The translations under genes and the position numbers were made by a program. Below, in pieces: positions 1 through 64,000 of a DNA stretch of 64,000 nt. Positions within the stretch are counted from its first letter, which is position 1. Each line of letters starts with the position of its first letter. The notes under the pieces were generated by a model. That model ran no database searches and had not been told where the DNA came from. It was given only the letters and a program-made list of their open reading frames with translations. The DNA is from Periconia sp. R9002 (Eukaryota > Ascomycota > Dothideomycetes > Pleosporales > Periconiaceae), in NCBI GenBank assembly GCA_023627715.1, contig JAMAHW010000080.1, positions 62,001 to 126,000 of the forward strand, written 5' to 3'.

Positions 1-118
1 CCAAATTCACTAACGGTCTGCGATGACAGCATGCCCATCCTGCAATAAAGCGACCACAGAATCGCAATTGCGTTGAACTGCTGTTTCCACCCAGCCCGTA
101 GCTGCACTGTTACACATC

Positions 119-3100
119 ATGTCTCATTCAAATCACAGCGGTGATGGTATTATCCGGACAGCTTCAGGGCGTGAAACATATGCACCTGATGGCCACTATA
201 GCGATTCGAAGAACACCAATGAAGGTTCAATGGAAGCCGAAGCAACGCTTCGTTCATCTAGCGACTCTTCGCAATCAAGATTCGGCCCCCTGAAAACACC
301 AAATGCAATGCACGACTCCGAAACCGAGCTCACGCCGAAGCTCACACGGCGGCAAACAGTTGAGCTACCCGATGAAGACCGAACACAGCTGGGTCAACTA
401 TACACTACACTATCACGACGATCCACCATTGTGTCTCCCGATGACCCTTCTGTCGATCCTTCTAGCGATCAATTCGATCTACCAAAGTTCTTGAAGCTGC
501 TTCGCAGACAGTTGGAGGAGGAGGGTGTCACCATGAGACAGGTCGGCCTCCTCTACAAGGATCTGAATATTTACGGTTCAGGAGCAGCACTGCAGATCCA
601 GAAAACAGTAGGGGATATGTTGCTGGCGCCTTTTCGTATCGGGGGAATGTTCAGTTTCGGCAAGACAGCTCATAAACATATCCTACGAAATTTCGATGGT
701 ATCATCAATAGCGGAGAAATGATCATTGTACTTGGTAGGCCGGGTTCTGGGTGTAGTACGCTACTCAAAGCCATGTGCGTTATACCTTGAGTACAATTAT
801 CGCGACCCCGCATGGATTAGCATTTTGAGAGATTGATAATGTACTGCAACCTCCCCGGATAGATTTTGCTAACTTTTCACTCACGATATAGGTGTGGTCA
901 ACTGAACTCCCTTACCATGGGACAAGAATCAGTTCTTCACTACAACGGTATTCCACAGAAACAAATGATGAAGGAATTTCGTGGAGAGACTGTATACAAT
1001 CAGGAGGTGAGTTACTACCATGTTGATATTTCAGCACTACATTAACAAAAAAGCACAGGTTGACAAGCACTTCCCACATCTCACAGTCGGCCAAACTCTC
1101 GAATTTGCTGCTGCCTGCCGCACCCCGCAACATCGTGTTCGTGGCATGTCCCGGGAGGAATTTTCCAAGTTCGTTGCGCAAGTCGTTATGACTGTAGTTG
1201 GCCTTAGCCATACGTATAACACGAAAGTTGGAAATGATTTCATAAGGGGTGTTTCGGGCGGTGAGAGGAAACGAGTATCCATTGCCGAAATGATGGTTTC
1301 TGGAGCACCTTTTGCGGCATGGGACAACAGCACAAGAGGTCTTGATTCAGGTATGAGACTCGAGCGAGTTCATCTGTGGTATGCTGCTAACAAAACCACA
1401 GCTACTGCATTCAAGTTCGTGCAATCGTTGCGCACTGCCTCTAACTTCAGCGGAAGCTCCGCAGCTGTAGCTATCTATCAAGCAAGCCAAAGTATATACG
1501 ACACTTTTGACAAAGCCACGGTGCTATATGGTTAGTTCTTCCTGGGTTAAAAGAGAGCACCAAGAAACCACATAGAGTGATGTTCTGCGATTTTAATCAT
1601 CTATCGAATCACCCCAGGTAGAATCCAGCTGACTTTGTAATTTAGAGGGCCGACAGATCTACTTCGGTCCAGCCGAAGAAGCAAAACCGTTCTTTGAACG
1701 TCAAGGGTGGTACTGCCCACCCAGACAAACAACCGGGGACTTCCTCACTAGTTTGACCAACCCATCCGAACGACAAGCCAAGGAAGGAATGGAAAATAGA
1801 GTCCCGAGGACCGCGGATGACTTTGAGCGGTACTGGAGAGAGTCTGCTGAATACCAAAGTCTCCAACAGCAAATCAAAGAATATGAACAAGAGCACCCAA
1901 TGGATGGCCAAGGAGCAAGTCTTGCTCGACTTCGTGAGCAGAAGAATCATGCCCAAGCCAACCGCGTTCGACCAGCGTCACCGTTCCTCGTGAGCGTGCC
2001 GATGCAGATAAAGTTGAATACACGGCGAGCCTATCAGCGCATCATAAATGACAGCGCGGCTCATATAACCCAAGCCGGTATGTATAGGAGGGTCCAAAAT
2101 CATTTCTTATCGAGACACTACCCCTGGTTATGATGAGCTAACTCTGTATTTGCGATATAGGTCTCAACGTGGTGATGTCCCTGATCGTCGGCTCGATATT
2201 CTTTGGCGCAGAAAACGATTCTTCAAGCTTTTTCTCTAAAGGATCCGTATTGTTCTTGGCTGTTCTGTTTAACGCACTCACGGCCATTTCCGAAATCAAC
2301 TCTCTATACGCACAGCGCCCAATCGTAGAGAAGCAGGCCAGTTATGCATTTTACCATCCGTTCACCGAGGCTATGGCAGGCATACTGTCCGATATACCGG
2401 TCAAGTTCGTGCAGGCAGTGGTTTTCAACATCATTTTATACTTTATGGCAGGATTGAGAAGAGATGCCGCACAATTCTTCCTGTATTTCCTAGTCACGTA
2501 AGTACACTGAGTCACCCCAGTTCGAGTTAAGCTAATGTGTACCGGCTAATCTAGGTACATTTCAATATTTGTGATGTCAGCAGTATTCCGAACACTCGCA
2601 GCAGTTACCAAAACGATATCACAGGCCATGGCTCTTTCAGGTGTCCTGGTTTTGGTATGTCACGTGATGCAACCTGAACTTCATGTTAACTAACTTTGTA
2701 CCCGCGAACTTAGGCACTTGTGATATACACAGGATTTGTTGTGGCCGTTCCGAACATGCACCCTTGGTTCAGCTGGATTCGATGGATCAATCCGATTTTC
2801 TACGCATTTGAAATCCTTGTCGCAAACGAATTCCATGGTCGCGAGTTTCCATGTGCATCTTTCATTCCCAATTACACACCGCTTCCAGGAAGTTCATTCA
2901 TATGCAACGTCGTGGGCGCCGTCCCCGGACAAACCAATGTCAGCGGCGATGATTTTATTGCAACCAACTATCAGTATGTTGAACTCTAGGTACAGAGTCG
3001 TTTGTTATCGAGACACTACATAGCGTGGCGTATCGAGACACTGATGATGTACTGTAACCACCCTAGTTACATTTGACTAACTTTGTACCCGTAAGTTATT

Positions 3101-5969
3101 ATTACTCCCACGTATGGCGCAATTTTGGAATCCTTCTCGGGTTCCTTTTCTTCTTCATGTTTGTGTACTTTTTGGCAGTCGAACTCAACTCTGCGACATC
3201 GAACTCTGCCGAAGTACTCGTCTTTCAACGTGGTCACGTCCCAGCTTATTTGCAGAATGCCTCCGACCAGGAATCGACTGATGCCGCGAACACCAAGGAC
3301 GATGCCGATACCGAAGTTGCAAAAGTCCCTCCCCAAAAGGATATCTTCACTTGGCGCGACGTGACGTACGACGTTCCTGTAAAAGAAGGCACTCGGAGAC
3401 TGCTTGATAACGTCACGGGGTTCGTCAAGCCTGGCACTCTGACGGCTTTGATGGGTGTCTCGGGCGCTGGAAAGACCACACTACTAGATAATCTCGCCCA
3501 GAGAGTCTCCACAGGTATTGTGACGGGTGATATGTTTGTGAACGGAAAGCCACTAGACGCCAGCTTCCAACGCTCCACGGGATATGTCCAACAGCAGGAC
3601 TTGCATCTTGAGACCGCCACTGTTCGCGAGAGCCTTCGATTCAGTGCAATGTTACGCCAGCCTAAGACAGTGAGCAAGCAGGAAAAGTATGAATATGTTG
3701 AAGAAGTGATCAAGATGCTCAACATGGGCGATTTCGCAAATGCCGTGGTTGGCGTGCCTGGTGAAGGTAATTAGCAGTCCGCTCTACGTTATGAGAGAAG
3801 CTAATTGTGCCAAGGTTTAAATGTCGAACAGAGAAAGCTACTTACCATCGTAAGCGCCCATGATTGATGATCGCTACTCAAAGAAAAGCCCTGTCTAACT
3901 GGTATCATATAGGGTGTTGAACTAGCCGCAAAACCAAAGCTCCTGCTTTTCCTAGACGAACCTACGAGTGGTCTCGATAGCCAGGTCAGTTTTGATTGTT
4001 ATTTTTTGTGGCCTTTGTTGCAGTTCACATTGAGGAACAGCAGTATGGAATATGGATGTATCACGTGACTAGTTGCTCACAGCCAAACAACACTGTGACT
4101 GCGTGTTCACAACTGAGAAACATTTTCTAATTGTGTATAGAGTTCCTGGGCTATTTGCTCCTTCCTCCGCAAGCTCGCCGATTCCGGCCAGGCCGTCCTC
4201 TGCACTATCCATCAGCCCTCCGCCATTCTATTCCAAGAATTCGACCGTTTATTGTTTTTAGCGAGAGGCGGAAGAACAACTTATTTTGGTGAAATAGGAA
4301 AGAATTCCCGCATCCTTCTGGATTACTTTGAAAGCAACGGCGCGCGCAAATGCGGAGCCCAGGAGAATCCCGCAGAGTACATCTTGGAGATCGTGAACAA
4401 GGGTAACAACGACCAAGGAGAAGACTGGCACGAAGTATGGAAACGCAGTAGCCAGCGCAGTCAGTGTGAGCAGGAAATCGATAGGATCCACTCGGAGAAA
4501 CAGCACGAGCAGGTAGCTGGGTCGGAAGAAGCAGCCGGGAGCACTGAGTTTGCCGCTCCACTGCACACCCAACTGGCCCAAGTGACCTATCGCGTATTTC
4601 AACAGTATTGGAGAATGCCCAACTATATTTTCGCAAAGTTTGCGTAAGTTGTTCTGGTTATAAAGTCATGTCAGGATACCACATGGCGTGTGGCGTTTGG
4701 AACTTTGACCCACTGTATCACCTTAGGTTGGATTAATCTGACTTTTTATCCGCAAATCTAGGCTGTGTATTTTTGCTGGCCTTTTCATAGGATTCACATT
4801 CTATGGCGCCGATTCGTCGCTGAGTGGCATGCAGAACGTTCTCTTCGCAGCCTTCATGGTCAGTTTTTGCTCACCCATTGAATCACCACCGCTTGAATCC
4901 AACTGACTTTGTATTTGCACTCTTAGGTGACAACTATGTTTACCAGTCTTGTAAATTCCATGCAGCCATTAGTATGTATCTAACCTCCTGGTCGCAGCAA
5001 GTTGTGTGAGGGATTTCACTGACCTTATACCCACAACTGTAGTTTATCACCCAACGGTCCCTTTACGAAGTACGCGAGAGGCCCAGCAAGGCGTACTCCT
5101 GGAAAGCTTTCATTATAGCCAACATCGTTGTAGAGATACCTTATCAGATTCTTGCTGGGTTGGTTTTATGGGCTTGCTTTTATTATCCAGTCGTGGGGGT
5201 TCAGAGTGGTATCAGGCAGGTTCTCACCATGCTTTTTACCATGCAGCTACTCGTATATGCTTCTGCATTTGCGCACATGACGATAAGTTCCCTTCCGGAT
5301 GCCCAAACGGCGGCAGGTTTGGTGACTTTGTTTACTTTTATGAGCATCATGTTTAGCGGCGTTCTACAATCGCCCAGTGCGCTCCCCGGTTTTTGGATCT
5401 TTGTGAGTTAAGACGAGTCTCAATAACCTGCAATATTTGCTAACCGCAGTATGAATGCAGATGTATAGAGTCTCACCTTTTACGTATTGGATTGGAGGCA
5501 TAGCTAGCACGTTGTTGCACGGCCGAAATGTGGTCTGCTCGCCCACCGAAGTATCACGCTTCAGCCCCCCAGCAGGTCAAACGTGTGGCGAATACCTCGC
5601 AGATTTTCTTCAGACTGCACCTGGTGTCCTTCAAAACCCAGAGGCGACGGATGAGTGCAACTACTGTGGACTTCGCAATGCGGACATGTTCCTCGCAGGA
5701 TCACAAATCTACTACAGTGAACGCTGGCGGAATTTCGGAATCATGTTTGCTTTCATTGGTAATAATCGATCTCGTCTTTTGATTGGGTATGATTTGATTT
5801 TAACTGTTCTGCAGGATTCAATATCTTCATGGCGGTTTTCACCTATTGGTTATTTAGAGTCGCCAAATTTGGAAAAGGTAGAGGGAAGAAAACAACGGCA
5901 ACGAAGAAGAAGGAAGTCGAGAGTGCTGAAAAAGTGGTCAAGAAAAGTGCAGAGAGTGCCGCCCTTTAA
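119..5969 (+). CDS. PDR-type (ABC-G) full-length ABC transporter
   Basis: Predicted plasma-membrane efflux pump with the NBD-TMD-NBD-TMD order of the fungal pleiotropic drug resistance family. Exons: 119-774, 892-1006, 1059-1350, 1402-1530, 1646-2077, 2161-2497, 2555-2654, 2714-2973, 3096-3766, 3815-3849, 3913-3984, 4141-4643, 4762-4858, 4927-4971, 5043-5402, 5461-5758, 5815-5969. The sum is 4557 nt, giving 1518 aa, the usual family length. The first Walker [10 protein letters not shown] (about residues 206-214), has Cys in place of the usual Lys, as in PDR proteins. It is followed by the signature [10 protein letters not shown] and the [10 protein letters not shown] block. The second half has a canonical Walker [10 protein letters not shown], and [11 protein letters not shown]. 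The start is the ATG at 119, in frame with the N-terminal extension. Sixteen introns is far more than any other gene here, and at least eight belong to a repeated intron family. Substrates are unknown. Exact exon edges are inferred from reading frame and family conservation. Confidence 0.93.
775..891 (+). repeat. Introner-like element, ABC transporter intron 1
   Basis: This 117-bp intron has a GTGCGT donor and TATAG acceptor. Its 3' half contains gataatgtactgcaacc and gctaac, then ends cgatatag. This matches the subfamily I elements at 2974-3095 and 59838-59963, although the middle has diverged. Confidence 0.7.
1531..1645 (+). repeat. Introner-like element, ABC transporter intron 4
   Basis: This is a 115-bp intron with a GTTAGT donor. 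Its 3' module reads gaatcaccccaggtagaatc, then a ctgac branch site and tttgtaatttag. It resembles subfamily II elements (4644-4761, 6885-7011). The tail is shortened. Confidence 0.6.
2078..2160 (+). repeat. Introner-like element, ABC transporter intron 5
   Basis: This 83-bp intron carries tatcgagacactacc, which is shared with the 2974-3095 element, followed by gctaactctgtatttgcgatatag in two adjoining parts. It looks like an internally deleted subfamily I copy. Confidence 0.65.
2655..2713 (+). repeat. Introner-like element (short), ABC transporter intron 7
   Basis: This 59-bp intron retains mainly the 3' module. The sequence ctaactttgtacccgcgaac plus ttag is almost the same as the tails of the elements at 2974-3095 and 59838-59963. 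The upstream part is lost or was never present. Confidence 0.6.
2974..3095 (+). repeat. Introner-like element, ABC transporter intron 8 (near-identical to 59838-59963)
   Basis: This is a 122-bp phase-2 intron between the Asn-Tyr-His codons and the [11 protein letters not shown] block of the transporter. From the GTATGT donor to the branch region it aligns almost base for base with the oxidoreductase intron at 59838-59963 (reverse strand). I count about 12 differences over about 117 aligned bases, all transitions. Shared blocks include ggtacagagtcgtttgtta and gtactgtaaccaccctag. The acceptor is AAG rather than the TAG of the other copy. Confidence 0.9.
4644..4761 (+). repeat. Introner-like element, ABC transporter intron 12
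   Basis: This 118-bp intron contains catggcgtgtggcg, then gtatcaccttaggttgg, then ctgactttttatccgcaaat and ctag. The order of blocks is that of the other repeated introns (a GGCGTGGCG-like core, a tATCACC block, a CTGACTTTGTACCCGC tail). It is assigned to subfamily II. Confidence 0.7.
4859..4926 (+). repeat. Introner-like element (short), ABC transporter intron 13
   Basis: This 68-bp intron has ttgaatcaccaccgcttgaa followed by ctgactttgtatttgcac and a TTAG end. It matches the 3' half of the subfamily II introns in the kinase gene. Confidence 0.6.
4972..5042 (+). repeat. Probable introner-like tail, ABC transporter intron 14
   Basis: This is a 71-bp intron. Only its end, cactgaccttatacccacaa plus ctgtag, resembles the family tail. 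This is the weakest member, and convergence around a branch site cannot be excluded. Confidence 0.4.
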
Positions 5970-6667
5970 ATCGAGGTGATTGGGCATAGCACTGTCTTAC
6001 ACCGGTCAACTATATGTACATATGTTTGTTTCCGTGTTCTGCTATTGGGTACTATTCTTCATTTCAGGTGTTTAATTGTATTTGTACATAGATTGATTAT
6101 AGCTCAAGTTTGCTCGTTACTATTTGCGATTTCTATGCAGCATTTGAGGTGATTGATGCACGTGTAGAGTACCACGTGATTGCTCATTAGCTTCCGTTCC
6201 AGATGTCGGGAACACGATTGCCGAAAAGCCATTTGAGATTCCAATGTTTATGTTCACGGAAAAGTGGGTAACATGGAATTCGCTAAATTGACCATGACTT
6301 TTTATCGAGTGCGATGGCAAAGTTTCGTTATCGCCACCCACCACCGCGCATCCCTCGTATCCACGTCCATGGCTCTGATTGGCGCGTTCAACGTCCACTA
6401 CAGAATAACGTGCGCCGCCACTCCTGAATGCTCTAGTGTGTACTCAAGCGTGCGAACCTTCAGACAACCTCTTCTTTGGGGTTGCCCCTCTGCTGACCAT
6501 CGTTCTTTGCGCTGTGCCCGTTCTTTTACTAACCATCGACACGAAGCCTCTGGCGCTGGCATGGCTGCTTAAGAAAAGTCGCAGAACATGCCTGATCATG
6601 CGCCGCAAGTCCAACGCCACCTAGCGCTGAGTACTGTCTACCATCCATTCCGCGGCATTCCTTCACC
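5970..6667. other. Intergenic region, ABC transporter 3' end and kinase 5' region
   Basis: About 700 bp between the transporter stop and the kinase ATG. Short overlapping ORFs occur but none looks like a protein. A small CACGTG-containing inverted pair (cacgtg near 6160 and 6174) is visible. The kinase promoter must lie here. No TATA box was recognised. Confidence 0.5.
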
Positions 6668-9600
6668 ATGGACGCACCTCGTCCAATACGCTCTCCGAAG
6701 CAGATGACAGAGCCGAGACGGCATCGTGAAGTCTGCGTACGTTATGGCGCGATTCTCAAGGACATCTCGGTTTTGCCCCATACGGGCGCTCCCGAGAGCT
6801 TTTCTCTTCCCAGCCATCATGTTCCTCGGAGATCTATAGATCCTAGTCTTGCAGCTTTTGCACAGTTAGCCTGTCTTCGCTCCGGTACGTTTTCCTCGGG
6901 CACGAAATAACATCACGATCACGATCACACGTGGCGGGGCGTTCTAAGACCCCGATCGCCCTTTGAATCCCTCCAGGTTGCATGAAACTGACTATGTACC
7001 CGCGAATTCAGCGACCAGTCGAGCAATGATCTCATTGATCGACGATACAAAACTTCATGCCTTGGCTGAATCCACACCGGATCTGATGCTTCGCTCCAAC
7101 GACCCAGGAGAAACAAGCAAAGGTATTTGGCTAGGCACTGCGAGTGTCCCTCGGAAATGGATGCCTTGCGAGAGCATAGTGAAGAGCTGGGCCAGCGACT
7201 CAGCTTCGGGCGAAGACGTTGTGGTGTTCCGCGATCTCTCAGAAACTGATTATGCTCAGCGTAATTTTGTAACAACATATCCATTTCTCCGGTTCTACGC
7301 CGGTGTGCCGTTGATAACGTCTAAGGGCGCCGTCATTGGAACGTTATGTGTAACGGACGAAACCCCCCGTCATGGTCTTGAAGAGCATCAGATCTTGTAT
7401 TTGCAGGATCTTGCCGTTAGTAAGTTTCCCCAGGTACCAAGTCTTATCATCAAGACGCCATTTGGCGTGGCGTTCTGAGACCTTGACCACGCGCTGAATC
7501 ACCCTCATTCAAATTGCGCTAATTTGATATTCTCGAATTTAGCTATAGTAGAGTACTTGGACCTCTATATGATGAAAGAACAAATGAGTCGTCATGAAAA
7601 GCTGATGCGTGCGCTCATGTCTTTTGCGGAAGGAGGCTCCACTATGCGCCCCTTCGTAAATGAAAGCCAGCGTCAACTTTCACTGGAGGGGACAGAGCTT
7701 CCAGAACCTCCGCGCGAGAAGAAAGCGCCAGCTCTTGCAAAACGGCGGACGCCGTCACCTTCAAAAAATGAGGGGCGACCAAAATCTAGCCGCCAGAACT
7801 CCATGAGAGATCTTCAAGAAAGCATTTTACCAGCAAATTCACGGTCTATGTTTTCCCGTGCCGCCAGCGTAATTCAGAATTCGAGTGACCTCGACGGTGT
7901 TTTGATCCTAGACGCCTCGGTTGTGGGTATTGGAGTTACTCACGACAACTTTGTTTCGTCTGAGGAGGTTTCGGATGTGTCTTCTTCGGGGGAGATGTCA
8001 TCATCTTCCCGCGACGAAGACAACAGGGAAGATAACACATCACCGCCTCAGAGACGACTATCGTCTTCTTCTCAGAAAACTTGTCAGGTTTTGGGTTGGG
8101 CAACTGTAAAGTTCTCTGATTTTGAGGGCCATCATCCGCCATCGGCGCTCACAGATTTCCCAGAGAAGGACCTTTCCCTCATGTTTCGCACATACCCGGA
8201 GGGGAAAATAATAGAGACCTCGGCAGATGGCGAACTTGTCTCTTCGACCGATGATTCGGACAGTTCAACTATTCCGGGAGAAACGCCTGCGATGTCGCAA
8301 GAAACTGCGGAAAAGAGAAAGAGAACAACAGATGCAAAGCTCAAGCTTGCACTAGCTCTCCGCAAAATCCTGCCCGACGCACTCAGTGTCGCCTTTGCCC
8401 CTCTGTGGGACTATGAGCGGTCAAGGTGGTTTGCTGGGTGCATCTGTTGGAGTAATCGTGCTGATAGGAAATTGACCGAAAGTTTGGATCTGTCATATTT
8501 CAAAATCTTTGGACATTCGATAATGGTGGATCTCTCCCGTTTAGATGCTCTCGCGGCAAGTAGCGCAAAATCATCCTTCGTTGCGTCCATCTCGCATGAA
8601 CTGCGGTCTCCTCTACACGGCATCCTGGGAACATTAAGATTTCTCGAAGACACTGCGCTGGATTCATTCCAGATATCGATGATCAATTCCTTAGGATCTT
8701 GCGGGCAGACTCTATTGGACACCATTGATCACGTACTTGACTACGCAAACGTGTCAGCGACCAAGGGGAAAAAATCTTCGTCGAAAAGATTGAGAGGTCC
8801 AAAAGCCATCCATGTGACATCGAAAGCATCGAAAAGAATCCGGCGTGGCAATGTGCCCCAAATCCCCGCTATTGACCTATCGAAAGCGACCGAGGAGACA
8901 TTAGAGGCAGTAATATCTGGCCAGTCATACGCACTTTTGCAAGCTCACGAGTGGCAGGATTTGCCGCAAACTGATGATTCACCAAGAAAATATGATAGAT
9001 ATATCGTACTTGATGTCGCAGAAGAGCCTAGCTGGCATTACCAAGTTGAGCCCGGCAGCTGGCGGAGACTGGTCATGAACCTGGTAGGCAACGCTCTTAA
9101 GTACACCGAATCAGGCTACATACACATTTCGCTTCGATCCGGTTTCTCTGCCGATGGCACTGATGATCGCACTGTATATCTTTCCGTCAAAGACACCGGG
9201 CTAGGAATGAGCGAGAAATTCCTTGTGAATCATGCTTTCCAACCTTTCCAGCAGGAAAATTCCCATTCTCCAGGCACCGGACTCGGTCTGAGTATCATCC
9301 GATCGATTATGGATCGTTTGGGTGGTAAGATCAATATTACCAGCGCACCTGGACAAGGTACAGAAGTGCGCCTCCGTTTCTCGCTCCCAGCACCAGAGCC
9401 TAGCTTGTCTCCTGATTCTCAGATTTCTCGATTCATGACCATAACGTCACAGTTGGCAGGCCAGCGTATTTGCATACTGAACCAGGCCAGAGATGTCCAG
9501 CAAGACAATGAAGGCCAAGTCACGAGCCAGGAGGGAATGGACAGGTTCACGAGTGCACTGGAATACACGCTTAGCAGGCATTTCAAGATGACAGTGGTGC

Positions 9601-10781
9601 AAACCAATCAATGGAATGCATGCGATACCGACATTGTCATCTGCCCGGAGCCATATTTCTCTTATTTGACGTACATCCGCCGACACAGGACGATCGGGAA
9701 TCGAGCACCCGTCACCGTTTTCGTAGCCATGGACGCACTCGAAGCCGCAACGCTTCGCACAGACGTGCGCGTCCAGAGCAAAGAATCCGTCGTCGAAGTA
9801 ACGACGCAACCTTGCGGACCTCACAAGCTCGCACACGTACTGGATCTCTGTCTCAATCGATTTGCGTCGCCAGAAGAAAACATCTGGTCGCCTATTTCCG
9901 CGACTCCATCGCCTCTGCCTTCCCTTGTACACCCTATGCCTATACGAAACAAGGCCGATACATCCAACACGACCGTTTCTCACGACGAATCAAAAAGTAC
10001 AGCTTCAGGCCTACGAGACAAATTGTCTTCGACCAGCCTTGCCACTAACGTCTCCACGTTCGATACCGAAAGGTCCAAACCACCCGCAAACCCCTCTCAA
10101 TCCTCCAAAGCCAGATCACGCTCCGGTAGTCGTGCCGGGCCCGTCCCAACAACCAGCGTAGACACCGACACGAAACCAAGCTCCTCCACTCTACCTCCCA
10201 TGACAACGTCCACGTCGATATCCGGATCCAGCACCCTGTCCGACCCAAGCAAGCCACAAAAAACGACCGATCCCTCCCGCGTCCTCATCGTAGACGACAA
10301 CCCCATCAACCGAAAAGTCAGTCCTACCCTCCCTACCTCCATTCCTTTTACTAAACCACAAACAAGCTCCTCGTCACCTACCTCAAAAAGAAAAACATCC
10401 TCTACGCCGAAGCCGAGAACGGCGCGGCAGCAGTACAAATGTATAAAGAAGCTTCGCCGGTGAAATTCGACGTCGTGCTTATGGGTACGTCTCTTCATCC
10501 CCTTCATCCTTCCCACCCCAACCCGGGCTAACCATAAGCTTGGTGAAACAGACATGTCCATGCCTGTCCTCGACGGCATGTCGGCGACGCGCGAGATCCG
10601 CGACTACGAGCAGCAGCACCACATGCCGCAATCGTGCATCATCGCGCTCACGGGGCTGGCGTCGGCGAGCGCGCGGTTGGAGGCGTGGAGTTCGGGGGTT
10701 AGCTATTACTTGTTGAAGCCGGTCAGGTTTCCGAAATTGGGCGCGTTGTTGGAGGAGCATGGTGCTGGGAAGGAGGGGTGA
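6668..10781 (+). CDS. GAF-domain hybrid sensor histidine kinase
   Basis: Predicted cytoplasmic phosphorelay sensor. Exons: 6668-6884, 7012-7419, 7543-10316, 10367-10484, 10552-10781, encoding 1248 aa. The N-terminal half has a GAF-like block with YPFLRFYAGVPL and GAVIGTLCV. The dimerisation and phosphotransfer box FVASISHELRSPLHG places the phospho-His at about residue 560. The ATPase domain has an N box (LVGNALKYTESG), a G1 box (VKDTGLGMS) and a G2 box (GTGLGLSII). A long low-complexity linker precedes the C-terminal receiver domain, which has VLIVDDNPINRK and phospho-acceptor Asp about 1173 in LMDMSMPVLDG. The family would pass phosphate to an Hpt protein and on to a response regulator. The stimulus is unknown and no membrane segment is seen. 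The first two introns belong to the repeated intron family shared with the upstream transporter. Exon 3 alone covers the kinase core. Confidence 0.92.
6885..7011 (+). repeat. Introner-like element, kinase intron 1
   Basis: This 127-bp intron has cgtggcggggcgttctaaga, then ttgaatccctccaggttgca, then ctgactatgtacccgcgaat and a TCAG end. The first block pairs with ggcgtggcgttctgagac in kinase intron 2, and the tail matches the transporter introns. Confidence 0.75.
7420..7542 (+). repeat. Introner-like element, kinase intron 2
   Basis: This 123-bp intron has ttggcgtggcgttctgagac, then ctgaatcaccctcattcaaa, then gctaatttgatattctcgaa and TTAG. It is colinear with kinase intron 1. The ggcgtgg and ccacgcg segments could pair in a stem. 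Confidence 0.72.
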
Positions 10782-11510
10782 TGTGGGTGTATTCAAAGGG
10801 GTTTTTTCTTTTTCTTTTGGGGGGGATTCTTTTTGTCTTTTTTTTTTTTTTTTGATAACGAACGAACACACACATATACCAGAATAGTTTCAGTAATGGG
10901 GAGTCAACGGGATTTTCTTAAATTCTCTTCTACGGGATAACATACATGAACTGGAAGTAATAGATGACCTTTTTTTTTTTTTCCCAAAATAACGTAACCA
11001 AGGATTTTTCTTCACATATCTCCTTTTCCTCCTCACGATTGTCTCTTAAAAAAAAAAAGAAACACCTCTTCCTCTTCATCATCTCACCCCCCCTGCACCG
11101 TCATCTTTCCTCTTCTCTTCTCTTCCCTTCTTCTCTCTTCCGGCACACGCCTCTATCTATCCTCTGCTTTTCCCCCCGTTCCCCAGCCCCCTTTTTTTTT
11201 ATCGTTCGTTCGTTCGAGAACATCAGGTCCAAACAAGACAACATCCCTCAATACGATTCTCATCATCACCATCAACACCGTCGCAGATACCTATGTAGCT
11301 TGGAGGTGGTAAGAAATAGATACTACATACATACATACATACTGATATCAAAACACCTAACAACCCCCTGCCACTTGTCTCTATCTTTCCCCCCGTCCTT
11401 CACTACTTCCTCGCAATCCAATAAGTACATACGTACGTACTTACCCGCCCACCCAACAAACCTCATGATTCACGTAACGCGTTACATACCTAGACATCCC
11501 ACTCACTCAA

Positions 11511-11534
11511 ACACGCACACACACACACACACAC
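11511..11534. repeat. AC dinucleotide microsatellite
   Basis: A near-perfect (AC) run of 12 units with a single G interruption near its start. Confidence 0.9.
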
Positions 11535-11768
11535 ATTCCCAACATATCATGAGACTTTGGAGAAACAAATCCACAATTTCCAACTCCAGATGTTACGTAA
11601 GCGTCCATGTATCAATCAATCCTCACGACAACATCACGGGGGGGACACGGGATGTACTAAAAACACTGATACATAATGTATGTACTGTAAAACCACCCCA
11701 AGTTGTTGCATCTAACAAACAAGATTTGCATGTATATCTGCGATATATACAATATACAATACCAATAG

Positions 11769-11790
11769 AAAGAGAGAGAGAGAGAGAGAG
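11769..11790. repeat. GA dinucleotide microsatellite
   Basis: A perfect GA run of about 11 units, just downstream of the esterase stop codon. Confidence 0.9.
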
Positions 11791-11793
11791 AAA

Positions 11794-13199
11794 TCACACA
11801 AACCCATCCACACCACCCGCCCACGTCGCAAACAGCTCCACAGGGAACAGATCCGCAAGATGCTGATACCCCTTAACATTAGGATGCAAGTAATCCCCTG
11901 AATCGTACTCTCTACTCAACTGGCTCGGGATAGCGGGATCCCTCAACCAAACATCAAAGTCGACGACAGCATCGAAGAGGCCGCTCTGGCGAATAAACTC
12001 GTTGATCTTGACGCGCGTGGCCTCGCGGGCCGGGTGCGAGTAGGGCTGGCCGGAGAAGTTTGCGGGGGCGGAGAAGGGGGTGATGGTGGCGGCGAAGACG
12101 GGGATGCCTCGGGCGTGGATGCGGGCGACGATCTGGGCGTAGGCCTGCGTGAGGGCGGTGTAGACGGCGTCTTGGGCGGCGGTGGTGGTGGGCGCGGTGC
12201 CGATGTCGTTGACGCCTTCGAAGAGCAGGGCGTAGCGGACGCCCGGGTGCGAGAGGACGTCGCGCTCGATGCGGCTGAGGGCGTTGGGGCCCAGCCCGTC
12301 GGCCAGGACGCGGTTCCCGCCTGCGGCTTGGTTGGAGATGGCGATGGTGCTGGTGGTGGGGGAGGTTTGCAGGCGGGTGTGGAGGAGGTCGGGCCAGCGG
12401 TTGTTCTTGTCCGTGTCGGAGCCGCGGCCGTCGGTTATGGAGTCTCCCACGATGGCGAGGGTGCCCGAGGTGGGTGGGACCCATGCTTCGATGGATGAGA
12501 GGAAGTACCAGTGTGCTGCGCTCTGGGTGTTGGTGTTTGTGACTGCTAAGGAGGGTGCCGAGACGGCGTTGCCAAACTGCCAATAGCTGGTTGTGCGGCT
12601 ACCTGGATGACCCGTGATGCTGTTCGTTGTTTGGCCATTCTGCAGATAGAGAGTGATGGTGATGACGCTTCGGGGTTTGATTGGGAAATCCAGGGGATCT
12701 GAGACTGCGAGGGCACCGTTGGGTATGGATATCGATTCTTTGCCAGAAAAGGTCACCTTTTGGAGCGTCGACGTTTGGATCTGGTGAATGCCAGCCGTGT
12801 CATTGGCAGGAAGGGCAACCGTCGCGGCTGTTATGGGGAGGTTGGTGACACCGAAAGCGTTTGTTATTCTGATGCGGATTTGCGATGTGCCTACTGACAC
12901 TTTCAAGGTTTGGCGGATCGTCGAGTTGACGAATACAGCACCGCTTTGATTCTATCAGGCTCCATATTAGTTAAGGGTTCGAGTACTTCTAAAAACGAAA
13001 GACGTACGAATGGGGCGGTTGGGAGATTCGCCGGTTCCGTCAGTTGGGGCATTGTTGCCCACGTATCAATCCAATGACCATTGCTCGGATTTGGTTCAAT
13101 GGCTCTTTTGGCAATGGACGGGCGGTTGAGTTCTTCTCCTTGAACGACAACTGCGTGGAGGATTGCTCCTACGAGGAAGAGCAGCGGTGACGTGAACAT
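11794..13199 (-). CDS. Secreted SGNH/GDSL-type esterase
   Basis: Predicted extracellular acyl-ester hydrolase, 449 aa. Exons: 13199-13008 and 12951-11794, with a 56-bp intron. I chose the ATG at 13199 because it begins a clean signal peptide (MFTSPLLFLVGAILHAVVVQ). The in-frame ATG at 13256 would add 19 polar residues in front of it. SGNH blocks are visible: IVGDSITDG with nucleophile Ser about 235, a Gly in the AGGNRVL segment, EGVNDIG with Asn about 311, and the SGDYLHPN block with Asp about 416 and His about 419. The N-terminal half looks like a beta-rich accessory domain, as in bacterial and fungal relatives of this size. The second exon is GC-rich with strong third-position bias, so long reverse-frame ORFs shadow it. 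Substrate unknown; cell-wall or plant acyl esters are an inference. Confidence 0.9.
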
Positions 13200-14224
13200 G
13201 TTGGTCCTCCACAACTCAATTGGTCTCGAACGAAGGCAAATGTGATGCTCGAACATTGTGTGGAAGCATCTCCCTATTTAAAGCCATAGCTTGCCATAAT
13301 AAATTAACGGTGACGCGGAGGTACAGAGCTACGCTGCACAACGAGGACGAATCGAGTAACGGCGTGGAGAGTGAAGCAGATGCAGCAGCGGGGATGCCAG
13401 CAGATTGATGGATAAATTAATCAAGATTGCCAGTCACGGTTAGCGGTTGTGAACTAGAGCCGACCACCAGGAACAGGTGGCCAGCAATTTAACCATCGGC
13501 TCGTGAGGTATGGTTACCCAGATCATGAGGACTTCTAGAAGGCTTTTGACATGGCCGTGATATTCAGGTACCGGACCGAACGAAAAGGAAGGTGGGGTGG
13601 GAGATTCCGTCATCATCCTTGGGGGAAGCGCGAGTACTCGGATAAAAACCATAGAAAGACGAAGCATACCAGCTGCACGGTACATGCACACCCTCCTGTG
13701 TGCTGGATCGATTTTACTAGGACGGAATCTATTCCTGCGGATACTTACAAGCCGACCTGTACTCCCTGGTAAGTTGCAAGACGTGGAAAAATGTATCGCC
13801 GGTCCTCAACCACCACTTCCCGATTGCAAAGTTTCATTTGACATGTTTTCACTCAATCACAAATACTGGAGAAGGAGAAGAAAAAACACGAACCCTTTCC
13901 TGGATTCGTTGGTATCTCGTATTGCTTCGTTCGTTTTGTTGCATGGACAACCTTTGACCAGTCAGAATCGTTTCTGAGGAAGAAAAGATAAGTGTATTGT
14001 GCACACCTGCTTAGAACGCCAACCCACTCTAAAAATTCCAAATCCCATCATCAGGCTCGTTCAAGCTATTCGAGTTGAGCTGGGTGCACAACTCTGCGCT
14101 CGGAGCCCGCAACGTAATCATCCGGTTTGCCGCCAGCCCCAGGTGGACAGTGTTTCCGATGCATTCGTGATGCTCACTCATTATCCATAACGCCATGTTA
14201 CAGCCACCACTGTGGTCGTCGATC
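13200..14224. other. Intergenic region, no gene recognised
   Basis: About 1 kb upstream of the esterase and downstream of the DRAP1-like gene. Short ORFs on both strands (the longest about 126 codons at 13597-13977) have no recognisable domain. It probably holds the esterase promoter. Confidence 0.5.
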
Positions 14225-15104
14225 CTAAGGACTACTGCTTTCTGCCTTCTTTTTCCTCCTGCCAGCGGTTTTCCTCTTCTTCCCATCCACATCCATATCC
14301 TCACCGTCGTTCTTGTCTGCAGCGGGCGCGTCGGCAACTTTGGAAACAATCTCGTTAAGAAAGTCAAACTGCTCGTCCTTGGTAACGGCGTGTTTGAGGT
14401 GGACGGCGCTGACGCGCTTGGAATTGCGCGCTTTGGCTTCGGCGGCGGCTTTGGTGACGAGGGAGATCATGAAGAGCTCGAGTGCTTTGGCTATACAACC
14501 GGGGTTAGCGTGGGAACAAGATAGTTTTTTTTTTATACAAAAGCAAGTCACAAGGAGAGTCGAGGCCACGGAAGAAAAGAAGAAAAAAATACAGGGCAGA
14601 GGGAGGGAGGAGCTTACAAACGACAACGGGGGTGACTTGGGCGACCTTGCCAACGTCGTCGTCGGCTTGCATGATGCGTTTTATGCGAGCGACGGGGAAG
14701 TGGACTGTGATGTTGACATTGTCTGCACCGGGCGGCAGGGTGGCGGCGGAGCCATTGCCCTCTTTCCGCTTGCCTCTAGACTTGTCGGAGGATTCGGGGT
14801 AATAGTCTCCATCCTGCATGGTGTCTGAGGGGTGGGCACCCCGCGGCATGAAGGTGGGCTGGGGGTAGGGTGCCGAGGGGTAGGCGGCGGTGGTGGTGGT
14901 GGTGGGAAAGGAGTGGTCGGGGAGTTGTTTGTGCGGGTGGGCGGGACTGGAGGCGGGCGGAGAGTAGGGCAGCGGGTGGGAGATGGAGCCTCTATAGCCA
15001 CGGTGCTGGGGATGCTCCGACTCGGTGGCGGTCGCGTTGTAGCTCGACAGGTCTCCAGAAAGATCAGGACTTTGAGGAGCCCAGGTCGCGTCAGTGGCCT
15101 GCAT
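14225..15104 (-). CDS. NC2-alpha/DRAP1-like histone-fold transcription repressor
   Basis: Predicted nuclear subunit of negative cofactor 2, which binds TBP on promoter DNA and blocks pre-initiation complex assembly. Exons: 15104-14618 and 14490-14225 (127-bp intron), 250 aa. Residues about 1-130 are a low-complexity Pro/Ser/His/Tyr leader. The histone fold starts at about 135 with [20 protein letters not shown], continues across the splice with [17 protein letters not shown], and ends in the [10 protein letters not shown] and [11 protein letters not shown] helices. The tail carries a basic cluster ([12 protein letters not shown]) likely to act in nuclear import. Splicing restores VVVSKALELF exactly across the domain. 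A CBF/NF-Y-type Dpb3/Dpb4 subunit is the alternative, but the order and the KRIMQ...DDVGKV block favour NC2-alpha. Confidence 0.88.
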
Positions 15105-16639
15105 GTTCTGGCTGGGGACTAGTCTTTTAAAAAGGGCCTCTGGCAGACGGGCGGAGGACTGGGATTGGGCGCTTTAGCGACGCGTTGTCCTGTCTAGCAG
15201 GCTGGCCGGTGCGTTTTTTTGCTGTTCCCGCCGCGTCTCCTCTTTTTTATTTTTATTTTGCAGTCGCACAGGCGCGGCTGGGCCGCAGAGGGGATAGTGA
15301 GGGCGGGCGAGGGGGGGAGGGAGCGTGCTTTGTTCAGGGCGGTGAGGGGGCAGAAAATGCGTCAAGTAAGTAGTGTCTACTACGAGTGAAAGAAAAACTT
15401 CAAGGTTGGTTGAGAGCTCGAGTGTGGATCCTGTCGCACTGCGGGGCAGCAGCTTATGTATGTATGTATTAGCTACGTAGGCACAGGACTAGGACGTTTC
15501 TGCCTACCCTCCCCTCCCCTCCCCTACCCTAACCCTGCGCCCCCCTAGTTAACGTATCAGTGAATGGTAAATCGACGAGGCATGCCATGAATGGTGAGGG
15601 CTGAGGTCATAGACTGATGACGCTCGCCAGGGTAATGAATGCGTGCCTCCACAGTACGCGTATTTAGCTATTCACATATTCCTAATTACTCAACATGGCA
15701 CTGCACCGTCGTGAATAAATGTACGTATTCAACCCTCTTTCGCCTTGTCAGTTTACCGGTGCCAGATACCTGCTTGGAACAAAGCCTGCATGCATGCTGA
15801 AAGAGTGATGGGGCGGCAAAAACCCGCGGATGCGTTTGCCAAGTCCAGCCGCAACGTCCCTTCCATGCTCGTACAGTACATACCTATGTAATGCAATGTG
15901 CATGCAATTCCTTCCTCGAGTCCGCCCGCCCGCCTTCCCGCCTTGTCTCCCTTTGCACGCCCGCCCACCTGCCTGCCCGTTCCCCCCCGGCGGCTCGTGC
16001 CTGCCTCTTTCTCACCCCTCCCTCTCTCCCTCCTTCCTTTCTCCTCTTCATCTTCGCGCCCATTCACCCTCCCTCCCGTACCGACCTTCATCGAATCCAT
16101 CTCCCTCTCCATTACAATTTCATGTGCAATTGTATCATCATCCATCCGTAATATTAAGTCTCATGGTCGCTGTGCAGGCTGGGTGAATCGCGCTGGGTTG
16201 GGTGATGACAAGAGCAAGCCATAGACTTTGGATCCCGCGACAGCTTTGAACCGCCGTCGCGGGGCCTGCTGACGGCCTTCTGGGGCCCTCGCGCCGCCGT
16301 TGCACCATGAAGCCCGCTGCCAAAGCACAAGTGCACATTCGGCAATGTCAATTGCTACGTCTGTCTGTACGCTGCTCCCCAGCTGTGGTTCCGTCCTGCC
16401 TCGGCGGCTGCAGGCGTCGTTGATGGTAAATGACTTGATCTAATCTGACGACCTATTGAAGAGTCTCCTTTTTTTTTCTCTCGCTCCAGTCCCCTTTTTT
16501 CACTCTCTGGCGCGCCACCACCATCATTACTGTATCTATCTTCTATACCTTCGAAGGCCAAGGGTGTCTTGGTAACGTTTTGGGTCGCCCTGCAATGGCA
16601 CTGGCAAACATTCACGCATCATCTCACATCGCACTTCCA
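15105..16639. other. Intergenic region, GC-rich and pyrimidine-rich, no gene recognised
   Basis: About 1.5 kb. It contains the 5' region of the DRAP1-like gene, a C-rich tract (about 15506-15545) with one ccctaaccct, and a long CT-rich segment (about 15915-16080). Overlapping ORFs here have biased composition on both strands and no domains. I see nothing supportable as a gene. Confidence 0.5.
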
Positions 16640-17928
16640 TCACGTGTCTTTGGTCCAGCTGCCGTCCTCCTTGGGTCCTTCGCGCTGGCTGCCTTCCCTC
16701 CTCCACGTCTCCGCGAGACCGGCCTTCGGATCCTCATCCAAATGTCCGCGGAGGCGTCGGAGGTCCAAAACAGCTGCTCGGATGCGCATGGTGCACTCTT
16801 TGCGCAGTTCTACCGCCTCTTTGGAATGTTTGAGTGTGTCATTCAACACCCCTACTTCCAGCTTTCCACTTTTCTTTTCTTCCTGCTCGCACAGCTGTCT
16901 CCATCTCCGACGCAGATCCCCAAACACCTTTTCCCCGTCCAATCGATCCCCAAACGTAATGCTAATGCTGTTGAAAGGGCGCGGTAGGAAGCGCGGAAAC
17001 GTACGGGACTCATGCATGACTTGCTCTGGACCTTCGATCCACATGGGCACAACGTCTGGCATGGGATCGCTCTCGAGTATCAGACGCGAAACTCCCCACT
17101 TGAAATATCTCATGGTATGGTCCTTGTGTTGATGGATCATGCCTTCGGGGAAAATGTGCACCCAGGCATGCCGCCGGTTTAGATAGGCTGAAGGCGAAGG
17201 AAACGTGTCTTGCCCATTCGTCGAGAAGGTGAGATGACCACCAGTAAAAGGGTCAGCGAGGTCGGGGCTTTTGAGAGACTTGTCCGGCGATTGGGAAGCT
17301 TCGTCGACTCGTGTAAAGGGCCCGCGCGAGAGAAGCCTGATGGCTTGTGTAATGGTGGGTTGGAAGAGGCCGCCGTGCTGCGAATGCGCCGAGCGATGCG
17401 TAGGCAGAACCTGCCCAAGAGTGAAGAACGTAGAAAGTCCCCTAGAAAAGAAGGGTCAGCATTGAATTATGTATGGTCATAAGAATCGTACTTGTTCGTA
17501 AAACACAAATCGTAGCTCCCTAAACCCCAGCGCATGTTATCCGGATTCAAAAGGTATGAGACGGGCAGGATTCCCCATATCAATGGGTCATCGAGTCTGT
17601 TTGTGGCATCGAGAATCAGCTCTGAGCTCGGTCATGATCGCGTAGGTAAGAGACGTACGTACACGGAGACGTGGTTGGATACTACACGAGTCAGTCTTTT
17701 CTTCATTGGAAATACATGTGATCGCCTACCTGTGATCAGCCCTCGCTGCCTTCCCTCGACATCTTGTCGCTCATCCAGCAATTCCAAAAACTTGTCCAGC
17801 CCGGGGGATTCGCTGCGACTCAATCCCTTCAAAAACCCTCTGCATAGTAGGCCGACGGTCCCTATCGCAAAGGTAGAGCCAGCGCGCCATAAACCGCTAG
17901 GAGCATCGGGATGCTCTTCGGGCTCCAT
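16640..17928 (-). CDS. TAZ1: Tafazzin-type phospholipid-lysophospholipid acyltransferase
   Basis: Predicted mitochondrial membrane transacylase that remodels cardiolipin acyl chains. Exons: 17928-17730, 17681-17663, 17596-17492, 17441-16640, encoding 374 aa. The second exon is only 19 nt and carries the acyltransferase motif: splicing gives NHVSVLDDPLIWG with the catalytic H-x4-D pair at His70 and Asp75. The FPEG motif follows at about 205-208 (HIFPEGMIHQ), then the VPMWIEG block. The C-terminal part is charged and probably helical, and longer than in animal tafazzin. The ATG at 17928 opens the frame, and the TGA is read as KDT-stop at 16640. It is divergent from the NOSIP-like gene across about 350 bp. 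The symbol rests on family identity; a related PlsC acyltransferase is possible but less likely. Confidence 0.9.
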
Positions 17929-18275
17929 TGAATATTAGTGATTAGCGAGTGTATGAATGAAAACATGAATGTTGAAATGTTGAAAAGTCGGCGCGATTGC
18001 GATCTCCCGGGAAAGAAGCGTTGGCGCGCCCGCGCCACGTGTGGCAAGCGCGAAGTTCCCGAGGCCCCGACGTCACATCAACTTTTCCGACTGGGCAACA
18101 CTGTACCAACGACTTGAACCATTTTCGTTGATAGAGGTCCATTTTGGGGAATAAGAGTCAGTTTTGGATGGTCGCGTACAGACGGGCAAACGCTCTAATT
18201 CTCAACAACCTCATCCGCAGACCTACCATCAGTGAACAGCCACCATACATCTCAACCTCAACCACTACCCCTGCC
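17929..18275. promoter_or_regulatory. Divergent promoter region between tafazzin and NOSIP-like genes
   Basis: This 347-bp spacer separates two outward-reading start codons. It is GC-rich near 18010-18080 and includes a cgcgccacgtgtggc stretch and a TGACGTCA-like cgacgtcaca. No TATA box is evident. Confidence 0.55.
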
Positions 18276-19379
18276 ATGCCGCCTCCAAAAACTATATTCA
18301 CAGCTCACGAGCGGAATAACCTGAAATCAAATTGGGGCTCACAGTCCAGTCGTCTCACGCGCGACTCCTTCCTTCCCTTTGGATCCTGTCAGCTCTGTCT
18401 TCTTAATGCTGTTGACCCAGTATGCTGTCCATCTGGCGATCTGTTCTGCCGAGAGTGTGCCATGAAAAATCTCCTGGAACAACGCAAGGAAATCAAACGT
18501 CTTGAAAAGGTTGCATTGCGACGCCGTGAGGAAGAGGAGGAACAGCGGGCCCGTGACGAAGAAGAGGCGCGGCAGAGGGCGGTCGCCGATTTCGAGGCCG
18601 TGCAGATGGGTTTGGAAGTCAAGATAGGAGCCGGAGGCAAAATCGTTGGAAGAGAAAAAGGAAGGATCTTAATTGAACAAAACGCCAAAGATAGCCCCGG
18701 AGCTTCAGACTCCTCATCGCGAGGCCAAAAACGCAAGTTCGAAATCGACGAGGAAGAGCTCAAGCGCATCGCCCAGGAAGAGCGAAGTCGTGCAAAGCTA
18801 GCTCTTGAGGAGGAAAAGCAAGCAGCAAAACCTCACCTGCCGAGTTTCTGGGTCCCCGGCAAGACCCCCGACCAGAACTATGCCCGCGATGGCGAGAAAC
18901 GTGACCACCCAATGTGTCCCTCAAGCTCCGCCGACAATCCTCACGCGCTGTCCCTCAAAACACTTGTCACTGTTTCTTTCAACACCGACAAATCATCATC
19001 CAAGTCAGAAAGGCCTGTGCCTACGTGTCCGAGCTGCAAAAAAACTCTGACAAACGCTACGAAAGCCATGGTCGCTATTCCATGTGGCCACGTCATCTGC
19101 AAGCCGTGCGTCGACCGCTTCATGAAGCCCGAGCTCCGTCATCATCGCGATTTACACGACGAAGGGCCCGAGCCAGACTCCATTCACTGCTATGTGTGCG
19201 ACGCGGACCTCACCGGTCGTGCCACTGGAGAAGACAAAACCAAGGACGGCAAGAAGAGCAAGAAGGACAAAGACAAAGGCGTCAAGCCGGGATTGGTGGA
19301 GATTCGCAGTGAGGGCACAGGATTTGCCAGCGGCGGCAAAGCGGTTGTTAAGAGGGATGGCGTGGCGTTCCAGGTCTAG
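18276..19379 (+). CDS. NOSIP-like RING/U-box zinc-finger protein
   Basis: Predicted nuclear ubiquitin-ligase-like or splicing-associated protein of the NOSIP family, intronless, 367 aa from the ATG at 18276. Residues about 8-35 match the family N-terminus (FTAHERNNLKSNWGSQ and RLTRDSFLPFG). A split U-box follows with C38QLC41, CCPSGDLFCREC, then NLLEQRKEIKRLE. A charged coiled region spans about 65-190. The C-terminal RING half has CPSCKKTL, IPCGHVICKPC and CYVCDADL. An in-frame ATG at 18144 would add 44 residues that do not look like the family, so I did not use it. It shares its promoter region with tafazzin. Confidence 0.87.
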   Translation: MPPPKTIFTAHERNNLKSNWGSQSSRLTRDSFLPFGSCQLCLLNAVDPVCCPSGDLFCRECAMKNLLEQRKEIKRLEKVALRRREEEEEQRARDEEEARQRAVADFEAVQMGLEVKIGAGGKIVGREKGRILIEQNAKDSPGASDSSSRGQKRKFEIDEEELKRIAQEERSRAKLALEEEKQAAKPHLPSFWVPGKTPDQNYARDGEKRDHPMCPSSSADNPHALSLKTLVTVSFNTDKSSSKSERPVPTCPSCKKTLTNATKAMVAIPCGHVICKPCVDRFMKPELRHHRDLHDEGPEPDSIHCYVCDADLTGRATGEDKTKDGKKSKKDKDKGVKPGLVEIRSEGTGFASGGKAVVKRDGVAFQV

Positions 19380-19648
19380 ATACGTGCGCTCTTCTGCTAT
19401 ATCGATTCAGGGAGGTGCAAAATGTAGTGTGGAATATTGGCGTAGAGGAGCGCGAATACCAACGATACCCCCCTTCTTATTGGAACAGCTAACGAACATC
19501 AATACTCTTGTATGCCCTTTGTGATATCTAACTGCCTTCGTCGTGCTCCCTAGTCATACCTCTGTACCACCTCCCGCCCGCCCATCATATCCAACACACT
19601 CACACGCTGACGTAGACCTCCGCAGCACTTGTAATACGAACAAAAGGA

Positions 19649-19656
19649 TATAAAAA
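19649..19656 (+). promoter_or_regulatory. TATA box with pyrimidine-rich initiator downstream
   Basis: tataaaaa is followed 20-50 bp later by a CT-rich run (cttcttctttcttccacacc), the usual arrangement of a strong fungal promoter. The first ATG downstream (19724) is closed by a stop after five codons. Confidence 0.5.
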
Positions 19657-22600
19657 GACGCCTACCTTCCATTCTCCTCGTCTTCTTCTTTCTTCCACAC
19701 CACACACGAAAACATAATTGAATATGTTCCCAAATATGTGATCCCCGAATATGTTTCTATCTATGGGATCCCTGGGGGCGAGGGTCGGTCAAATATGCGG
19801 CTTTTGACCAAGGTCACCATCGAACACCTTCATCATCATTTAGTTTTTTGTTCGTCGCCGATCTGCCAGGAACTTTGCCATTGTTTTGTTTTTGCGGCAC
19901 CCTTGGATCGACCCTCCTAACGGCTGGAAGAATTTGTTCACTCCGAAAGGTGCCGAGTTGGAGGCCCTGCTGGATCGCCTGGAGCGTTATGGCCATGATT
20001 TGTGAGGGGGAGGAGGGAGTTGCTTGATCTCGTCGTCGCGAGCCATTTTGTGGTGGGTGCCGCTGACGACAAGCATGGGGATCTGGCCATGAAACTCGAG
20101 AACATAAAATCCGAGCCTTCCTCGACTACGACAGTTCCACGCAGCGCCGAGAATCTCAGTGTCTGGCCTGCTACAAGCCCAGGACTTCCGTTGTATGAGG
20201 AAGACTCGGACGAGTTCCCTGACATGGTCAAAGTCGGGAGGCGGAGACAACGACGACGGCGATTTTCCGGCGAGTGGAAAGCCACCGTATGGGGTTCTGT
20301 GGCTTCTGCCTCTCTCCTTATCAGACTGTGGAGGGTCGAGATGATGAGAGTGTTCGCTCTGGGATGGAGTTGGGGGAGGGCGCGACCACTATTCCATGAT
20401 TTGTACGGCAGCTCATCATTGAAAGCGCCGAATGGAATTTTCTTTTGCGGCACGGCCTATTCCGCCATGTCCTGGACTATTTTGCTGGGATAAGTAACGG
20501 GGAGACGAATGAGTATATTCGGCAGCGGCAGCTTGTTGAGCTTCCTAACCAACCAAATGACGCCAACCATCAACCCAATTTGTCACGAGGCAACAATCAG
20601 TTTCTGCCTCTTCCTCTCTCTCCGGAGCAACAAAACATCCCATCTCCATCCCCAACATCCATCGGCACCCCATTTGGCCCCCAACCTCGTCCTCCTAGTC
20701 CAGCCGCTGGAAGAAATTTGTATACCCAGCGCGAGAACATTGCGTCTGCCCTCTCCACATTTACCTTCGTCTCCCCGGATTGTTTCTGGCGTCATGGGCA
20801 TGAGCTTCTCCCCTCCCCCTCCTCGCGATCCTCCAGCCAATTTGTGTTAGCGGAGACAGAGAGCGGCCATATTTTGTTTTGTTTCTTCTGGGGAAGAGAG
20901 AGAAAGAACAGTCCCCACGGGAGACCGTCCTTTGGGAACCTATGTCTGCGACGCGTTGTTTCTCCCGTCAGCCAGACAACGGTCTGTATTAGTTCCACCC
21001 TGATTTGTTTGCGGTGGTGTCACAGGCTCCCCCATTTCCCGACAGCAACACCTTCTAATGTGTTGTTGGGTTCGGGTGGGGAGGGAAAGAGCGTCCGTCC
21101 TTGTTTTGTTTTGTGTCGGAGTCTGCGAGACTTTCCTTCCTATGTTTGGCTGCCCGAGAACCTTTTTAGTCGGTTTGTGTCCTTTTTTTGGCGCGGAAAC
21201 CATGAGTTGCCTATAGCGTTTCTGAATCTCAATCTCGTGATCCAGAAGTCAAGTCAGAGTTTCCAGGATTTGGTGTTTTTGTCTTTGGAAATGTGCGCGG
21301 CAAGAGTTTGGCAGTCTTCTTAGGATGCCTTTTGTTTGGTTGATGAGGGGAATTGGCAGAAAGGAAAGCCCGATACCAGAGGGCCCAGATATTTTGCCTG
21401 TTCTTGTTTCTGGTGTTCGTGTTGGGATGCTGTTCGTCTTGAGGGTGTTGATAGGGACATGTCCGAGCCAAAAAAAAAATCGAAGAAGCTGAATTTGTGG
21501 GATGCTTTTCCTGGCTTGGATATTTTTGCTCTTTTGGAAGAGACTCGAAAAGTTTGATTGTTGTCGCGGTCGAGAGGGCGATGTCATGAACTGTTTGATC
21601 GATGACGATGATGGGGCTCCCGGGCAGGGCCTCCTTTTCGAATTCGGAAGTTTGTTTGTTTGGGGGGGAAGTGCAAATTCTGAGCACGAATATGTAGTGG
21701 AGAGGAATACGACGTTGATCCAGCTCGAGGGATTCTTTTTATATTTGGGAACCGTTTTGCTGCCGTCAATTGGTTGTGTCCGAGGCTCTTGTTTCCGGAC
21801 ATTGGTGGCAATGCATGTCCGAGCTGGAAACTTCTTTCTCGACAGGCATGAAGTGGGGCGATGACACTGGTGTTGACCCGCCTCGTCAGGTGCAGAACCA
21901 AACCAAATGATGACGGAAAGTTGGCCAGTGTCTCAGGGAGTGGGGACCTGAGGCTTGCTCAAATTGCCAGGGATTGGTGGAGCTGCGTTCAGTATGACCA
22001 AGCTCTAGCATCTTATAATTTGAAATTTGCTTGTTACCGTCAACAAATATGTGGCCGAAACATTTTTCTTCGGCGGTTGACGAAGGCGCTCATCATTTAT
22101 CTGAGCTGTTGGGATGTGAACTCGATTTGTGTGTCGTTGTTGCTGTTCGGAAGACGTGTCTGATCACGCGCCTCATTCCTCGAAACCAACCCAGGGGAAT
22201 TTTTACCAGCAGCGGCCCTGGCTACTTCCTGGCCGGAAGAGTCATATCTACGCCTATCCACAATGCACGAGAGCAAGCGTTATTGCGACGATTGTCAGAC
22301 CAAGCTCTGGCCTACTGAAGGAGAGTGAGGATGACTGCATCAATGTTGAACAGTAATTTGTTATGGGGTGGCGCCGGAGCTTTATGTCCAGCTCCTCTTG
22401 CCTTTGCCCCTCTTACCTCATGACCGGCGGAACTGTGATATACAGCCCCTACGATTTTGGAAGATTCAGATGAATTTTCAAACATCCCATGAGAGATACC
22501 CTTGCCACCACCCTCAGTTCAGAAACTCGTCACTCCAAATTTCAGCAGACACTCCGAATCAATTTGTTAGGGGTGCAAGGGGTGATCTGCTACCATATTA

Positions 22601-23179
22601 TCTCATCATCGCTATACAACCCAAATTATGGCCGGCATTACAAGCAGTGAAATATGTACTTCTGGATGGGCTTCAATTCGGGATTTCACAATGTTTGAGG
22701 GGTACCTGGCGACGGAATGTGTGGAGGTGGAAAAGTTCGAAACCGCTATTTAGAAATTTTCGTCAAAATTTGCGTGTCAATTTGTAGGGAACATGACGAC
22801 GAAATTAGATCGAAGATTGCCTTCAGCGATGTTATGCTGGGAGTCGGCCCAGAGACACACGTCTTCCTATACCCCCCCCCCCCCTCCCCCCCTCAACCGA
22901 CGATTGGATACCCACCCAGACGTCAACTGCAATTTTGTTTTTTCGCAGTCGAATTTGGAAGAGGATGAGGCGACAGGAGAACGCCAGCGGCCATCCTCCA
23001 AACGCTGTCCCAAGCATCTCTCACCCAGACATATTCCGTCTGTTACGGGTGAACCTCAAGTACAGAATATGACAATCTGGCTAGATACTGAACTCAAATT
23101 TTGCACAATTGGATGTATACTAATATATACGTAATGAAATTTCGAGTTTGCAGTTACTATCTAAATCCTTCTGTCACCA

Positions 23180-23360
23180 AACCTCTATTGCTATCGCATT
23201 TTTATATATTAACCTATGTGCCGCGTTTATCTTAGACCTTCTTTAACCGCTAACACGCTAAGGAGTATTATGATTAATATACCTAGTATTTAAGATAAGT
23301 ATAGATAGAAAAATATATTATATTTATAAAATATTTCTAAAATAGATATCTAGTATATAA
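23180..23360. other. AT-rich, TpA-rich island
   Basis: A run of tatatatt, ttataaaata and related words with very few G or C, in sharp contrast to its flanks. The composition is what repeat-induced point mutation leaves in Pezizomycotina repeats. No transposon protein can be read. Confidence 0.5.
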
Positions 23361-23990
23361 ACTCCCCTCTTTTTCTCCTTCCCTCCCCTCTCTTTTTTTC
23401 TCTCCCCCTTCTTCCTTCTCAGGCTGGGTGGAGTAAAAAGAGTGAATCCTAGTACAGTGGTGTCAAATGAGCGTTTCTGAATGTGGCATGGGTGGATGTG
23501 TTTCCGTCGATCCTTCCATTTGGATGTGTCGGGGTTTCTGGAACTCCAGCTAACCGATTTGCGGCGACAAAAAAGAATACACCAAGGTAATAAAGAGCTC
23601 CAGTGAAATGATCATGATGATTGAGATGTTGTGGCTGATGCCCCAGTCACATGATGTCAATATGTGTTGTGTCCCAATCGCATTGTCTAACAGTAATTTC
23701 TTCAAATACATTGTGTACCAACACTCTTCTTGATTTCGCTGCTCAGCATTGTGATATGGTTCACACATCGACTTTGATTTTTTGCACATCGTGAACACAA
23801 TGTCCTTGATTGCTCATGGAACCGTGGTATATATACATGTATCTTACCCTCATTCCAAATCCTCAGAACAGAACAGAACAAAACAAAAAGCAAAGCAAAA
23901 CACACTCTTTGACACTTTCAACGAGTTTGCATCTCTTTCAATTGCTTAATTTAAACTCCGCTCACTCATAGAAAACTAGACTACATAGAT

Positions 23991-25457
23991 ATGAGTAATC
24001 CGATCGCCAAGCTTGGTGGGCAGTTCTCCTTGATGGAAGCTGCCCTGAATGCTGTGGTTCCCAGCGATGTTCCTTCTCCTTTCGTGCCTTTGGTAAAATT
24101 GGCCACTGGACTATTGTACGTCTTGCGTAAAAAGAACATGGAGAAATTTGTTGCAAAGGTAGTCATGCTAGTTGGAGCTGTACATGCTCTCAAGATGGTT
24201 TGGTCGATCTTCAAGCCCCACATTCTACCCAACATAACCTCCAGCATCACCATGACAGTGGACTCCAATGTCGGCGACTCAATCCTGCGTTGGTTTGTAC
24301 GAGAAGGTGCTAGTGGCGTCGCAAAGCGCCACACTCGTCTTGAAGACAATAAGAACATATCATCCTTGAATGGAAGCTGGATCTTCTATAAGGGGCGTCC
24401 CGTATATCTGACGCAAACGGAAGGCAAAGTCAAATCCCAATACAATGATGAAACATGGGAACGAGAGAAGAAGATCGAGAAAGAATTGAAGATCACGGCG
24501 CTGGGATCTTCATGGGTTCTAAATGAGATGGTCAAGGAGGCCAAAGCGTTTGAGAAGGTTCAGAACCTTGAGACAGATGTTAGGGTTATTCATAACCCCC
24601 AGCACGGCGGCTGCTATTGGACCTCCAAGCCACGCATGACTCGTTCAATCGAGACCATCGAGATGGAACCTTCTGTGAAGACCGATCTGGTGAACGATCT
24701 CACAGTTTTCTTGTCTGCTAGTCGCCAAAAACACTACTTGGATTGTGGCATACCGTACAAGCGTGGGTACCTTATTTTTGGCCCTCCCGGCACTGGAAAG
24801 TCTTCCTTTGCGTATGCTTGTGCTGGGCTTACAAACAGTAGGCTGTTCCGGGCCAACATTGGCCAGATAAAGGGGGATGGTGATATGAATTCCCTTTTTC
24901 GCTGCGTGATGAAGGGCGATATTCTACTCCTTGAGGATATCGACTCTGCCGGTGTGTCCCGGGAGTCCATGAACTCCACCGTGAAGAACTCTCCGGGATC
25001 CCAGTACGAAAATAACGCGACCGGCGTTACTCTTTCGGGACTTCTGAATGCCATCGACGATCTGAATGATGGTGTCGTCTTGATGATGACCTCGAATTCC
25101 CCAGAGTCCCTTGATAGGGCTTTGATCCGCCCTGGTCGTGTTGACAGGCAGATATTCATGGGTAACGTAATCCCCGTGATTGCCGAGTCAATGTTCAAGC
25201 GCTTCTATTCCAAAGAGGCGCTGAACGCGCCGGGAATGAATTTGGCTGAGTTGGCAAAGGAGTTTGCGACCAAGCTACCGGAAGGGAAGATCACACCTGC
25301 AGAGTTGCAGGGTTTCCTTCTGCAACGCACTCCTGATATTGCCATCCAGGAGCTAGATAACTGGGCACACGAAGTGATCCGGGCGAAAGCGGCGGGGAAG
25401 AACATTGTCGGCATTAAGGCTGATGATGCCGACCTCGATATCAAGAAGAATCCCTAA
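23991..25457 (+). CDS. BCS1-like AAA ATPase
   Basis: Predicted AAA ATPase of the BCS1 family, intronless, 488 aa from the ATG at 23991. True BCS1 is a mitochondrial inner-membrane translocase for the Rieske protein. Fungi also carry many diverged paralogues, and this is probably one. A hydrophobic N-terminal segment (about residues 30-70) is followed by the BCS1-specific region. The AAA module has Walker A GPPGTGKS at 264-271, Walker B ILLLEDIDSA at about 312-321, and a sensor/arginine-finger region TSNSPESLDRALIRPGRVDR. All catalytic motifs are intact, so the protein should be active. AT-rich islands lie on both sides, and the leader before the ATG is CA-rich (cagaacagaacagaac). Function in respiration versus nonself recognition or other roles cannot be told from sequence. 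Confidence 0.9.
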   Translation: MSNPIAKLGGQFSLMEAALNAVVPSDVPSPFVPLVKLATGLLYVLRKKNMEKFVAKVVMLVGAVHALKMVWSIFKPHILPNITSSITMTVDSNVGDSILRWFVREGASGVAKRHTRLEDNKNISSLNGSWIFYKGRPVYLTQTEGKVKSQYNDETWEREKKIEKELKITALGSSWVLNEMVKEAKAFEKVQNLETDVRVIHNPQHGGCYWTSKPRMTRSIETIEMEPSVKTDLVNDLTVFLSASRQKHYLDCGIPYKRGYLIFGPPGTGKSSFAYACAGLTNSRLFRANIGQIKGDGDMNSLFRCVMKGDILLLEDIDSAGVSRESMNSTVKNSPGSQYENNATGVTLSGLLNAIDDLNDGVVLMMTSNSPESLDRALIRPGRVDRQIFMGNVIPVIAESMFKRFYSKEALNAPGMNLAELAKEFATKLPEGKITPAELQGFLLQRTPDIAIQELDNWAHEVIRAKAAGKNIVGIKADDADLDIKKNP

Positions 25458-26223
25458 AGCTCGCCACGGTATTCTTTGGCTAAACATGGTCTTCTCTTCC
25501 ACAGGCGTTTTATTAATATTTCGAGCGTTGATCGAGCGTATAGCGTATAGATTCAGAAAGCATTTGTAATATCATACTTGTATTTTATCCTCACAATTAG
25601 TAGTATCTAGTTCCAGTTGCGAATTATTAGAAGGGTTCAGCCTCTATAAAAAATAATAATTGAATAGAAAGAGAAGACTAAACAAAAGTAGACTAGCTTT
25701 ATAAGAGAAACAAATAGAAGAAATATAGGCGTTATATATAATTAACTGTGATAGTTCTAAGTAACTAGCAGTTATATAAGATATATTATTATATATAAAT
25801 ATTAATAGTATTATTAAGAGCTATTGGTGTTGATACCGCGACTGATTTCACCAATCAATTGCGAACAAGAAGACACGTTAAATTAAGAGTTATAAGGGGT
25901 AGATATAGAATTTGCGGGTAGTAAGGGATTGAGGCGTACTGTATAACTAGCCTGCCCACTCCCCTACTTATAGTATCTATTTAATTATCTCTATTCTATA
26001 GAGAATCGCATAAAAGGCATTTGAAGTTGATTACTTATTGAAATGCTACTCAACTTCCACACAACCCTGGATCTTTTGTTAGAATAATTAAGCGCATGTG
26101 TATTGTAGATATGCTAGTTGCATTTAAGATAGACTATAATAGAGATAGTATTAAGCATTTAGCAGATCAGAACCCTTGGTATCGACGAGGAAATCATTAC
26201 GAACCCACCAAAACAAACGATGC
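25458..26223. other. AT-rich intergenic island
   Basis: No gene. From about 25560 to 26170 the sequence is dominated by A and T with many tata and taat words, resembling RIP-mutated DNA. A 35-nt segment at 25829-25863 closely resembles one at 39842-39876. Confidence 0.6.
25829..25863 (+). repeat. Copy 1 of a dispersed 35-nt motif
   Basis: It begins ttgataccgcgactgatttc and ends ttgcga. By hand alignment about 30 of 35 positions match the segment at 39842-39876 in the same orientation. A short inverted pair (tgatt and aatca) sits inside it. Its nature is unknown; a transposon end is one possibility. Confidence 0.5.
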
Positions 26224-27307
26224 CTATTCGTGATTTCGAGCCGAATCGTTATTGACGGTCACATTCACCGAAGCATTGTTTCGCACATCACCTCCATAGC
26301 TCTGATGAGATGGCATTGCAACATAAGCTGGAGTGCCAGGCATTTCTGACGGAAACGAGAAACTTGTCGGAATCTCTGCTACCAGCGACTGGGATCCGGC
26401 CATCTCGTAAGTCGACGATTGACCTGCTTGCTCATATCCACCACCACGTTTTTGCATTTTTCGCTTCTGTCTTCTGCGAAAGAGAAAGTAGTATCCGATC
26501 AGACAAGCGGCGAGGATAGCGGCCATCGCAGATCCAACTCCGATCCCAGCAATAGCACCACCTGATAATCCGCCGCCGCCGCTATTCCCGCTTGCCGTTG
26601 TAGACGGCGTTGACGATCCTGTTGAGAGTGTGGATGAGGCAGAGCTAATTGTAGATGTAGACCGAACCTCCGTACTGGTCGCCGTGAAACCTTGCAACGG
26701 TATCACGAAAAGCGTTGTAAGCGCCGACGGCGCAGGAGCATTAAACAGTTCGATCGTCGGGTTGCTGCAATTGGGATTTCCATTGCTAGTCGCGCCACAA
26801 CAAGCCCACAGCCTGGTGTCTGGAAGATACACAACGTCCGGTCTATCGCGGTCGGCTGTTCGTTCATTCATTATCAGTTAGTTGGTCACGAGTCCCTCGC
26901 TAAGAAGTGAGTGAGGTTGGAGCAAACCACGTACTGCATAAGTTATTCGGGCAACCCTCGCCTGCCCCTGTGCTGGTAGTACATCCTGCGATGTAGTATC
27001 CACTGGAGAGTTCCTGTGAGTGTGTGAATTTACACAGGCCGTCTGAGAGACATTGGTCGCCTCGAACGCAGCATGGGACATTGGTAGTTGTGGAGTTGAT
27101 ATTTCCACATGGGTCTCCCCAGGGTTCTGGACCCGAGTTCTTCTGTCGATGGCAGGTGATGCTCCTGTTGATGTTTAAAGGTGAAGTTTTGCTTGATGGG
27201 AAGCTTTGTGTTGACAAGGCTGCCAAGAAAGCTGCATGGGGCAAAAGTACATTGGTGTGCACTGTGCCTGCGTTGGTGGCAGGGATGAGGGACATTGAGT
27301 GGTTCAT
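26224..27307 (-). CDS. Cys-rich ectodomain protein with single membrane span
   Basis: Predicted cell-surface protein of a common fungal type with no assigned biochemical role. Exons: 27307-26935 and 26855-26224 (79-bp intron), 334 aa. The ectodomain has spaced cysteines (CHRQ, GDPCGN, VPCCVRGDQC, DGLCKF, IAGCTT, EGCPNNLC, then WACCG and PNCSNP). A Ser/Thr-rich stalk follows, then a transmembrane helix (IGVGSAMAAILAACLIGYYF) and a basic cytoplasmic start (RRRQKRK). The tail is Ser/Tyr/Asn-rich. The start is uncertain: from the ATG at 27307 the N-terminus is only weakly signal-peptide-like. A second ATG lies four codons later, and a missed upstream exon is possible. It lies beside an AT-rich island. 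Confidence 0.75.
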
Positions 27308-28707
27308 ATATTTAGCCCTCTCGTTCAATATCACGATCTGGACAACCCTCTCGATGTGTGGCTGTGAGATATACAGCGGCAGCCCCCAAAGCCGAGTAGG
27401 CGCTCCTGCATCTACACCTGCCACGGAACTAGATCACTCATTCATTATACATGTCCTTAACTTTACGTTACAGCTCCTGCCTCTACTCCTACCCTCCTCC
27501 TGCCTCTACATATACCCCTGCTTCTACCTCTATCTTTCAGGCGCTGACACTGACACAGGGTCCGAACGCTTGATAGCATCTGCGAACTCCAACTCATCCT
27601 CGACAAGCTATAGCAGCCACACCGGCACCTCCATCTCTCCTTCTAACTGTGAGCTACTTGCTACCAGCTCGCGCCATAGTTCTCCACATTCTAACACTCC
27701 CCAGAGCTTAAGCATATATGCAGCCTCTTCGTTCTGTCTTTGCACCTGCTCGTATAATATTATCTATGTTATTAGCATATTCTAACCCCTATACTCTTCT
27801 AGCGGGAAACGTTCTTATTTCTCTATAAGATGCTTCTATGTTGTATTGTAATGTTTGATGTGTAACACTATTAATATATTTGTCTCTCGCATGTATGCGC
27901 TGGCCTGAGTTAGGGTTAGAGGAAGGCTATCAAGCCGCTGGAGGATAGCGTCAGCATCTGCACAGCGCATGTTAAAAGCGCATCCAGAACCTGTACTTTT
28001 GACGAAAAGCTTACTTTCAACGACTCTTCCAGCACTGTTCTCCAGAATGGCGAGTGCTTGTTCTGCTGCGAGTGTTCTAACTCTGTTGCTTTGGGGGAGT
28101 GTAGTGGCATAACGGAATCATCAGCGCGCCCAAGGCAGCTATGCTAAATAGGTTAGTAGAGTTATCAGTAGCGAGAGTGCAATGTTAGGAAGCATCGCAG
28201 AAGGTTGAAAGGCTAACAGGCAGTTGCTTCTTTCATGGCACAGCCTCGCTATGTTACTCGCTGTGCCTTGCAAGGTTGGGGCGCAGCGCTTAGAGGACCA
28301 GCACGTCAGCTACAAGTCGCAAAAGAAGAAAAGAGCGCCACAAGTGGCTTGAGCGAAACGAGTTGTCTGCTACGGCATTGATCTCAAATAGACATTCGAA
28401 CATATACGAGGTACTTTGGGAGAGGCAACCAAGAACAGATATAAGATAGCGTGCGTATCAAGAGAGCAATGGAACATGATGAGATACAAGTTTTTATTAT
28501 TCCTCCATTCCATGGACCCTAGTTTGGAGAGCCACATGTACGCGAACATCGTAAAACAAGGTGGATGTTCACCTCTTCATCTATTCACGTACTTAAAACA
28601 ATACTACAGCAGGCCGTGGTTCGAGACAACAAATGTTGACGCAAACATATGCAGACCCACAAAACCAAAGACCCCAATTTCCAAGCAAGAAGCTAGCTGC
28701 TCCATGG
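27308..28707. other. Intergenic region, low-complexity, possible gene remnant
   Basis: About 1.4 kb with no supportable gene. The plus strand at about 27410-27560 repeats ctcctgcctctac-like words that would encode Pro/Ala/Thr-rich peptide in one frame but are broken by stops. This could be a decayed Ser/Thr/Pro-rich gene. The rest (27900-28700) shows only short ORFs. Confidence 0.4.
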
Positions 28708-30483
28708 CTAGTTCTTCCACTCCGCAATCTTGAGAACGGCCTCCTCAGTGCCAAATACCCGCAACGTGTTCCCAAATTCCGTCCAGAATGGAGAATCAAA
28801 TTCGGGGATGAGTTCCATAGGCTGACGCTCCAATTTCTCCACAGGACTCCAACTTACGCGATCAGGCTCATCGCTGGAAGTTGCCTCAGGTTTGGGTTCG
28901 GGCTCGTCCTCGGGGTCAAGATTAAACTGTTGGAGGTTGTCGAAAAGGTTCTTGGTTTGAAAGCGGGTGGAAGGCTTTTGAGGGGTGTCCTCTGCCTTCT
29001 GTTTCTTCTTCCTGTTCTTTTTCTTCGCCTTTTTGGTATTACCATCTCCCTCTAGCTTCGATAAAGGTGGAATGGGAATGGGCCCAGTGACTTTTTCTTG
29101 TCCATCGAGCAGGAAAGGGTTTTGGGTCTCGAGTGCAGACTTGAAACTATCGTCGGAGTCAGCCTCGGTTGGAGCTTTCGGCTGTTGTCCGTAGTTTAAT
29201 TTAGCTGAGATTTGAAGCATGATGGTCGCAGTGAGAAGACTGTCGAAGCCGGCCTCGTGGTACGCCGTGGTGTCGTGATATTGTGAATGCTCATGATGCG
29301 TCGCGATTGATGGGAGTGGCTGTTCTTGTATTGACTCTGCAATTTCTTGCAAAGTTGGCGAAGCGTTCAAGTCGCCTTCAGCATATGTTGCTAACCATTT
29401 TGTGTCGATGATGCGGGGAAATATTTCATGCAAGGCTTTACAGAAATCTTCCAATGTCTCTGGAAGCTCACCAACAAACGAACGGTATAAGTAGACCAGA
29501 TCTGTGAACATGTTGTGGCCTACTATAACTGGTTGGTGGTGACGAAGCCTATCGTTCATAGAGTCCCAGCGGTCCTTCACATCGACTCTACCATCGACGA
29601 TTATGCGACTGTGGAATGGGTCCGTTTCAGATATGTCTCCATGCGCAAGGGCCTCAAAGACCCATCTGAACCCCGTTTGTCGGGCAATGGCATCTCTCGT
29701 TCGTTTCTTCATCCGCTTCGTGTTTTCTTCTTCGCGCGCAGCGTCAAAACGGATAATCCTTATTGATTCATCCTTGTTACCCATGCTCACCAGGTTAGGG
29801 AATTCAGCGCGAACGAGTTGATGTACCAGTCGCTTCTCAAAGCGAGAGATGGTTGGGATCAGAGGCGGCGATGAAAGCCCTGTATGAGACGAGATATGGA
29901 GCGTATAGTCTGCTTCAGTGGAAGCCACCCACTTGACGATAGCTTCTCTTACGCGCCGGACGAAGTCAATAGAGTCCGTATCTTCGGGTTTGAGCTGTAC
30001 GTCTTCAACAACATTCTTCTTATCAATCCGATTGAATGCCATCTGCTCGGCCTGGCGAGCCTCTTCTCTGGAAAGATACTGCACGCCTTTGGCAAATGGT
30101 GCGCCCAAGTCGAAACCATTATTCAGAAGAAAGGTAGCAGCACCACTTTGGATGCAAATCTCCCGCTCGATGTCAAGACGCTCGTTCAACAGCGGACTCA
30201 AGGTGATGTTATAGGGTCGCAGAACATATTTGCCGATCAGCACATCAAACGCACCGCACGTGATACCGACCTGTAGGATTTGATAACGATTTGCAGCTTC
30301 TCGTGTCTCAGCATATCTATCCTGGAGGGTTTTTTTGGCATGACCCGTCTTCACAGGTCTCTCTTTCGGTAGCCGAGAGGGTATGCCGGTTAGCTCCAGG
30401 TCGAACGCGACGAACTCAGCTCTGGAGATGTCGTTTAACAGGCGGAGCAAGTGACGGGGAAAATTTGACGCATCCACCTCCAT
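28708..30483 (-). CDS. PARN/CAF1-family DEDD 3'-5' exoribonuclease
   Basis: Predicted poly(A)- or small-RNA-trimming nuclease, intronless, 591 aa from the ATG at 30483. All DEDD catalytic positions can be seen: FVAFDLELTG with Asp28 and Glu30 near the N-terminus, HNMFTDLVYLYRSF (third acidic residue), and YHEAGFDSLLTA (His and fourth Asp, DEDDh type). The segment between, about residues 170-260, fits the inserted domain of PARN proteins. The C-terminal third is charged with a lysine cluster (KKAKKKNRKKKQK) likely to direct nuclear import. Relatives include PARN, PNLDC1 and fission-yeast Triman; I cannot tell which is orthologous. It is divergent from the Pex26-like gene. Confidence 0.88.
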   Translation of the reverse strand: MEVDASNFPRHLLRLLNDISRAEFVAFDLELTGIPSRLPKERPVKTGHAKKTLQDRYAETREAANRYQILQVGITCGAFDVLIGKYVLRPYNITLSPLLNERLDIEREICIQSGAATFLLNNGFDLGAPFAKGVQYLSREEARQAEQMAFNRIDKKNVVEDVQLKPEDTDSIDFVRRVREAIVKWVASTEADYTLHISSHTGLSSPPLIPTISRFEKRLVHQLVRAEFPNLVSMGNKDESIRIIRFDAAREEENTKRMKKRTRDAIARQTGFRWVFEALAHGDISETDPFHSRIIVDGRVDVKDRWDSMNDRLRHHQPVIVGHNMFTDLVYLYRSFVGELPETLEDFCKALHEIFPRIIDTKWLATYAEGDLNASPTLQEIAESIQEQPLPSIATHHEHSQYHDTTAYHEAGFDSLLTATIMLQISAKLNYGQQPKAPTEADSDDSFKSALETQNPFLLDGQEKVTGPIPIPPLSKLEGDGNTKKAKKKNRKKKQKAEDTPQKPSTRFQTKNLFDNLQQFNLDPEDEPEPKPEATSSDEPDRVSWSPVEKLERQPMELIPEFDSPFWTEFGNTLRVFGTEEAVLKIAEWKN

Positions 30484-31217
30484 TATGGAACTTGGCGAGG
30501 AAGAGTGGATGGTACAAGATTGTAACCTAGGTAGTTTGCGCCTTGTGGAGTTACTATATAAGTGGTTGAAGGAGAAGGAAGAAGAACGCGTCCGCCTTGC
30601 GAGGCAAACGAAGAATGGGAAAGAAATATCGCGTGCAATAGTCTATGACGCATATGCGTTATGAAGGCGACGAGCTTTTCGTTTTGAATTTGCAACGAAA
30701 CGAGCTGCACCTGAAATATTGAGTGACAGGCAAAATGCTGTTGGTAAGTAAAAGGAGCTGGAAGGCGTGCGATGGATATGTGAGTTGGGGTTGATGGAGA
30801 GTTTATGTGAGTCAGACCAATAGTGATTGATAGTTGTTTGACAAACTTGGGTGCCTTTCTTGCCAGCAAAATCACCTCCAAGCGTGAGAGCAAGACAAAG
30901 CTTGTAGCATCCCGTGTTTGTCCACACAATGGTGATAGTCGCACAATTGCTGAAAGGAGCAACGAGAAGACCAGGGTGTGGCTGGGAGTGTGGTCTGGGG
31001 AATTATCTCATCTGCCAAGACCATAGACAGCCGAGGTTCGTCGGATCTGGAGAGACGAACCTCGACTTGCAATTGGCACGAGAAAACATTCACATTCCTC
31101 GCGCGAACCGGTGCCAAAACAACCTCTCTATCCTCTCTCATCACCACCGCCCGCGTTACGGAGCATGGCACGTCTTCTTTCCACTGCGTCGTAGAAATCA
31201 CTGTGTTTCCCTCTGCT
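30484..31217. promoter_or_regulatory. Divergent promoter region, nuclease and Pex26-like genes
   Basis: This 734-bp spacer lies between two outward start codons. It contains only short ORFs. No TATA box or repeated motif stood out. Confidence 0.5.
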
Positions 31218-32569
31218 ATGGCTGCCACATACGAGGACCTGAGCAGCTCTCGCATGCTCTCGTCCTCAGTCTCATCCTTGTCCGCCTCCCGACAGCACTC
31301 GCAGCAGATTGCTAAAGCCTACCGTCAGGCTGCGCAATTGTTCCTCACACGCCGCCTACCCGAAGCCTTGTCTACTATTGAACCCGTCATCTCTCCGCCA
31401 GCACACGATGATCACAAAGAATCATACAACGGCGATCTTTCCGGCTATGCTCCCATTGCTACCGCGTCGCGGGGCACCCGGGTCAAAGTTTGGAGCTTCT
31501 ACCTCACCTTACTGAATTCCGTCATTGAGTTGGGCGCTGAGGAGGGCAAGAATGCCTTTGGGAGCACGAGGTGGAAACAATTGGTCTCCAAGTGTCGCGA
31601 TGGCAGTGTTTGGGATGATGTGGCTCGTGACGGGTATGCCGGTGTCGAGGGCGATGTCGACGCGGAGGTTGTGGTCAACCTGTACGACATATCTATGCTC
31701 TCTGGAAACACAAAACTAATATCAGACGCAGGGCGACATTACTTCTCACACATTCCCCTTCGCAGAGGCTAAACCAGCAAAAGCTCGAGATCTATCTTTC
31801 TGCCTCGGCAAATCCTACTTTTGATATCTCGGCTCACATGTCCTCCTCTGCATATCTACAGCGCCGACAAAGCCAGCATAACACTGGAACAGATACCCCT
31901 CGCGATCTCAACACTCGCCTCAAGTTGCTGGAACTCTACACCCTTCACGTGCTGCCGAGGAACGATGAATGGGATTATGCACGGGAATTCATCTCCATGT
32001 CGGAGGTGTTGGATGACGAGCGTAAGGAAGCATTTCTGCTGGCCTTACACTCATTGAAGGAAGAGAAGGAGGATGCCGACAAGCGAGAAGAACGTCTGCG
32101 TCAACAACAGCAAGAGCAAATGGAACGTCACCGAAAAGAGACAGAAGCCCGCAGGCTAGAACAGTCCCGTGCTGAGGACGAGCGACGAAAACGAGAAGAA
32201 GAGAACAGACGTCAACCCAGAGGATCAGATGAGGTCTTCCGGAAAACGCCTGCCTCTCGAACCCCCGCGCCGCCATCCACCTCGTCATCACGTGCATCAA
32301 AGCCTGCAAAAAAAGCAGTCAGCCCACCACCCACCTTCTATCACCGCGCTTCCACCCTTCTCACTTCAATTCAAGCACTGCTTGCAAACACCGCGCACTC
32401 GATGACAGCAAATCCGATGGCCATGTTCCGTACTCTTCTTTTCTTTTTAGCATTTTCTTTGGCATTTGGGCGGCGGGATCTGCGAGAGCGCATCCTGCAG
32501 CTGATCAGGACAGCGTGGGCAAAGGTCCGTCGAACCATCGGTATGGGAGTAAAGGTATCTTATATTTAA
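31218..32569 (+). CDS. PEX26: Pex26-like peroxisomal membrane peroxin
   Basis: Predicted tail-anchored peroxisomal membrane protein that docks the Pex1/Pex6 AAA complex for Pex5 receptor recycling. Exons: 31218-31681 and 31732-32569 (50-bp intron), 433 aa. The N-terminal domain is helical (QIAKAYRQAAQLFLTRRLPE, VKVWSFYLTLLNSVIELG), and the splice restores VVNLATLLLTHSPSQRLNQQ. A strongly charged coiled-coil stretch (about 250-310) with KREERLRQQQQEQMERH precedes a Ser/Pro linker. One hydrophobic span (MFRTLLFFLAFSLAFG, about 386-401) lies near the C-terminus, followed by a basic tail, as expected for a tail anchor. The assignment follows resemblance to filamentous-fungal Pex26; the yeast counterpart Pex15 is too diverged to compare by eye. 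Confidence 0.82.
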
Positions 32570-33831
32570 TGTGGACTTAACCACTAGGCTTGTGTTGCGT
32601 GCTTGTTATAATGAATCTTATGGCTAGGGTGTTTTTTTTGCCCTTCTTTGTATCATATTGGAATTGGATAACGTGGTTTTGAGTGATACCTTGCATTACT
32701 AAATCTTGCAGTAATTTATGTATTCACTACCAAGCGCTCCCTTTAGCATACTAATTATGATTGTCTCGCATTCATTCCATAATATACTAGCTAATCATCG
32801 AGTTGCTTCAACCATTCTTGCACTTTGGCATATGTGCAACATTCACAGCCAATGATTTATAATAAAGAAAAGCTGGGCGTAATTTGTACATCTGGGATTC
32901 GTCGCAAACAGCGTTTCCAAGAGGTGTGATGTAGCTTTTGTGCATTTGTCATTGCTTGTAAATCATAAGCCCCGGTCTCACCGGTGCGGTTGGACGAAAA
33001 GAGGGAGCGAACTCGTACATCTAAGCTGAAAATCGAGAAACAAGCGTGAAATGGTAGCAGTAGCTTTGATGCAAACTCTCGAGACGTTGCACCTATGGCA
33101 GGAATGTGGGAAGTGATCTAAGTATGGTTAGGATAGCTATTCAACGTAGATTGAAACTTAAGAAAATAAAGTCTCGTTAAAGCTTTGTTGGAAAGTAATC
33201 CCCCGTTTGGCTACTTGTCAGTGAATACAGCTATCATATAATTGATAGAATTCGATAATAAAATTCACTACCAAATACCATCAAAGAAGTGGATATTCAC
33301 TAATGCATGTGAGATTTATGTGAATTATCAGTAAGAGGCACTCAAGGGCAAATGTATTGGACCATAAGCTGAATGCCAGCTGAATTAGTCAACAGGGATT
33401 TCCCAATCAAAGCCCGTAATGGATCAAATCCGGAGCAATTGAGCCCCATTCCCGTCGACTTGTGGGACAAGAATCGGCATCGGGGGAACCTTTTCTTGTA
33501 GTCGTGCACGATGTGAGAAAAGGGCGGAAAGATTTTTTTTCGGGGGTGGGGTGATTGTGGTATAGCATTTCGGTGGGAACGAGAAAGTTTTATTGTACTT
33601 GCCTAAAATGCGGTGGTTTCACTAGAGCACTGGATATATAAAAGGAGCATGAGTCCGGCGAATACAGATCGGAGTATCAAAGCATCTAGAGGTCGAGTTC
33701 ACTCCTCGTCTTCTGGGACACACGCTTCTTCAATTTAACGTTATCTAGCGACGAGTGTCATCCACTTCATTCTATCATCCTGCCAACACACAGTCCCATC
33801 ATCACTAAAGCAAAGAGAATCAAAATCAACA
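32570..33831. other. Intergenic region with the NmrA-like gene promoter
   Basis: About 1.26 kb without recognisable coding sequence, moderately AT-rich. Near the right end a TATA box (atatataaaa at about 33635) lies about 190 bp upstream of the next ATG and is followed by CT-rich leader sequence. Confidence 0.55.
33633..33642 (+). promoter_or_regulatory. TATA box of NmrA-like gene
   Basis: The run gatatataaaagg is followed by tcgtcttctggg and cacgcttcttcaat before the start codon. Confidence 0.6.
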
Positions 33832-35014
33832 ATGTCGTCCCCACGCCTCATAACCGTATACGGTGCAACCGGAGCCCAAGCAAACTCCGTCATTCGTTCC
33901 CTCCAACAGAACAAAACCACCCCTTTCACTCTCCGCGGCACAACCCGCAATCTCTCCTCCGCCGCCGCCCAAGACCTTACGGCCGCTGGATTCGAAATGG
34001 TTCAAGCTGACGGTTTTGATAAAGCGAGCTTGGTCGCTGCTTTCAAAGACAGCTGGGGGGTGTTCATCAACACGGACACGAGTACCGCGATCGACGAGAA
34101 GGGTGAGAGTCGAGAAGTGGAAATCGGGTCGAATCTTGTGGACGCGGCAGTTGAAGCGGGCGTTGAGGTTTTTGTGTATAGTGGGCTGGAAAGCGCGAAG
34201 AAAACTACTGGGGGGAAAGTTTCTGTTGAGTTTTTTGAAGGTATGCTGCTCCTCTTTCCCTCACCCTTTTCCTTCTCCAGTTGAAAACGGCTGAACTTAA
34301 ACCTCAACGACAGACAAAAACACCATCTTCGAATACGCACTCTCAAAAAGACCCCAGCTTAAGTTCGTAATCTCCGTATCCGCGGGCTGGTACTTTGAGA
34401 ACTTCGGGAACGAAAACGCTGGGGATCTTTGGGGTGGGTTTCCTTATCACGTATCTACGTCGCCGGAGGTGAAAGAGAAACACGGTGAGAACACACTCGT
34501 TCTCCGTGCACCCAAGTGGGGCGGTAGAGAGGATATCCCGATGATCGATATTACAAACGATTACGGTGATATTGTGCATGCTGTGTTTTTGGAACCCGGC
34601 GCCTGGGATGGCAAATCTATCCTGGCGGTTAGTGATATTCGGTCTTGGTCGGAGGTTGTAGAAGCATTTCAGAAAGGTATGCGCCCCGTCTCTGCACTAC
34701 GAAAAGGAAAGTAATACGCAGCTCGACAAGAACTACAGCTAACAAAAAGTGTTCACACATCAGTGACCAACAAAAAAGCAATCTACCAGGAACTTCCCCT
34801 CGACGAGCTCGATACGGACGATATGTACATTGCGAAAATTGTCAAGCCCATGTTTGAGTTCTTCCAAGTATCTGGTGGGTTGTATTTTGGAAAACGCACC
34901 GAGAATGGGACTGCAAAGGGATTGAAGGAGAAGGCATGGCGTGCTCGTGGGAACAATGAGCAAGGGAAATTGGCTACCTTGGAGGATTATTTTGGGCGAC
35001 ACTTTCGTGGGTAA
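33832..35014 (+). CDS. NmrA-like NAD(P)-binding protein
   Basis: Predicted cytosolic Rossmann-fold protein of the NmrA-like branch of atypical short-chain dehydrogenases, used as redox sensors, regulators or reductases. Exons: 33832-34240, 34314-34676, 34764-35014, encoding 340 aa. The dinucleotide-binding loop is visible at the start (ITVYGATGAQANSVIRSL, a GxxGxxG variant). VFINTDTS, VEVFVYSGLESAKK and VISVSAGWYFENFG follow family order. The canonical Tyr-x3-Lys catalytic pair of classical SDRs is absent, as usual in this branch. Splicing gives FFEDKNTIFEY and FQKVTNKKAIYQEL. Substrate unknown. Confidence 0.88.
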
Positions 35015-35523
35015 GGTAGATAGATAGTTGGGCAGTCTTGCAAGTGGAGGGTTACATACGTATGAAATTTCGTTTTTTAATATCTACATGTACAGCTGTA
35101 TGTCGAGAATACTGTTGAACCCTCGACAAAAATGTATACATATTGAACGAGCAAGGGTGGTTGAGTGATTTACAGGCTATTCAACCTGAACCGAGAATTA
35201 GGACGGTGGCTGTGGAAGCACAAGTATGCTCCCGTTGAAGAACCTGCCATTGTGATGTAAAACCCACCTTTGGTGAAATCTATCCTACAATCAACCAACT
35301 ACGAGTACCTTCAGCAACATCCCTGTACATCGCCTCAATCGTCGTCGGTGTTTTTGGTCGTCTTTGCGACTCTGCTAGGCCTTTTCAACCTGCAACTAGC
35401 CCTCATTTGCCATCCTTTCTACCTCGTAGCTTTCTACGTCTAAGCCAGGCTATGAACCCTATCTTTGCCCCTCTTTTTGGAATTTCCGCTTCGATTCTTA
35501 CAGAATTCAACGTATTGATCAGT
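35015..35523. other. Convergent intergenic region
   Basis: About 500 bp between the 3' ends of the NmrA-like and Iwr1 genes. No gene or repeat seen. Confidence 0.6.
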
Positions 35524-36555
35524 TCATTCGCCCATTTGACCCCAATAGCCTGGTGCGGGCCGTGGTGGAGCAATGCGACGGAAGTGTTCATCATCCTCAT
35601 CCCCGTCACTGAAATTGCCAGCATCATCGTCATCATCGTTCCAACTCAGCTCCTCATCATCTGACCCATGGCGGAATTTGCTCTGGTAGAGATTTCGCCC
35701 GTACTCGTCGTCAGAGCTGAGTTCGTCCTCGGGATAGTCGTTGGCGTAGTAGTCCTCAGCGTTTTCATCTTCATCGTCGGTATCAAACTCTCGATCGCTC
35801 TCTTCGTCACCGTTCCACCAATCCTCATCCTCATCTTTGAGCACAATAACACCTACAGTACCTTGTGGCTCTGGATATTTGCCATCGGCGTCTGGCATGA
35901 CGGCCTCTCGTACATATGTATCGTATACGTAATCATCAATGTCCATAGCATCTGCATCCAACTGGGCGGCTTTTTCAGGATGTCGCTCTCGGAATCGTTG
36001 CGCAGGGACTTTGGGTGCAAACTTTAGTGGGCTCGCCGGTAGTTTAGATTTCGCTACCTCATCCTTTTCTACTTCTTCAGAGAACTTCTCGAACTGCTTG
36101 ATCTCGTCTTCTGAGGGGCTCTCGGTATTCAGCATTCGATTCGAGGCTACTGGTCTCAGACCGCGGACGGTGGTGCCTGCACCGGGGCGCTTTTGTACTC
36201 TAGGTGGTTCATTCTGTGCAGCCTGGGCGGCTTCGGCTGCCTGAGAGTCTGTTGTCACTTGATTTTGGTCTGCTATCCGCGTGGTCTGCGCGTAGCTTGT
36301 CCTGGCCTGGATGAGAACTCGGGATTTGCGGTCTGCGGTGGAATAAGAGACGTGGAATTGTGGGCGGTCGGGAAGCGCGGGAGAGGTTGGAGACGGTAAT
36401 ACAGCTTGGGCTCCTGGTCTCGTCACCAGACGCCATGCAAATGCATCTGCATCGCTTTTTTGACGTTTCTGCGTTTCCACCACCAGTGTCTCCGGGGCGG
36501 GCTCGTTGCGTTTCCTCTTTACAGATAGGGACAGTGGAGGATTGTTCTGCACCAT
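35524..36555 (-). CDS. IWR1: Iwr1-like RNA polymerase II import factor
   Basis: Predicted adaptor that binds assembled RNA polymerase II and carries it into the nucleus. Intronless, 343 aa from the ATG at 36555, which has a good context (caacATGg). The upstream frame has only a TTG. The N-terminal SVKRKRNEP followed by VVETQKRQK and FAWRLV matches the family start and may be the bipartite nuclear signal. The C-terminal third is very acidic with the family signature YYANDYPEDELSSDDEYG. It then ends in more Asp/Glu-Asn repeats and RIAPPRPAPGYWG. The middle is low-complexity. Identification rests on the signature plus the KRKRNE start; I consider it good. Confidence 0.85.
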   Translation of the reverse strand: MVQNNPPLSLSVKRKRNEPAPETLVVETQKRQKSDADAFAWRLVTRPGAQAVLPSPTSPALPDRPQFHVSYSTADRKSRVLIQARTSYAQTTRIADQNQVTTDSQAAEAAQAAQNEPPRVQKRPGAGTTVRGLRPVASNRMLNTESPSEDEIKQFEKFSEEVEKDEVAKSKLPASPLKFAPKVPAQRFRERHPEKAAQLDADAMDIDDYVYDTYVREAVMPDADGKYPEPQGTVGVIVLKDEDEDWWNGDEESDREFDTDDEDENAEDYYANDYPEDELSSDDEYGRNLYQSKFRHGSDDEELSWNDDDDDAGNFSDGDEDDEHFRRIAPPRPAPGYWGQMGE

Positions 36556-37016
36556 GTTGGAAGGATAAAGTGACAAAGTCCCTCCGAGGTCTGAAGACAA
36601 CCGGGCTGTGTCTATATGAAGGACTGGGTGGTGGTAGAATAATGGCTGATGCTTGATTGTACTGCACTTGCGGTACCTTTGTCCTCTTAGTGGGGGTCGC
36701 GGGGAGACGGGGGACCCTGGTTGCTGCCTGACTAAGCCGCGGCAGCCTCAAGGCAACGTCAGTGTCAGTCAACTGCTCAACCCGCGTGCCATCTCATCTA
36801 ACACTAGAGTCATCCGGATCGCTTCACCGCCGCCTCTCTCACTAGTAGGCTGTGTGAACCATGTACGATTATTTGCAGTCTCTATAAGATCTGTTTCCGT
36901 TCATGTTTGCGGACAGACATTCCTTTGATACCCCCGTGAACCCGCGTTCCTCCCCTGTATCCTTCTGCTCGCCCGCCTACCTTTAAACCTCAGATTACGA
37001 ATTACCGCAAGGAATC
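36556..37016. promoter_or_regulatory. Divergent promoter region, Iwr1 and nucleoside transporter
   Basis: This 461-bp spacer lies between outward start codons. No TATA box or gene was seen. Confidence 0.5.
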
Positions 37017-38414
37017 ATGGATCGGATACGGAATATATTCCAGAGGGAGCTTTCGGAGGCGTCTTATGAACCACTCCAAGGTGGTTCTGAGCAGCCAGAT
37101 GGAGAGCGGATTGAACCAGATGAGCAAGAGGACTTCTCCTGGATAGACTATGGCGTCTTCCTCCTGCTAGGTGTTGCCATGTTATGGGCATGGTATGCTT
37201 CATTGCTTCCCAGGGTTTAGTTTATGTCCTTCTAACAGGAAATAAGGAACATGTTTCTCGCCGCAGCTCCCTATTTCCAACAACGCTTCGAATCCGATGA
37301 GCGGCTCCTCCGAAACTTCCAGTCTGCCGAGCTCGTTGTGTCAACGTTAGGAAATCTTGGTTCAATCATTGTATTAACCAAACTGCAAGCACACGCCTCA
37401 TATCCCACACGCATTATCGCATCTCTTGTCTTGAACGCAGCAGTCTTCGCCCTCCTCGCCATGTCAACCCGTGTATTCCCGGCCGCAACCGCAGTTGGAT
37501 ATTTTGCCTTCTTCGTCATTGTCGTATTCTCGGCTAGTTGGGCAACGGCTCTGTGTCAGAATGGTGTTTTCGCATATGTGTCTGGCTTCGGAAGACCCGA
37601 GTACACTCAAGCTATCATGACTGGCCAAGGCATTGCTGGAGTCTTGCCTTGCATAACGCAGATTGTCTCTGTCCTCTCTGTGCCGGAGAAGACTGACAAC
37701 AAAGATGGCCCCCAGCAGTCAAGCACTTCTGCTTTCGTCTATTTTCTCACTGCTACGGCCATCTCTTCTTTGACCTTATTAGCTTTTTTCTACCTTCTTT
37801 CGCGTCACAGCTCGAGAGAGCGCATTAAGCAAGTGCTAGACCAGGACGACGGCGAACCTATTTCTGATATCCCTCAACGCAAGGCTATTCCCTTGACCAC
37901 TCTGTTCAAGAAGCTCTATTGGCTTGCCGGGGCCATATTCTTGGATTTTGGCATCACCATGTTCTACCCTGTTTTCACACAGCAGATATTGAGCGTTCGA
38001 GATCCTGCTTCAGCCCCTCGCTTATTTCACCCTGCTTCTTTTATTCCCTTGGGGTTCTTATTTTGGAACATAGGCGACCTGTTCGGTCGCATGCTTCCCA
38101 GCTTCCCAGCTCTGAGTTTGACTGCCCGTCCCCGCCTTGTATTTTTCTTAACAATCGGTCGTCTCGTGTTCCTCCCAATGTATCTTCTGTGCAACATCGG
38201 TGGACAGGGAGCAGCGATCGGTTCGGACACTTTCTATCTGTTGGTGGTTCAACTTCTCTTCGGCGTGACCAACGGATTTATTGGGACTACTTGTATGATG
38301 GGATGTGCGGAATGGGTCGATGTAGAAGAAAGAGAAGCAGCTGGCGGGTTCATGTCATTGTGCCTTGTCGCTGGTCTGGCTGTTGGAAGCTTCCTTAGCT
38401 TTATTGCTGCATAG
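37017..38414 (+). CDS. Equilibrative nucleoside transporter family (SLC29/Fun26-like)
   Basis: Predicted polytopic membrane transporter for nucleosides or nucleobases. Exons: 37017-37192 and 37247-38414, encoding 447 aa. The intron ends in AAG (aataag) rather than CAG; this choice restores WAWNMFLAAAPYFQQRF, the conserved family segment at the first membrane helix. An acidic cytoplasmic N-terminus (about residues 1-45) is followed by several hydrophobic segments. A hydrophilic central loop (about 250-275) and the C-terminal GVTNGFIGTTCMMGC and AGGFMSLCLVAGLAVGSFLSF helices complete the family order. Yeast Fun26 is vacuolar, so a vacuolar location is plausible but not shown here. Confidence 0.9.
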
Positions 38415-38992
38415 ATCGGGTGCTTCAATTTTATATTTGAATAGAAAGACATATTTCCTTGATATTCGATTTCTATGGTAGTCTCTATGCATGTATGTTC
38501 CCGGCGCTTCATCACGCTTACGCTGTTAGGTTTCTTCATGTACTTGATGTGTGAGCCTGGGATATAGCCGCTGACTGGGATAGTCATATCAATGTGTCGG
38601 GTGCACTGCACGTGGACACAACCCGAGTAAGAAATATGTGAGCGTACCATCTTTACTCTCATGCTCGAATCAGTACAATTGATATACTAGTGTCTAGCCG
38701 AACAATGAAATTGACTCAAAAAGCGATGAGTGTATTGAATTTGGCTAGCGTTCATAATGAAATGGGAGGCATTATGCAGCCACAATGAACATTGTCTATG
38801 ATTTGTTTGACACAACACAGCGCCCGATGTAGGCATGAGAACATGGATAAGCTTACTTTTTTACCGTAGACTGATCTTTTTGGTTTTCGAAAAAATCAAC
38901 TCCTTTATAGAAAGACAATCGTCTCCTACTCCTTTTGGAAGACAATCCGTACCAACCACTCCCGATTTTACATCATGTCTGTACATCGTAAG
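38415..38992. other. Intergenic region
   Basis: About 580 bp. It contains the 3' region of the transporter and the promoter of the small gene at 38993. An in-frame ATG at 38975 could extend that gene by six codons. No other feature seen. Confidence 0.5.
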
Positions 38993-39391
38993 ATGGCTGA
39001 TCATTTCTGGTTAGTCCTATGCTATCGAACGAAGTTCTCAACCATGCCACTAGAGACTATTCCAATGACTATCACGGCAGTAAATCGAGAAGGCTGGCCT
39101 TCTGTCGATGTCCAAGACGAGGATTACAGATACTGCTCGGTTTTCCATCGAACTGCTGCGATTAATATCACGGTAGGATTCCCTGAAGACATAGATGTCA
39201 GTGGTAGCATCATAGGATCGTACACATTCTACAATAATGCTATAGCATGCATGAAGTATCTCTATCTCCGCCATATGAATGTGGAGTTAGGAGAGAGGAG
39301 CATACCAACGGTCATGAGAGTTCCTTTCGATGACGGAGGGTATGCTCTCTATGAGGTGATGTGCGTTGACATTTCCCATTTGTCGCGCTAG
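38993..39391 (+). CDS. Small protein of unknown function, paralogue of 40285-40755
   Basis: A 132-aa ORF that I do not recognise. It aligns with the gene 0.9 kb downstream: WLVLCYRT with WLIIDHLS; INITVGFPE...GSIIGSYTFYNNAIACMKYL with FDIKVEFAK...GRILASYDTYGEALDRMNDL; and LYEVMCV with FFEVIKV. Conservation at protein but not DNA level argues that both are or were real genes. I placed the start at 38993 because it matches the paralogue's N-terminus; ATG 38975 is the alternative. The TAG at 39389 sits just before a 13-bp minisatellite, and an acidic reading frame (DEDSGDD) resumes after it, so the C-terminus may be truncated. No signal peptide or membrane span. Confidence 0.6.
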   Translation: MADHFWLVLCYRTKFSTMPLETIPMTITAVNREGWPSVDVQDEDYRYCSVFHRTAAINITVGFPEDIDVSGSIIGSYTFYNNAIACMKYLYLRHMNVELGERSIPTVMRVPFDDGGYALYEVMCVDISHLSR

Positions 39392-39420
39392 GTCGACGAT
39401 TCTGAAGTGTACGGTTCTGA

Positions 39421-39537
39421 TAGTCGATTCTGATAGTCGATTCTGATAGTCGATTCTGATAGTCGATTCTGATAGTCGATTCTGATAGTCGGTTCTGATA
39501 GTCGGTTCTGATAGTCGGTTCTGATAGTCGATTCTGA
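39421..39537 (+). repeat. 13-bp minisatellite, nine full copies
   Basis: Nine tandem units of tagtcgattctga (39421-39537), three of them with G for A at position 7, preceded by a partial unit cggttctga at 39412. Because 13 is not a multiple of three, all frames cycle and meet TAG or TGA within 39 bp, so it cannot be translated through. It begins 30 bp after the stop of the preceding gene. Confidence 0.95.
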
Positions 39538-40284
39538 TGAAGACTCTGGTGACGATAAAGTCCCTTATGCGTCTATTATGATGAACATGCTTTCGCGTCT
39601 GTTATCACTCCTTATCTCGATTGATGTCGATTCTCTTGAACATAGCCAATTAACTCATCCCCCAATCAATAGATAATCGCAACAATGATATAACTAGTAT
39701 ACTGCAATAACACTAATCCACTCTGCCCTTCGCCGCCACTGAAAAGTTCAACGGTGATGATATGTGCAGCGTAAGGGGACAAATAGTTATCTATGTACAC
39801 GTTCCTCAGCTAATGACGTTACCTGTGATTCCTACCAAGTATTGATACCGTGAGTGATTACACCACTCATTTGCGATGGTGCAAACACTTTTGATGTGAA
39901 ACTTAAGGGTACTGGACGTATTGGGAACCGAGCACAACGCGTGGGGTGGGAGTCACAACTTTCCTATTTCACTACCAATAACGCATTTCGATTGGGAGAC
40001 CATCTTCTTGCTACCACGGTTGTGCATCCTCTCATCACGTGGTATTGCAAACAATACATTTTCCGTGTTCCGCATCCTTTGGCTAAATCCATATATATTA
40101 CAACTCGCTAGTCCCAGCAATTTGCAACTCCCCTTCTACAACCGTTTTGGACCTACAACCTTTCCATCACTTGGATATTTTCCCCTCCAACTCAACTCAC
40201 ACTGAACTCCTTGATCCTCCAACCACCGCTCCACATTTCATCAACCCTTTAACAACCCTCACAAACCTCCGACTACCGAGCAAG
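39538..40284. other. Intergenic region between the two small paralogues
   Basis: About 750 bp. It starts with an open acidic stretch continuing from the minisatellite (about 40 codons to a TAA near 39675). It includes the 35-nt dispersed motif at 39842-39876 and a TATA-like catatatata near 40090, followed by CT-rich leader of the next gene. Confidence 0.5.
39842..39876 (+). repeat. Copy 2 of a dispersed 35-nt motif
   Basis: It begins ttgataccgtgagtgattac and ends ttgcga, and matches about 30 of 35 positions of 25829-25863. The inner gagtg and cactc can pair as a stem. It lies about 410 bp upstream of the gene at 40285. Confidence 0.5.
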
Positions 40285-40755
40285 ATGACCGATTCCATCT
40301 GGTTAATCATTGACCACCTGAGTGCCGAGCCAACGCCCCCATCGTTCGCCGTTGTGTCAGTCACTAAACGTGACTCCCCCTCGACCTTCGCGGAAAAAAG
40401 TGAACACCTATACTCGACAACCGAAGTTTCCCACACTTCTCCACATGACAACCAACCCGAGGAAACTTTCGATATCAAGGTCGAGTTTGCCAAGAGCAAT
40501 ACTTCTAGAGGACGCATTCTCGCATCCTATGATACCTATGGAGAAGCACTAGATCGAATGAACGATCTCTGTCTAGATTTCACGGGGAAAGATCGAACTG
40601 ATAGTGGCAATTCGAAGATGAAGATTGCACTCAGCTCGACGCAGTCTTGGTTTTTTGAGGTTATAAAAGTGATTCTCCCTCCTCGTGAGGAGAAACCTAT
40701 GGAAGAGGAGAAGTCGGTATTTATCATGGAAGAGCGGTCTCTCAATCTGGAATGA
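40285..40755 (+). CDS. Small protein of unknown function, paralogue of 38993-39391
   Basis: A 156-aa ORF from the ATG at 40285 (caagATGacc), not recognised. It has the same plan as the upstream gene: a short hydrophobic opening (SIWLIIDHLS), a polar middle, a conserved FDIKVEFAKSNTSRGRILAS and YDTYGEALDRMNDLCLDF core, and FFEVIKVILPP. It ends in an acidic, charged tail (EEKPMEEEK). No signal peptide, membrane segment or known motif. The CT-rich leader and a TATA-like element near 40090 support expression. The pair looks like an old tandem duplication. Confidence 0.65.
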   Translation: MTDSIWLIIDHLSAEPTPPSFAVVSVTKRDSPSTFAEKSEHLYSTTEVSHTSPHDNQPEETFDIKVEFAKSNTSRGRILASYDTYGEALDRMNDLCLDFTGKDRTDSGNSKMKIALSSTQSWFFEVIKVILPPREEKPMEEEKSVFIMEERSLNLE

Positions 40756-42933
40756 ATGATAGAGGGAGTAGCACGGGGTGGGTTCCAGTTAAGACGACAG
40801 GTTGAAGGATGATACTATAAAGGATACAATAGTTTTGTCTTGATATATACGGCTCGTTGATGGAAATTGTCCTTGAAAAGTTCTATGATGAAATAATGTA
40901 TATACTGGCACTGGTTTCTCTGCAGGAAAGTAAGGTTAACTTTGCGATATTTATATACGAACGGAGCAAGCAATTGTGCTGATCACAACATCTTACAAGA
41001 TCCAAGATAGGCGTGAAACAGCGAAGTTTGTAATCAATCTTAATAGAGCAAGCAACGAAGTGACTGTTTGTCAAACCTAGAATGCCTTACAAAATGAGAT
41101 TTGCGCATTTCCAGGGCGTTTCGGGGCCTAACCAATTCGCATCCGCAAATCTATGTTAACTTGGAATGAGGTATTCGGGGAAGCCGCGGATATACGTGGA
41201 AACAAAAAAAGTACGAAGGGGGCTATTTTCAGACGTGGCTTTTTGAAACATTTGCTTTGCAAGTACACGGTTCGTGGCGGGGGCTTATCTGGGATCAAAT
41301 GGCGTCTGTACACTGCCTTGCTGGCGTCAACGAAGGTCAGAAACACGGTCCTTGGAACGCATGCCTCACTGCTACTGGGCTACTGGGCTTCAGCCTATAT
41401 GCCATGTACGTTGTTCCCAGCAAAAGTGTTTACAGGTATTGATTTTGTACAATACATAAAAAGTTGGGATTGCGCTAATGTAATGTCGGTTATTATTTCG
41501 AGTATAGCTTACTCGCAGGTCATTGCACAGTGGGAGATGCTAAGTGAGATGCAAGGATAATACCTAACACAGACAGTTTTCTAGTTTCTGGATGCTGGAT
41601 GGACCTCCGTTCATTGGTCCTTCTTGTTGTGTTGAATCGAAGGACATTCGGTCAGGATTTATCCGACCAGGCATCTTTCTTACTCGCTAAATGAGTATAC
41701 AAAAAAAGGCAACACAAGGCGGGACACTGGTTTTACGGGCGTAAGGACTGAAGGATATGCATAGTTCTATACGACAGGATTTCATAGACTGCGCCCAATG
41801 TTACAGCCCCACTTAGCTATAATTGAAATTTCGGTAGACTGACAGTTATGCTGAGTACATATGCTCCAGCCGACACAGCGAGTAAGCGTGTCAGTGCCAG
41901 CCTTGGAGACGATCATGATTGGCCGCACTAAAACACTTGATGTATTGATTTTACGTTTGGTGTGTTGTTGGATACCTACGTCTCATGCGCCTGCAGACAC
42001 ATACACTTATTTTCACAATGGGGTCGGAATTCTTGGTGTAACAATAGATTGAAATCGCTGGTAGGCCTGAGACGCTTAGGACATCACCATAGAATACAAC
42101 CATCTGGAGTATCAATGTCACTAGTGGAGCCATCGCAACAGACAATCCTATTGCTAGCGGTTGGATAAAGGTTTTGCAACACAAAAACATAAAAGCTTGG
42201 GTTGTGTGGGGTATAACTACTACGGCCGTATGAAAATTCAATTTCGCCGTTATGCTCCTACGTGTTGGACCTTGGCTGTGATTCGTGGCTGCGCGGGCTT
42301 GCATGCTCGGAGATTATCATTGTTACGAGTTGACAAACAGATAGTCCTCCCAACAACTAACAGTCTATAGAATCTGCTTTTCGAATGATTATTCTTGTAT
42401 CGTATCGGAAAGCCTTGACGCATCGTATATGTCCTATTCAAGTTCCATCGCCTTTGAAAACATTGACTGTGCATCTCACATTCAATAGACAGCTTCGCCT
42501 CCCTATAACAATCTTACGACATGTATTTTCGTGCGAGAAATGGGCTGCCTGAAAATTGTAGCCTGTGCCTTAACCTAGCCCCAGTCGCTGAAACAGAAGC
42601 GAAGACCCTGGAGTCAGTCCTTCCATGCCACTAGCAGCCCTTCTCATTGGATAGCCCTAGCAAGCAGTTCCCAATTGAGTTGTCGCGCATGATATCCGTC
42701 AGCGATAGTGTGCCGTGCAAAGGATGAACAGGTAGAAGGATGGCGGGTTTCATGGGGCCAGCTTTTGCTCCGACCGTGCCCCCACCGTTAAAACCCTTTG
42801 CTTCTGCAGTTTCCCATGCAGCGTTCCCGCTGCTGGCAGTTACGCTACTCCGTCGACTGCATACTCCCGTGTAACACGAATTCACTGTTGCCTTCGTGAT
42901 TGAGCATCGTTCCATAAGCTTGCAAGTTCGAGC
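40756..42933. other. Long intergenic region, no gene recognised
   Basis: About 2.2 kb. The longest ORFs (135 codons at 41153-41560 plus, 117 codons at 41951-42304 minus) have no motif and ordinary chance length. No repeat or RNA gene seen. Confidence 0.5.
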
Positions 42934-43976
42934 ATGATCAACACCATGATATGGAACTCGCTAGCAACTTTGTTGTTCGCGGGTCTGATCACGCAACCGG
43001 TCCGATGCGAGTTCACAACACCAAGATCAGACGTCAAGGATAATACAGAATCATTCACAGTTGGCGACGTGCTTCCCATCGCATGGAACTCTGGATGGGA
43101 TCGGGGGTTGGACAAACAGCCGGCTATGGTTGACCTGTGGGTCACATGGTTCAATCGAGGTGGATATGCTGTCAAGTTGAAAGGTGCGTTTCTCCCCATT
43201 CTCCGTTTATGTGTCTCGTGAACTGACAATTTTTGCTAGAAAACATATCGACCAAAAATGCAGGGACTTTCAACTGGACTATCGACGTACCAAACGACAA
43301 GATCCAGGGCAAGGATTCGGAAAGTTCCTATGTATTGCGTTTCTTGAATCACACCGACTCCGACTCGTACCCGCCGACGCCGGAGATGCTTCCCAGCCCA
43401 GGTTTCATTCTCCATCCAAGCCAGAAAGCCGTCTCCACCTCAGCTGCTCCGTCCCAAACAATATCCTCCAGTCCATCGTCCACGGCTCCTTCATCAACCC
43501 CGACCAAATCACCCAACGCTGAATCGGCCAACGCTGACTCATCAGCGTCCAGCAATGCACCCCAGACATCGAACAACAGCAAACCATCAAAGAAAGGCTC
43601 AAATACTGCCGCCATTGCCGGAGGTGTTCTGGGTGCCCTTATAGGCGTAGCGCTTATTCTTGTTGGAGTGCTTGCCATTCTGAAGAGGAAGAAGAAGAGA
43701 GACGCGGAGAAGACAGGTGCTATATATCAAGATACACCCAGGGGACCGAACGGTGAAGGTATAGGAGCAGGCTCCACTGTCTATGCGTACCGCGGCGATG
43801 CTGAAATGTACCAAGCACCACCACCCGTTGAGCTACCGGCTCAGCAACAATATCAACAACAAGAAGCATATTCACAACAATCCCTCAAGCACCAGGGGCC
43901 GGTAGCACAAAGGCACGAAGTGGATGGATCAGCGCCGCTGATACCTCGCAGCTCCGAAAAGATGTTGTTCATCTGA
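42934..43976 (+). CDS. Secreted Ser/Thr-rich single-pass membrane protein
   Basis: Predicted cell-surface protein of unknown role. Exons: 42934-43183 and 43240-43976 (56-bp intron), 328 aa. A signal peptide (MIWNSLATLLFAGLITQPVRC region) is followed by a compact N-terminal domain containing FTTPRSD, ESFTVGDVLPIAWNSGWD and FNWTIDVPN. This resembles the Ig-like or Kre9-like extracellular module common in fungal membrane proteins. A Ser/Pro/Thr/Asn stalk leads to a glycine-rich transmembrane helix (IAGGVLGALIGVALILVGVLA), then basic residues (KRKKKRDAEK) and a Gln/Pro-rich tail. The topology is clear. The domain name is tentative. Confidence 0.82.
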
Positions 43977-44313
43977 TCGGCGTTCGGGAATAGCATTCTT
44001 TTTTTACTATATCCACTTAAGCGAGTTTCGAAAAGCCGGAGGATCTTCTGGCCTAGATCTTGGGTGAGGAGGGTGAAACAATACTTCCTGTCAGTATCAT
44101 AGCATATGTACCAAATAGAGAAATTTATAATGAACGAATTCAACTGCATTGATCTCACCAGCACTGCCGAATATACACTTTGCGTGACTGAAATCGATTG
44201 AAAAGGGTCGATTTACATATGCCTGTCAAGATCCACCCGTAACCTCCTTCCCCAAACGCTGAATTGCCGATAAAAACGCTGATAAACTCCATCAAAGGTA
44301 TATGTCACTGCCC

Positions 44314-44430
44314 CTACATGACGACACACCAGCAGGACTCTTCACAACCGCAGCAATCGCACTCCTCACCACAGGAGAGAGGCTTGGGCTTGATGATAGA
44401 GACGAGGGACGAAGTAGTGCTTCCAGGCAT
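44314..44430 (-). CDS. Small Cys-rich peptide with C-terminal CaaX box; candidate pheromone-like precursor
   Basis: A 38-residue ORF. It starts MPGSTTSS, has a Lys/Pro segment (IIKPKPLS), then a dense Cys cluster (CGEECDCCGCEESCW) and ends C-V-V-M directly before the TAG. A terminal CaaX box with Met is a farnesylation signal. Short precursors ending this way are typical of a-type lipopeptide pheromones of filamentous ascomycetes. The gene structure is convincing: TATA box, CT-rich start region, a leader with no ATG, a 53-bp 5'-UTR intron (44510-44458) with a gctaac branch site, then this ATG as the first in the spliced transcript. The seven cysteines are odd for a pheromone. A metallothionein-like or lipid-anchored Cys-rich peptide is the alternative. 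Confidence 0.6.
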   Translation of the reverse strand: MPGSTTSSLVSIIKPKPLSCGEECDCCGCEESCWCVVM

Positions 44431-44457
44431 GATGAAATAGTTGGAGTTGTGCGTGGC

Positions 44458-44510
44458 CTGACCGGTATGGTTAGCAGCGGTTATACATGAAGCCGACGTT
44501 GGGTAATTAC
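44458..44510 (-). other. 5'-UTR intron of the CaaX peptide gene
   Basis: On the minus strand it has donor gtaatt, branch site gctaac about 17 bases before the end, and acceptor gtcag. Removing it also removes an upstream ATG (in ttcatgtataac), leaving the peptide ATG as the first. Confidence 0.55.
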
Positions 44511-44667
44511 GGGGAAAAGTTTCGACGTTCAGAGTCCGATGCTATGGTAGTCTCCTGAGAGATGGAAAGATCGAATTCGTTCGAGAGGTTCTGAGATGTG
44601 GAATGCTGTTGAAGTGACCGAGTTCGTTTGACTGAAGAACGAGAGAAGAAGCAGAACGACCCAGGTT

Positions 44668-44676
44668 CTTATACTC
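44668..44676 (-). promoter_or_regulatory. TATA box of the CaaX peptide gene
   Basis: The minus strand reads gagtataagaacc, followed by ttctgcttcttctctcgttc, a typical fungal initiator region. It lies about 240 bp upstream of the ATG. Confidence 0.55.
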
Positions 44677-46237
44677 GCGACAAACCACGCCCAGCTCCTG
44701 CAGCCGATACGACTCGACGCCGCAGCGTCACCCTTGCAGCACACTCAGACAAGGCAAAAAGCATTCACAACGAACAGCTTCGATACCTGATATCTCCCAG
44801 GGCCGCCATTGGTCCTAGACAAAGTCCAGCACCGCCTCTACCCCGTGGTTTACGTATGCACTCCCCCTTCACTAACCCCTATACAGCGCATTCCTGACCG
44901 CAACTGAGCCACATTCCATCACCTGAGGGTCTCTCCTGCAAGCACCATTGGTTCGAATGTGTGGCCCAGTTGGCCGATGCATCCAGGCGTATGCGGTGTC
45001 CGGGGGGTGTTGTAAGGCGCTAAGCGTCACTAAGCTTTCCTAGCGTTGGAAAATGCCTCACAAATCCAGGGTTTAAGCTTCGACAAGCTTTGCAGATTGG
45101 CTTGGCGCCCATAACGAACATGGGGTTTGCCCTGTTTATCATCGTGTGCTCGCGCCACTGTGGCAGCGGATCAGGGAGAAATGCGGCTTTTAATTCGGTT
45201 TGACCGACGAAGGAGTGCAGTTGTAGCGTCGACTATTGAGGCTGTGCAGGCGGGCTTGAACTGGATCCGTTGTGGAGCATACAGTGAAAAACCAATGCAG
45301 AATGACACATTGCTACCGCTTCTTACCAACCGAAAGACTTGCTTAGGGGTGGGTCAATTGTTTGTCAAGCAGCGTCCTCATCAGAAACTGGTATTACGGA
45401 ATCATCACCGCTGATGTCCATGTGCTTCATCACGCGGATCTTCCACACAGCAACTCAGAACGTAGCAACAACAACAGCAGGCCAAGTGAGGTACTAGGTA
45501 GGTGTGCTACACACCGCTTACATGGACATCAGGGAAATTCCCGCAAAGCCAGTGTCGACGTGGTTAAATTGTTGCATTTCGGACACCGTCTTCCTTGCTA
45601 CAATGTGCAACCCCGACCCTAAGCTGGGTGTCTGGGTCGGCCCTACTCGTGTTTCTAGAATTGCATCACAGGGCCTTTGAGAATGACATGCATTGGGTTG
45701 CAAAGGCGATGGAAAATTAACAACGAAGAAGGACCGTTTGTATACGCAGTTCGGAATTTAAGGACAGCGCGCGCCGGTTTCCAATAGTTGGTTCAACGAC
45801 TGCCTGTGAACTGTTATGGGAATATTGAGAGTACAAAGTCATACCGTGTTGTACCCGGGGCCAGGTTGTCTCTTTGTGCTTTCAAGATCCATTTAAACGG
45901 GCAATCAATACACACATTCTTCTCTTCCAAATTATCCGGACCTCACAGGACTCTTGCGAGATGAGTTGTGGTACTGCTGACAGTTCGCCTAGGGATAATG
46001 ACAGACCGACTGTTAGCCAATCACAGACAATCCCACACTTGGGACAATGCATGAAATCATAATCACAAAATCATCATCTTGGAAGACAAAACACTCAAGC
46101 AGTGGTTAGAGGGTTCACAATGTATCCATTTTTCTCAATTCTTTCTTTCGCGCTAATCGACAGATTCCCAAACCCATCCATCATCATCATACCCATTAAT
46201 TCACCTCATCACATCCAATCGTACTCGATTCCCGCGC
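44677..46237. other. Intergenic region, no gene recognised
   Basis: About 1.5 kb containing the distal promoter of the CaaX peptide gene and the 3' region of the GPI-type protein. Only short ORFs are present. Confidence 0.5.
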
Positions 46238-46843
46238 TTACAACATCATGACACCGAAGACACCGACGGCGACGGCAACGACGCCCTGGGCAACACCGGC
46301 AACGCCGGCAGCGTTGGGGCTCAAAGCAGGGGAGGAGGGCTTGCCAGGAGCAGGGGCAGTGCCGTTGCCGGTAGAGTTGCTAGGGGGAGCGGGGACAGCA
46401 GAGGGGACGTAGGAGGGAACGACGGTGGTGCCGGGGACGACGGCAGAGGAAGAAGGAACGGGAGCGGGAGTGTAGACCGGAGCGGAGGATGCGGGAGCGG
46501 ACGAGGCTGGGAGAGAAGAGGCGGTGACGGTGGAGTAGACTGAGTGACCCGGAGCAGAGGAGGCGGAGACCGACGAGTAGACGGGAGCAGCAGGGATGGG
46601 AGTGTAGGCCGGGGGAGCGACGGGAGTGTATCCAGCAGGGGCCGGGGCGGAGGTGGCAGCAGCAGGTCCGCTGTACAGAGGGCATCCGGGAACATCGGTC
46701 TTGGGGGGAGCACGACCACCTCTGTTGGAAATGTTGTGGTCAGCGGATGTGGTTTCGATGTGAAGTACAGTGGAGTTGGAGACTTACCCGCAGTCAAGGG
46801 CCACGGCGGCAGCGACGAAAGAGAGAATGGCAAAGGTCTTCAT
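46238..46843 (-). CDS. GPI-anchored-type Ala/Pro/Ser-rich cell-wall protein
   Basis: Predicted extracellular wall or membrane-anchored protein. Exons: 46843-46788 and 46721-46238 (66-bp intron), 179 aa. The signal peptide is MKTFAILSFVAAAVALD, followed by a short Cys-containing segment (CGGGRAPPKTDVPGCPLYSG). A long Pro/Ala/Ser/Thr/Val stretch carries repeated TP-x-P, SSAPV and VYSS units, which are O-glycosylation-prone. The C-terminus (SPNAAGVAGVAQGVVAVAVG and then VFGVMML) is hydrophobic after small residues, as in GPI attachment signals. Reverse and shifted frames over this GC-rich exon give long shadow ORFs; the frame used is fixed by the signal peptide and the splice. Function unknown. 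Confidence 0.83.
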
Positions 46844-47027
46844 TTTGGAAGGAGGTTTTGGTTGGTTGAGAAAGATGGATTAGATTGTTTTCAGATTGTT
46901 TTGAACGAGAGTATACGACGAAGATGCCGTGGAGTTGGTTATTAACAGAAGTTGGTATTAAGTACTAACGAGTGTGGGTAAGGGGAGAGAAAAAAAGAAG
47001 CAGACTCTGTGAGCAGAAGCGCGGGCA

Positions 47028-47042
47028 TCGTCTTTATAGCTT
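47028..47042 (-). promoter_or_regulatory. TATA box of the GPI-type protein gene
   Basis: The minus strand reads gaagctataaagacg, about 190 bp upstream of the ATG at 46843. Confidence 0.55.
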
Positions 47043-49098
47043 CTCTCCCCTTGGAATACGTTACATTGTCCATATTTGTGGGATTCAACCCGCGGCCCAT
47101 GCATATGCGCCGCTATACATTGACCCGGCGGCGCGCTCAGTCATTGAAACTAAAGGAAATCACCCATAAGAAACGCATCCCTAATTGTAGCCAGAAGCGT
47201 GATTCGCGCCTCGATCCGATCCACTCACACGCCCCCGTCTCTTGACGATTAAAACACACCCCATACTCCTCCACTAATCAAAAGCGGCAGCTTGCTGGCA
47301 GAGCAGGGATGAATTGTGGACTTGCTTGTTTTACTTCCCTACCCCCTACTAGAGTCGCCAGCGTTCCAGGCCGCGGCCCCCAAAATAGCACGGCCAACAT
47401 GTCATGAATACTCGATTTATTTGATGAGCAGCAGACTAGGAACAGGAAACCTACAAGTAACTATTCAAATTGGATATTTACGGTGACATGTGCAACATCG
47501 CAGTGCGACTTCAAATACTGATCATGGACACAGCCCGATCAAGCTCCTCCTTCACTCCCCCAGCATAGTCTTACCGGAAATTTAACGTCTCCCGTAAGCG
47601 CTCCAAGATGTCCCATACACATACATTTGAATACAACCAACAAACAAAATGCTCGAATCATTTCCGGTAAGCTTAACGTAGGTAACATGACAACGCAAAA
47701 TGACAATCCCCACAACGGGACGGAATCAGCCAACAAAACCTCAAGTGCTCGTTCGGCTTCAAAAACTCGAATACTACCCAATCCGGCTTAACGGAGTTTT
47801 GCAAATTCATGCCACTGACGTACGGTGTACTTTATTTTATTACGCACCTACCAGGGGAAGGAATGAGATTCCAATAAGAAAAAAAAATCCCTCGAGACAA
47901 GGCCAAGGACGGGACCTGCGTTCGTTCGTTTACCCCCTGGCTCCCAAATGGGGAAGGCCAAGTGCAGTAGTCATCAATTGATCCAGAGAAAAAAATGATA
48001 ATAATAATAAGCGAACCGGTAGAAAAGGAAAGAAGGCAAGAAATTCGTCGACGCTGGCGGCCTAGAAAAGTGTCATCAGTGACTCTTTCATTTTATCATT
48101 TGCTTGGTTCATTTTCTTAGGCCGGTCGGCAGCCCGCTCGCTCGCGTGTTTGCCTTGGCTTTCCTTCTCTCTTGCCTTATCCCGTTCGAGCTAGTTTGAC
48201 GCAAGATTTAAGGGGTAATGTAAACGAAAGACAAGGCGGTGTTTGTATGCGGGCAGGCAGGCAGGCGGGCCAATATTGGGCGGGGAGGGAGCTATGCAGG
48301 AACGAACGAGAAACGGCGCGGGAATTAGATGCGTCTTACGAGATGACATTGACGTGTTGTTCTGCGGGATAGATGTTTCTGCCTTGTAACTAGAGGTCAA
48401 CGCAGTTATGCACAACATATCGTGTTATCGAAGTCCGCAAAAACAATTGTTGGACATGATGGATGCCGATTGCCTTTTCGATGAAGAAGTCAAAAAGATG
48501 GGGATCGCTTGATGGCGCATCTTTAGTAAAGATTAGTAGGAGGCACTATATGGCTAGCCTAATTTGCGCAGGGGTACGCCCAGGACTTGGAAGCCGCTTG
48601 CTTTCTATTTCGAGGCAATACCTCGTTGTCGTGGGCCGGTGATGCCGTGCACACGTGTTTGTAGAAAGTGCATGTATCATAGTTACGTGAGGTGGGCTCC
48701 ATCTCTCAATGCTGCATGCAGTGTTATTTACTGAATACTATGGACGAATGTGCTCCGTCGTGACGGTAGCGGCTGATCTACAAGAAAACGACAGTATAAA
48801 GACAACAATAAGCTAATGGGTTGTTCTTGGAGATCGGAGTGAAGAGCCTGAACACCGAGCCCGCCCATCGTACAGCCCAAACGCTATCAAACGGAACAAA
48901 TCCAACCCAGGCGACCGTCTTATCTTACGTTCAATGAATACGTGCATTCTGTAACAAGCCAACGCAATGGGCGAATTTGGCGTCGAGGCCGGGTACTTAG
49001 CACCTCAACTTCGGGGAAACGAGGATGTTTCCGACTTGATTGCACACTGGTTAGTGTTGGCATACAGTCGCTCGATTTGAAAGAACGCCTTGAATGAA
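47043..49098. other. Long intergenic region, no gene recognised
   Basis: About 2 kb upstream of the GPI-type gene and downstream of coronin. Only short ORFs are present. Small simple repeats (gataataataataa near 47997 and ggcaggcaggcaggcgggc near 48254) are visible. The 3' untranslated region of coronin probably ends here. Confidence 0.5.
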
Positions 49099-51187
49099 TC
49101 AAGACCTCGCTTCTTCCAACTCAAGTTCCAGTTCACGAATACGTTCGTCTTTCTCACGATCGGAGCTCTGATTGAGCTTAGCCTTGAGTTGGCCAACCTC
49201 GCGCATGAGCAGTGCAATCTGGTCGGACTGGTCGGACATAACCTGAGATGTGAGTTAGCAATTGTCGTGTAAGCTCACTTGAGATTCCAAATCAGACTTA
49301 CCTGGTTTTGGCGCTCGAGAGTACCCTTGATATCAGTCAACACATCCTTCAAACCAGATGCAGCTCCCGATGCAGACGGGGCAGGTGCAGACGATGTCGC
49401 AGGTGCAGATGTAGCAGGCGCAGGTTCGGGAGCAGATGGCTGGGGTGAACTCTTTGCGGGCGCAGGCGCAGGTGCTGATACACTAATGGAAGGGGTCTCT
49501 GGAACACTGCGCGGTTTCTCCTCCTGTCGTGCAGCGGAGGCGGACGGACGCTCTACAGGTTTGGATACCTCTTCAAAGCTGCTAGTCTCATCATCTGATA
49601 CGTCACCGTCCTTGTCGGCGAACTTGGAAGCCTGAGAAGCGAGAGAGGCCTTGTTATCATTCATCGAGGGCGGTGGGCTGCGCACAACAGGTTCGGGGGC
49701 AGGCGCGGGGGTAGGTTTCGCGACGGGTTTGGGAGGCTCAGCGGCGGCTGGTGTGGAAATTACAGGCTTAGATTCTGATGGGACTTCCTTTGGACCTTCG
49801 CCTTCATAGACACTTTCCAGCGAGATCTTCGGAGGCAAAGCGGTCTTGCCACCAAACCATTCTGATGCAGATACACCAGGGGTCTTGCCAGTGGTAGGAG
49901 GGTAAATGTCACTCTGGAACATTTCTGCTCGACGAGGGACGATGAATGAAATGGGCTGGATGTAGCTGTCGTTAACTGTCTTGAAGCAACGCAAGACCTC
50001 ATTGTCGTGCAAGTTCACACCGCGCTTGGGCATGAAGGCAACACCGCGCTGCGGTTCGCCTGACTTGTATTCCGAGAGGTATTCAAACTTGTCGTTCTCA
50101 TACTCGAAGTAGCGGATGTTGCCGTCTCCTTTTCCAGCAAGGTACAAGCACTGAGTTCCGTCATCCCAGAAAGGCATGCAGACACCAGAAATCGAATCCA
50201 ACGTGGTGAAGCCTCCAATGGGGCCATTTCCTGGGTTGCGCGCATCCCAAAGAGCCAATTGACGATCACTCATCCGTGAGAAACCGGTGGTGGCAATGCG
50301 GTCGTGTTCGCCCAACCATACAGCTCGACTGTTCTTTGCACCTTCATGCCCGGGCACTTCGTAGGCAGGGGTTTCTTGTCGAACATCCCACACGCGGAGC
50401 TTCTTGTCGCGACTGGTTGTGACGAGCAGCGAGCCCTCTGCATTCCAGCAAAGTGACTGTACAATATCCTTATGCTTCAAGGCTAGCTTGGCCTGCCCAG
50501 CTTCCACATCCCATAGCTTCACAGAGTAGTCGCCGGACGAGGAGGCGAGGACATTTTCGGCGGCAGGGTTGAATAGGACGTGACCAACTTTTCTCAAATG
50601 TCCAGTCAGCTTGAGGGAGGGGGTGACGTCGACGGGCTCCTCGGCATCGCTGTATAGAGAGAAATTCTCAGGGACTTTCCATATCATGACCTTGCCATCA
50701 TCGGAGGCTGAGGCAATGAGGGAGTCGTTGAAAGGGCTCCTACAAGTGAATCAGCACTGAAGGTATTGAATTTGCAAATTCAAGGGCGCGCACCAGTCAG
50801 TGTCCAAAACGGCTGAAGTATGGCCGCGGAAGAGGGGAATCTGCTCGGGCACGCGACCCCTCTCATTGATGGGAATGACGGCGAAAGCGCCACCTCCAGC
50901 AGCTTCCCAATTGACCGCGATGTATTCCGGGTTGGCCTTGACCAGGTTGGTGTCCCAGGCGTTCTTTGAGATGCGCAAGTTATCGTAGCATTGTTCCTGC
51001 GGGCGAGTTTAGCTAATGATGGCATGCGGGTGGTCGCGTGTGCAGCGCAGCTCTGGGCATCGTCACACCTTTTTTGTGCTCTGTCCGTAGACGTGGCCTG
51101 GATGGGGACGTGTTAGCAGTAAGCAGCGGCTGGAGGGCGTGCACGAGACTCACGATACTTGGAGGCTCTCACAAAGCGGCCTGCCAT
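49099..51187 (-). CDS. CRN1: Coronin, WD40 actin-binding protein
   Basis: Predicted actin-filament binding protein that works with Arp2/3 and cofilin at cortical actin patches. Exons: 51187-51154, 51097-51069, 50996-50794, 50739-49302, 49242-49099, encoding 615 aa. The N-terminus MAGRFVRASKYRHVYGQSTK is the coronin signature and is split over two tiny exons (34 and 29 nt). WD repeats include DTDWSPFNDSLIASASDDG, NVLASSSGDYSVKLWDVEAG and LLVTTSRDKKLRVWDVRQE. The conserved IVPRRAEMFQSDIYPPT block closes the propeller. A long Pro/Ala/Ser linker, also rich in Glu, follows. The last exon encodes the C-terminal coiled coil (IALLMREVGQLKAKLNQ then ELELELEEARS) used for oligomerisation and Arp2/3 contact. 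Confidence 0.95.
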
Positions 51188-52218
51188 TGCGGATTGGGCG
51201 TGGAGATGGGAATAAGAATGCGGATGGGTGACAAAGGGTATCGCCCCTGAAGGATATGTTTGGATGGGACTACTGTTGTAAGAGAAGGACTGTGGGTATC
51301 GCGAGGGTGCAGGCGCGGCGGCGGCTGTGGTCGAGGTTTCTAGGAGCGTTTCAATGTGCATTGAGCTTGGCGCCACCATCCCTGCCCATCTCCATCAGAA
51401 TAGAACTTGGGCGGCCCGCTTGTTCAACCCGCCATGCCCCACTCCACGGTTTCTAGTTCTCTTTGATGCTCTGTGAATACACGCAAAAAGGGGTGACTTG
51501 TTGCATCTTCCATGATTGGTTTCGACATGACGTTTCCAACTTCTCATCTTGGCCCATTCATGTTCAACATCAACTATCAAGAAGACTGATCTACCTACGA
51601 CAAAACGAACACCCATAGACACCTTGATCTGGTGAATATCCGAGTATAAAATGGTCCACGCAAAAGTATTTCGACATGACTATTTTCACAATGAACGGAT
51701 TGGCGCTAGAGGTTGACTATCTCCACACAGTGCTGTCTAAGTAGGTTGTCAGTCTATATGGATTTACATAGTGAACTCTGTCTACCTTACTCAAGCTATT
51801 TATTAGTATTCCACATGTATGAATTTATCACCCAGCCGCATGCATCTGCATTTTCGACAGACAAAAACTAATTCTCCTACATGTACCAATTTCTACGGTA
51901 CATTCTCGAGATAGGTGATGGTCTGCATGAAAACACCTTGTAGATAGACCAATATGGACAGCCCGCAATGATCTGCGCTACAAGCAGGCCAATTGGCCTC
52001 GGTTGAAACACGACCTCGGCAGGGATGGACCGTATTCATCCACGTCCAACACGAGAGGAAGCGTGCGGAGAAGCTTACCAGAGCATCTCCTCAATCTCAC
52101 GCCTGTACAATCAACATTATCCTTCTTGTTAACCATCCTTCATCTCTTCAAACATCTCGCTTCTTTCTCCCTCCTCAACTAACAATTGGCTTCCATTGCC
52201 TCACAGAAGAGAGAGAGA
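51188..52218. other. Divergent intergenic region, coronin and Pex11-like genes
   Basis: About 1 kb between outward start codons. No gene, repeat or clear TATA box seen. Confidence 0.5.
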
Positions 52219-53219
52219 ATGGCAGACACCACAGTAGAACCCGGTGCACCAAATCCAAGCCCGGCACCTGTACCCTCAAAAGAAGATGTTTCGTCATCGT
52301 CGAACAGCGTGCCCTCGAAAAGTAAACCCGCAGCCCGGAATGCCTTGGTAGGGGTGAAGCAGCTCGATCGCTTGATCCTCAGACTAAACAAGTACGCCTC
52401 CTCACAGACAGACCACACCATTCTTAGTTGCTAATTCACCAACCCTCTAGACTCCTCTCCACTCCCGGCGGCCTTGCGTCTTCTCTTTCTACCCTCAACT
52501 ACGTCCTCTACATCCTAACCTACCTCTCACCGCGCCTCTCCAAACTCCCGCTCCCCCTCATCCGCTCCCTCTTCACCACTTCCGCAAAGCCAACAGCAGC
52601 AGTAGCCGTGCCTCCCGTAGCAGCTCTCGCAACGCTCCTCTCCCAAACCCGCACCACCCTCCGCCTCTTCGCCACGTTCCCGCTCTATGCCTGGCTACGC
52701 ACTCTCCTCGTCCAGGGCGGTCCTAAGCCGGGCGCGGATCCCGTCCTGCACCGTATCGCCCTCCTGCAGTCCTCGAGCTACTTCGTCTTCCAGGCCCTCG
52801 AGAATATATGCGTACTCGCCGACCACGGCGTAGTGTCGGAGCGCGTCATAGCGGCGATGAATTTCGGCGAGAAGAGCACGGCGCGCGTGTACAAGGTTGC
52901 GTATCGTGCGTGGCTAGGCGGCATTCTGTGCGATTTCTTGCGGCTGGCCCGCGAGGCGCAGGTCGAGAGTCGTAGGAGGGAAGCTAGGAGGAAGTTGCGC
53001 GCCGACGGCCACGAAACGGCCATCTACCAGGACGAGGAAGATGCCAAAGTGGATAAGAAATGGTGGTCCGACTTGATCATCGCGAGCGCGTGGTTACCCA
53101 TGGCGGCCCATTTCAGCAGCAACACTGGAATTCCCGGGTGGAATTTGGGCATCATGGGAGTTTGTGGATTGGTCGCGGGAGGGGAGAGAATTGCAGGATT
53201 ATGGGCGGCTACTGCCTAA
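52219..53219 (+). CDS. Pex11-family peroxisomal membrane protein
   Basis: Predicted peroxisome-membrane elongation or division protein. Exons: 52219-52391 and 52451-53219 (59-bp intron), 313 aa. The start is the first ATG of the frame (gagagaATGgc). After a Ser/Pro-rich N-terminus comes the family's amphipathic opening, VKQLDRLILRLNKLLSTPGG. ATLLSQTRTTLRLFATFPLY and YFVFQALENICVLADHGV follow, which are PEX11 landmarks. A charged loop (about 205-245, RRREARRKLRADGHET) and C-terminal hydrophobic segments (LIIASAWLPMAAHF, GIMGVCGLVAGGERIAGLW) complete it. It is probably a PEX11C-like paralogue rather than the main Pex11. A second peroxin gene lies 20 kb upstream. Confidence 0.85.
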
Positions 53220-53577
53220 ATCGTGTTTTTTAGGGATGGGGCATTAAGTCATGTTGATGAGGGGTAAAAAAATGGATTATCTTGCTTTTTTGTATTCCAA
53301 GGTGATGATGGGTAGGACGATTGATGGTTCCCCCCATCCTTACCCCACTCCAACTCAGGATAGTATTACCCAATGCACCTATAGTCAACTAATGAACATG
53401 GTAATGGAACCCCGTACCCATGAATATCCTGATCCAGACAACTCCCAATGTTCAACGAAGAACAAGCCATCCCGATCCTGCCAAACAAACCTGAACCAGC
53501 GCAATGCATGTGAAAATCGTGAGTCGTAACGCGCGCGCGAACTGCAGAGGGCCGACCTCGCTCTGGCCCACATGATT
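53220..53577. other. Convergent intergenic region
   Basis: 358 bp between the 3' ends of the Pex11-like and methyltransferase genes. Nothing recognised. Confidence 0.6.
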
Positions 53578-54856
53578 CTACTCGGGCTTTTGGCCAAACG
53601 TGACGTGGAAGTGGACGTAGGTATGATTATTGGGATCCTTGACCTCCTTTCTGGCCAGGGCAAGGATGATTTGCAGATTCTCAGGTCTTCCCCCTAGAAT
53701 TTGCGTGTAACCTCTCAACATGTAGGCTTCGAAACCGCCATCGGTGATCATGGCCAGCTCGAGCCTGCCCACCATTCGCAGTCTTTTAGATCGCGCCCAC
53801 GCCCCCATGGGCAGCTTAAAGATCACGTCCTCGACGTTGATGAAGCCTGCCGCTCGCATCTGCTCGGCCCAGTTTCGAGGCGCATCCAAGGGGGCGCCCA
53901 TCTTCTCTGCCATTTCAAAGTAGAGGCGGGATGCCTCTACATAGCCGCTGTTGGGCGGGATGGTTCCATCATCGGAATGCACCTCGGGGATGGTGGAGGC
54001 GAGTTCGATCCAGCCTCCTGGCTTGAGGTGAGCGTAGGCTTGAGAAATGAGGCGCGGCCAGTCGCGGACGGCGGTCATGAGATCACGGCCGTGCACAAAG
54101 TCGAAAGGGGCGCGATATTGCCATTCATCCTCGACGTCATCTATCTCGAAGATGCAATTGGGCGGCACAAAAGAGGGTTGGGTAGGCGCGATGTCCACCC
54201 CCAACACTTCAGCGATGGGGAACTGGTCGGCCATGTCTATGGCCCAAATCCCAGTCCCCGTGCCGAGGTCGAGAACGCGAGCATTACTATCGCTGAGGCG
54301 TTCATCTGGGATGGGAGCGATATAGAGCCTGTCGCCGAGAAGAAGTGTGTACTTGCGGTGCTGCAGATCGCTTTTTTCAAACTCGATTAACAATCTCGTT
54401 TTTTAACAACACGCCTCAAGTGCTATCTTGGATTGTTTAAGATGTTATGATTAGCACCATTACTTACTTGCGGTCCATTTCCTTCTCATCCATGGGCATG
54501 CCATACTCGTGCTTTCCGTAAGAAGGATAGATTCGGCCCTCTACCTCGACGCCACGCCTCACTTCGGACAAAATGGAGGATAGGAAGGAGGAGGTGTCGG
54601 ACTCATCATAGCTGGATATAAGTGCAGTGAGTATTTGAGGATCAATTTCAAAGTGGCAGTCTTACCCTTCGTCGCTAAAGGATGCGTCGTCAGGCTGGAC
54701 TTGAATGATATTGGAGCCATGATTGTCCTGATCGAATTCGGTCGAGGGACCGGCATCGACGCCAGAGTCGATGGGGTCAGGGTGTTCGGCTGGGATTTTG
54801 GCGGTTCCTTGGGAGGCGCTAGGGTGGCCGTTGTTGTGCTCGTCGGACCGGTCCAT
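53578..54856 (-). CDS. LaeA-like SAM-dependent methyltransferase
   Basis: Predicted class I methyltransferase of the large fungal LaeA/UMTA-like group, whose members act as regulators of secondary metabolism or as tailoring enzymes. Exons: 54856-54666, 54611-54468, 54394-53578, encoding 383 aa. The N-terminus is acidic and disordered. YPSYGKHEYGMPMDEKEMDR leads to SDLQHRKYTLLLGDRLYIAP, the typical substrate-side lead-in. SAM motif I is RVLDLGTGTGIWAID (about 151-165), followed by GVDIAPTQPSFVPPN, DFVHGRDL and LKPGGWIELAS. The second intron must end in GAG to keep KLLIEFEKSDLQH in frame; this is unusual and should be checked against RNA. It is divergent from the O-methyltransferase-like gene, about 1.1 kb away. 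Whether it is a regulator or an enzyme is undecided. Confidence 0.87.
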
Positions 54857-55214
54857 AGGCGCGAGCGAGTGGGGATGCTAAACGCACATGGATAGATGGA
54901 ATGAATTTGTACAGGGCTCAAAAAGTGGAGTGCAAATGGGAGTGTGAGGGGCGATGTGGGGTGGACGGCGCAAAGAGCAGAAGAGTTTGAATGATCAGGT
55001 TCGACGATGGGAAGCCAGTGAATTAGCTGTGGAACGTTGAATGTTTGGGGATTTGGGGAACCAGCACGTGGAGATGGGGAATATGAATATTCAATACGTG
55101 TGGGTAGGTATGAATGTAGATAAGTAGTCACACACATAGATGGATACATGTACACATGGTGATTCACACTTGGCCCAGGCTTAGGGACCGGAGGGGAGTG
55201 AGTGACAGGTGGTG

Positions 55215-55215
<1 letters not shown>

Positions 55216-55245
<30 letters not shown>
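55216..55245. repeat. GCT trinucleotide microsatellite, ten units
   Basis: Perfect (GCT)10, located between divergent genes, not in an assigned coding exon. Confidence 0.95.
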
Positions 55246-55658
55246 ATTATTGCACTGTGCCGCGCGGGACGGCACGGCACGGCCTGGCACGTAGTGTATG
55301 TATGTAGGTATGTACGTAAACGGTCTGTAGTCTTTTGTGCGAAGGCGGACGAAGAAAGGAACAAGCCAACACGAACGCGTCTGTCCTACCCACATGTTGG
55401 TAGTTAGTTGGGGTTGCATGGCGTAAATGCGTAAATGCCGCGCGCATCCTCCGATAGGTTAACCATCACCTCTCACCGACATTGGCACCTGTGCCCATCC
55501 ATGTATCTCCGCTCTTCTACCCTACATGTACATATTTCACCCGCATGAGCATTATTCCTGTTCTTGCCCTCGCCGTCCGCCCCTCCTCACATGCACCTTG
55601 GCTAACAAGCTGTGCCGCTCGACGACAGACTCAATCAAGTTGCAATGCCTCATGCGTT

Positions 55659-55690
55659 CACCATGGCACCATGGCACCACGGCACCACGG
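55659..55690. repeat. Four tandem 8-bp units
   Basis: Two caccatgg units are followed by two caccacgg units, 270 bp upstream of the O-methyltransferase-like start codon. Confidence 0.9.
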
Positions 55691-55962
55691 CGCGGCCACG
55701 ACGGGCGAACAAACCCAAGCCGGCATTTCGACAGCCAATGGCCCATGGATTGATGGAATGATAGGACCAGTGAATCATGTTAGGTAGTAGACTTTCGTCT
55801 ACAATGGGCCCTGCCTAATTTGAAAACCTACATACCTACCTGTAACTTCCCCTCCCTCCCTTTACTTGATCGCCCTACCATTCCTCTTGTTCCCATCCGA
55901 GCCCCTCTTTCATCATCCTTAGCCAGGCACTGTACATAGTGAGCTCAGCCTGTATTCACATC

Positions 55963-57357
55963 ATGTCCGCACCTCCTCCCTCCAAAGACACCCTCGACCT
56001 CCTGGACAGCGTCTCGGGCCTCAGTGATGCTCTCAAGAATGGCCAACAGGGCGCCCGCGAGGGCCTATTGGACGTGTGCACCAAGCTCGTTGCACACCTG
56101 TCCCACCCCTCGGAACAATTGCTGAGATTGTACTGGGCCCAGCCTACCCACTTGGCCATCATTCGTTTGGGTGTCGACTTCAAACTCTTCCATGCGCTCA
56201 AGCATGTGTCTGGCCAGGGAAACGGAGCTACCACGGCCGACATCGCCTCCCACTGTAGCGGGAACCCCGATCCAGAGCTTGTTGCTCGCATGCTCCGCCA
56301 TCTCGCCGCCATGGGGACGGTTCGCGAGACCGGTCCAAACACCTTTGCTGCCACCGCCATGACCAATGCCTACACCGAGACCGCATATGAGGATACCATC
56401 CTGTTCCTCGTCGATTTCTTCCAGAATGTCCACCAGTCCACTCCGGCCTATTTCAAGGAACATGGCTTCAAGTCCCCCCAGTCCGGTGTAGACGGTCCCT
56501 ACCAGTACACCTTCAACTGCAAAGGCCTCCATCTCTTTGAACACTTCGAAAAGTCTGTCCCCGAACAGGGCAAACGCTTCGCTAGCATGATGGACCTGTG
56601 GAGCCAAGGCCGGCCACGCTGGTTCGACCCAGAGTTCTATCCTGTTCAGGAACGTCTGATCACAGGGGCTACCCAGGACCCGGAATTCTTCCTCGTCGAT
56701 GTGGGTGGCGGGACTGGTCACGATGTGGAAGGTTTGAGGCAAGCCTTCCCCTCCGATATTCCCGGAAAACTTGTGCTGCAGGATCGACCTGAGATTGTGG
56801 AGTTGGGTGAGGTAGATCCGAGCATTGTAAAACAGCCTCATGATTTTCTGACCGAACAGCCCGTGAAAGGTGCGTATAATTTTTCTCCTTGTGACTAACT
56901 GACCTTTTTTCGTTTATTTGATGCATAGGCTAATCGTCCACACAGGCGCCCGAGCATACTTTCTCCATTCCATCATCCAAGACTGGTCCGATCAGGTCAA
57001 CACTCAGATCCTCAAGTCCATTGTACCTGCGATGAAGAAAGGCTACTCCAAGATTGTCATCAACGACTATGTGGTTCCCGACCAAGGCGCCAAATGGCAG
57101 CAGAGTAAGTCGTTTCCCACCGTTTTACTCGATTCATCTTCAGTGCTGTTTTGAAATCCCCCAAAATTGCAAGATCGCCTAAATTGATTGTTTCCTTTCC
57201 AGCTGCACTCGACTGGGAGCTCATGGCTAGTCTCAGCTCGCGCCACCGCACTGAAGCCGACCACCGTAAATTGTACGAAGGTGCAGGCCTAAAAATCACC
57301 GGCATCTGGAAACACCCCCAGAGCCTCGACTCCGTCATTGAGTTGGAGCTCGCTTGA
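55963..57357 (+). CDS. O-methyltransferase-like protein (plant/fungal COMT type)
   Basis: Predicted SAM-dependent O-methyltransferase of the kind found in polyketide and other secondary pathways. Exons: 55963-56869, 56946-57104, 57203-57357, encoding 406 aa. The ATG at 55963 is the first in frame (an earlier GTG is not used). A winged-helix-like N-terminal dimerisation region includes RLGVDFKLFHALK and ADIASHCSGNPDPELVARML. SAM motif I is FLVDVGGGTGHDVEGLR (about 243-259), then LQDRPEIVE. The segment that normally carries the catalytic His (HDW) reads SIIQDWSDQ, with Gln at about residue 314. The C-terminal EGAGLKITGIWKH follows. The enzyme may therefore be altered or use another base. It is divergent from a LaeA-like methyltransferase. 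Confidence 0.88.
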
Positions 57358-58270
57358 ACATCTCCTAAACGACAAGATTTCTTTCATCTCAGTTCCCGTA
57401 TGCATGGTTTGCGATGTTCCATTTCTTGTATAATCAGTTGGACTTCCCTTTGAGGGGGTCTCATTGTGGACACAAGAGCTTAGAAAAGCCAGCTGGAACA
57501 GTGCTGGAACTAGACCATACAGGCAGATGAATAGTTGGAATTATTGCCAACCCCAATAACGACAAACACATGTTTCCTATACATATCGACTTATTCTGTG
57601 TGCGTCACCAGGTTGTTTATCGGGTAATCCAACACGCTATGTAAGTGATCTAGGACAGGTGGGAGGGGCCTCGGTTCTCTCATCTGACGCACAAAGAATA
57701 GTCTACAACACTATGATATCCTTGGTCAAAGATGGCATTCATAACAATGATGCAACCTTCCCATACTACCAGTTAAACTGTATGCTTCGATGATTTGCGC
57801 GCATGCACTGTATATTAAGTCCAAAGGAAGCTGTTTATTAGTCGACAATCCAATGCCAATTCCCATTGGCTTGAGCAAGAAGAACCTTTTTACCAAGCAA
57901 AGCCGAATGCGTCAACCATGAAAGAAAGCACCTTGCCGCAAGTGGCATTCGCCATCTGCGGGGTACATAGGCACGGCAGTGATTCCATCCACGGCCCTGA
58001 GTTCTTTGTATGCTGTTGATATAAAGAACCTCCCTTCCCATCTACCCAGCCACGGTCCATCGACAAACGAATCCCAACAAAATCATCGCACAAGCAGACT
58101 TTATCCACCTTCTGTCTTCTAAAACGTGTATAAACTCTACCCTCTAGCTCATTCACCACCTACCCTGCGTCTGTTCCAACGCCCACGGCATCAAACACCA
58201 CACTCTCATCCAAACAACGGTCAACCCATCCGTCTCAACAAGAAAGAAAAAGAAAGACAAAAAAATCACC
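57358..58270. other. Intergenic region
   Basis: About 900 bp. Short minus-strand ORFs (57838-58041, 57890-58159) have no motifs. The right end is AC- and A-rich, probably leader sequence of the RRM-like gene. Confidence 0.5.
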
Positions 58271-58666
58271 ATGGCAACACAATACCCTCCACACCCCACC
58301 CACAAAAAAAAGTCGTCCAACCTAATCCTCGACTCCCTCCGCGACCTCAACCTCGCCCCGCGCCCGCGCAACCCACCCCCCTCCACCTCCTTCGCCCCCC
58401 CCTACGTCGACAAGTCCGTAACCACCGTCCCCGAGGCCCTGATCAAAAACCTCCCGGACAACGCCACTCGCCACGACGTCGAAGATTTGTTCCGGGGCAT
58501 CAACGTCCGCAACGTCGAGTTCTCGCGGACTAAGAAGGGGGTTGCGGTCGTGACATTCGGGAGTAAGGGGGAGAGGGACCTCGCGGTGGAGAGGGTGCAG
58601 GGGACCGAGGTTGGCGGGAAGAAGCTGTGGGTTAAGGGGTTGCAGAGGACGGCGTTGGTTGTTTGA
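58271..58666 (+). CDS. Small RRM-like RNA-binding protein
   Basis: A 131-aa intronless ORF from the ATG at 58271 (atcaccATGg). After a basic, Pro-rich N-terminus (about 1-50) there is one RRM-like fold. TVPEALIKNLPDNATRHDVE has the RNP2 position and first helix. VRNVEFSRTKKGVAVVTFGS follows with the RNP1-like strand, then GERDLAVERVQGTEVGGKKL and WVKG. Aromatic RNA-contact residues are reduced to one Phe, so binding may be weak or lost. The reverse strand carries an overlapping ORF of composition bias only. I recognise the fold but not the gene; a role in RNA processing is inference. Confidence 0.68.
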   Translation: MATQYPPHPTHKKKSSNLILDSLRDLNLAPRPRNPPPSTSFAPPYVDKSVTTVPEALIKNLPDNATRHDVEDLFRGINVRNVEFSRTKKGVAVVTFGSKGERDLAVERVQGTEVGGKKLWVKGLQRTALVV

Positions 58667-59021
58667 GGGGGGTTTGGGATGTTTCTTGAGGAGGAGGATG
58701 TGAGGTGGTGGTAATCGGGAGTCTGTGTTTGTTGTTTTCTTTTTCTGGGAGCTTATACAGATTTGTATATCGTTCGCTTCGAGGGGGATGGATGGAATAC
58801 ATGAAATATGTATGTATAGTATAGCCCAACCAATGACACAAATAAACTCAACACGCTGGAAGACGTGCAAGCTGCATACGCAGCAGCGGCACAGTTGAAG
58901 TTATATATTGATACCATATATCACGAGCATTATCGAAACCTCCCCATTCAAAATAACGCCCCTATTCCATATCATTTCCCAATACATGGAACCCAAATAA
59001 TACCACCATCCAACCATCTCT
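58667..59021. other. Convergent intergenic region
   Basis: 355 bp with a possible polyadenylation signal aataaa at about 58840. No gene seen. Confidence 0.55.
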
Positions 59022-60744
59022 CTACACAGCAACGCCAACCTCCCCCACACCCACCTCCGTAACCTCGACCCACGACTCATCCTTACCCCTCTCCTCCTCC
59101 TCTACCTCCACCATATCCGTCAACTGCAAATACCTCAAATTGCTCGCCCAGCCCAGATCGTCCTGGAAGTAGCTCTGCATGACATCAACGCCGTACTTCA
59201 TCCCGTTCGTCGCGTCGTAGGTGAGACACTGCTTTCCTACCGCTATGCCGATGACGGCGGGCCACGAAGGGAGTTCCGTGGGTTTGTAAAGCGAGGGCGC
59301 GGCGGCGGGGGATTCATTTTCGTTTTCGTCGTCATCGTCAGCGGCGGCTTCGGCGTTCAGGATCGATGCAAAGACGTTTTGTGCGGCTGCTTGACCCATC
59401 ACCATGGCCGAGCCTGCGCGCTTGATGCCGGTCCAGGCGATCACGTCGCCGACGCCGAAGTGGGCCTCGCGGTTCGCGATGGCGGTCGTTTTGAAGGTGA
59501 GGTCGTTGTTGACTTCGATTTCGCCGTCGTTGTTGAGGCACTGCGCAGGGAGGATGCTGGTTGTGGGCTCGCCCTTTTTGGTCGAGTCGATTACGAAGTC
59601 TGCGGTGAGGGTTCGGCCGTCGGCGAGCTGGACGTGGAATTCACCGGATGGAAGTTCGGTGACGGTCGCGCGGTTGCCGAGCACGACGTCGACGCCTTCT
59701 TCAGCGAGCAGCGTGCCGACCTGATCTTTTACTTCTGAAGGAAGGGGCTCGGAGGAAAGGACTTGTGAGCGCGAGTGGATGAGTGTGACGTGTATGTTTG
59801 GGTAGCAGACTTTGATTTCGCCAGCGAACTCAACGCCCTATATCGCGGGTACAAGGTTAGTTAAATGTAACTAGGGTGGTTACAGTACATTATCAGTGTC
59901 TTAATACGCCACGCCACGTGGTGTTTCGGTAACAAACGACTCTGTACCTGGAATTCAACATACTACGGCTCCAGCCCCAATGATACATACGGCTCTCCTT
60001 CCATCCTGGGGTTTCTTAGGGTCGCCACCGACGATTTTCTGGATAAATGCTTTGCCGTCTTGCATGTACTCTTCGTAGGAGCCGGATTTGGGGACCGCTG
60101 GCCAGTGTCGCTTCATGCCAGTCGCTATGATTGCGTAGTCGTATTCGTGTTGGTGCTCTGCGCCGTTGCGATCACGGTACGTGGCGGTCTTGGAGGATGG
60201 GTCTATGGAAGTGACTGTGCCGTGTTTAAAAGAGAGGTTTGAGTTTTGGAGCTCTTTTAGATGTAAGAAGCGCTTCCACATTTTCGGTGTGTGAGAGGGA
60301 GCTACGTGAGCCAGGGGAGCGCCGACAGAATGGACTATTGAACAGTGAGCACTTGCAACACGAATTTTCATCTTCTCAATTCCAAATGAGTAAACTGGGT
60401 AAGAACGTACAATAACCATCTCTCCGGTCAATAACCGTGACTTCAACCCCCCTTCTGGACCGTTTCCCGCCAAAGTCTGCTCCGGGGTAGACAGCTTGTC
60501 TGGGCTGGCCCTTGTCCAGATCCAAAAGATTCACTACGGCAGTTACACCTCCATAAGCACATCCCACGACCAGCACACGATGTTTCCGCGTTTTGCTAAG
60601 GGACAACTTGGCCATGGAATCGGTCATAGACGAAGCCAACCCGCCACTGAGAGAGGGGAGTCTCATCCTGGACACGATGAAATAGATACAAGCAATTGCA
60701 ACAGGGTATCTGAGGTCTGAGATGGTTATATTATTGAAACCCAT
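59022..60744 (-). CDS. AIF/AMID-like FAD-dependent oxidoreductase
   Basis: Predicted FAD/NAD(P)H oxidoreductase related to type II NADH dehydrogenases and AIF-like death-associated proteins. Exons: 60744-60411, 60334-59964, 59837-59022, encoding 506 aa. The N-terminus has a hydrophobic segment (YPVAIACIYFIVS) that may be a membrane anchor or targeting region. The FAD Rossmann motif follows (HRVLVVGCAYGGVTAVVNLL). Splice 1 restores DGYFHSVGAPLAHV; YDYAIIATGMKRHWP is the typical ATG motif. The second nucleotide motif is CIIGAGAVGVEFAGEIK. The C-terminal half has FVIDSTKKGEP and FGVGDVIAWTG. The 126-bp intron interrupting the GAGAV-G codons is nearly identical to an intron in the ABC transporter. 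GATA-type motifs cluster upstream. Cellular location and electron acceptor unknown. Confidence 0.9.
59838..59963 (-). repeat. Introner-like element, oxidoreductase intron 2 (near-identical to 2974-3095)
   Basis: This 126-bp phase-0 intron has donor gtatgt, branch region aactaac and acceptor gatatag. It is about 90% identical over about 117 aligned bases to transporter intron 8, which lies on the opposite strand 57 kb away in an unrelated gene. The host exon sequences show no similarity, so the intron itself was copied. Confidence 0.9.
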
Positions 60745-61720
60745 GGAAAAAGAGGAATGATGAGTAAGGGTAGAAAGGAAAGAGATGGCGGGAAGGGGGA
60801 GGTAGGGGTGGAAAGTGGGAGATGATCGAGGATCTGATAAGCTCGACCTTATGCCCTTTTATCTTTGGCGTGCGACATCGGACTTATCCACATTTTCTCG
60901 GATTGCCTTTGCTATAGCTCACGCAATCCGTCAGTTCATCCCGGAAGAACCCATGGTGACGAACGTTTGAATATATCGGTGTTGGACGGTGATTGGCTGC
61001 GTGCCGTGAGCTATGCTGATTGAGTTATCTGATCCGCTGTAAATTTTATCAGATCCGCCTTTGGCGCCTTGGCGGGATGCCGCCCATCCAGCGGAACCAC
61101 AAGTTGTTCAGCACTGTACGCATCACTCACTACTCGGACTACTTGTCGGTGTGCAAATTTGATTCATGTTCTACTCCGGAAGGTCTGAAAATGACTTGAT
61201 TTACCGATATCTGCGTTTTTGGTGGTAGCTGCATGAGGACTAGCGGACAAGTGAGACCTCAAGTGCTCTGATATGCGCTGTGAGGACTATTCCGGCAATG
61301 CTCTCGTAGTGCCGAGGCCGAGGAAGACGAGGAAAACGAGAGGAGGGGGTATCGAATTGAAGAAGAGGATTGAAGGAACTCTCTAGCCTGCAATAAGGGG
61401 TAGCTGCAGAAAACATGCTATTGTCTTCGTTTTTCCCTGACGCAATCAACCTTGATCAGCTTCTGAGAGATCGGGTATAGCTCGGCCATGCATTCGATGA
61501 CTATAGAAGACACGTCGGCCTTGAGTAATAATGAGAAATAGATTTTTTTCATGGTATCTCATCGATAAATGCTGCTCTATGTACATCCAACATCAGGCGC
61601 CTCCAGTGCGCGCAGATATGCAAACCGCTCAGAATCCCACCAACTCCGACGCTATGCAACAAAAAAGAAAACAATGCTAAAAATGATACGCAGATGAAGG
61701 CTCTCGGCGGCACTGCTCGA
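60745..61720. promoter_or_regulatory. Intergenic region with clustered GATA-type motifs
   Basis: About 980 bp between the oxidoreductase promoter and the carboxylesterase 3' end. GATAA or TTATC words occur at 60836, 60859, 60883, 61025 and 61046. The last two are each followed by a GATCCGC word. No gene seen. Confidence 0.5.
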
Positions 61721-63703
61721 CTATTTCCACATCCTCACCATCCTCTCTTCGTCCCTCCACCACTTGCACTGCTCCATTCGAATCCCGTCCTTCTCTGCTT
61801 CCATCTTGACACCGCCTCTTGCATCATTCCCGACAACCAATTCCCCGCTTCCGACACTCGTGTATCGCTCCCACTTCACAGCATTCTCCATCGCGTACTT
61901 GTTGGGATCACCACTCACGACAAAGCTGGCGTAGTAACTGCTGTAGAGATCTGCGATGGGAGGGAATTGGACGTTGGAGAGGCCGTTGAAGTATGGGGCG
62001 TCGGAAGCGTGAGGGACGCCCATATTTGCGCCTGCATTATTCGGCGTATTGAAGCGAGCCTTGTAAACGGTAGCGTTTGCTTTGGCAAGTCGATATGCGG
62101 TTTCCTGGACCGGGCAGATGTATGAGTAATCTCCATAAGCAGCAGATATCCGCTCGTATTGTGCCGAAACGGGCGAGTTGATGTATGGGCCCTTGCCGTC
62201 GGTAGGGTTGGGATAGAGATTGTCGAGGTCCGCCAGGTCAGTCTCGTTGAGGCCAGGTTGGAAATTATGTATGAAGTCCAGGAAATGGGCGTTTGTGCTG
62301 AGATTCTTGGGAGCAAAAAGCTTCCCTTCGTCGGTGGTCGAAGTTATGAGGGTGGGAATCTTGAAAAAGGTTTCGTTGACGCCAGAAACGGATCCCAGGT
62401 TCTCAAGCAGAGGGCCGCCGGAGACGGGTTGCCAAGGCCACGTGATATTGTACTGGGAGTCTCGAAAGATTTTTCCAGAAGCCTGTTGGATGCTACGAAG
62501 GGGTGCGGTGCGCAGACAATTCATAGCTGCAGCATTGGTGCCCGAAGTTGGGCAGTTGAGAAGCCCCATGAACTGTTGGTAGTATTTTACATAGATCGGT
62601 TCGGTGGCCGGAGGAAAGGAACGTGCGGTGGGTGCGCCGGATGCGAGGATTGCCTGGCTGAATAGCTTCTTGCCCGCATCTTGGCCATAGTTGTGGAAAA
62701 GATGCAACCCCACTGAGTGCGCGCCCGCGCTCTGTCCACCAAGCGTGATCCGATCGGGGTCACCCCCAAATTGTACAACATACTTCCGCATGAATTCGAG
62801 TAGCATCTTTTGATCTCTCAAGCCGAGATTCAAAAGACCCTCATCCGCGAAGAGCTTGCTTGGTAGACTTCCCATGGCACCGAGCCTGTACTGCATCGTA
62901 ACAACAATCAGCGGCTGGTTGCTCTTTGAAACAAATGCTGCTCCGTCGAAACTTCGTGCGCCGCCCATAACGAAAGCGCCTCCATGGAAGAATACGAAAA
63001 CGGGGAGTTTGGAGTCGGCTGATATGCCGCTAGGTCGATACAGGTTGAAAATCAGGCACTCTTCGGTATGCGAGTTCGGATCGAACCACGAGTCTTGGAT
63101 ACAGGCTTTCCCGTATTGAGATGCATCTTTGATTCCAGTAAAAGATTTTGGCCAGTCTGGGGGTGCGAATCTTGTCTCGTTAACAGGTTGAACGGAATAG
63201 TCCACGCCAAGCCAGGCTTCCACCGGCTCTTGAAAGGCGGTTTTGGCTTGGGCGCTCTTGACGACTTGCACGCCCATAAATGTTCCATAATCGGGCAAGG
63301 TGACCAATAGAGGTTCATCGGGGATTCGCAGCGTTGAATCGATTCCCCTCCCGGGACCCATGAAACCGTAAATCATTGCGCCAAAGGCGGCGCCACAACA
63401 TATTGCGAGTAAAAACCATATCCAGTGACGTTTGAGACGATGGTAGATGCGAGCGCATATCCGCGGTACGGTAGATTTTGCGGGAACGGTAGGAAAGGGA
63501 AAATCCTTGGCTGTGGGCAGCAAAGGTTGTGGCGAACCTGCCTCGGAGGAGGCAGAACTGGCAGGAGGACTGTACTCGGGCGGCTGGTTCAGGCCGGCCA
63601 TGGTTGCTGATGAGGCCCTACTGGCGAAGGCACCTTCAAAAGGGTCTTGGGGAGTGTGGGAGGAGCGACGACGAGGGAAATCATGGTCGAGGAGGGGCGC
63701 CAT
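61721..63703 (-). CDS. Membrane-anchored type-B carboxylesterase/cholinesterase-like protein
   Basis: Predicted type II membrane ester hydrolase of the alpha/beta-hydrolase carboxylesterase family, intronless, 660 aa. I use the first ATG of the frame at 63703; the frame extends upstream only to a GTG. A Pro/Ser-rich cytoplasmic N-terminus (about 1-85) with basic residues (RLKRH) precedes one hydrophobic span (WIWFLLAICCGAAFGAMIYG). The catalytic domain shows ECLIFNLYRP, FVFFHGGAFVMGG (oxyanion hole), the elbow LGGQSAGAHS with Ser about 324, TSTTDEGKLF with the acidic residue, and GVPHASDAPYFNG with the His. All triad positions are present. Three GATA-type motifs lie just upstream (63777-63808). 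Substrate unknown. Confidence 0.9.
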   Translation of the reverse strand: MAPLLDHDFPRRRSSHTPQDPFEGAFASRASSATMAGLNQPPEYSPPASSASSEAGSPQPLLPTAKDFPFPTVPAKSTVPRICARIYHRLKRHWIWFLLAICCGAAFGAMIYGFMGPGRGIDSTLRIPDEPLLVTLPDYGTFMGVQVVKSAQAKTAFQEPVEAWLGVDYSVQPVNETRFAPPDWPKSFTGIKDASQYGKACIQDSWFDPNSHTEECLIFNLYRPSGISADSKLPVFVFFHGGAFVMGGARSFDGAAFVSKSNQPLIVVTMQYRLGAMGSLPSKLFADEGLLNLGLRDQKMLLEFMRKYVVQFGGDPDRITLGGQSAGAHSVGLHLFHNYGQDAGKKLFSQAILASGAPTARSFPPATEPIYVKYYQQFMGLLNCPTSGTNAAAMNCLRTAPLRSIQQASGKIFRDSQYNITWPWQPVSGGPLLENLGSVSGVNETFFKIPTLITSTTDEGKLFAPKNLSTNAHFLDFIHNFQPGLNETDLADLDNLYPNPTDGKGPYINSPVSAQYERISAAYGDYSYICPVQETAYRLAKANATVYKARFNTPNNAGANMGVPHASDAPYFNGLSNVQFPPIADLYSSYYASFVVSGDPNKYAMENAVKWERYTSVGSGELVVGNDARGGVKMEAEKDGIRMEQCKWWRDEERMVRMWK

Positions 63704-63776
63704 GGGTTGGTGGTTTACATAGGGCTTGATGGTCGCTGTGTCCCTGTGCCACTTCCATCTCAAGTGGGACAGGGCC

Positions 63777-63808
63777 GATAAGATTTGGCGGTTACGCTTA
63801 TCCTTATC
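63777..63808. promoter_or_regulatory. Cluster of three GATA-factor-type motifs
   Basis: GATAAG (63777-63782) and two adjacent CTTATC (63797-63808) lie within 32 bp, 74-105 bp upstream of the carboxylesterase ATG. In filamentous fungi such clusters are bound by nitrogen or light GATA factors. Function here is inferred. Confidence 0.45.
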
Positions 63809-64000
63809 GGGTAAGGAGTATCCGGGCGGTTCAGGCCACGAGGTTCCAGAACATTGACCTTTTTTTCCCACGAACGCCCGGTCTGGCCTTCGCGCGTACT
63901 CCGGTACTGTGCAGCAAAGGATAGGGCAAGCTTCGTGTGTTGTACCTGGAACGCTTGCTACAGCGGTACAGCGGGACCGGGCTTCGCCGGCTACACGTGC

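Follow-up and report, generated by a model that had tools for sequence, protein, structure and literature searches.

A 123-bp element with 3-bp target-site duplications as the probable source of an introner family in Periconia sp. R9002

Two near-identical introns in unrelated genes of Periconia sp. R9002 most probably belong to one introner family which, judged from the ends and flanks of its copies, would be a 123-bp non-autonomous DNA element that duplicates 3-bp targets, mostly TAT (probability about 0.83). The repeating unit was offset from the intron at both ends, its flanking trimers covaried, and copies without a usable donor were found outside detectably coding sequence. The insertion scars suggest that the element moves as DNA.

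Element-derived introns in the window and in the genome

The window (the whole stretch of 64 kb that was analysed, bases 62001-126000 of contig C80) carried the two introns on opposite strands. An earlier note on this DNA had described them as near-identical introns in unrelated hosts. Alignment showed 12 differences over 118 aligned positions (89.83% identity), and the pair also appeared in the window repeat listing as the inverted pair I1 (119 nt at 90%). Inspection of the sequence showed that the coordinates proposed for both introns were exact to the single base. The flanking exons were dissimilar and the hosts, a PDR-type ABC transporter and an AIF/FSP1-like oxidoreductase, were as unrelated as had been claimed. 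The host genes, the introns and the element bodies were:

119 to 5830 (end approximate), plus strand: PDR-type ABC transporter, host of copy 1, its exon ORFs traced by inspection to about 5830
2974 to 3095, plus strand: copy 1 intron in the ABC transporter, with GTATGT donor, CTAAC branch-like motif and TAAG acceptor
2978 to 3094, plus strand: copy 1 element body, starting GTTGAAC and with a decayed 3' end (profile score 121.7 bits)
59022 to 60744, minus strand: AIF/FSP1-like FAD/NAD(P) oxidoreductase of 506 aa, host of copy 2, with introns at 60335-60410 and 59838-59963
59838 to 59963, minus strand: copy 2 intron (oxidoreductase intron 2), with GTATGT donor, CTAAC branch-like motif and ATATAG acceptor
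59837 to 59959, minus strand: copy 2 element body, GTTGAAC...ATATAGG, 123 bp, flanked by TAT (5') and GCG (3')

The first exon ORF of the transporter (119-790) matched the Pfam family ABC_trans_N over its cut-off (67.6 bits) and ABC_tran at 23.8 bits (cut-off 25). With slashes marking the splice junctions, the copy 1 intron read ...AACTATCA/GTATGT...CGTAAG/TTATTATTAC..., and on inspection the surrounding exons rejoined in frame with D F I A T N Y before the junction. Copy 2, which was 96% identical to the family consensus, read ...GGAGCCGTA/GTATGT...GATATAG/GGCGTTGAG... The spliced oxidoreductase was nearest to that of Periconia macrospinosa, at 87% identity across 95% of the query, followed by P. 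digitata (79%) and then other Pleosporales, and its alignment to its two best homologues spanned 95 and 100% of its length. In the four homologues fetched, GAGAVGVEFAGEI or GAGAVGIEFAGEI was continuous across the copy 2 junction with no gap. Just upstream of this intron, exon 2 (window 59955-59995) read RRAVCIIGAG against RRVAIIGAG and RRVVIIGAG in two Periconia homologues, a difference of one additional residue.

A profile of the element, built from matches in the DNA read and including the window's own stronger matches, gave 10 matches at E below 0.001 in the window, every one on the strand of its host gene; this count excludes two weaker matches at E 0.04 and 0.09. As a control, five shuffled windows were searched up to E 1 and gave 0, 2, 1, 1 and 0 hits. 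Judged by the exon ORFs, seven matches lay in the ABC transporter, two in a histidine kinase gene downstream and one in the oxidoreductase. The matches other than copies 1 and 2 were the following decayed element-derived introns:

784 to 890, plus strand: ABC transporter (62.1 bits, E 2.3e-18)
1559 to 1639, plus strand: ABC transporter (42.6 bits, E 2.4e-12)
2090 to 2159, plus strand: ABC transporter, in two profile pieces (15.8 bits, E 4.6e-4 and 9.6 bits, E 0.04)
2678 to 2707, plus strand: ABC transporter, 3' part (15.7 bits, E 5e-4), with an exact CTAACTTTGTACCCG at 2690
4653 to 4755, plus strand: ABC transporter (44.0 bits, E 9e-13)
4862 to 4918, plus strand: ABC transporter (17.1 bits, E 1.8e-4)
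6918 to 7005, plus strand: histidine kinase gene downstream (52.6 bits, E 2e-15)
7428 to 7536, plus strand: histidine kinase gene downstream (57.9 bits, E 4.5e-17)

The intron at 2090 to 2159 also shared a 31-nt repeat (D7, 84%) with copy 1. The window copies formed a series from 96% identity to the consensus down to sequences that could hardly be recognised, in keeping with decay into ordinary introns. Nine of the 10 crowded into two adjacent plus-strand genes (784-7536) and the other 56 kb held one. Two further repeats were seen in the window: a tandem array at 39386-39564 with a 13-bp unit (about TCGATTCTGATAG) in 10 register-shifted copies, and the inverted 46-nt repeats I3 (40965-41010 and 54423-54468, 83% complementary), which had no match to the element profile and are perhaps a second dispersed family.

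The genome searched comprised 42.9 Mb in 267 contigs. A chance resemblance was rejected: copy 1 as query gave at least 40 matches at E 1.8e-36 or better (the best 40 of 239 candidates), 38 of them outside the window and the remaining two being copies 1 and 2, and the family consensus also gave at least 40 (the best 40 of 314 candidates). Patterns of the element ends, allowing up to 3 mismatches, were found at 177 sites for the 5' end and 242 sites for the 3' end, against one site for each reversed control. No exact match to the 20-base 5' end of the element was found in viral contigs.

Copies were read from about 300 kb of DNA, made up of the 38 non-window matches of copy 1, two others and 53 further stretches (49 through the 3' core list and four through the consensus search), a sample that leans to well-kept copies. 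The profile search of this DNA gave 123 matches, 83 of them full length. The earlier note had stated that a lack of further copies inside introns would refute it; the hundreds of sites and the 26 sense-coding copies among the 83 did not refute it. The best copy pair was 99.2% identical, which points to recent activity. In 20 ten-kb stretches, 10 extra decayed matches lay off-centre (about 1 per 18 kb); scaled up, this gives a rough figure of some 2,400 recognisable remnants genome-wide, from DNA that was chosen for holding copies.

Several copies had features of their own. Two coding insertions with unrelated flanks (L025:4905-5029 and L032:777-901) both began with GTAAGTTGAGC, ended in GCAT and had several changes in common in between; the common start may be an improved donor (GTAAGT). 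Two copies lay a few hundred bases apart in one mechanosensitive-channel-like gene by Pfam (L009:4390-4515 and L009:4867-4993), as did two in another single gene (L026:4415-4522 and L026:4925-5049). The copy L014:8338 was considered as a second subfamily and rejected, having no other full-length match among the best 40 of 183 candidates.

The repeating unit and its target-site duplication

The unit that repeats was the 123-bp element GTTGAAC...ATATAGG (5'-GTTGAACTCCAGGTAC...CTAACTTTGTACCCGCGATATAGG-3'), and its length was exactly 123 bp in 53 of the 78 in-register copies. It starts four bases inside the intron and stops one base past the intron end. The class proposed in the earlier note, introner-like elements, stands, with near-identical introns in unrelated genes and hundreds of copies, and the unit itself is refined from the intron to the element. 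The four bases 5' of the element were GTAT, GTAC or GTAA in 25 of the 26 sense-coding copies and variable in the others; the three bases 3' of it were mostly TAT. The G after ATATAG was taken as the last base of the element because 20 of the 25 copies that lacked a GT donor carried it; in these 25 copies base -4 was near random.

No clear terminal inverted repeat was found at the element ends, only a subterminal inverted repeat, GGTACARAGT, 11 bp from each end (reached in 6 of 5000 shuffles at the exact register and in 91 of 5000 at any offset). The RNA fold of the consensus was not unusually stable (z -0.84, with 40 of 200 shuffles as stable), and neither were those of the two window copies (z -0.71 and 0.23). 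A stwintron reading was rejected, the nested donor/acceptor pair being absent from the copy on inspection.

The in-register set comprised 78 of the 83 full-length copies, with L033, window copy 1, L037, L065 and L057 dropped. The 5' and 3' trimers were identical in 43 of the 78 against 28.6 expected (0 of 20,000 shuffles), and TAT/TAT accounted for 36 of these 43. The test given most weight was on the copies with a 3' trimer other than TAT, among which seven of 34 were exact against 1.5 expected (p 1e-4). Shuffling within donor classes gave 2.0 expected for the same seven (p 0.0015) and again 0 of 20,000 for all 78 copies. The seven exact trimers were:

ACA: L043 and L066
TGT: L081 and L091
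TGC: L029:1135
TAC: L026:4518 and L089

Matching by position over the 78 copies was significant at -3 (0 of 5000), -2 (0 of 5000) and -1 (p 0.0008) and absent at -4 (p 0.27), from which a duplication length of 3 bp follows. The copies without a GT donor, taken alone (25 in register), had 11 exact trimers against 4.5 expected (p 1e-4), with position -1 by itself marginal (p 0.052). In the 42 copies other than TAT/TAT, seven were exact against 4.3 (p 0.11) and 71 of 126 bases matched against 51.4 (p 1e-4). The 26 low-coding copies among these 42 had five exact trimers against 2.5 (p 0.08) and a match by bases at p below 5e-5, and the duplication signal was absent from the 14 in-register sense-coding copies other than TAT/TAT (two exact against 2.2; 21 of 42 bases against 20.4).

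Other origins of the matching trimers were rejected. A 2-bp (TA) duplication of the pogo or Tc1 kind does not account for the match at -1 (p 0.0008 over 78 copies, 0.052 in the 25 without GT) or for the ACA, TGT and TGC pairs, which hold no TA; a 4-bp duplication is not compatible with the absence of a match at -4 (p 0.27). A tandem or circular-intron origin of the downstream GTAT would add four bases and break the frame, yet the frames rejoin, and the ACA, TGT, TGC and TAC pairs are not GTAT.

The flanks of the 83 copies contained no similar pair (threshold 55% over 50 bases); being mutually unrelated, they indicate separate insertions. Empty sites were not found for 12 chosen copies whose joined flank pairs were searched in the same genome (the best 40 of 151 candidates): the queries matched their own halves and a dispersed repeat of up to 55 bases of one left flank, and the junction was never crossed. 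This repeat made up 44-55 left-flank bases of the L019 copy at 4898, occurred in at least 31 further places and ended 5 to 16 bases before the insertion.

Orientation, donors and routes of spread

In-frame hexamers, trained on 47 long open frames, were used to score how strongly each of the two flanks resembled coding sequence. By this score, 26 of the 83 full-length copies were sense-coding, one was antisense and 56 were neither, the last being a score-based class that includes UTRs and weakly scoring genes (sense against antisense, p 4e-7). Random points were sense-coding in 22-25% and antisense in 20-21% of cases, the lower figures, from the ten-kb stretches, being underestimates by about 6%, since points that were skipped had been left in the denominator; the copies were sense-coding in 31% (26/83). 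Antisense exon copies are thus missing, and the family is not concentrated in coding sequence.

A GT donor was present in all 26 sense copies and in 30 of the 56 copies of the neither class (p 5e-6), so that the 26 copies without it all fell in the latter. Median identity to the consensus was 91.1% without GT and 92.7% with GT (p 0.22), and the copies without GT were therefore not detectably older. All 24 in-register coding copies had G at -4 and T at -3, against A7, T8, G4 and C6 at -4 in the 25 in-register copies without GT. The orientation bias, the donor rule and the similar divergence of copies with and without GT fit insertion anywhere, followed by loss of unspliceable copies.

The computed messages kept their frame after excision of the element-derived introns. 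Five computed spliced pieces were compared with Pfam: the FAD_binding_3, MS_channel_2nd and Glyco_hydro_15 matches spanned the junction well, the MFS_1 match (under cut-off) reached three residues past it and the DHH match (under cut-off) began just after it. The GH15 piece gave zero matches to solved structures. At L021, the restored TAT encodes what is presumably the tyrosine of the conserved GYCR motif of ketosynthases.

These observations suggest the following course. A sense-strand insertion behind a G would give G-TAT-[GTTGAAC...ATATAG]G-TAT, in which the donor GTATGT would consist of the target G, the duplicated TAT and the GT of the element, and the element would supply the CTAAC branch site and the ATATAG acceptor. 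Its last G would replace the exon G and the second TAT copy would complete G-TAT, so that the frame would be exactly restored. Insertions into exons that were antisense or not behind a G would be unspliceable and lost, any insertion outside genes would survive, and old copies would decay into ordinary-looking introns. We infer actual splicing, a transposase and the order of these events.

For the transposase, DDE_Tnp_4 (Pfam) gave 0 matches in the genome, and KDZ (Pfam) also gave 0 in a search whose controls gave no signal either. For DDE_1 (Pfam) there were 22 matches, of which 17 fell on contigs with high numbers that seem to be short. Among 100 of the 177 5' ends and 100 of the 242 3' ends, two distant end pairs were found, on C65 (2.4 kb) and C89 (1.1 kb); none of the DDE_1 matches lay on the contigs of these pairs, each of which may be two decayed copies. 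None of the three families tried was found inside element ends.

The copies with poorly matching trimers bear on how the family spread. Copy 2 lies between GTA and GGC GTT (V-G-V), where the four homologues read V-G-V or V-G-I, and it has no duplication, because its trimers are TAT and GCG and the GCG lies within codons conserved in the homologues. The L017 copy could not have had a downstream TAT, since with the present neighbouring bases TAT would read as a stop. Such sense copies either had their 5' side reshaped for splicing or belong to a minority copied seamlessly as in the RNA model. A combined origin, in which DNA transposition gave the non-genic and most genic copies and seamless RNA or repair copying of spliced introns gave others, such as copy 2, is unlikely; if true, a single family would link the DNA model of intron gain with the RNA model. 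A general two-way spread, with DNA movement and its 3-bp duplication joined by occasional seamless intron copying through RNA or break repair, would explain why copy 2 looks like one exact intron length between conserved codons, with L017 similarly placed. However, trimers matching at one of three bases or fewer were found in six of 26 copies without GT as well as in nine of 26 sense copies, so that decay explains much, and we regard such a spread as distinctly unlikely.

Spread by RNA throughout, the route usually proposed for fungal introner-like elements, in which spliced intron RNA was reverse-spliced into other transcripts and copied back to DNA seamlessly and with no duplication, is very unlikely. 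It would account for the genic copies without a duplication, including window copy 2 and L017, for the nine of 26 sense-coding copies matching at one trimer base or fewer and for the lack of signal in the sense-coding copies other than TAT/TAT. It predicts, however, that copies lie in genes in the sense direction, start with GT and show no covariation of their trimers, whereas 26 of 83 lacked GT and were not detectably older, the covariation was found in exactly these copies, and 56 of 83 lay outside detectably coding sequence. The last count would also suit ordinary unspliced repeat fragments in damaged genes, a reading that is hardly credible given that frames rejoin in computed excision, every one of the 26 sense copies had an intact donor, sense outnumbered antisense 26 to 1, the alignments of the oxidoreductase to its two best homologues covered 95 and 100% of it and four homologues are gapless at the junction.

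Comparison with known introners

Introners in the broad sense are said, after Gozashti and colleagues in 2022, to be families of sequence-similar introns at unrelated positions, and the Periconia family consists of such introns. Introner-like elements (ILEs) were reportedly described in Dothideomycetes by van der Burgt and colleagues in 2012, the fungal ILEs of that work reportedly having an unusually stable RNA fold; this feature of the RNA-type ILEs was seen neither in the Periconia consensus nor in the two window copies. The other features of that type, absence of a target-site duplication (TSD) and gene bias, were not shared either, and for this reason the family was placed with introners of the DNA-transposon type with splice-site co-option. 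Part of its predicted donor site is co-opted from the duplicated target.

The preferred reading of a DNA element with a 3-bp duplication would, through that duplication, the equally young non-coding copies and the duplication-derived donor rule, make the DNA model apply to at least one lineage of ascomycetes. The family also hints at how a duplication mark can be missed when only introns are collected: splicing holds the 5' side to GTAT, GTAC or GTAA, the sense-coding copies other than TAT/TAT are free of signal, and the duplication comes to light when non-intronic copies are included.

In section 8 of PMC9860276, introners, algal and otherwise, are for the most part interpreted as DNA transposons, with those of ascomycetes as the exception for which reverse splicing is invoked, and the ILEs of Dothideomycetes are summarised as highly biased to genes. 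Passages of PMC9860276 and, in 2025, of PMC12403724 state that ascomycete introners lack TSDs and terminal inverted repeats (TIRs). The text of Collemare et al. 2015 (PMC4457414) on ILEs contains neither 'target site' nor 'inverted repeat', and for the [D1,2] sister stwintrons of Hypoxylaceae and Xylariaceae the relevant part of PMC12403724 reports that a TSD and an exon bias were not found. No fungal introner family with a TSD was found in the open-licence literature searched.

The Periconia family resembles the Dothideomycete ILEs, as far as these are portrayed in excerpts of PMC4457414, in its hundreds of near-identical introns in unrelated genes, in rapid decay and in some genes with several copies. 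It differs in that those are reported, as summarised in PMC9860276, without TSD or TIR and as gene-biased, whereas in the Periconia family a 3-bp TSD and a subterminal inverted repeat are present and 57 of 83 copies are not sense-coding. The [D1,2] stwintrons, in the portions of PMC12403724 devoted to them, are likewise sequence-similar introns multiplying in an ascomycete and with inverted repeats, but are nested double introns, whereas the Periconia family is one simple intron, has a TSD and shows a strong bias to G-TAT flanks. With the DNA-transposon introners of Huff et al. 2016, as outlined in parts of PMC12403724 and PMC9860276, it shares a short non-autonomous unit, a TSD, a splice site taken partly from the duplicated target and a restored frame; unlike them, it resides in a pleosporalean ascomycete, its TSD is 3 bp and TAT-preferring, and its terminal inverted repeats are not clear. 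Overall, on the present sequence evidence, the Periconia element family looks like an exception to the TSD-less introners of ascomycetes.
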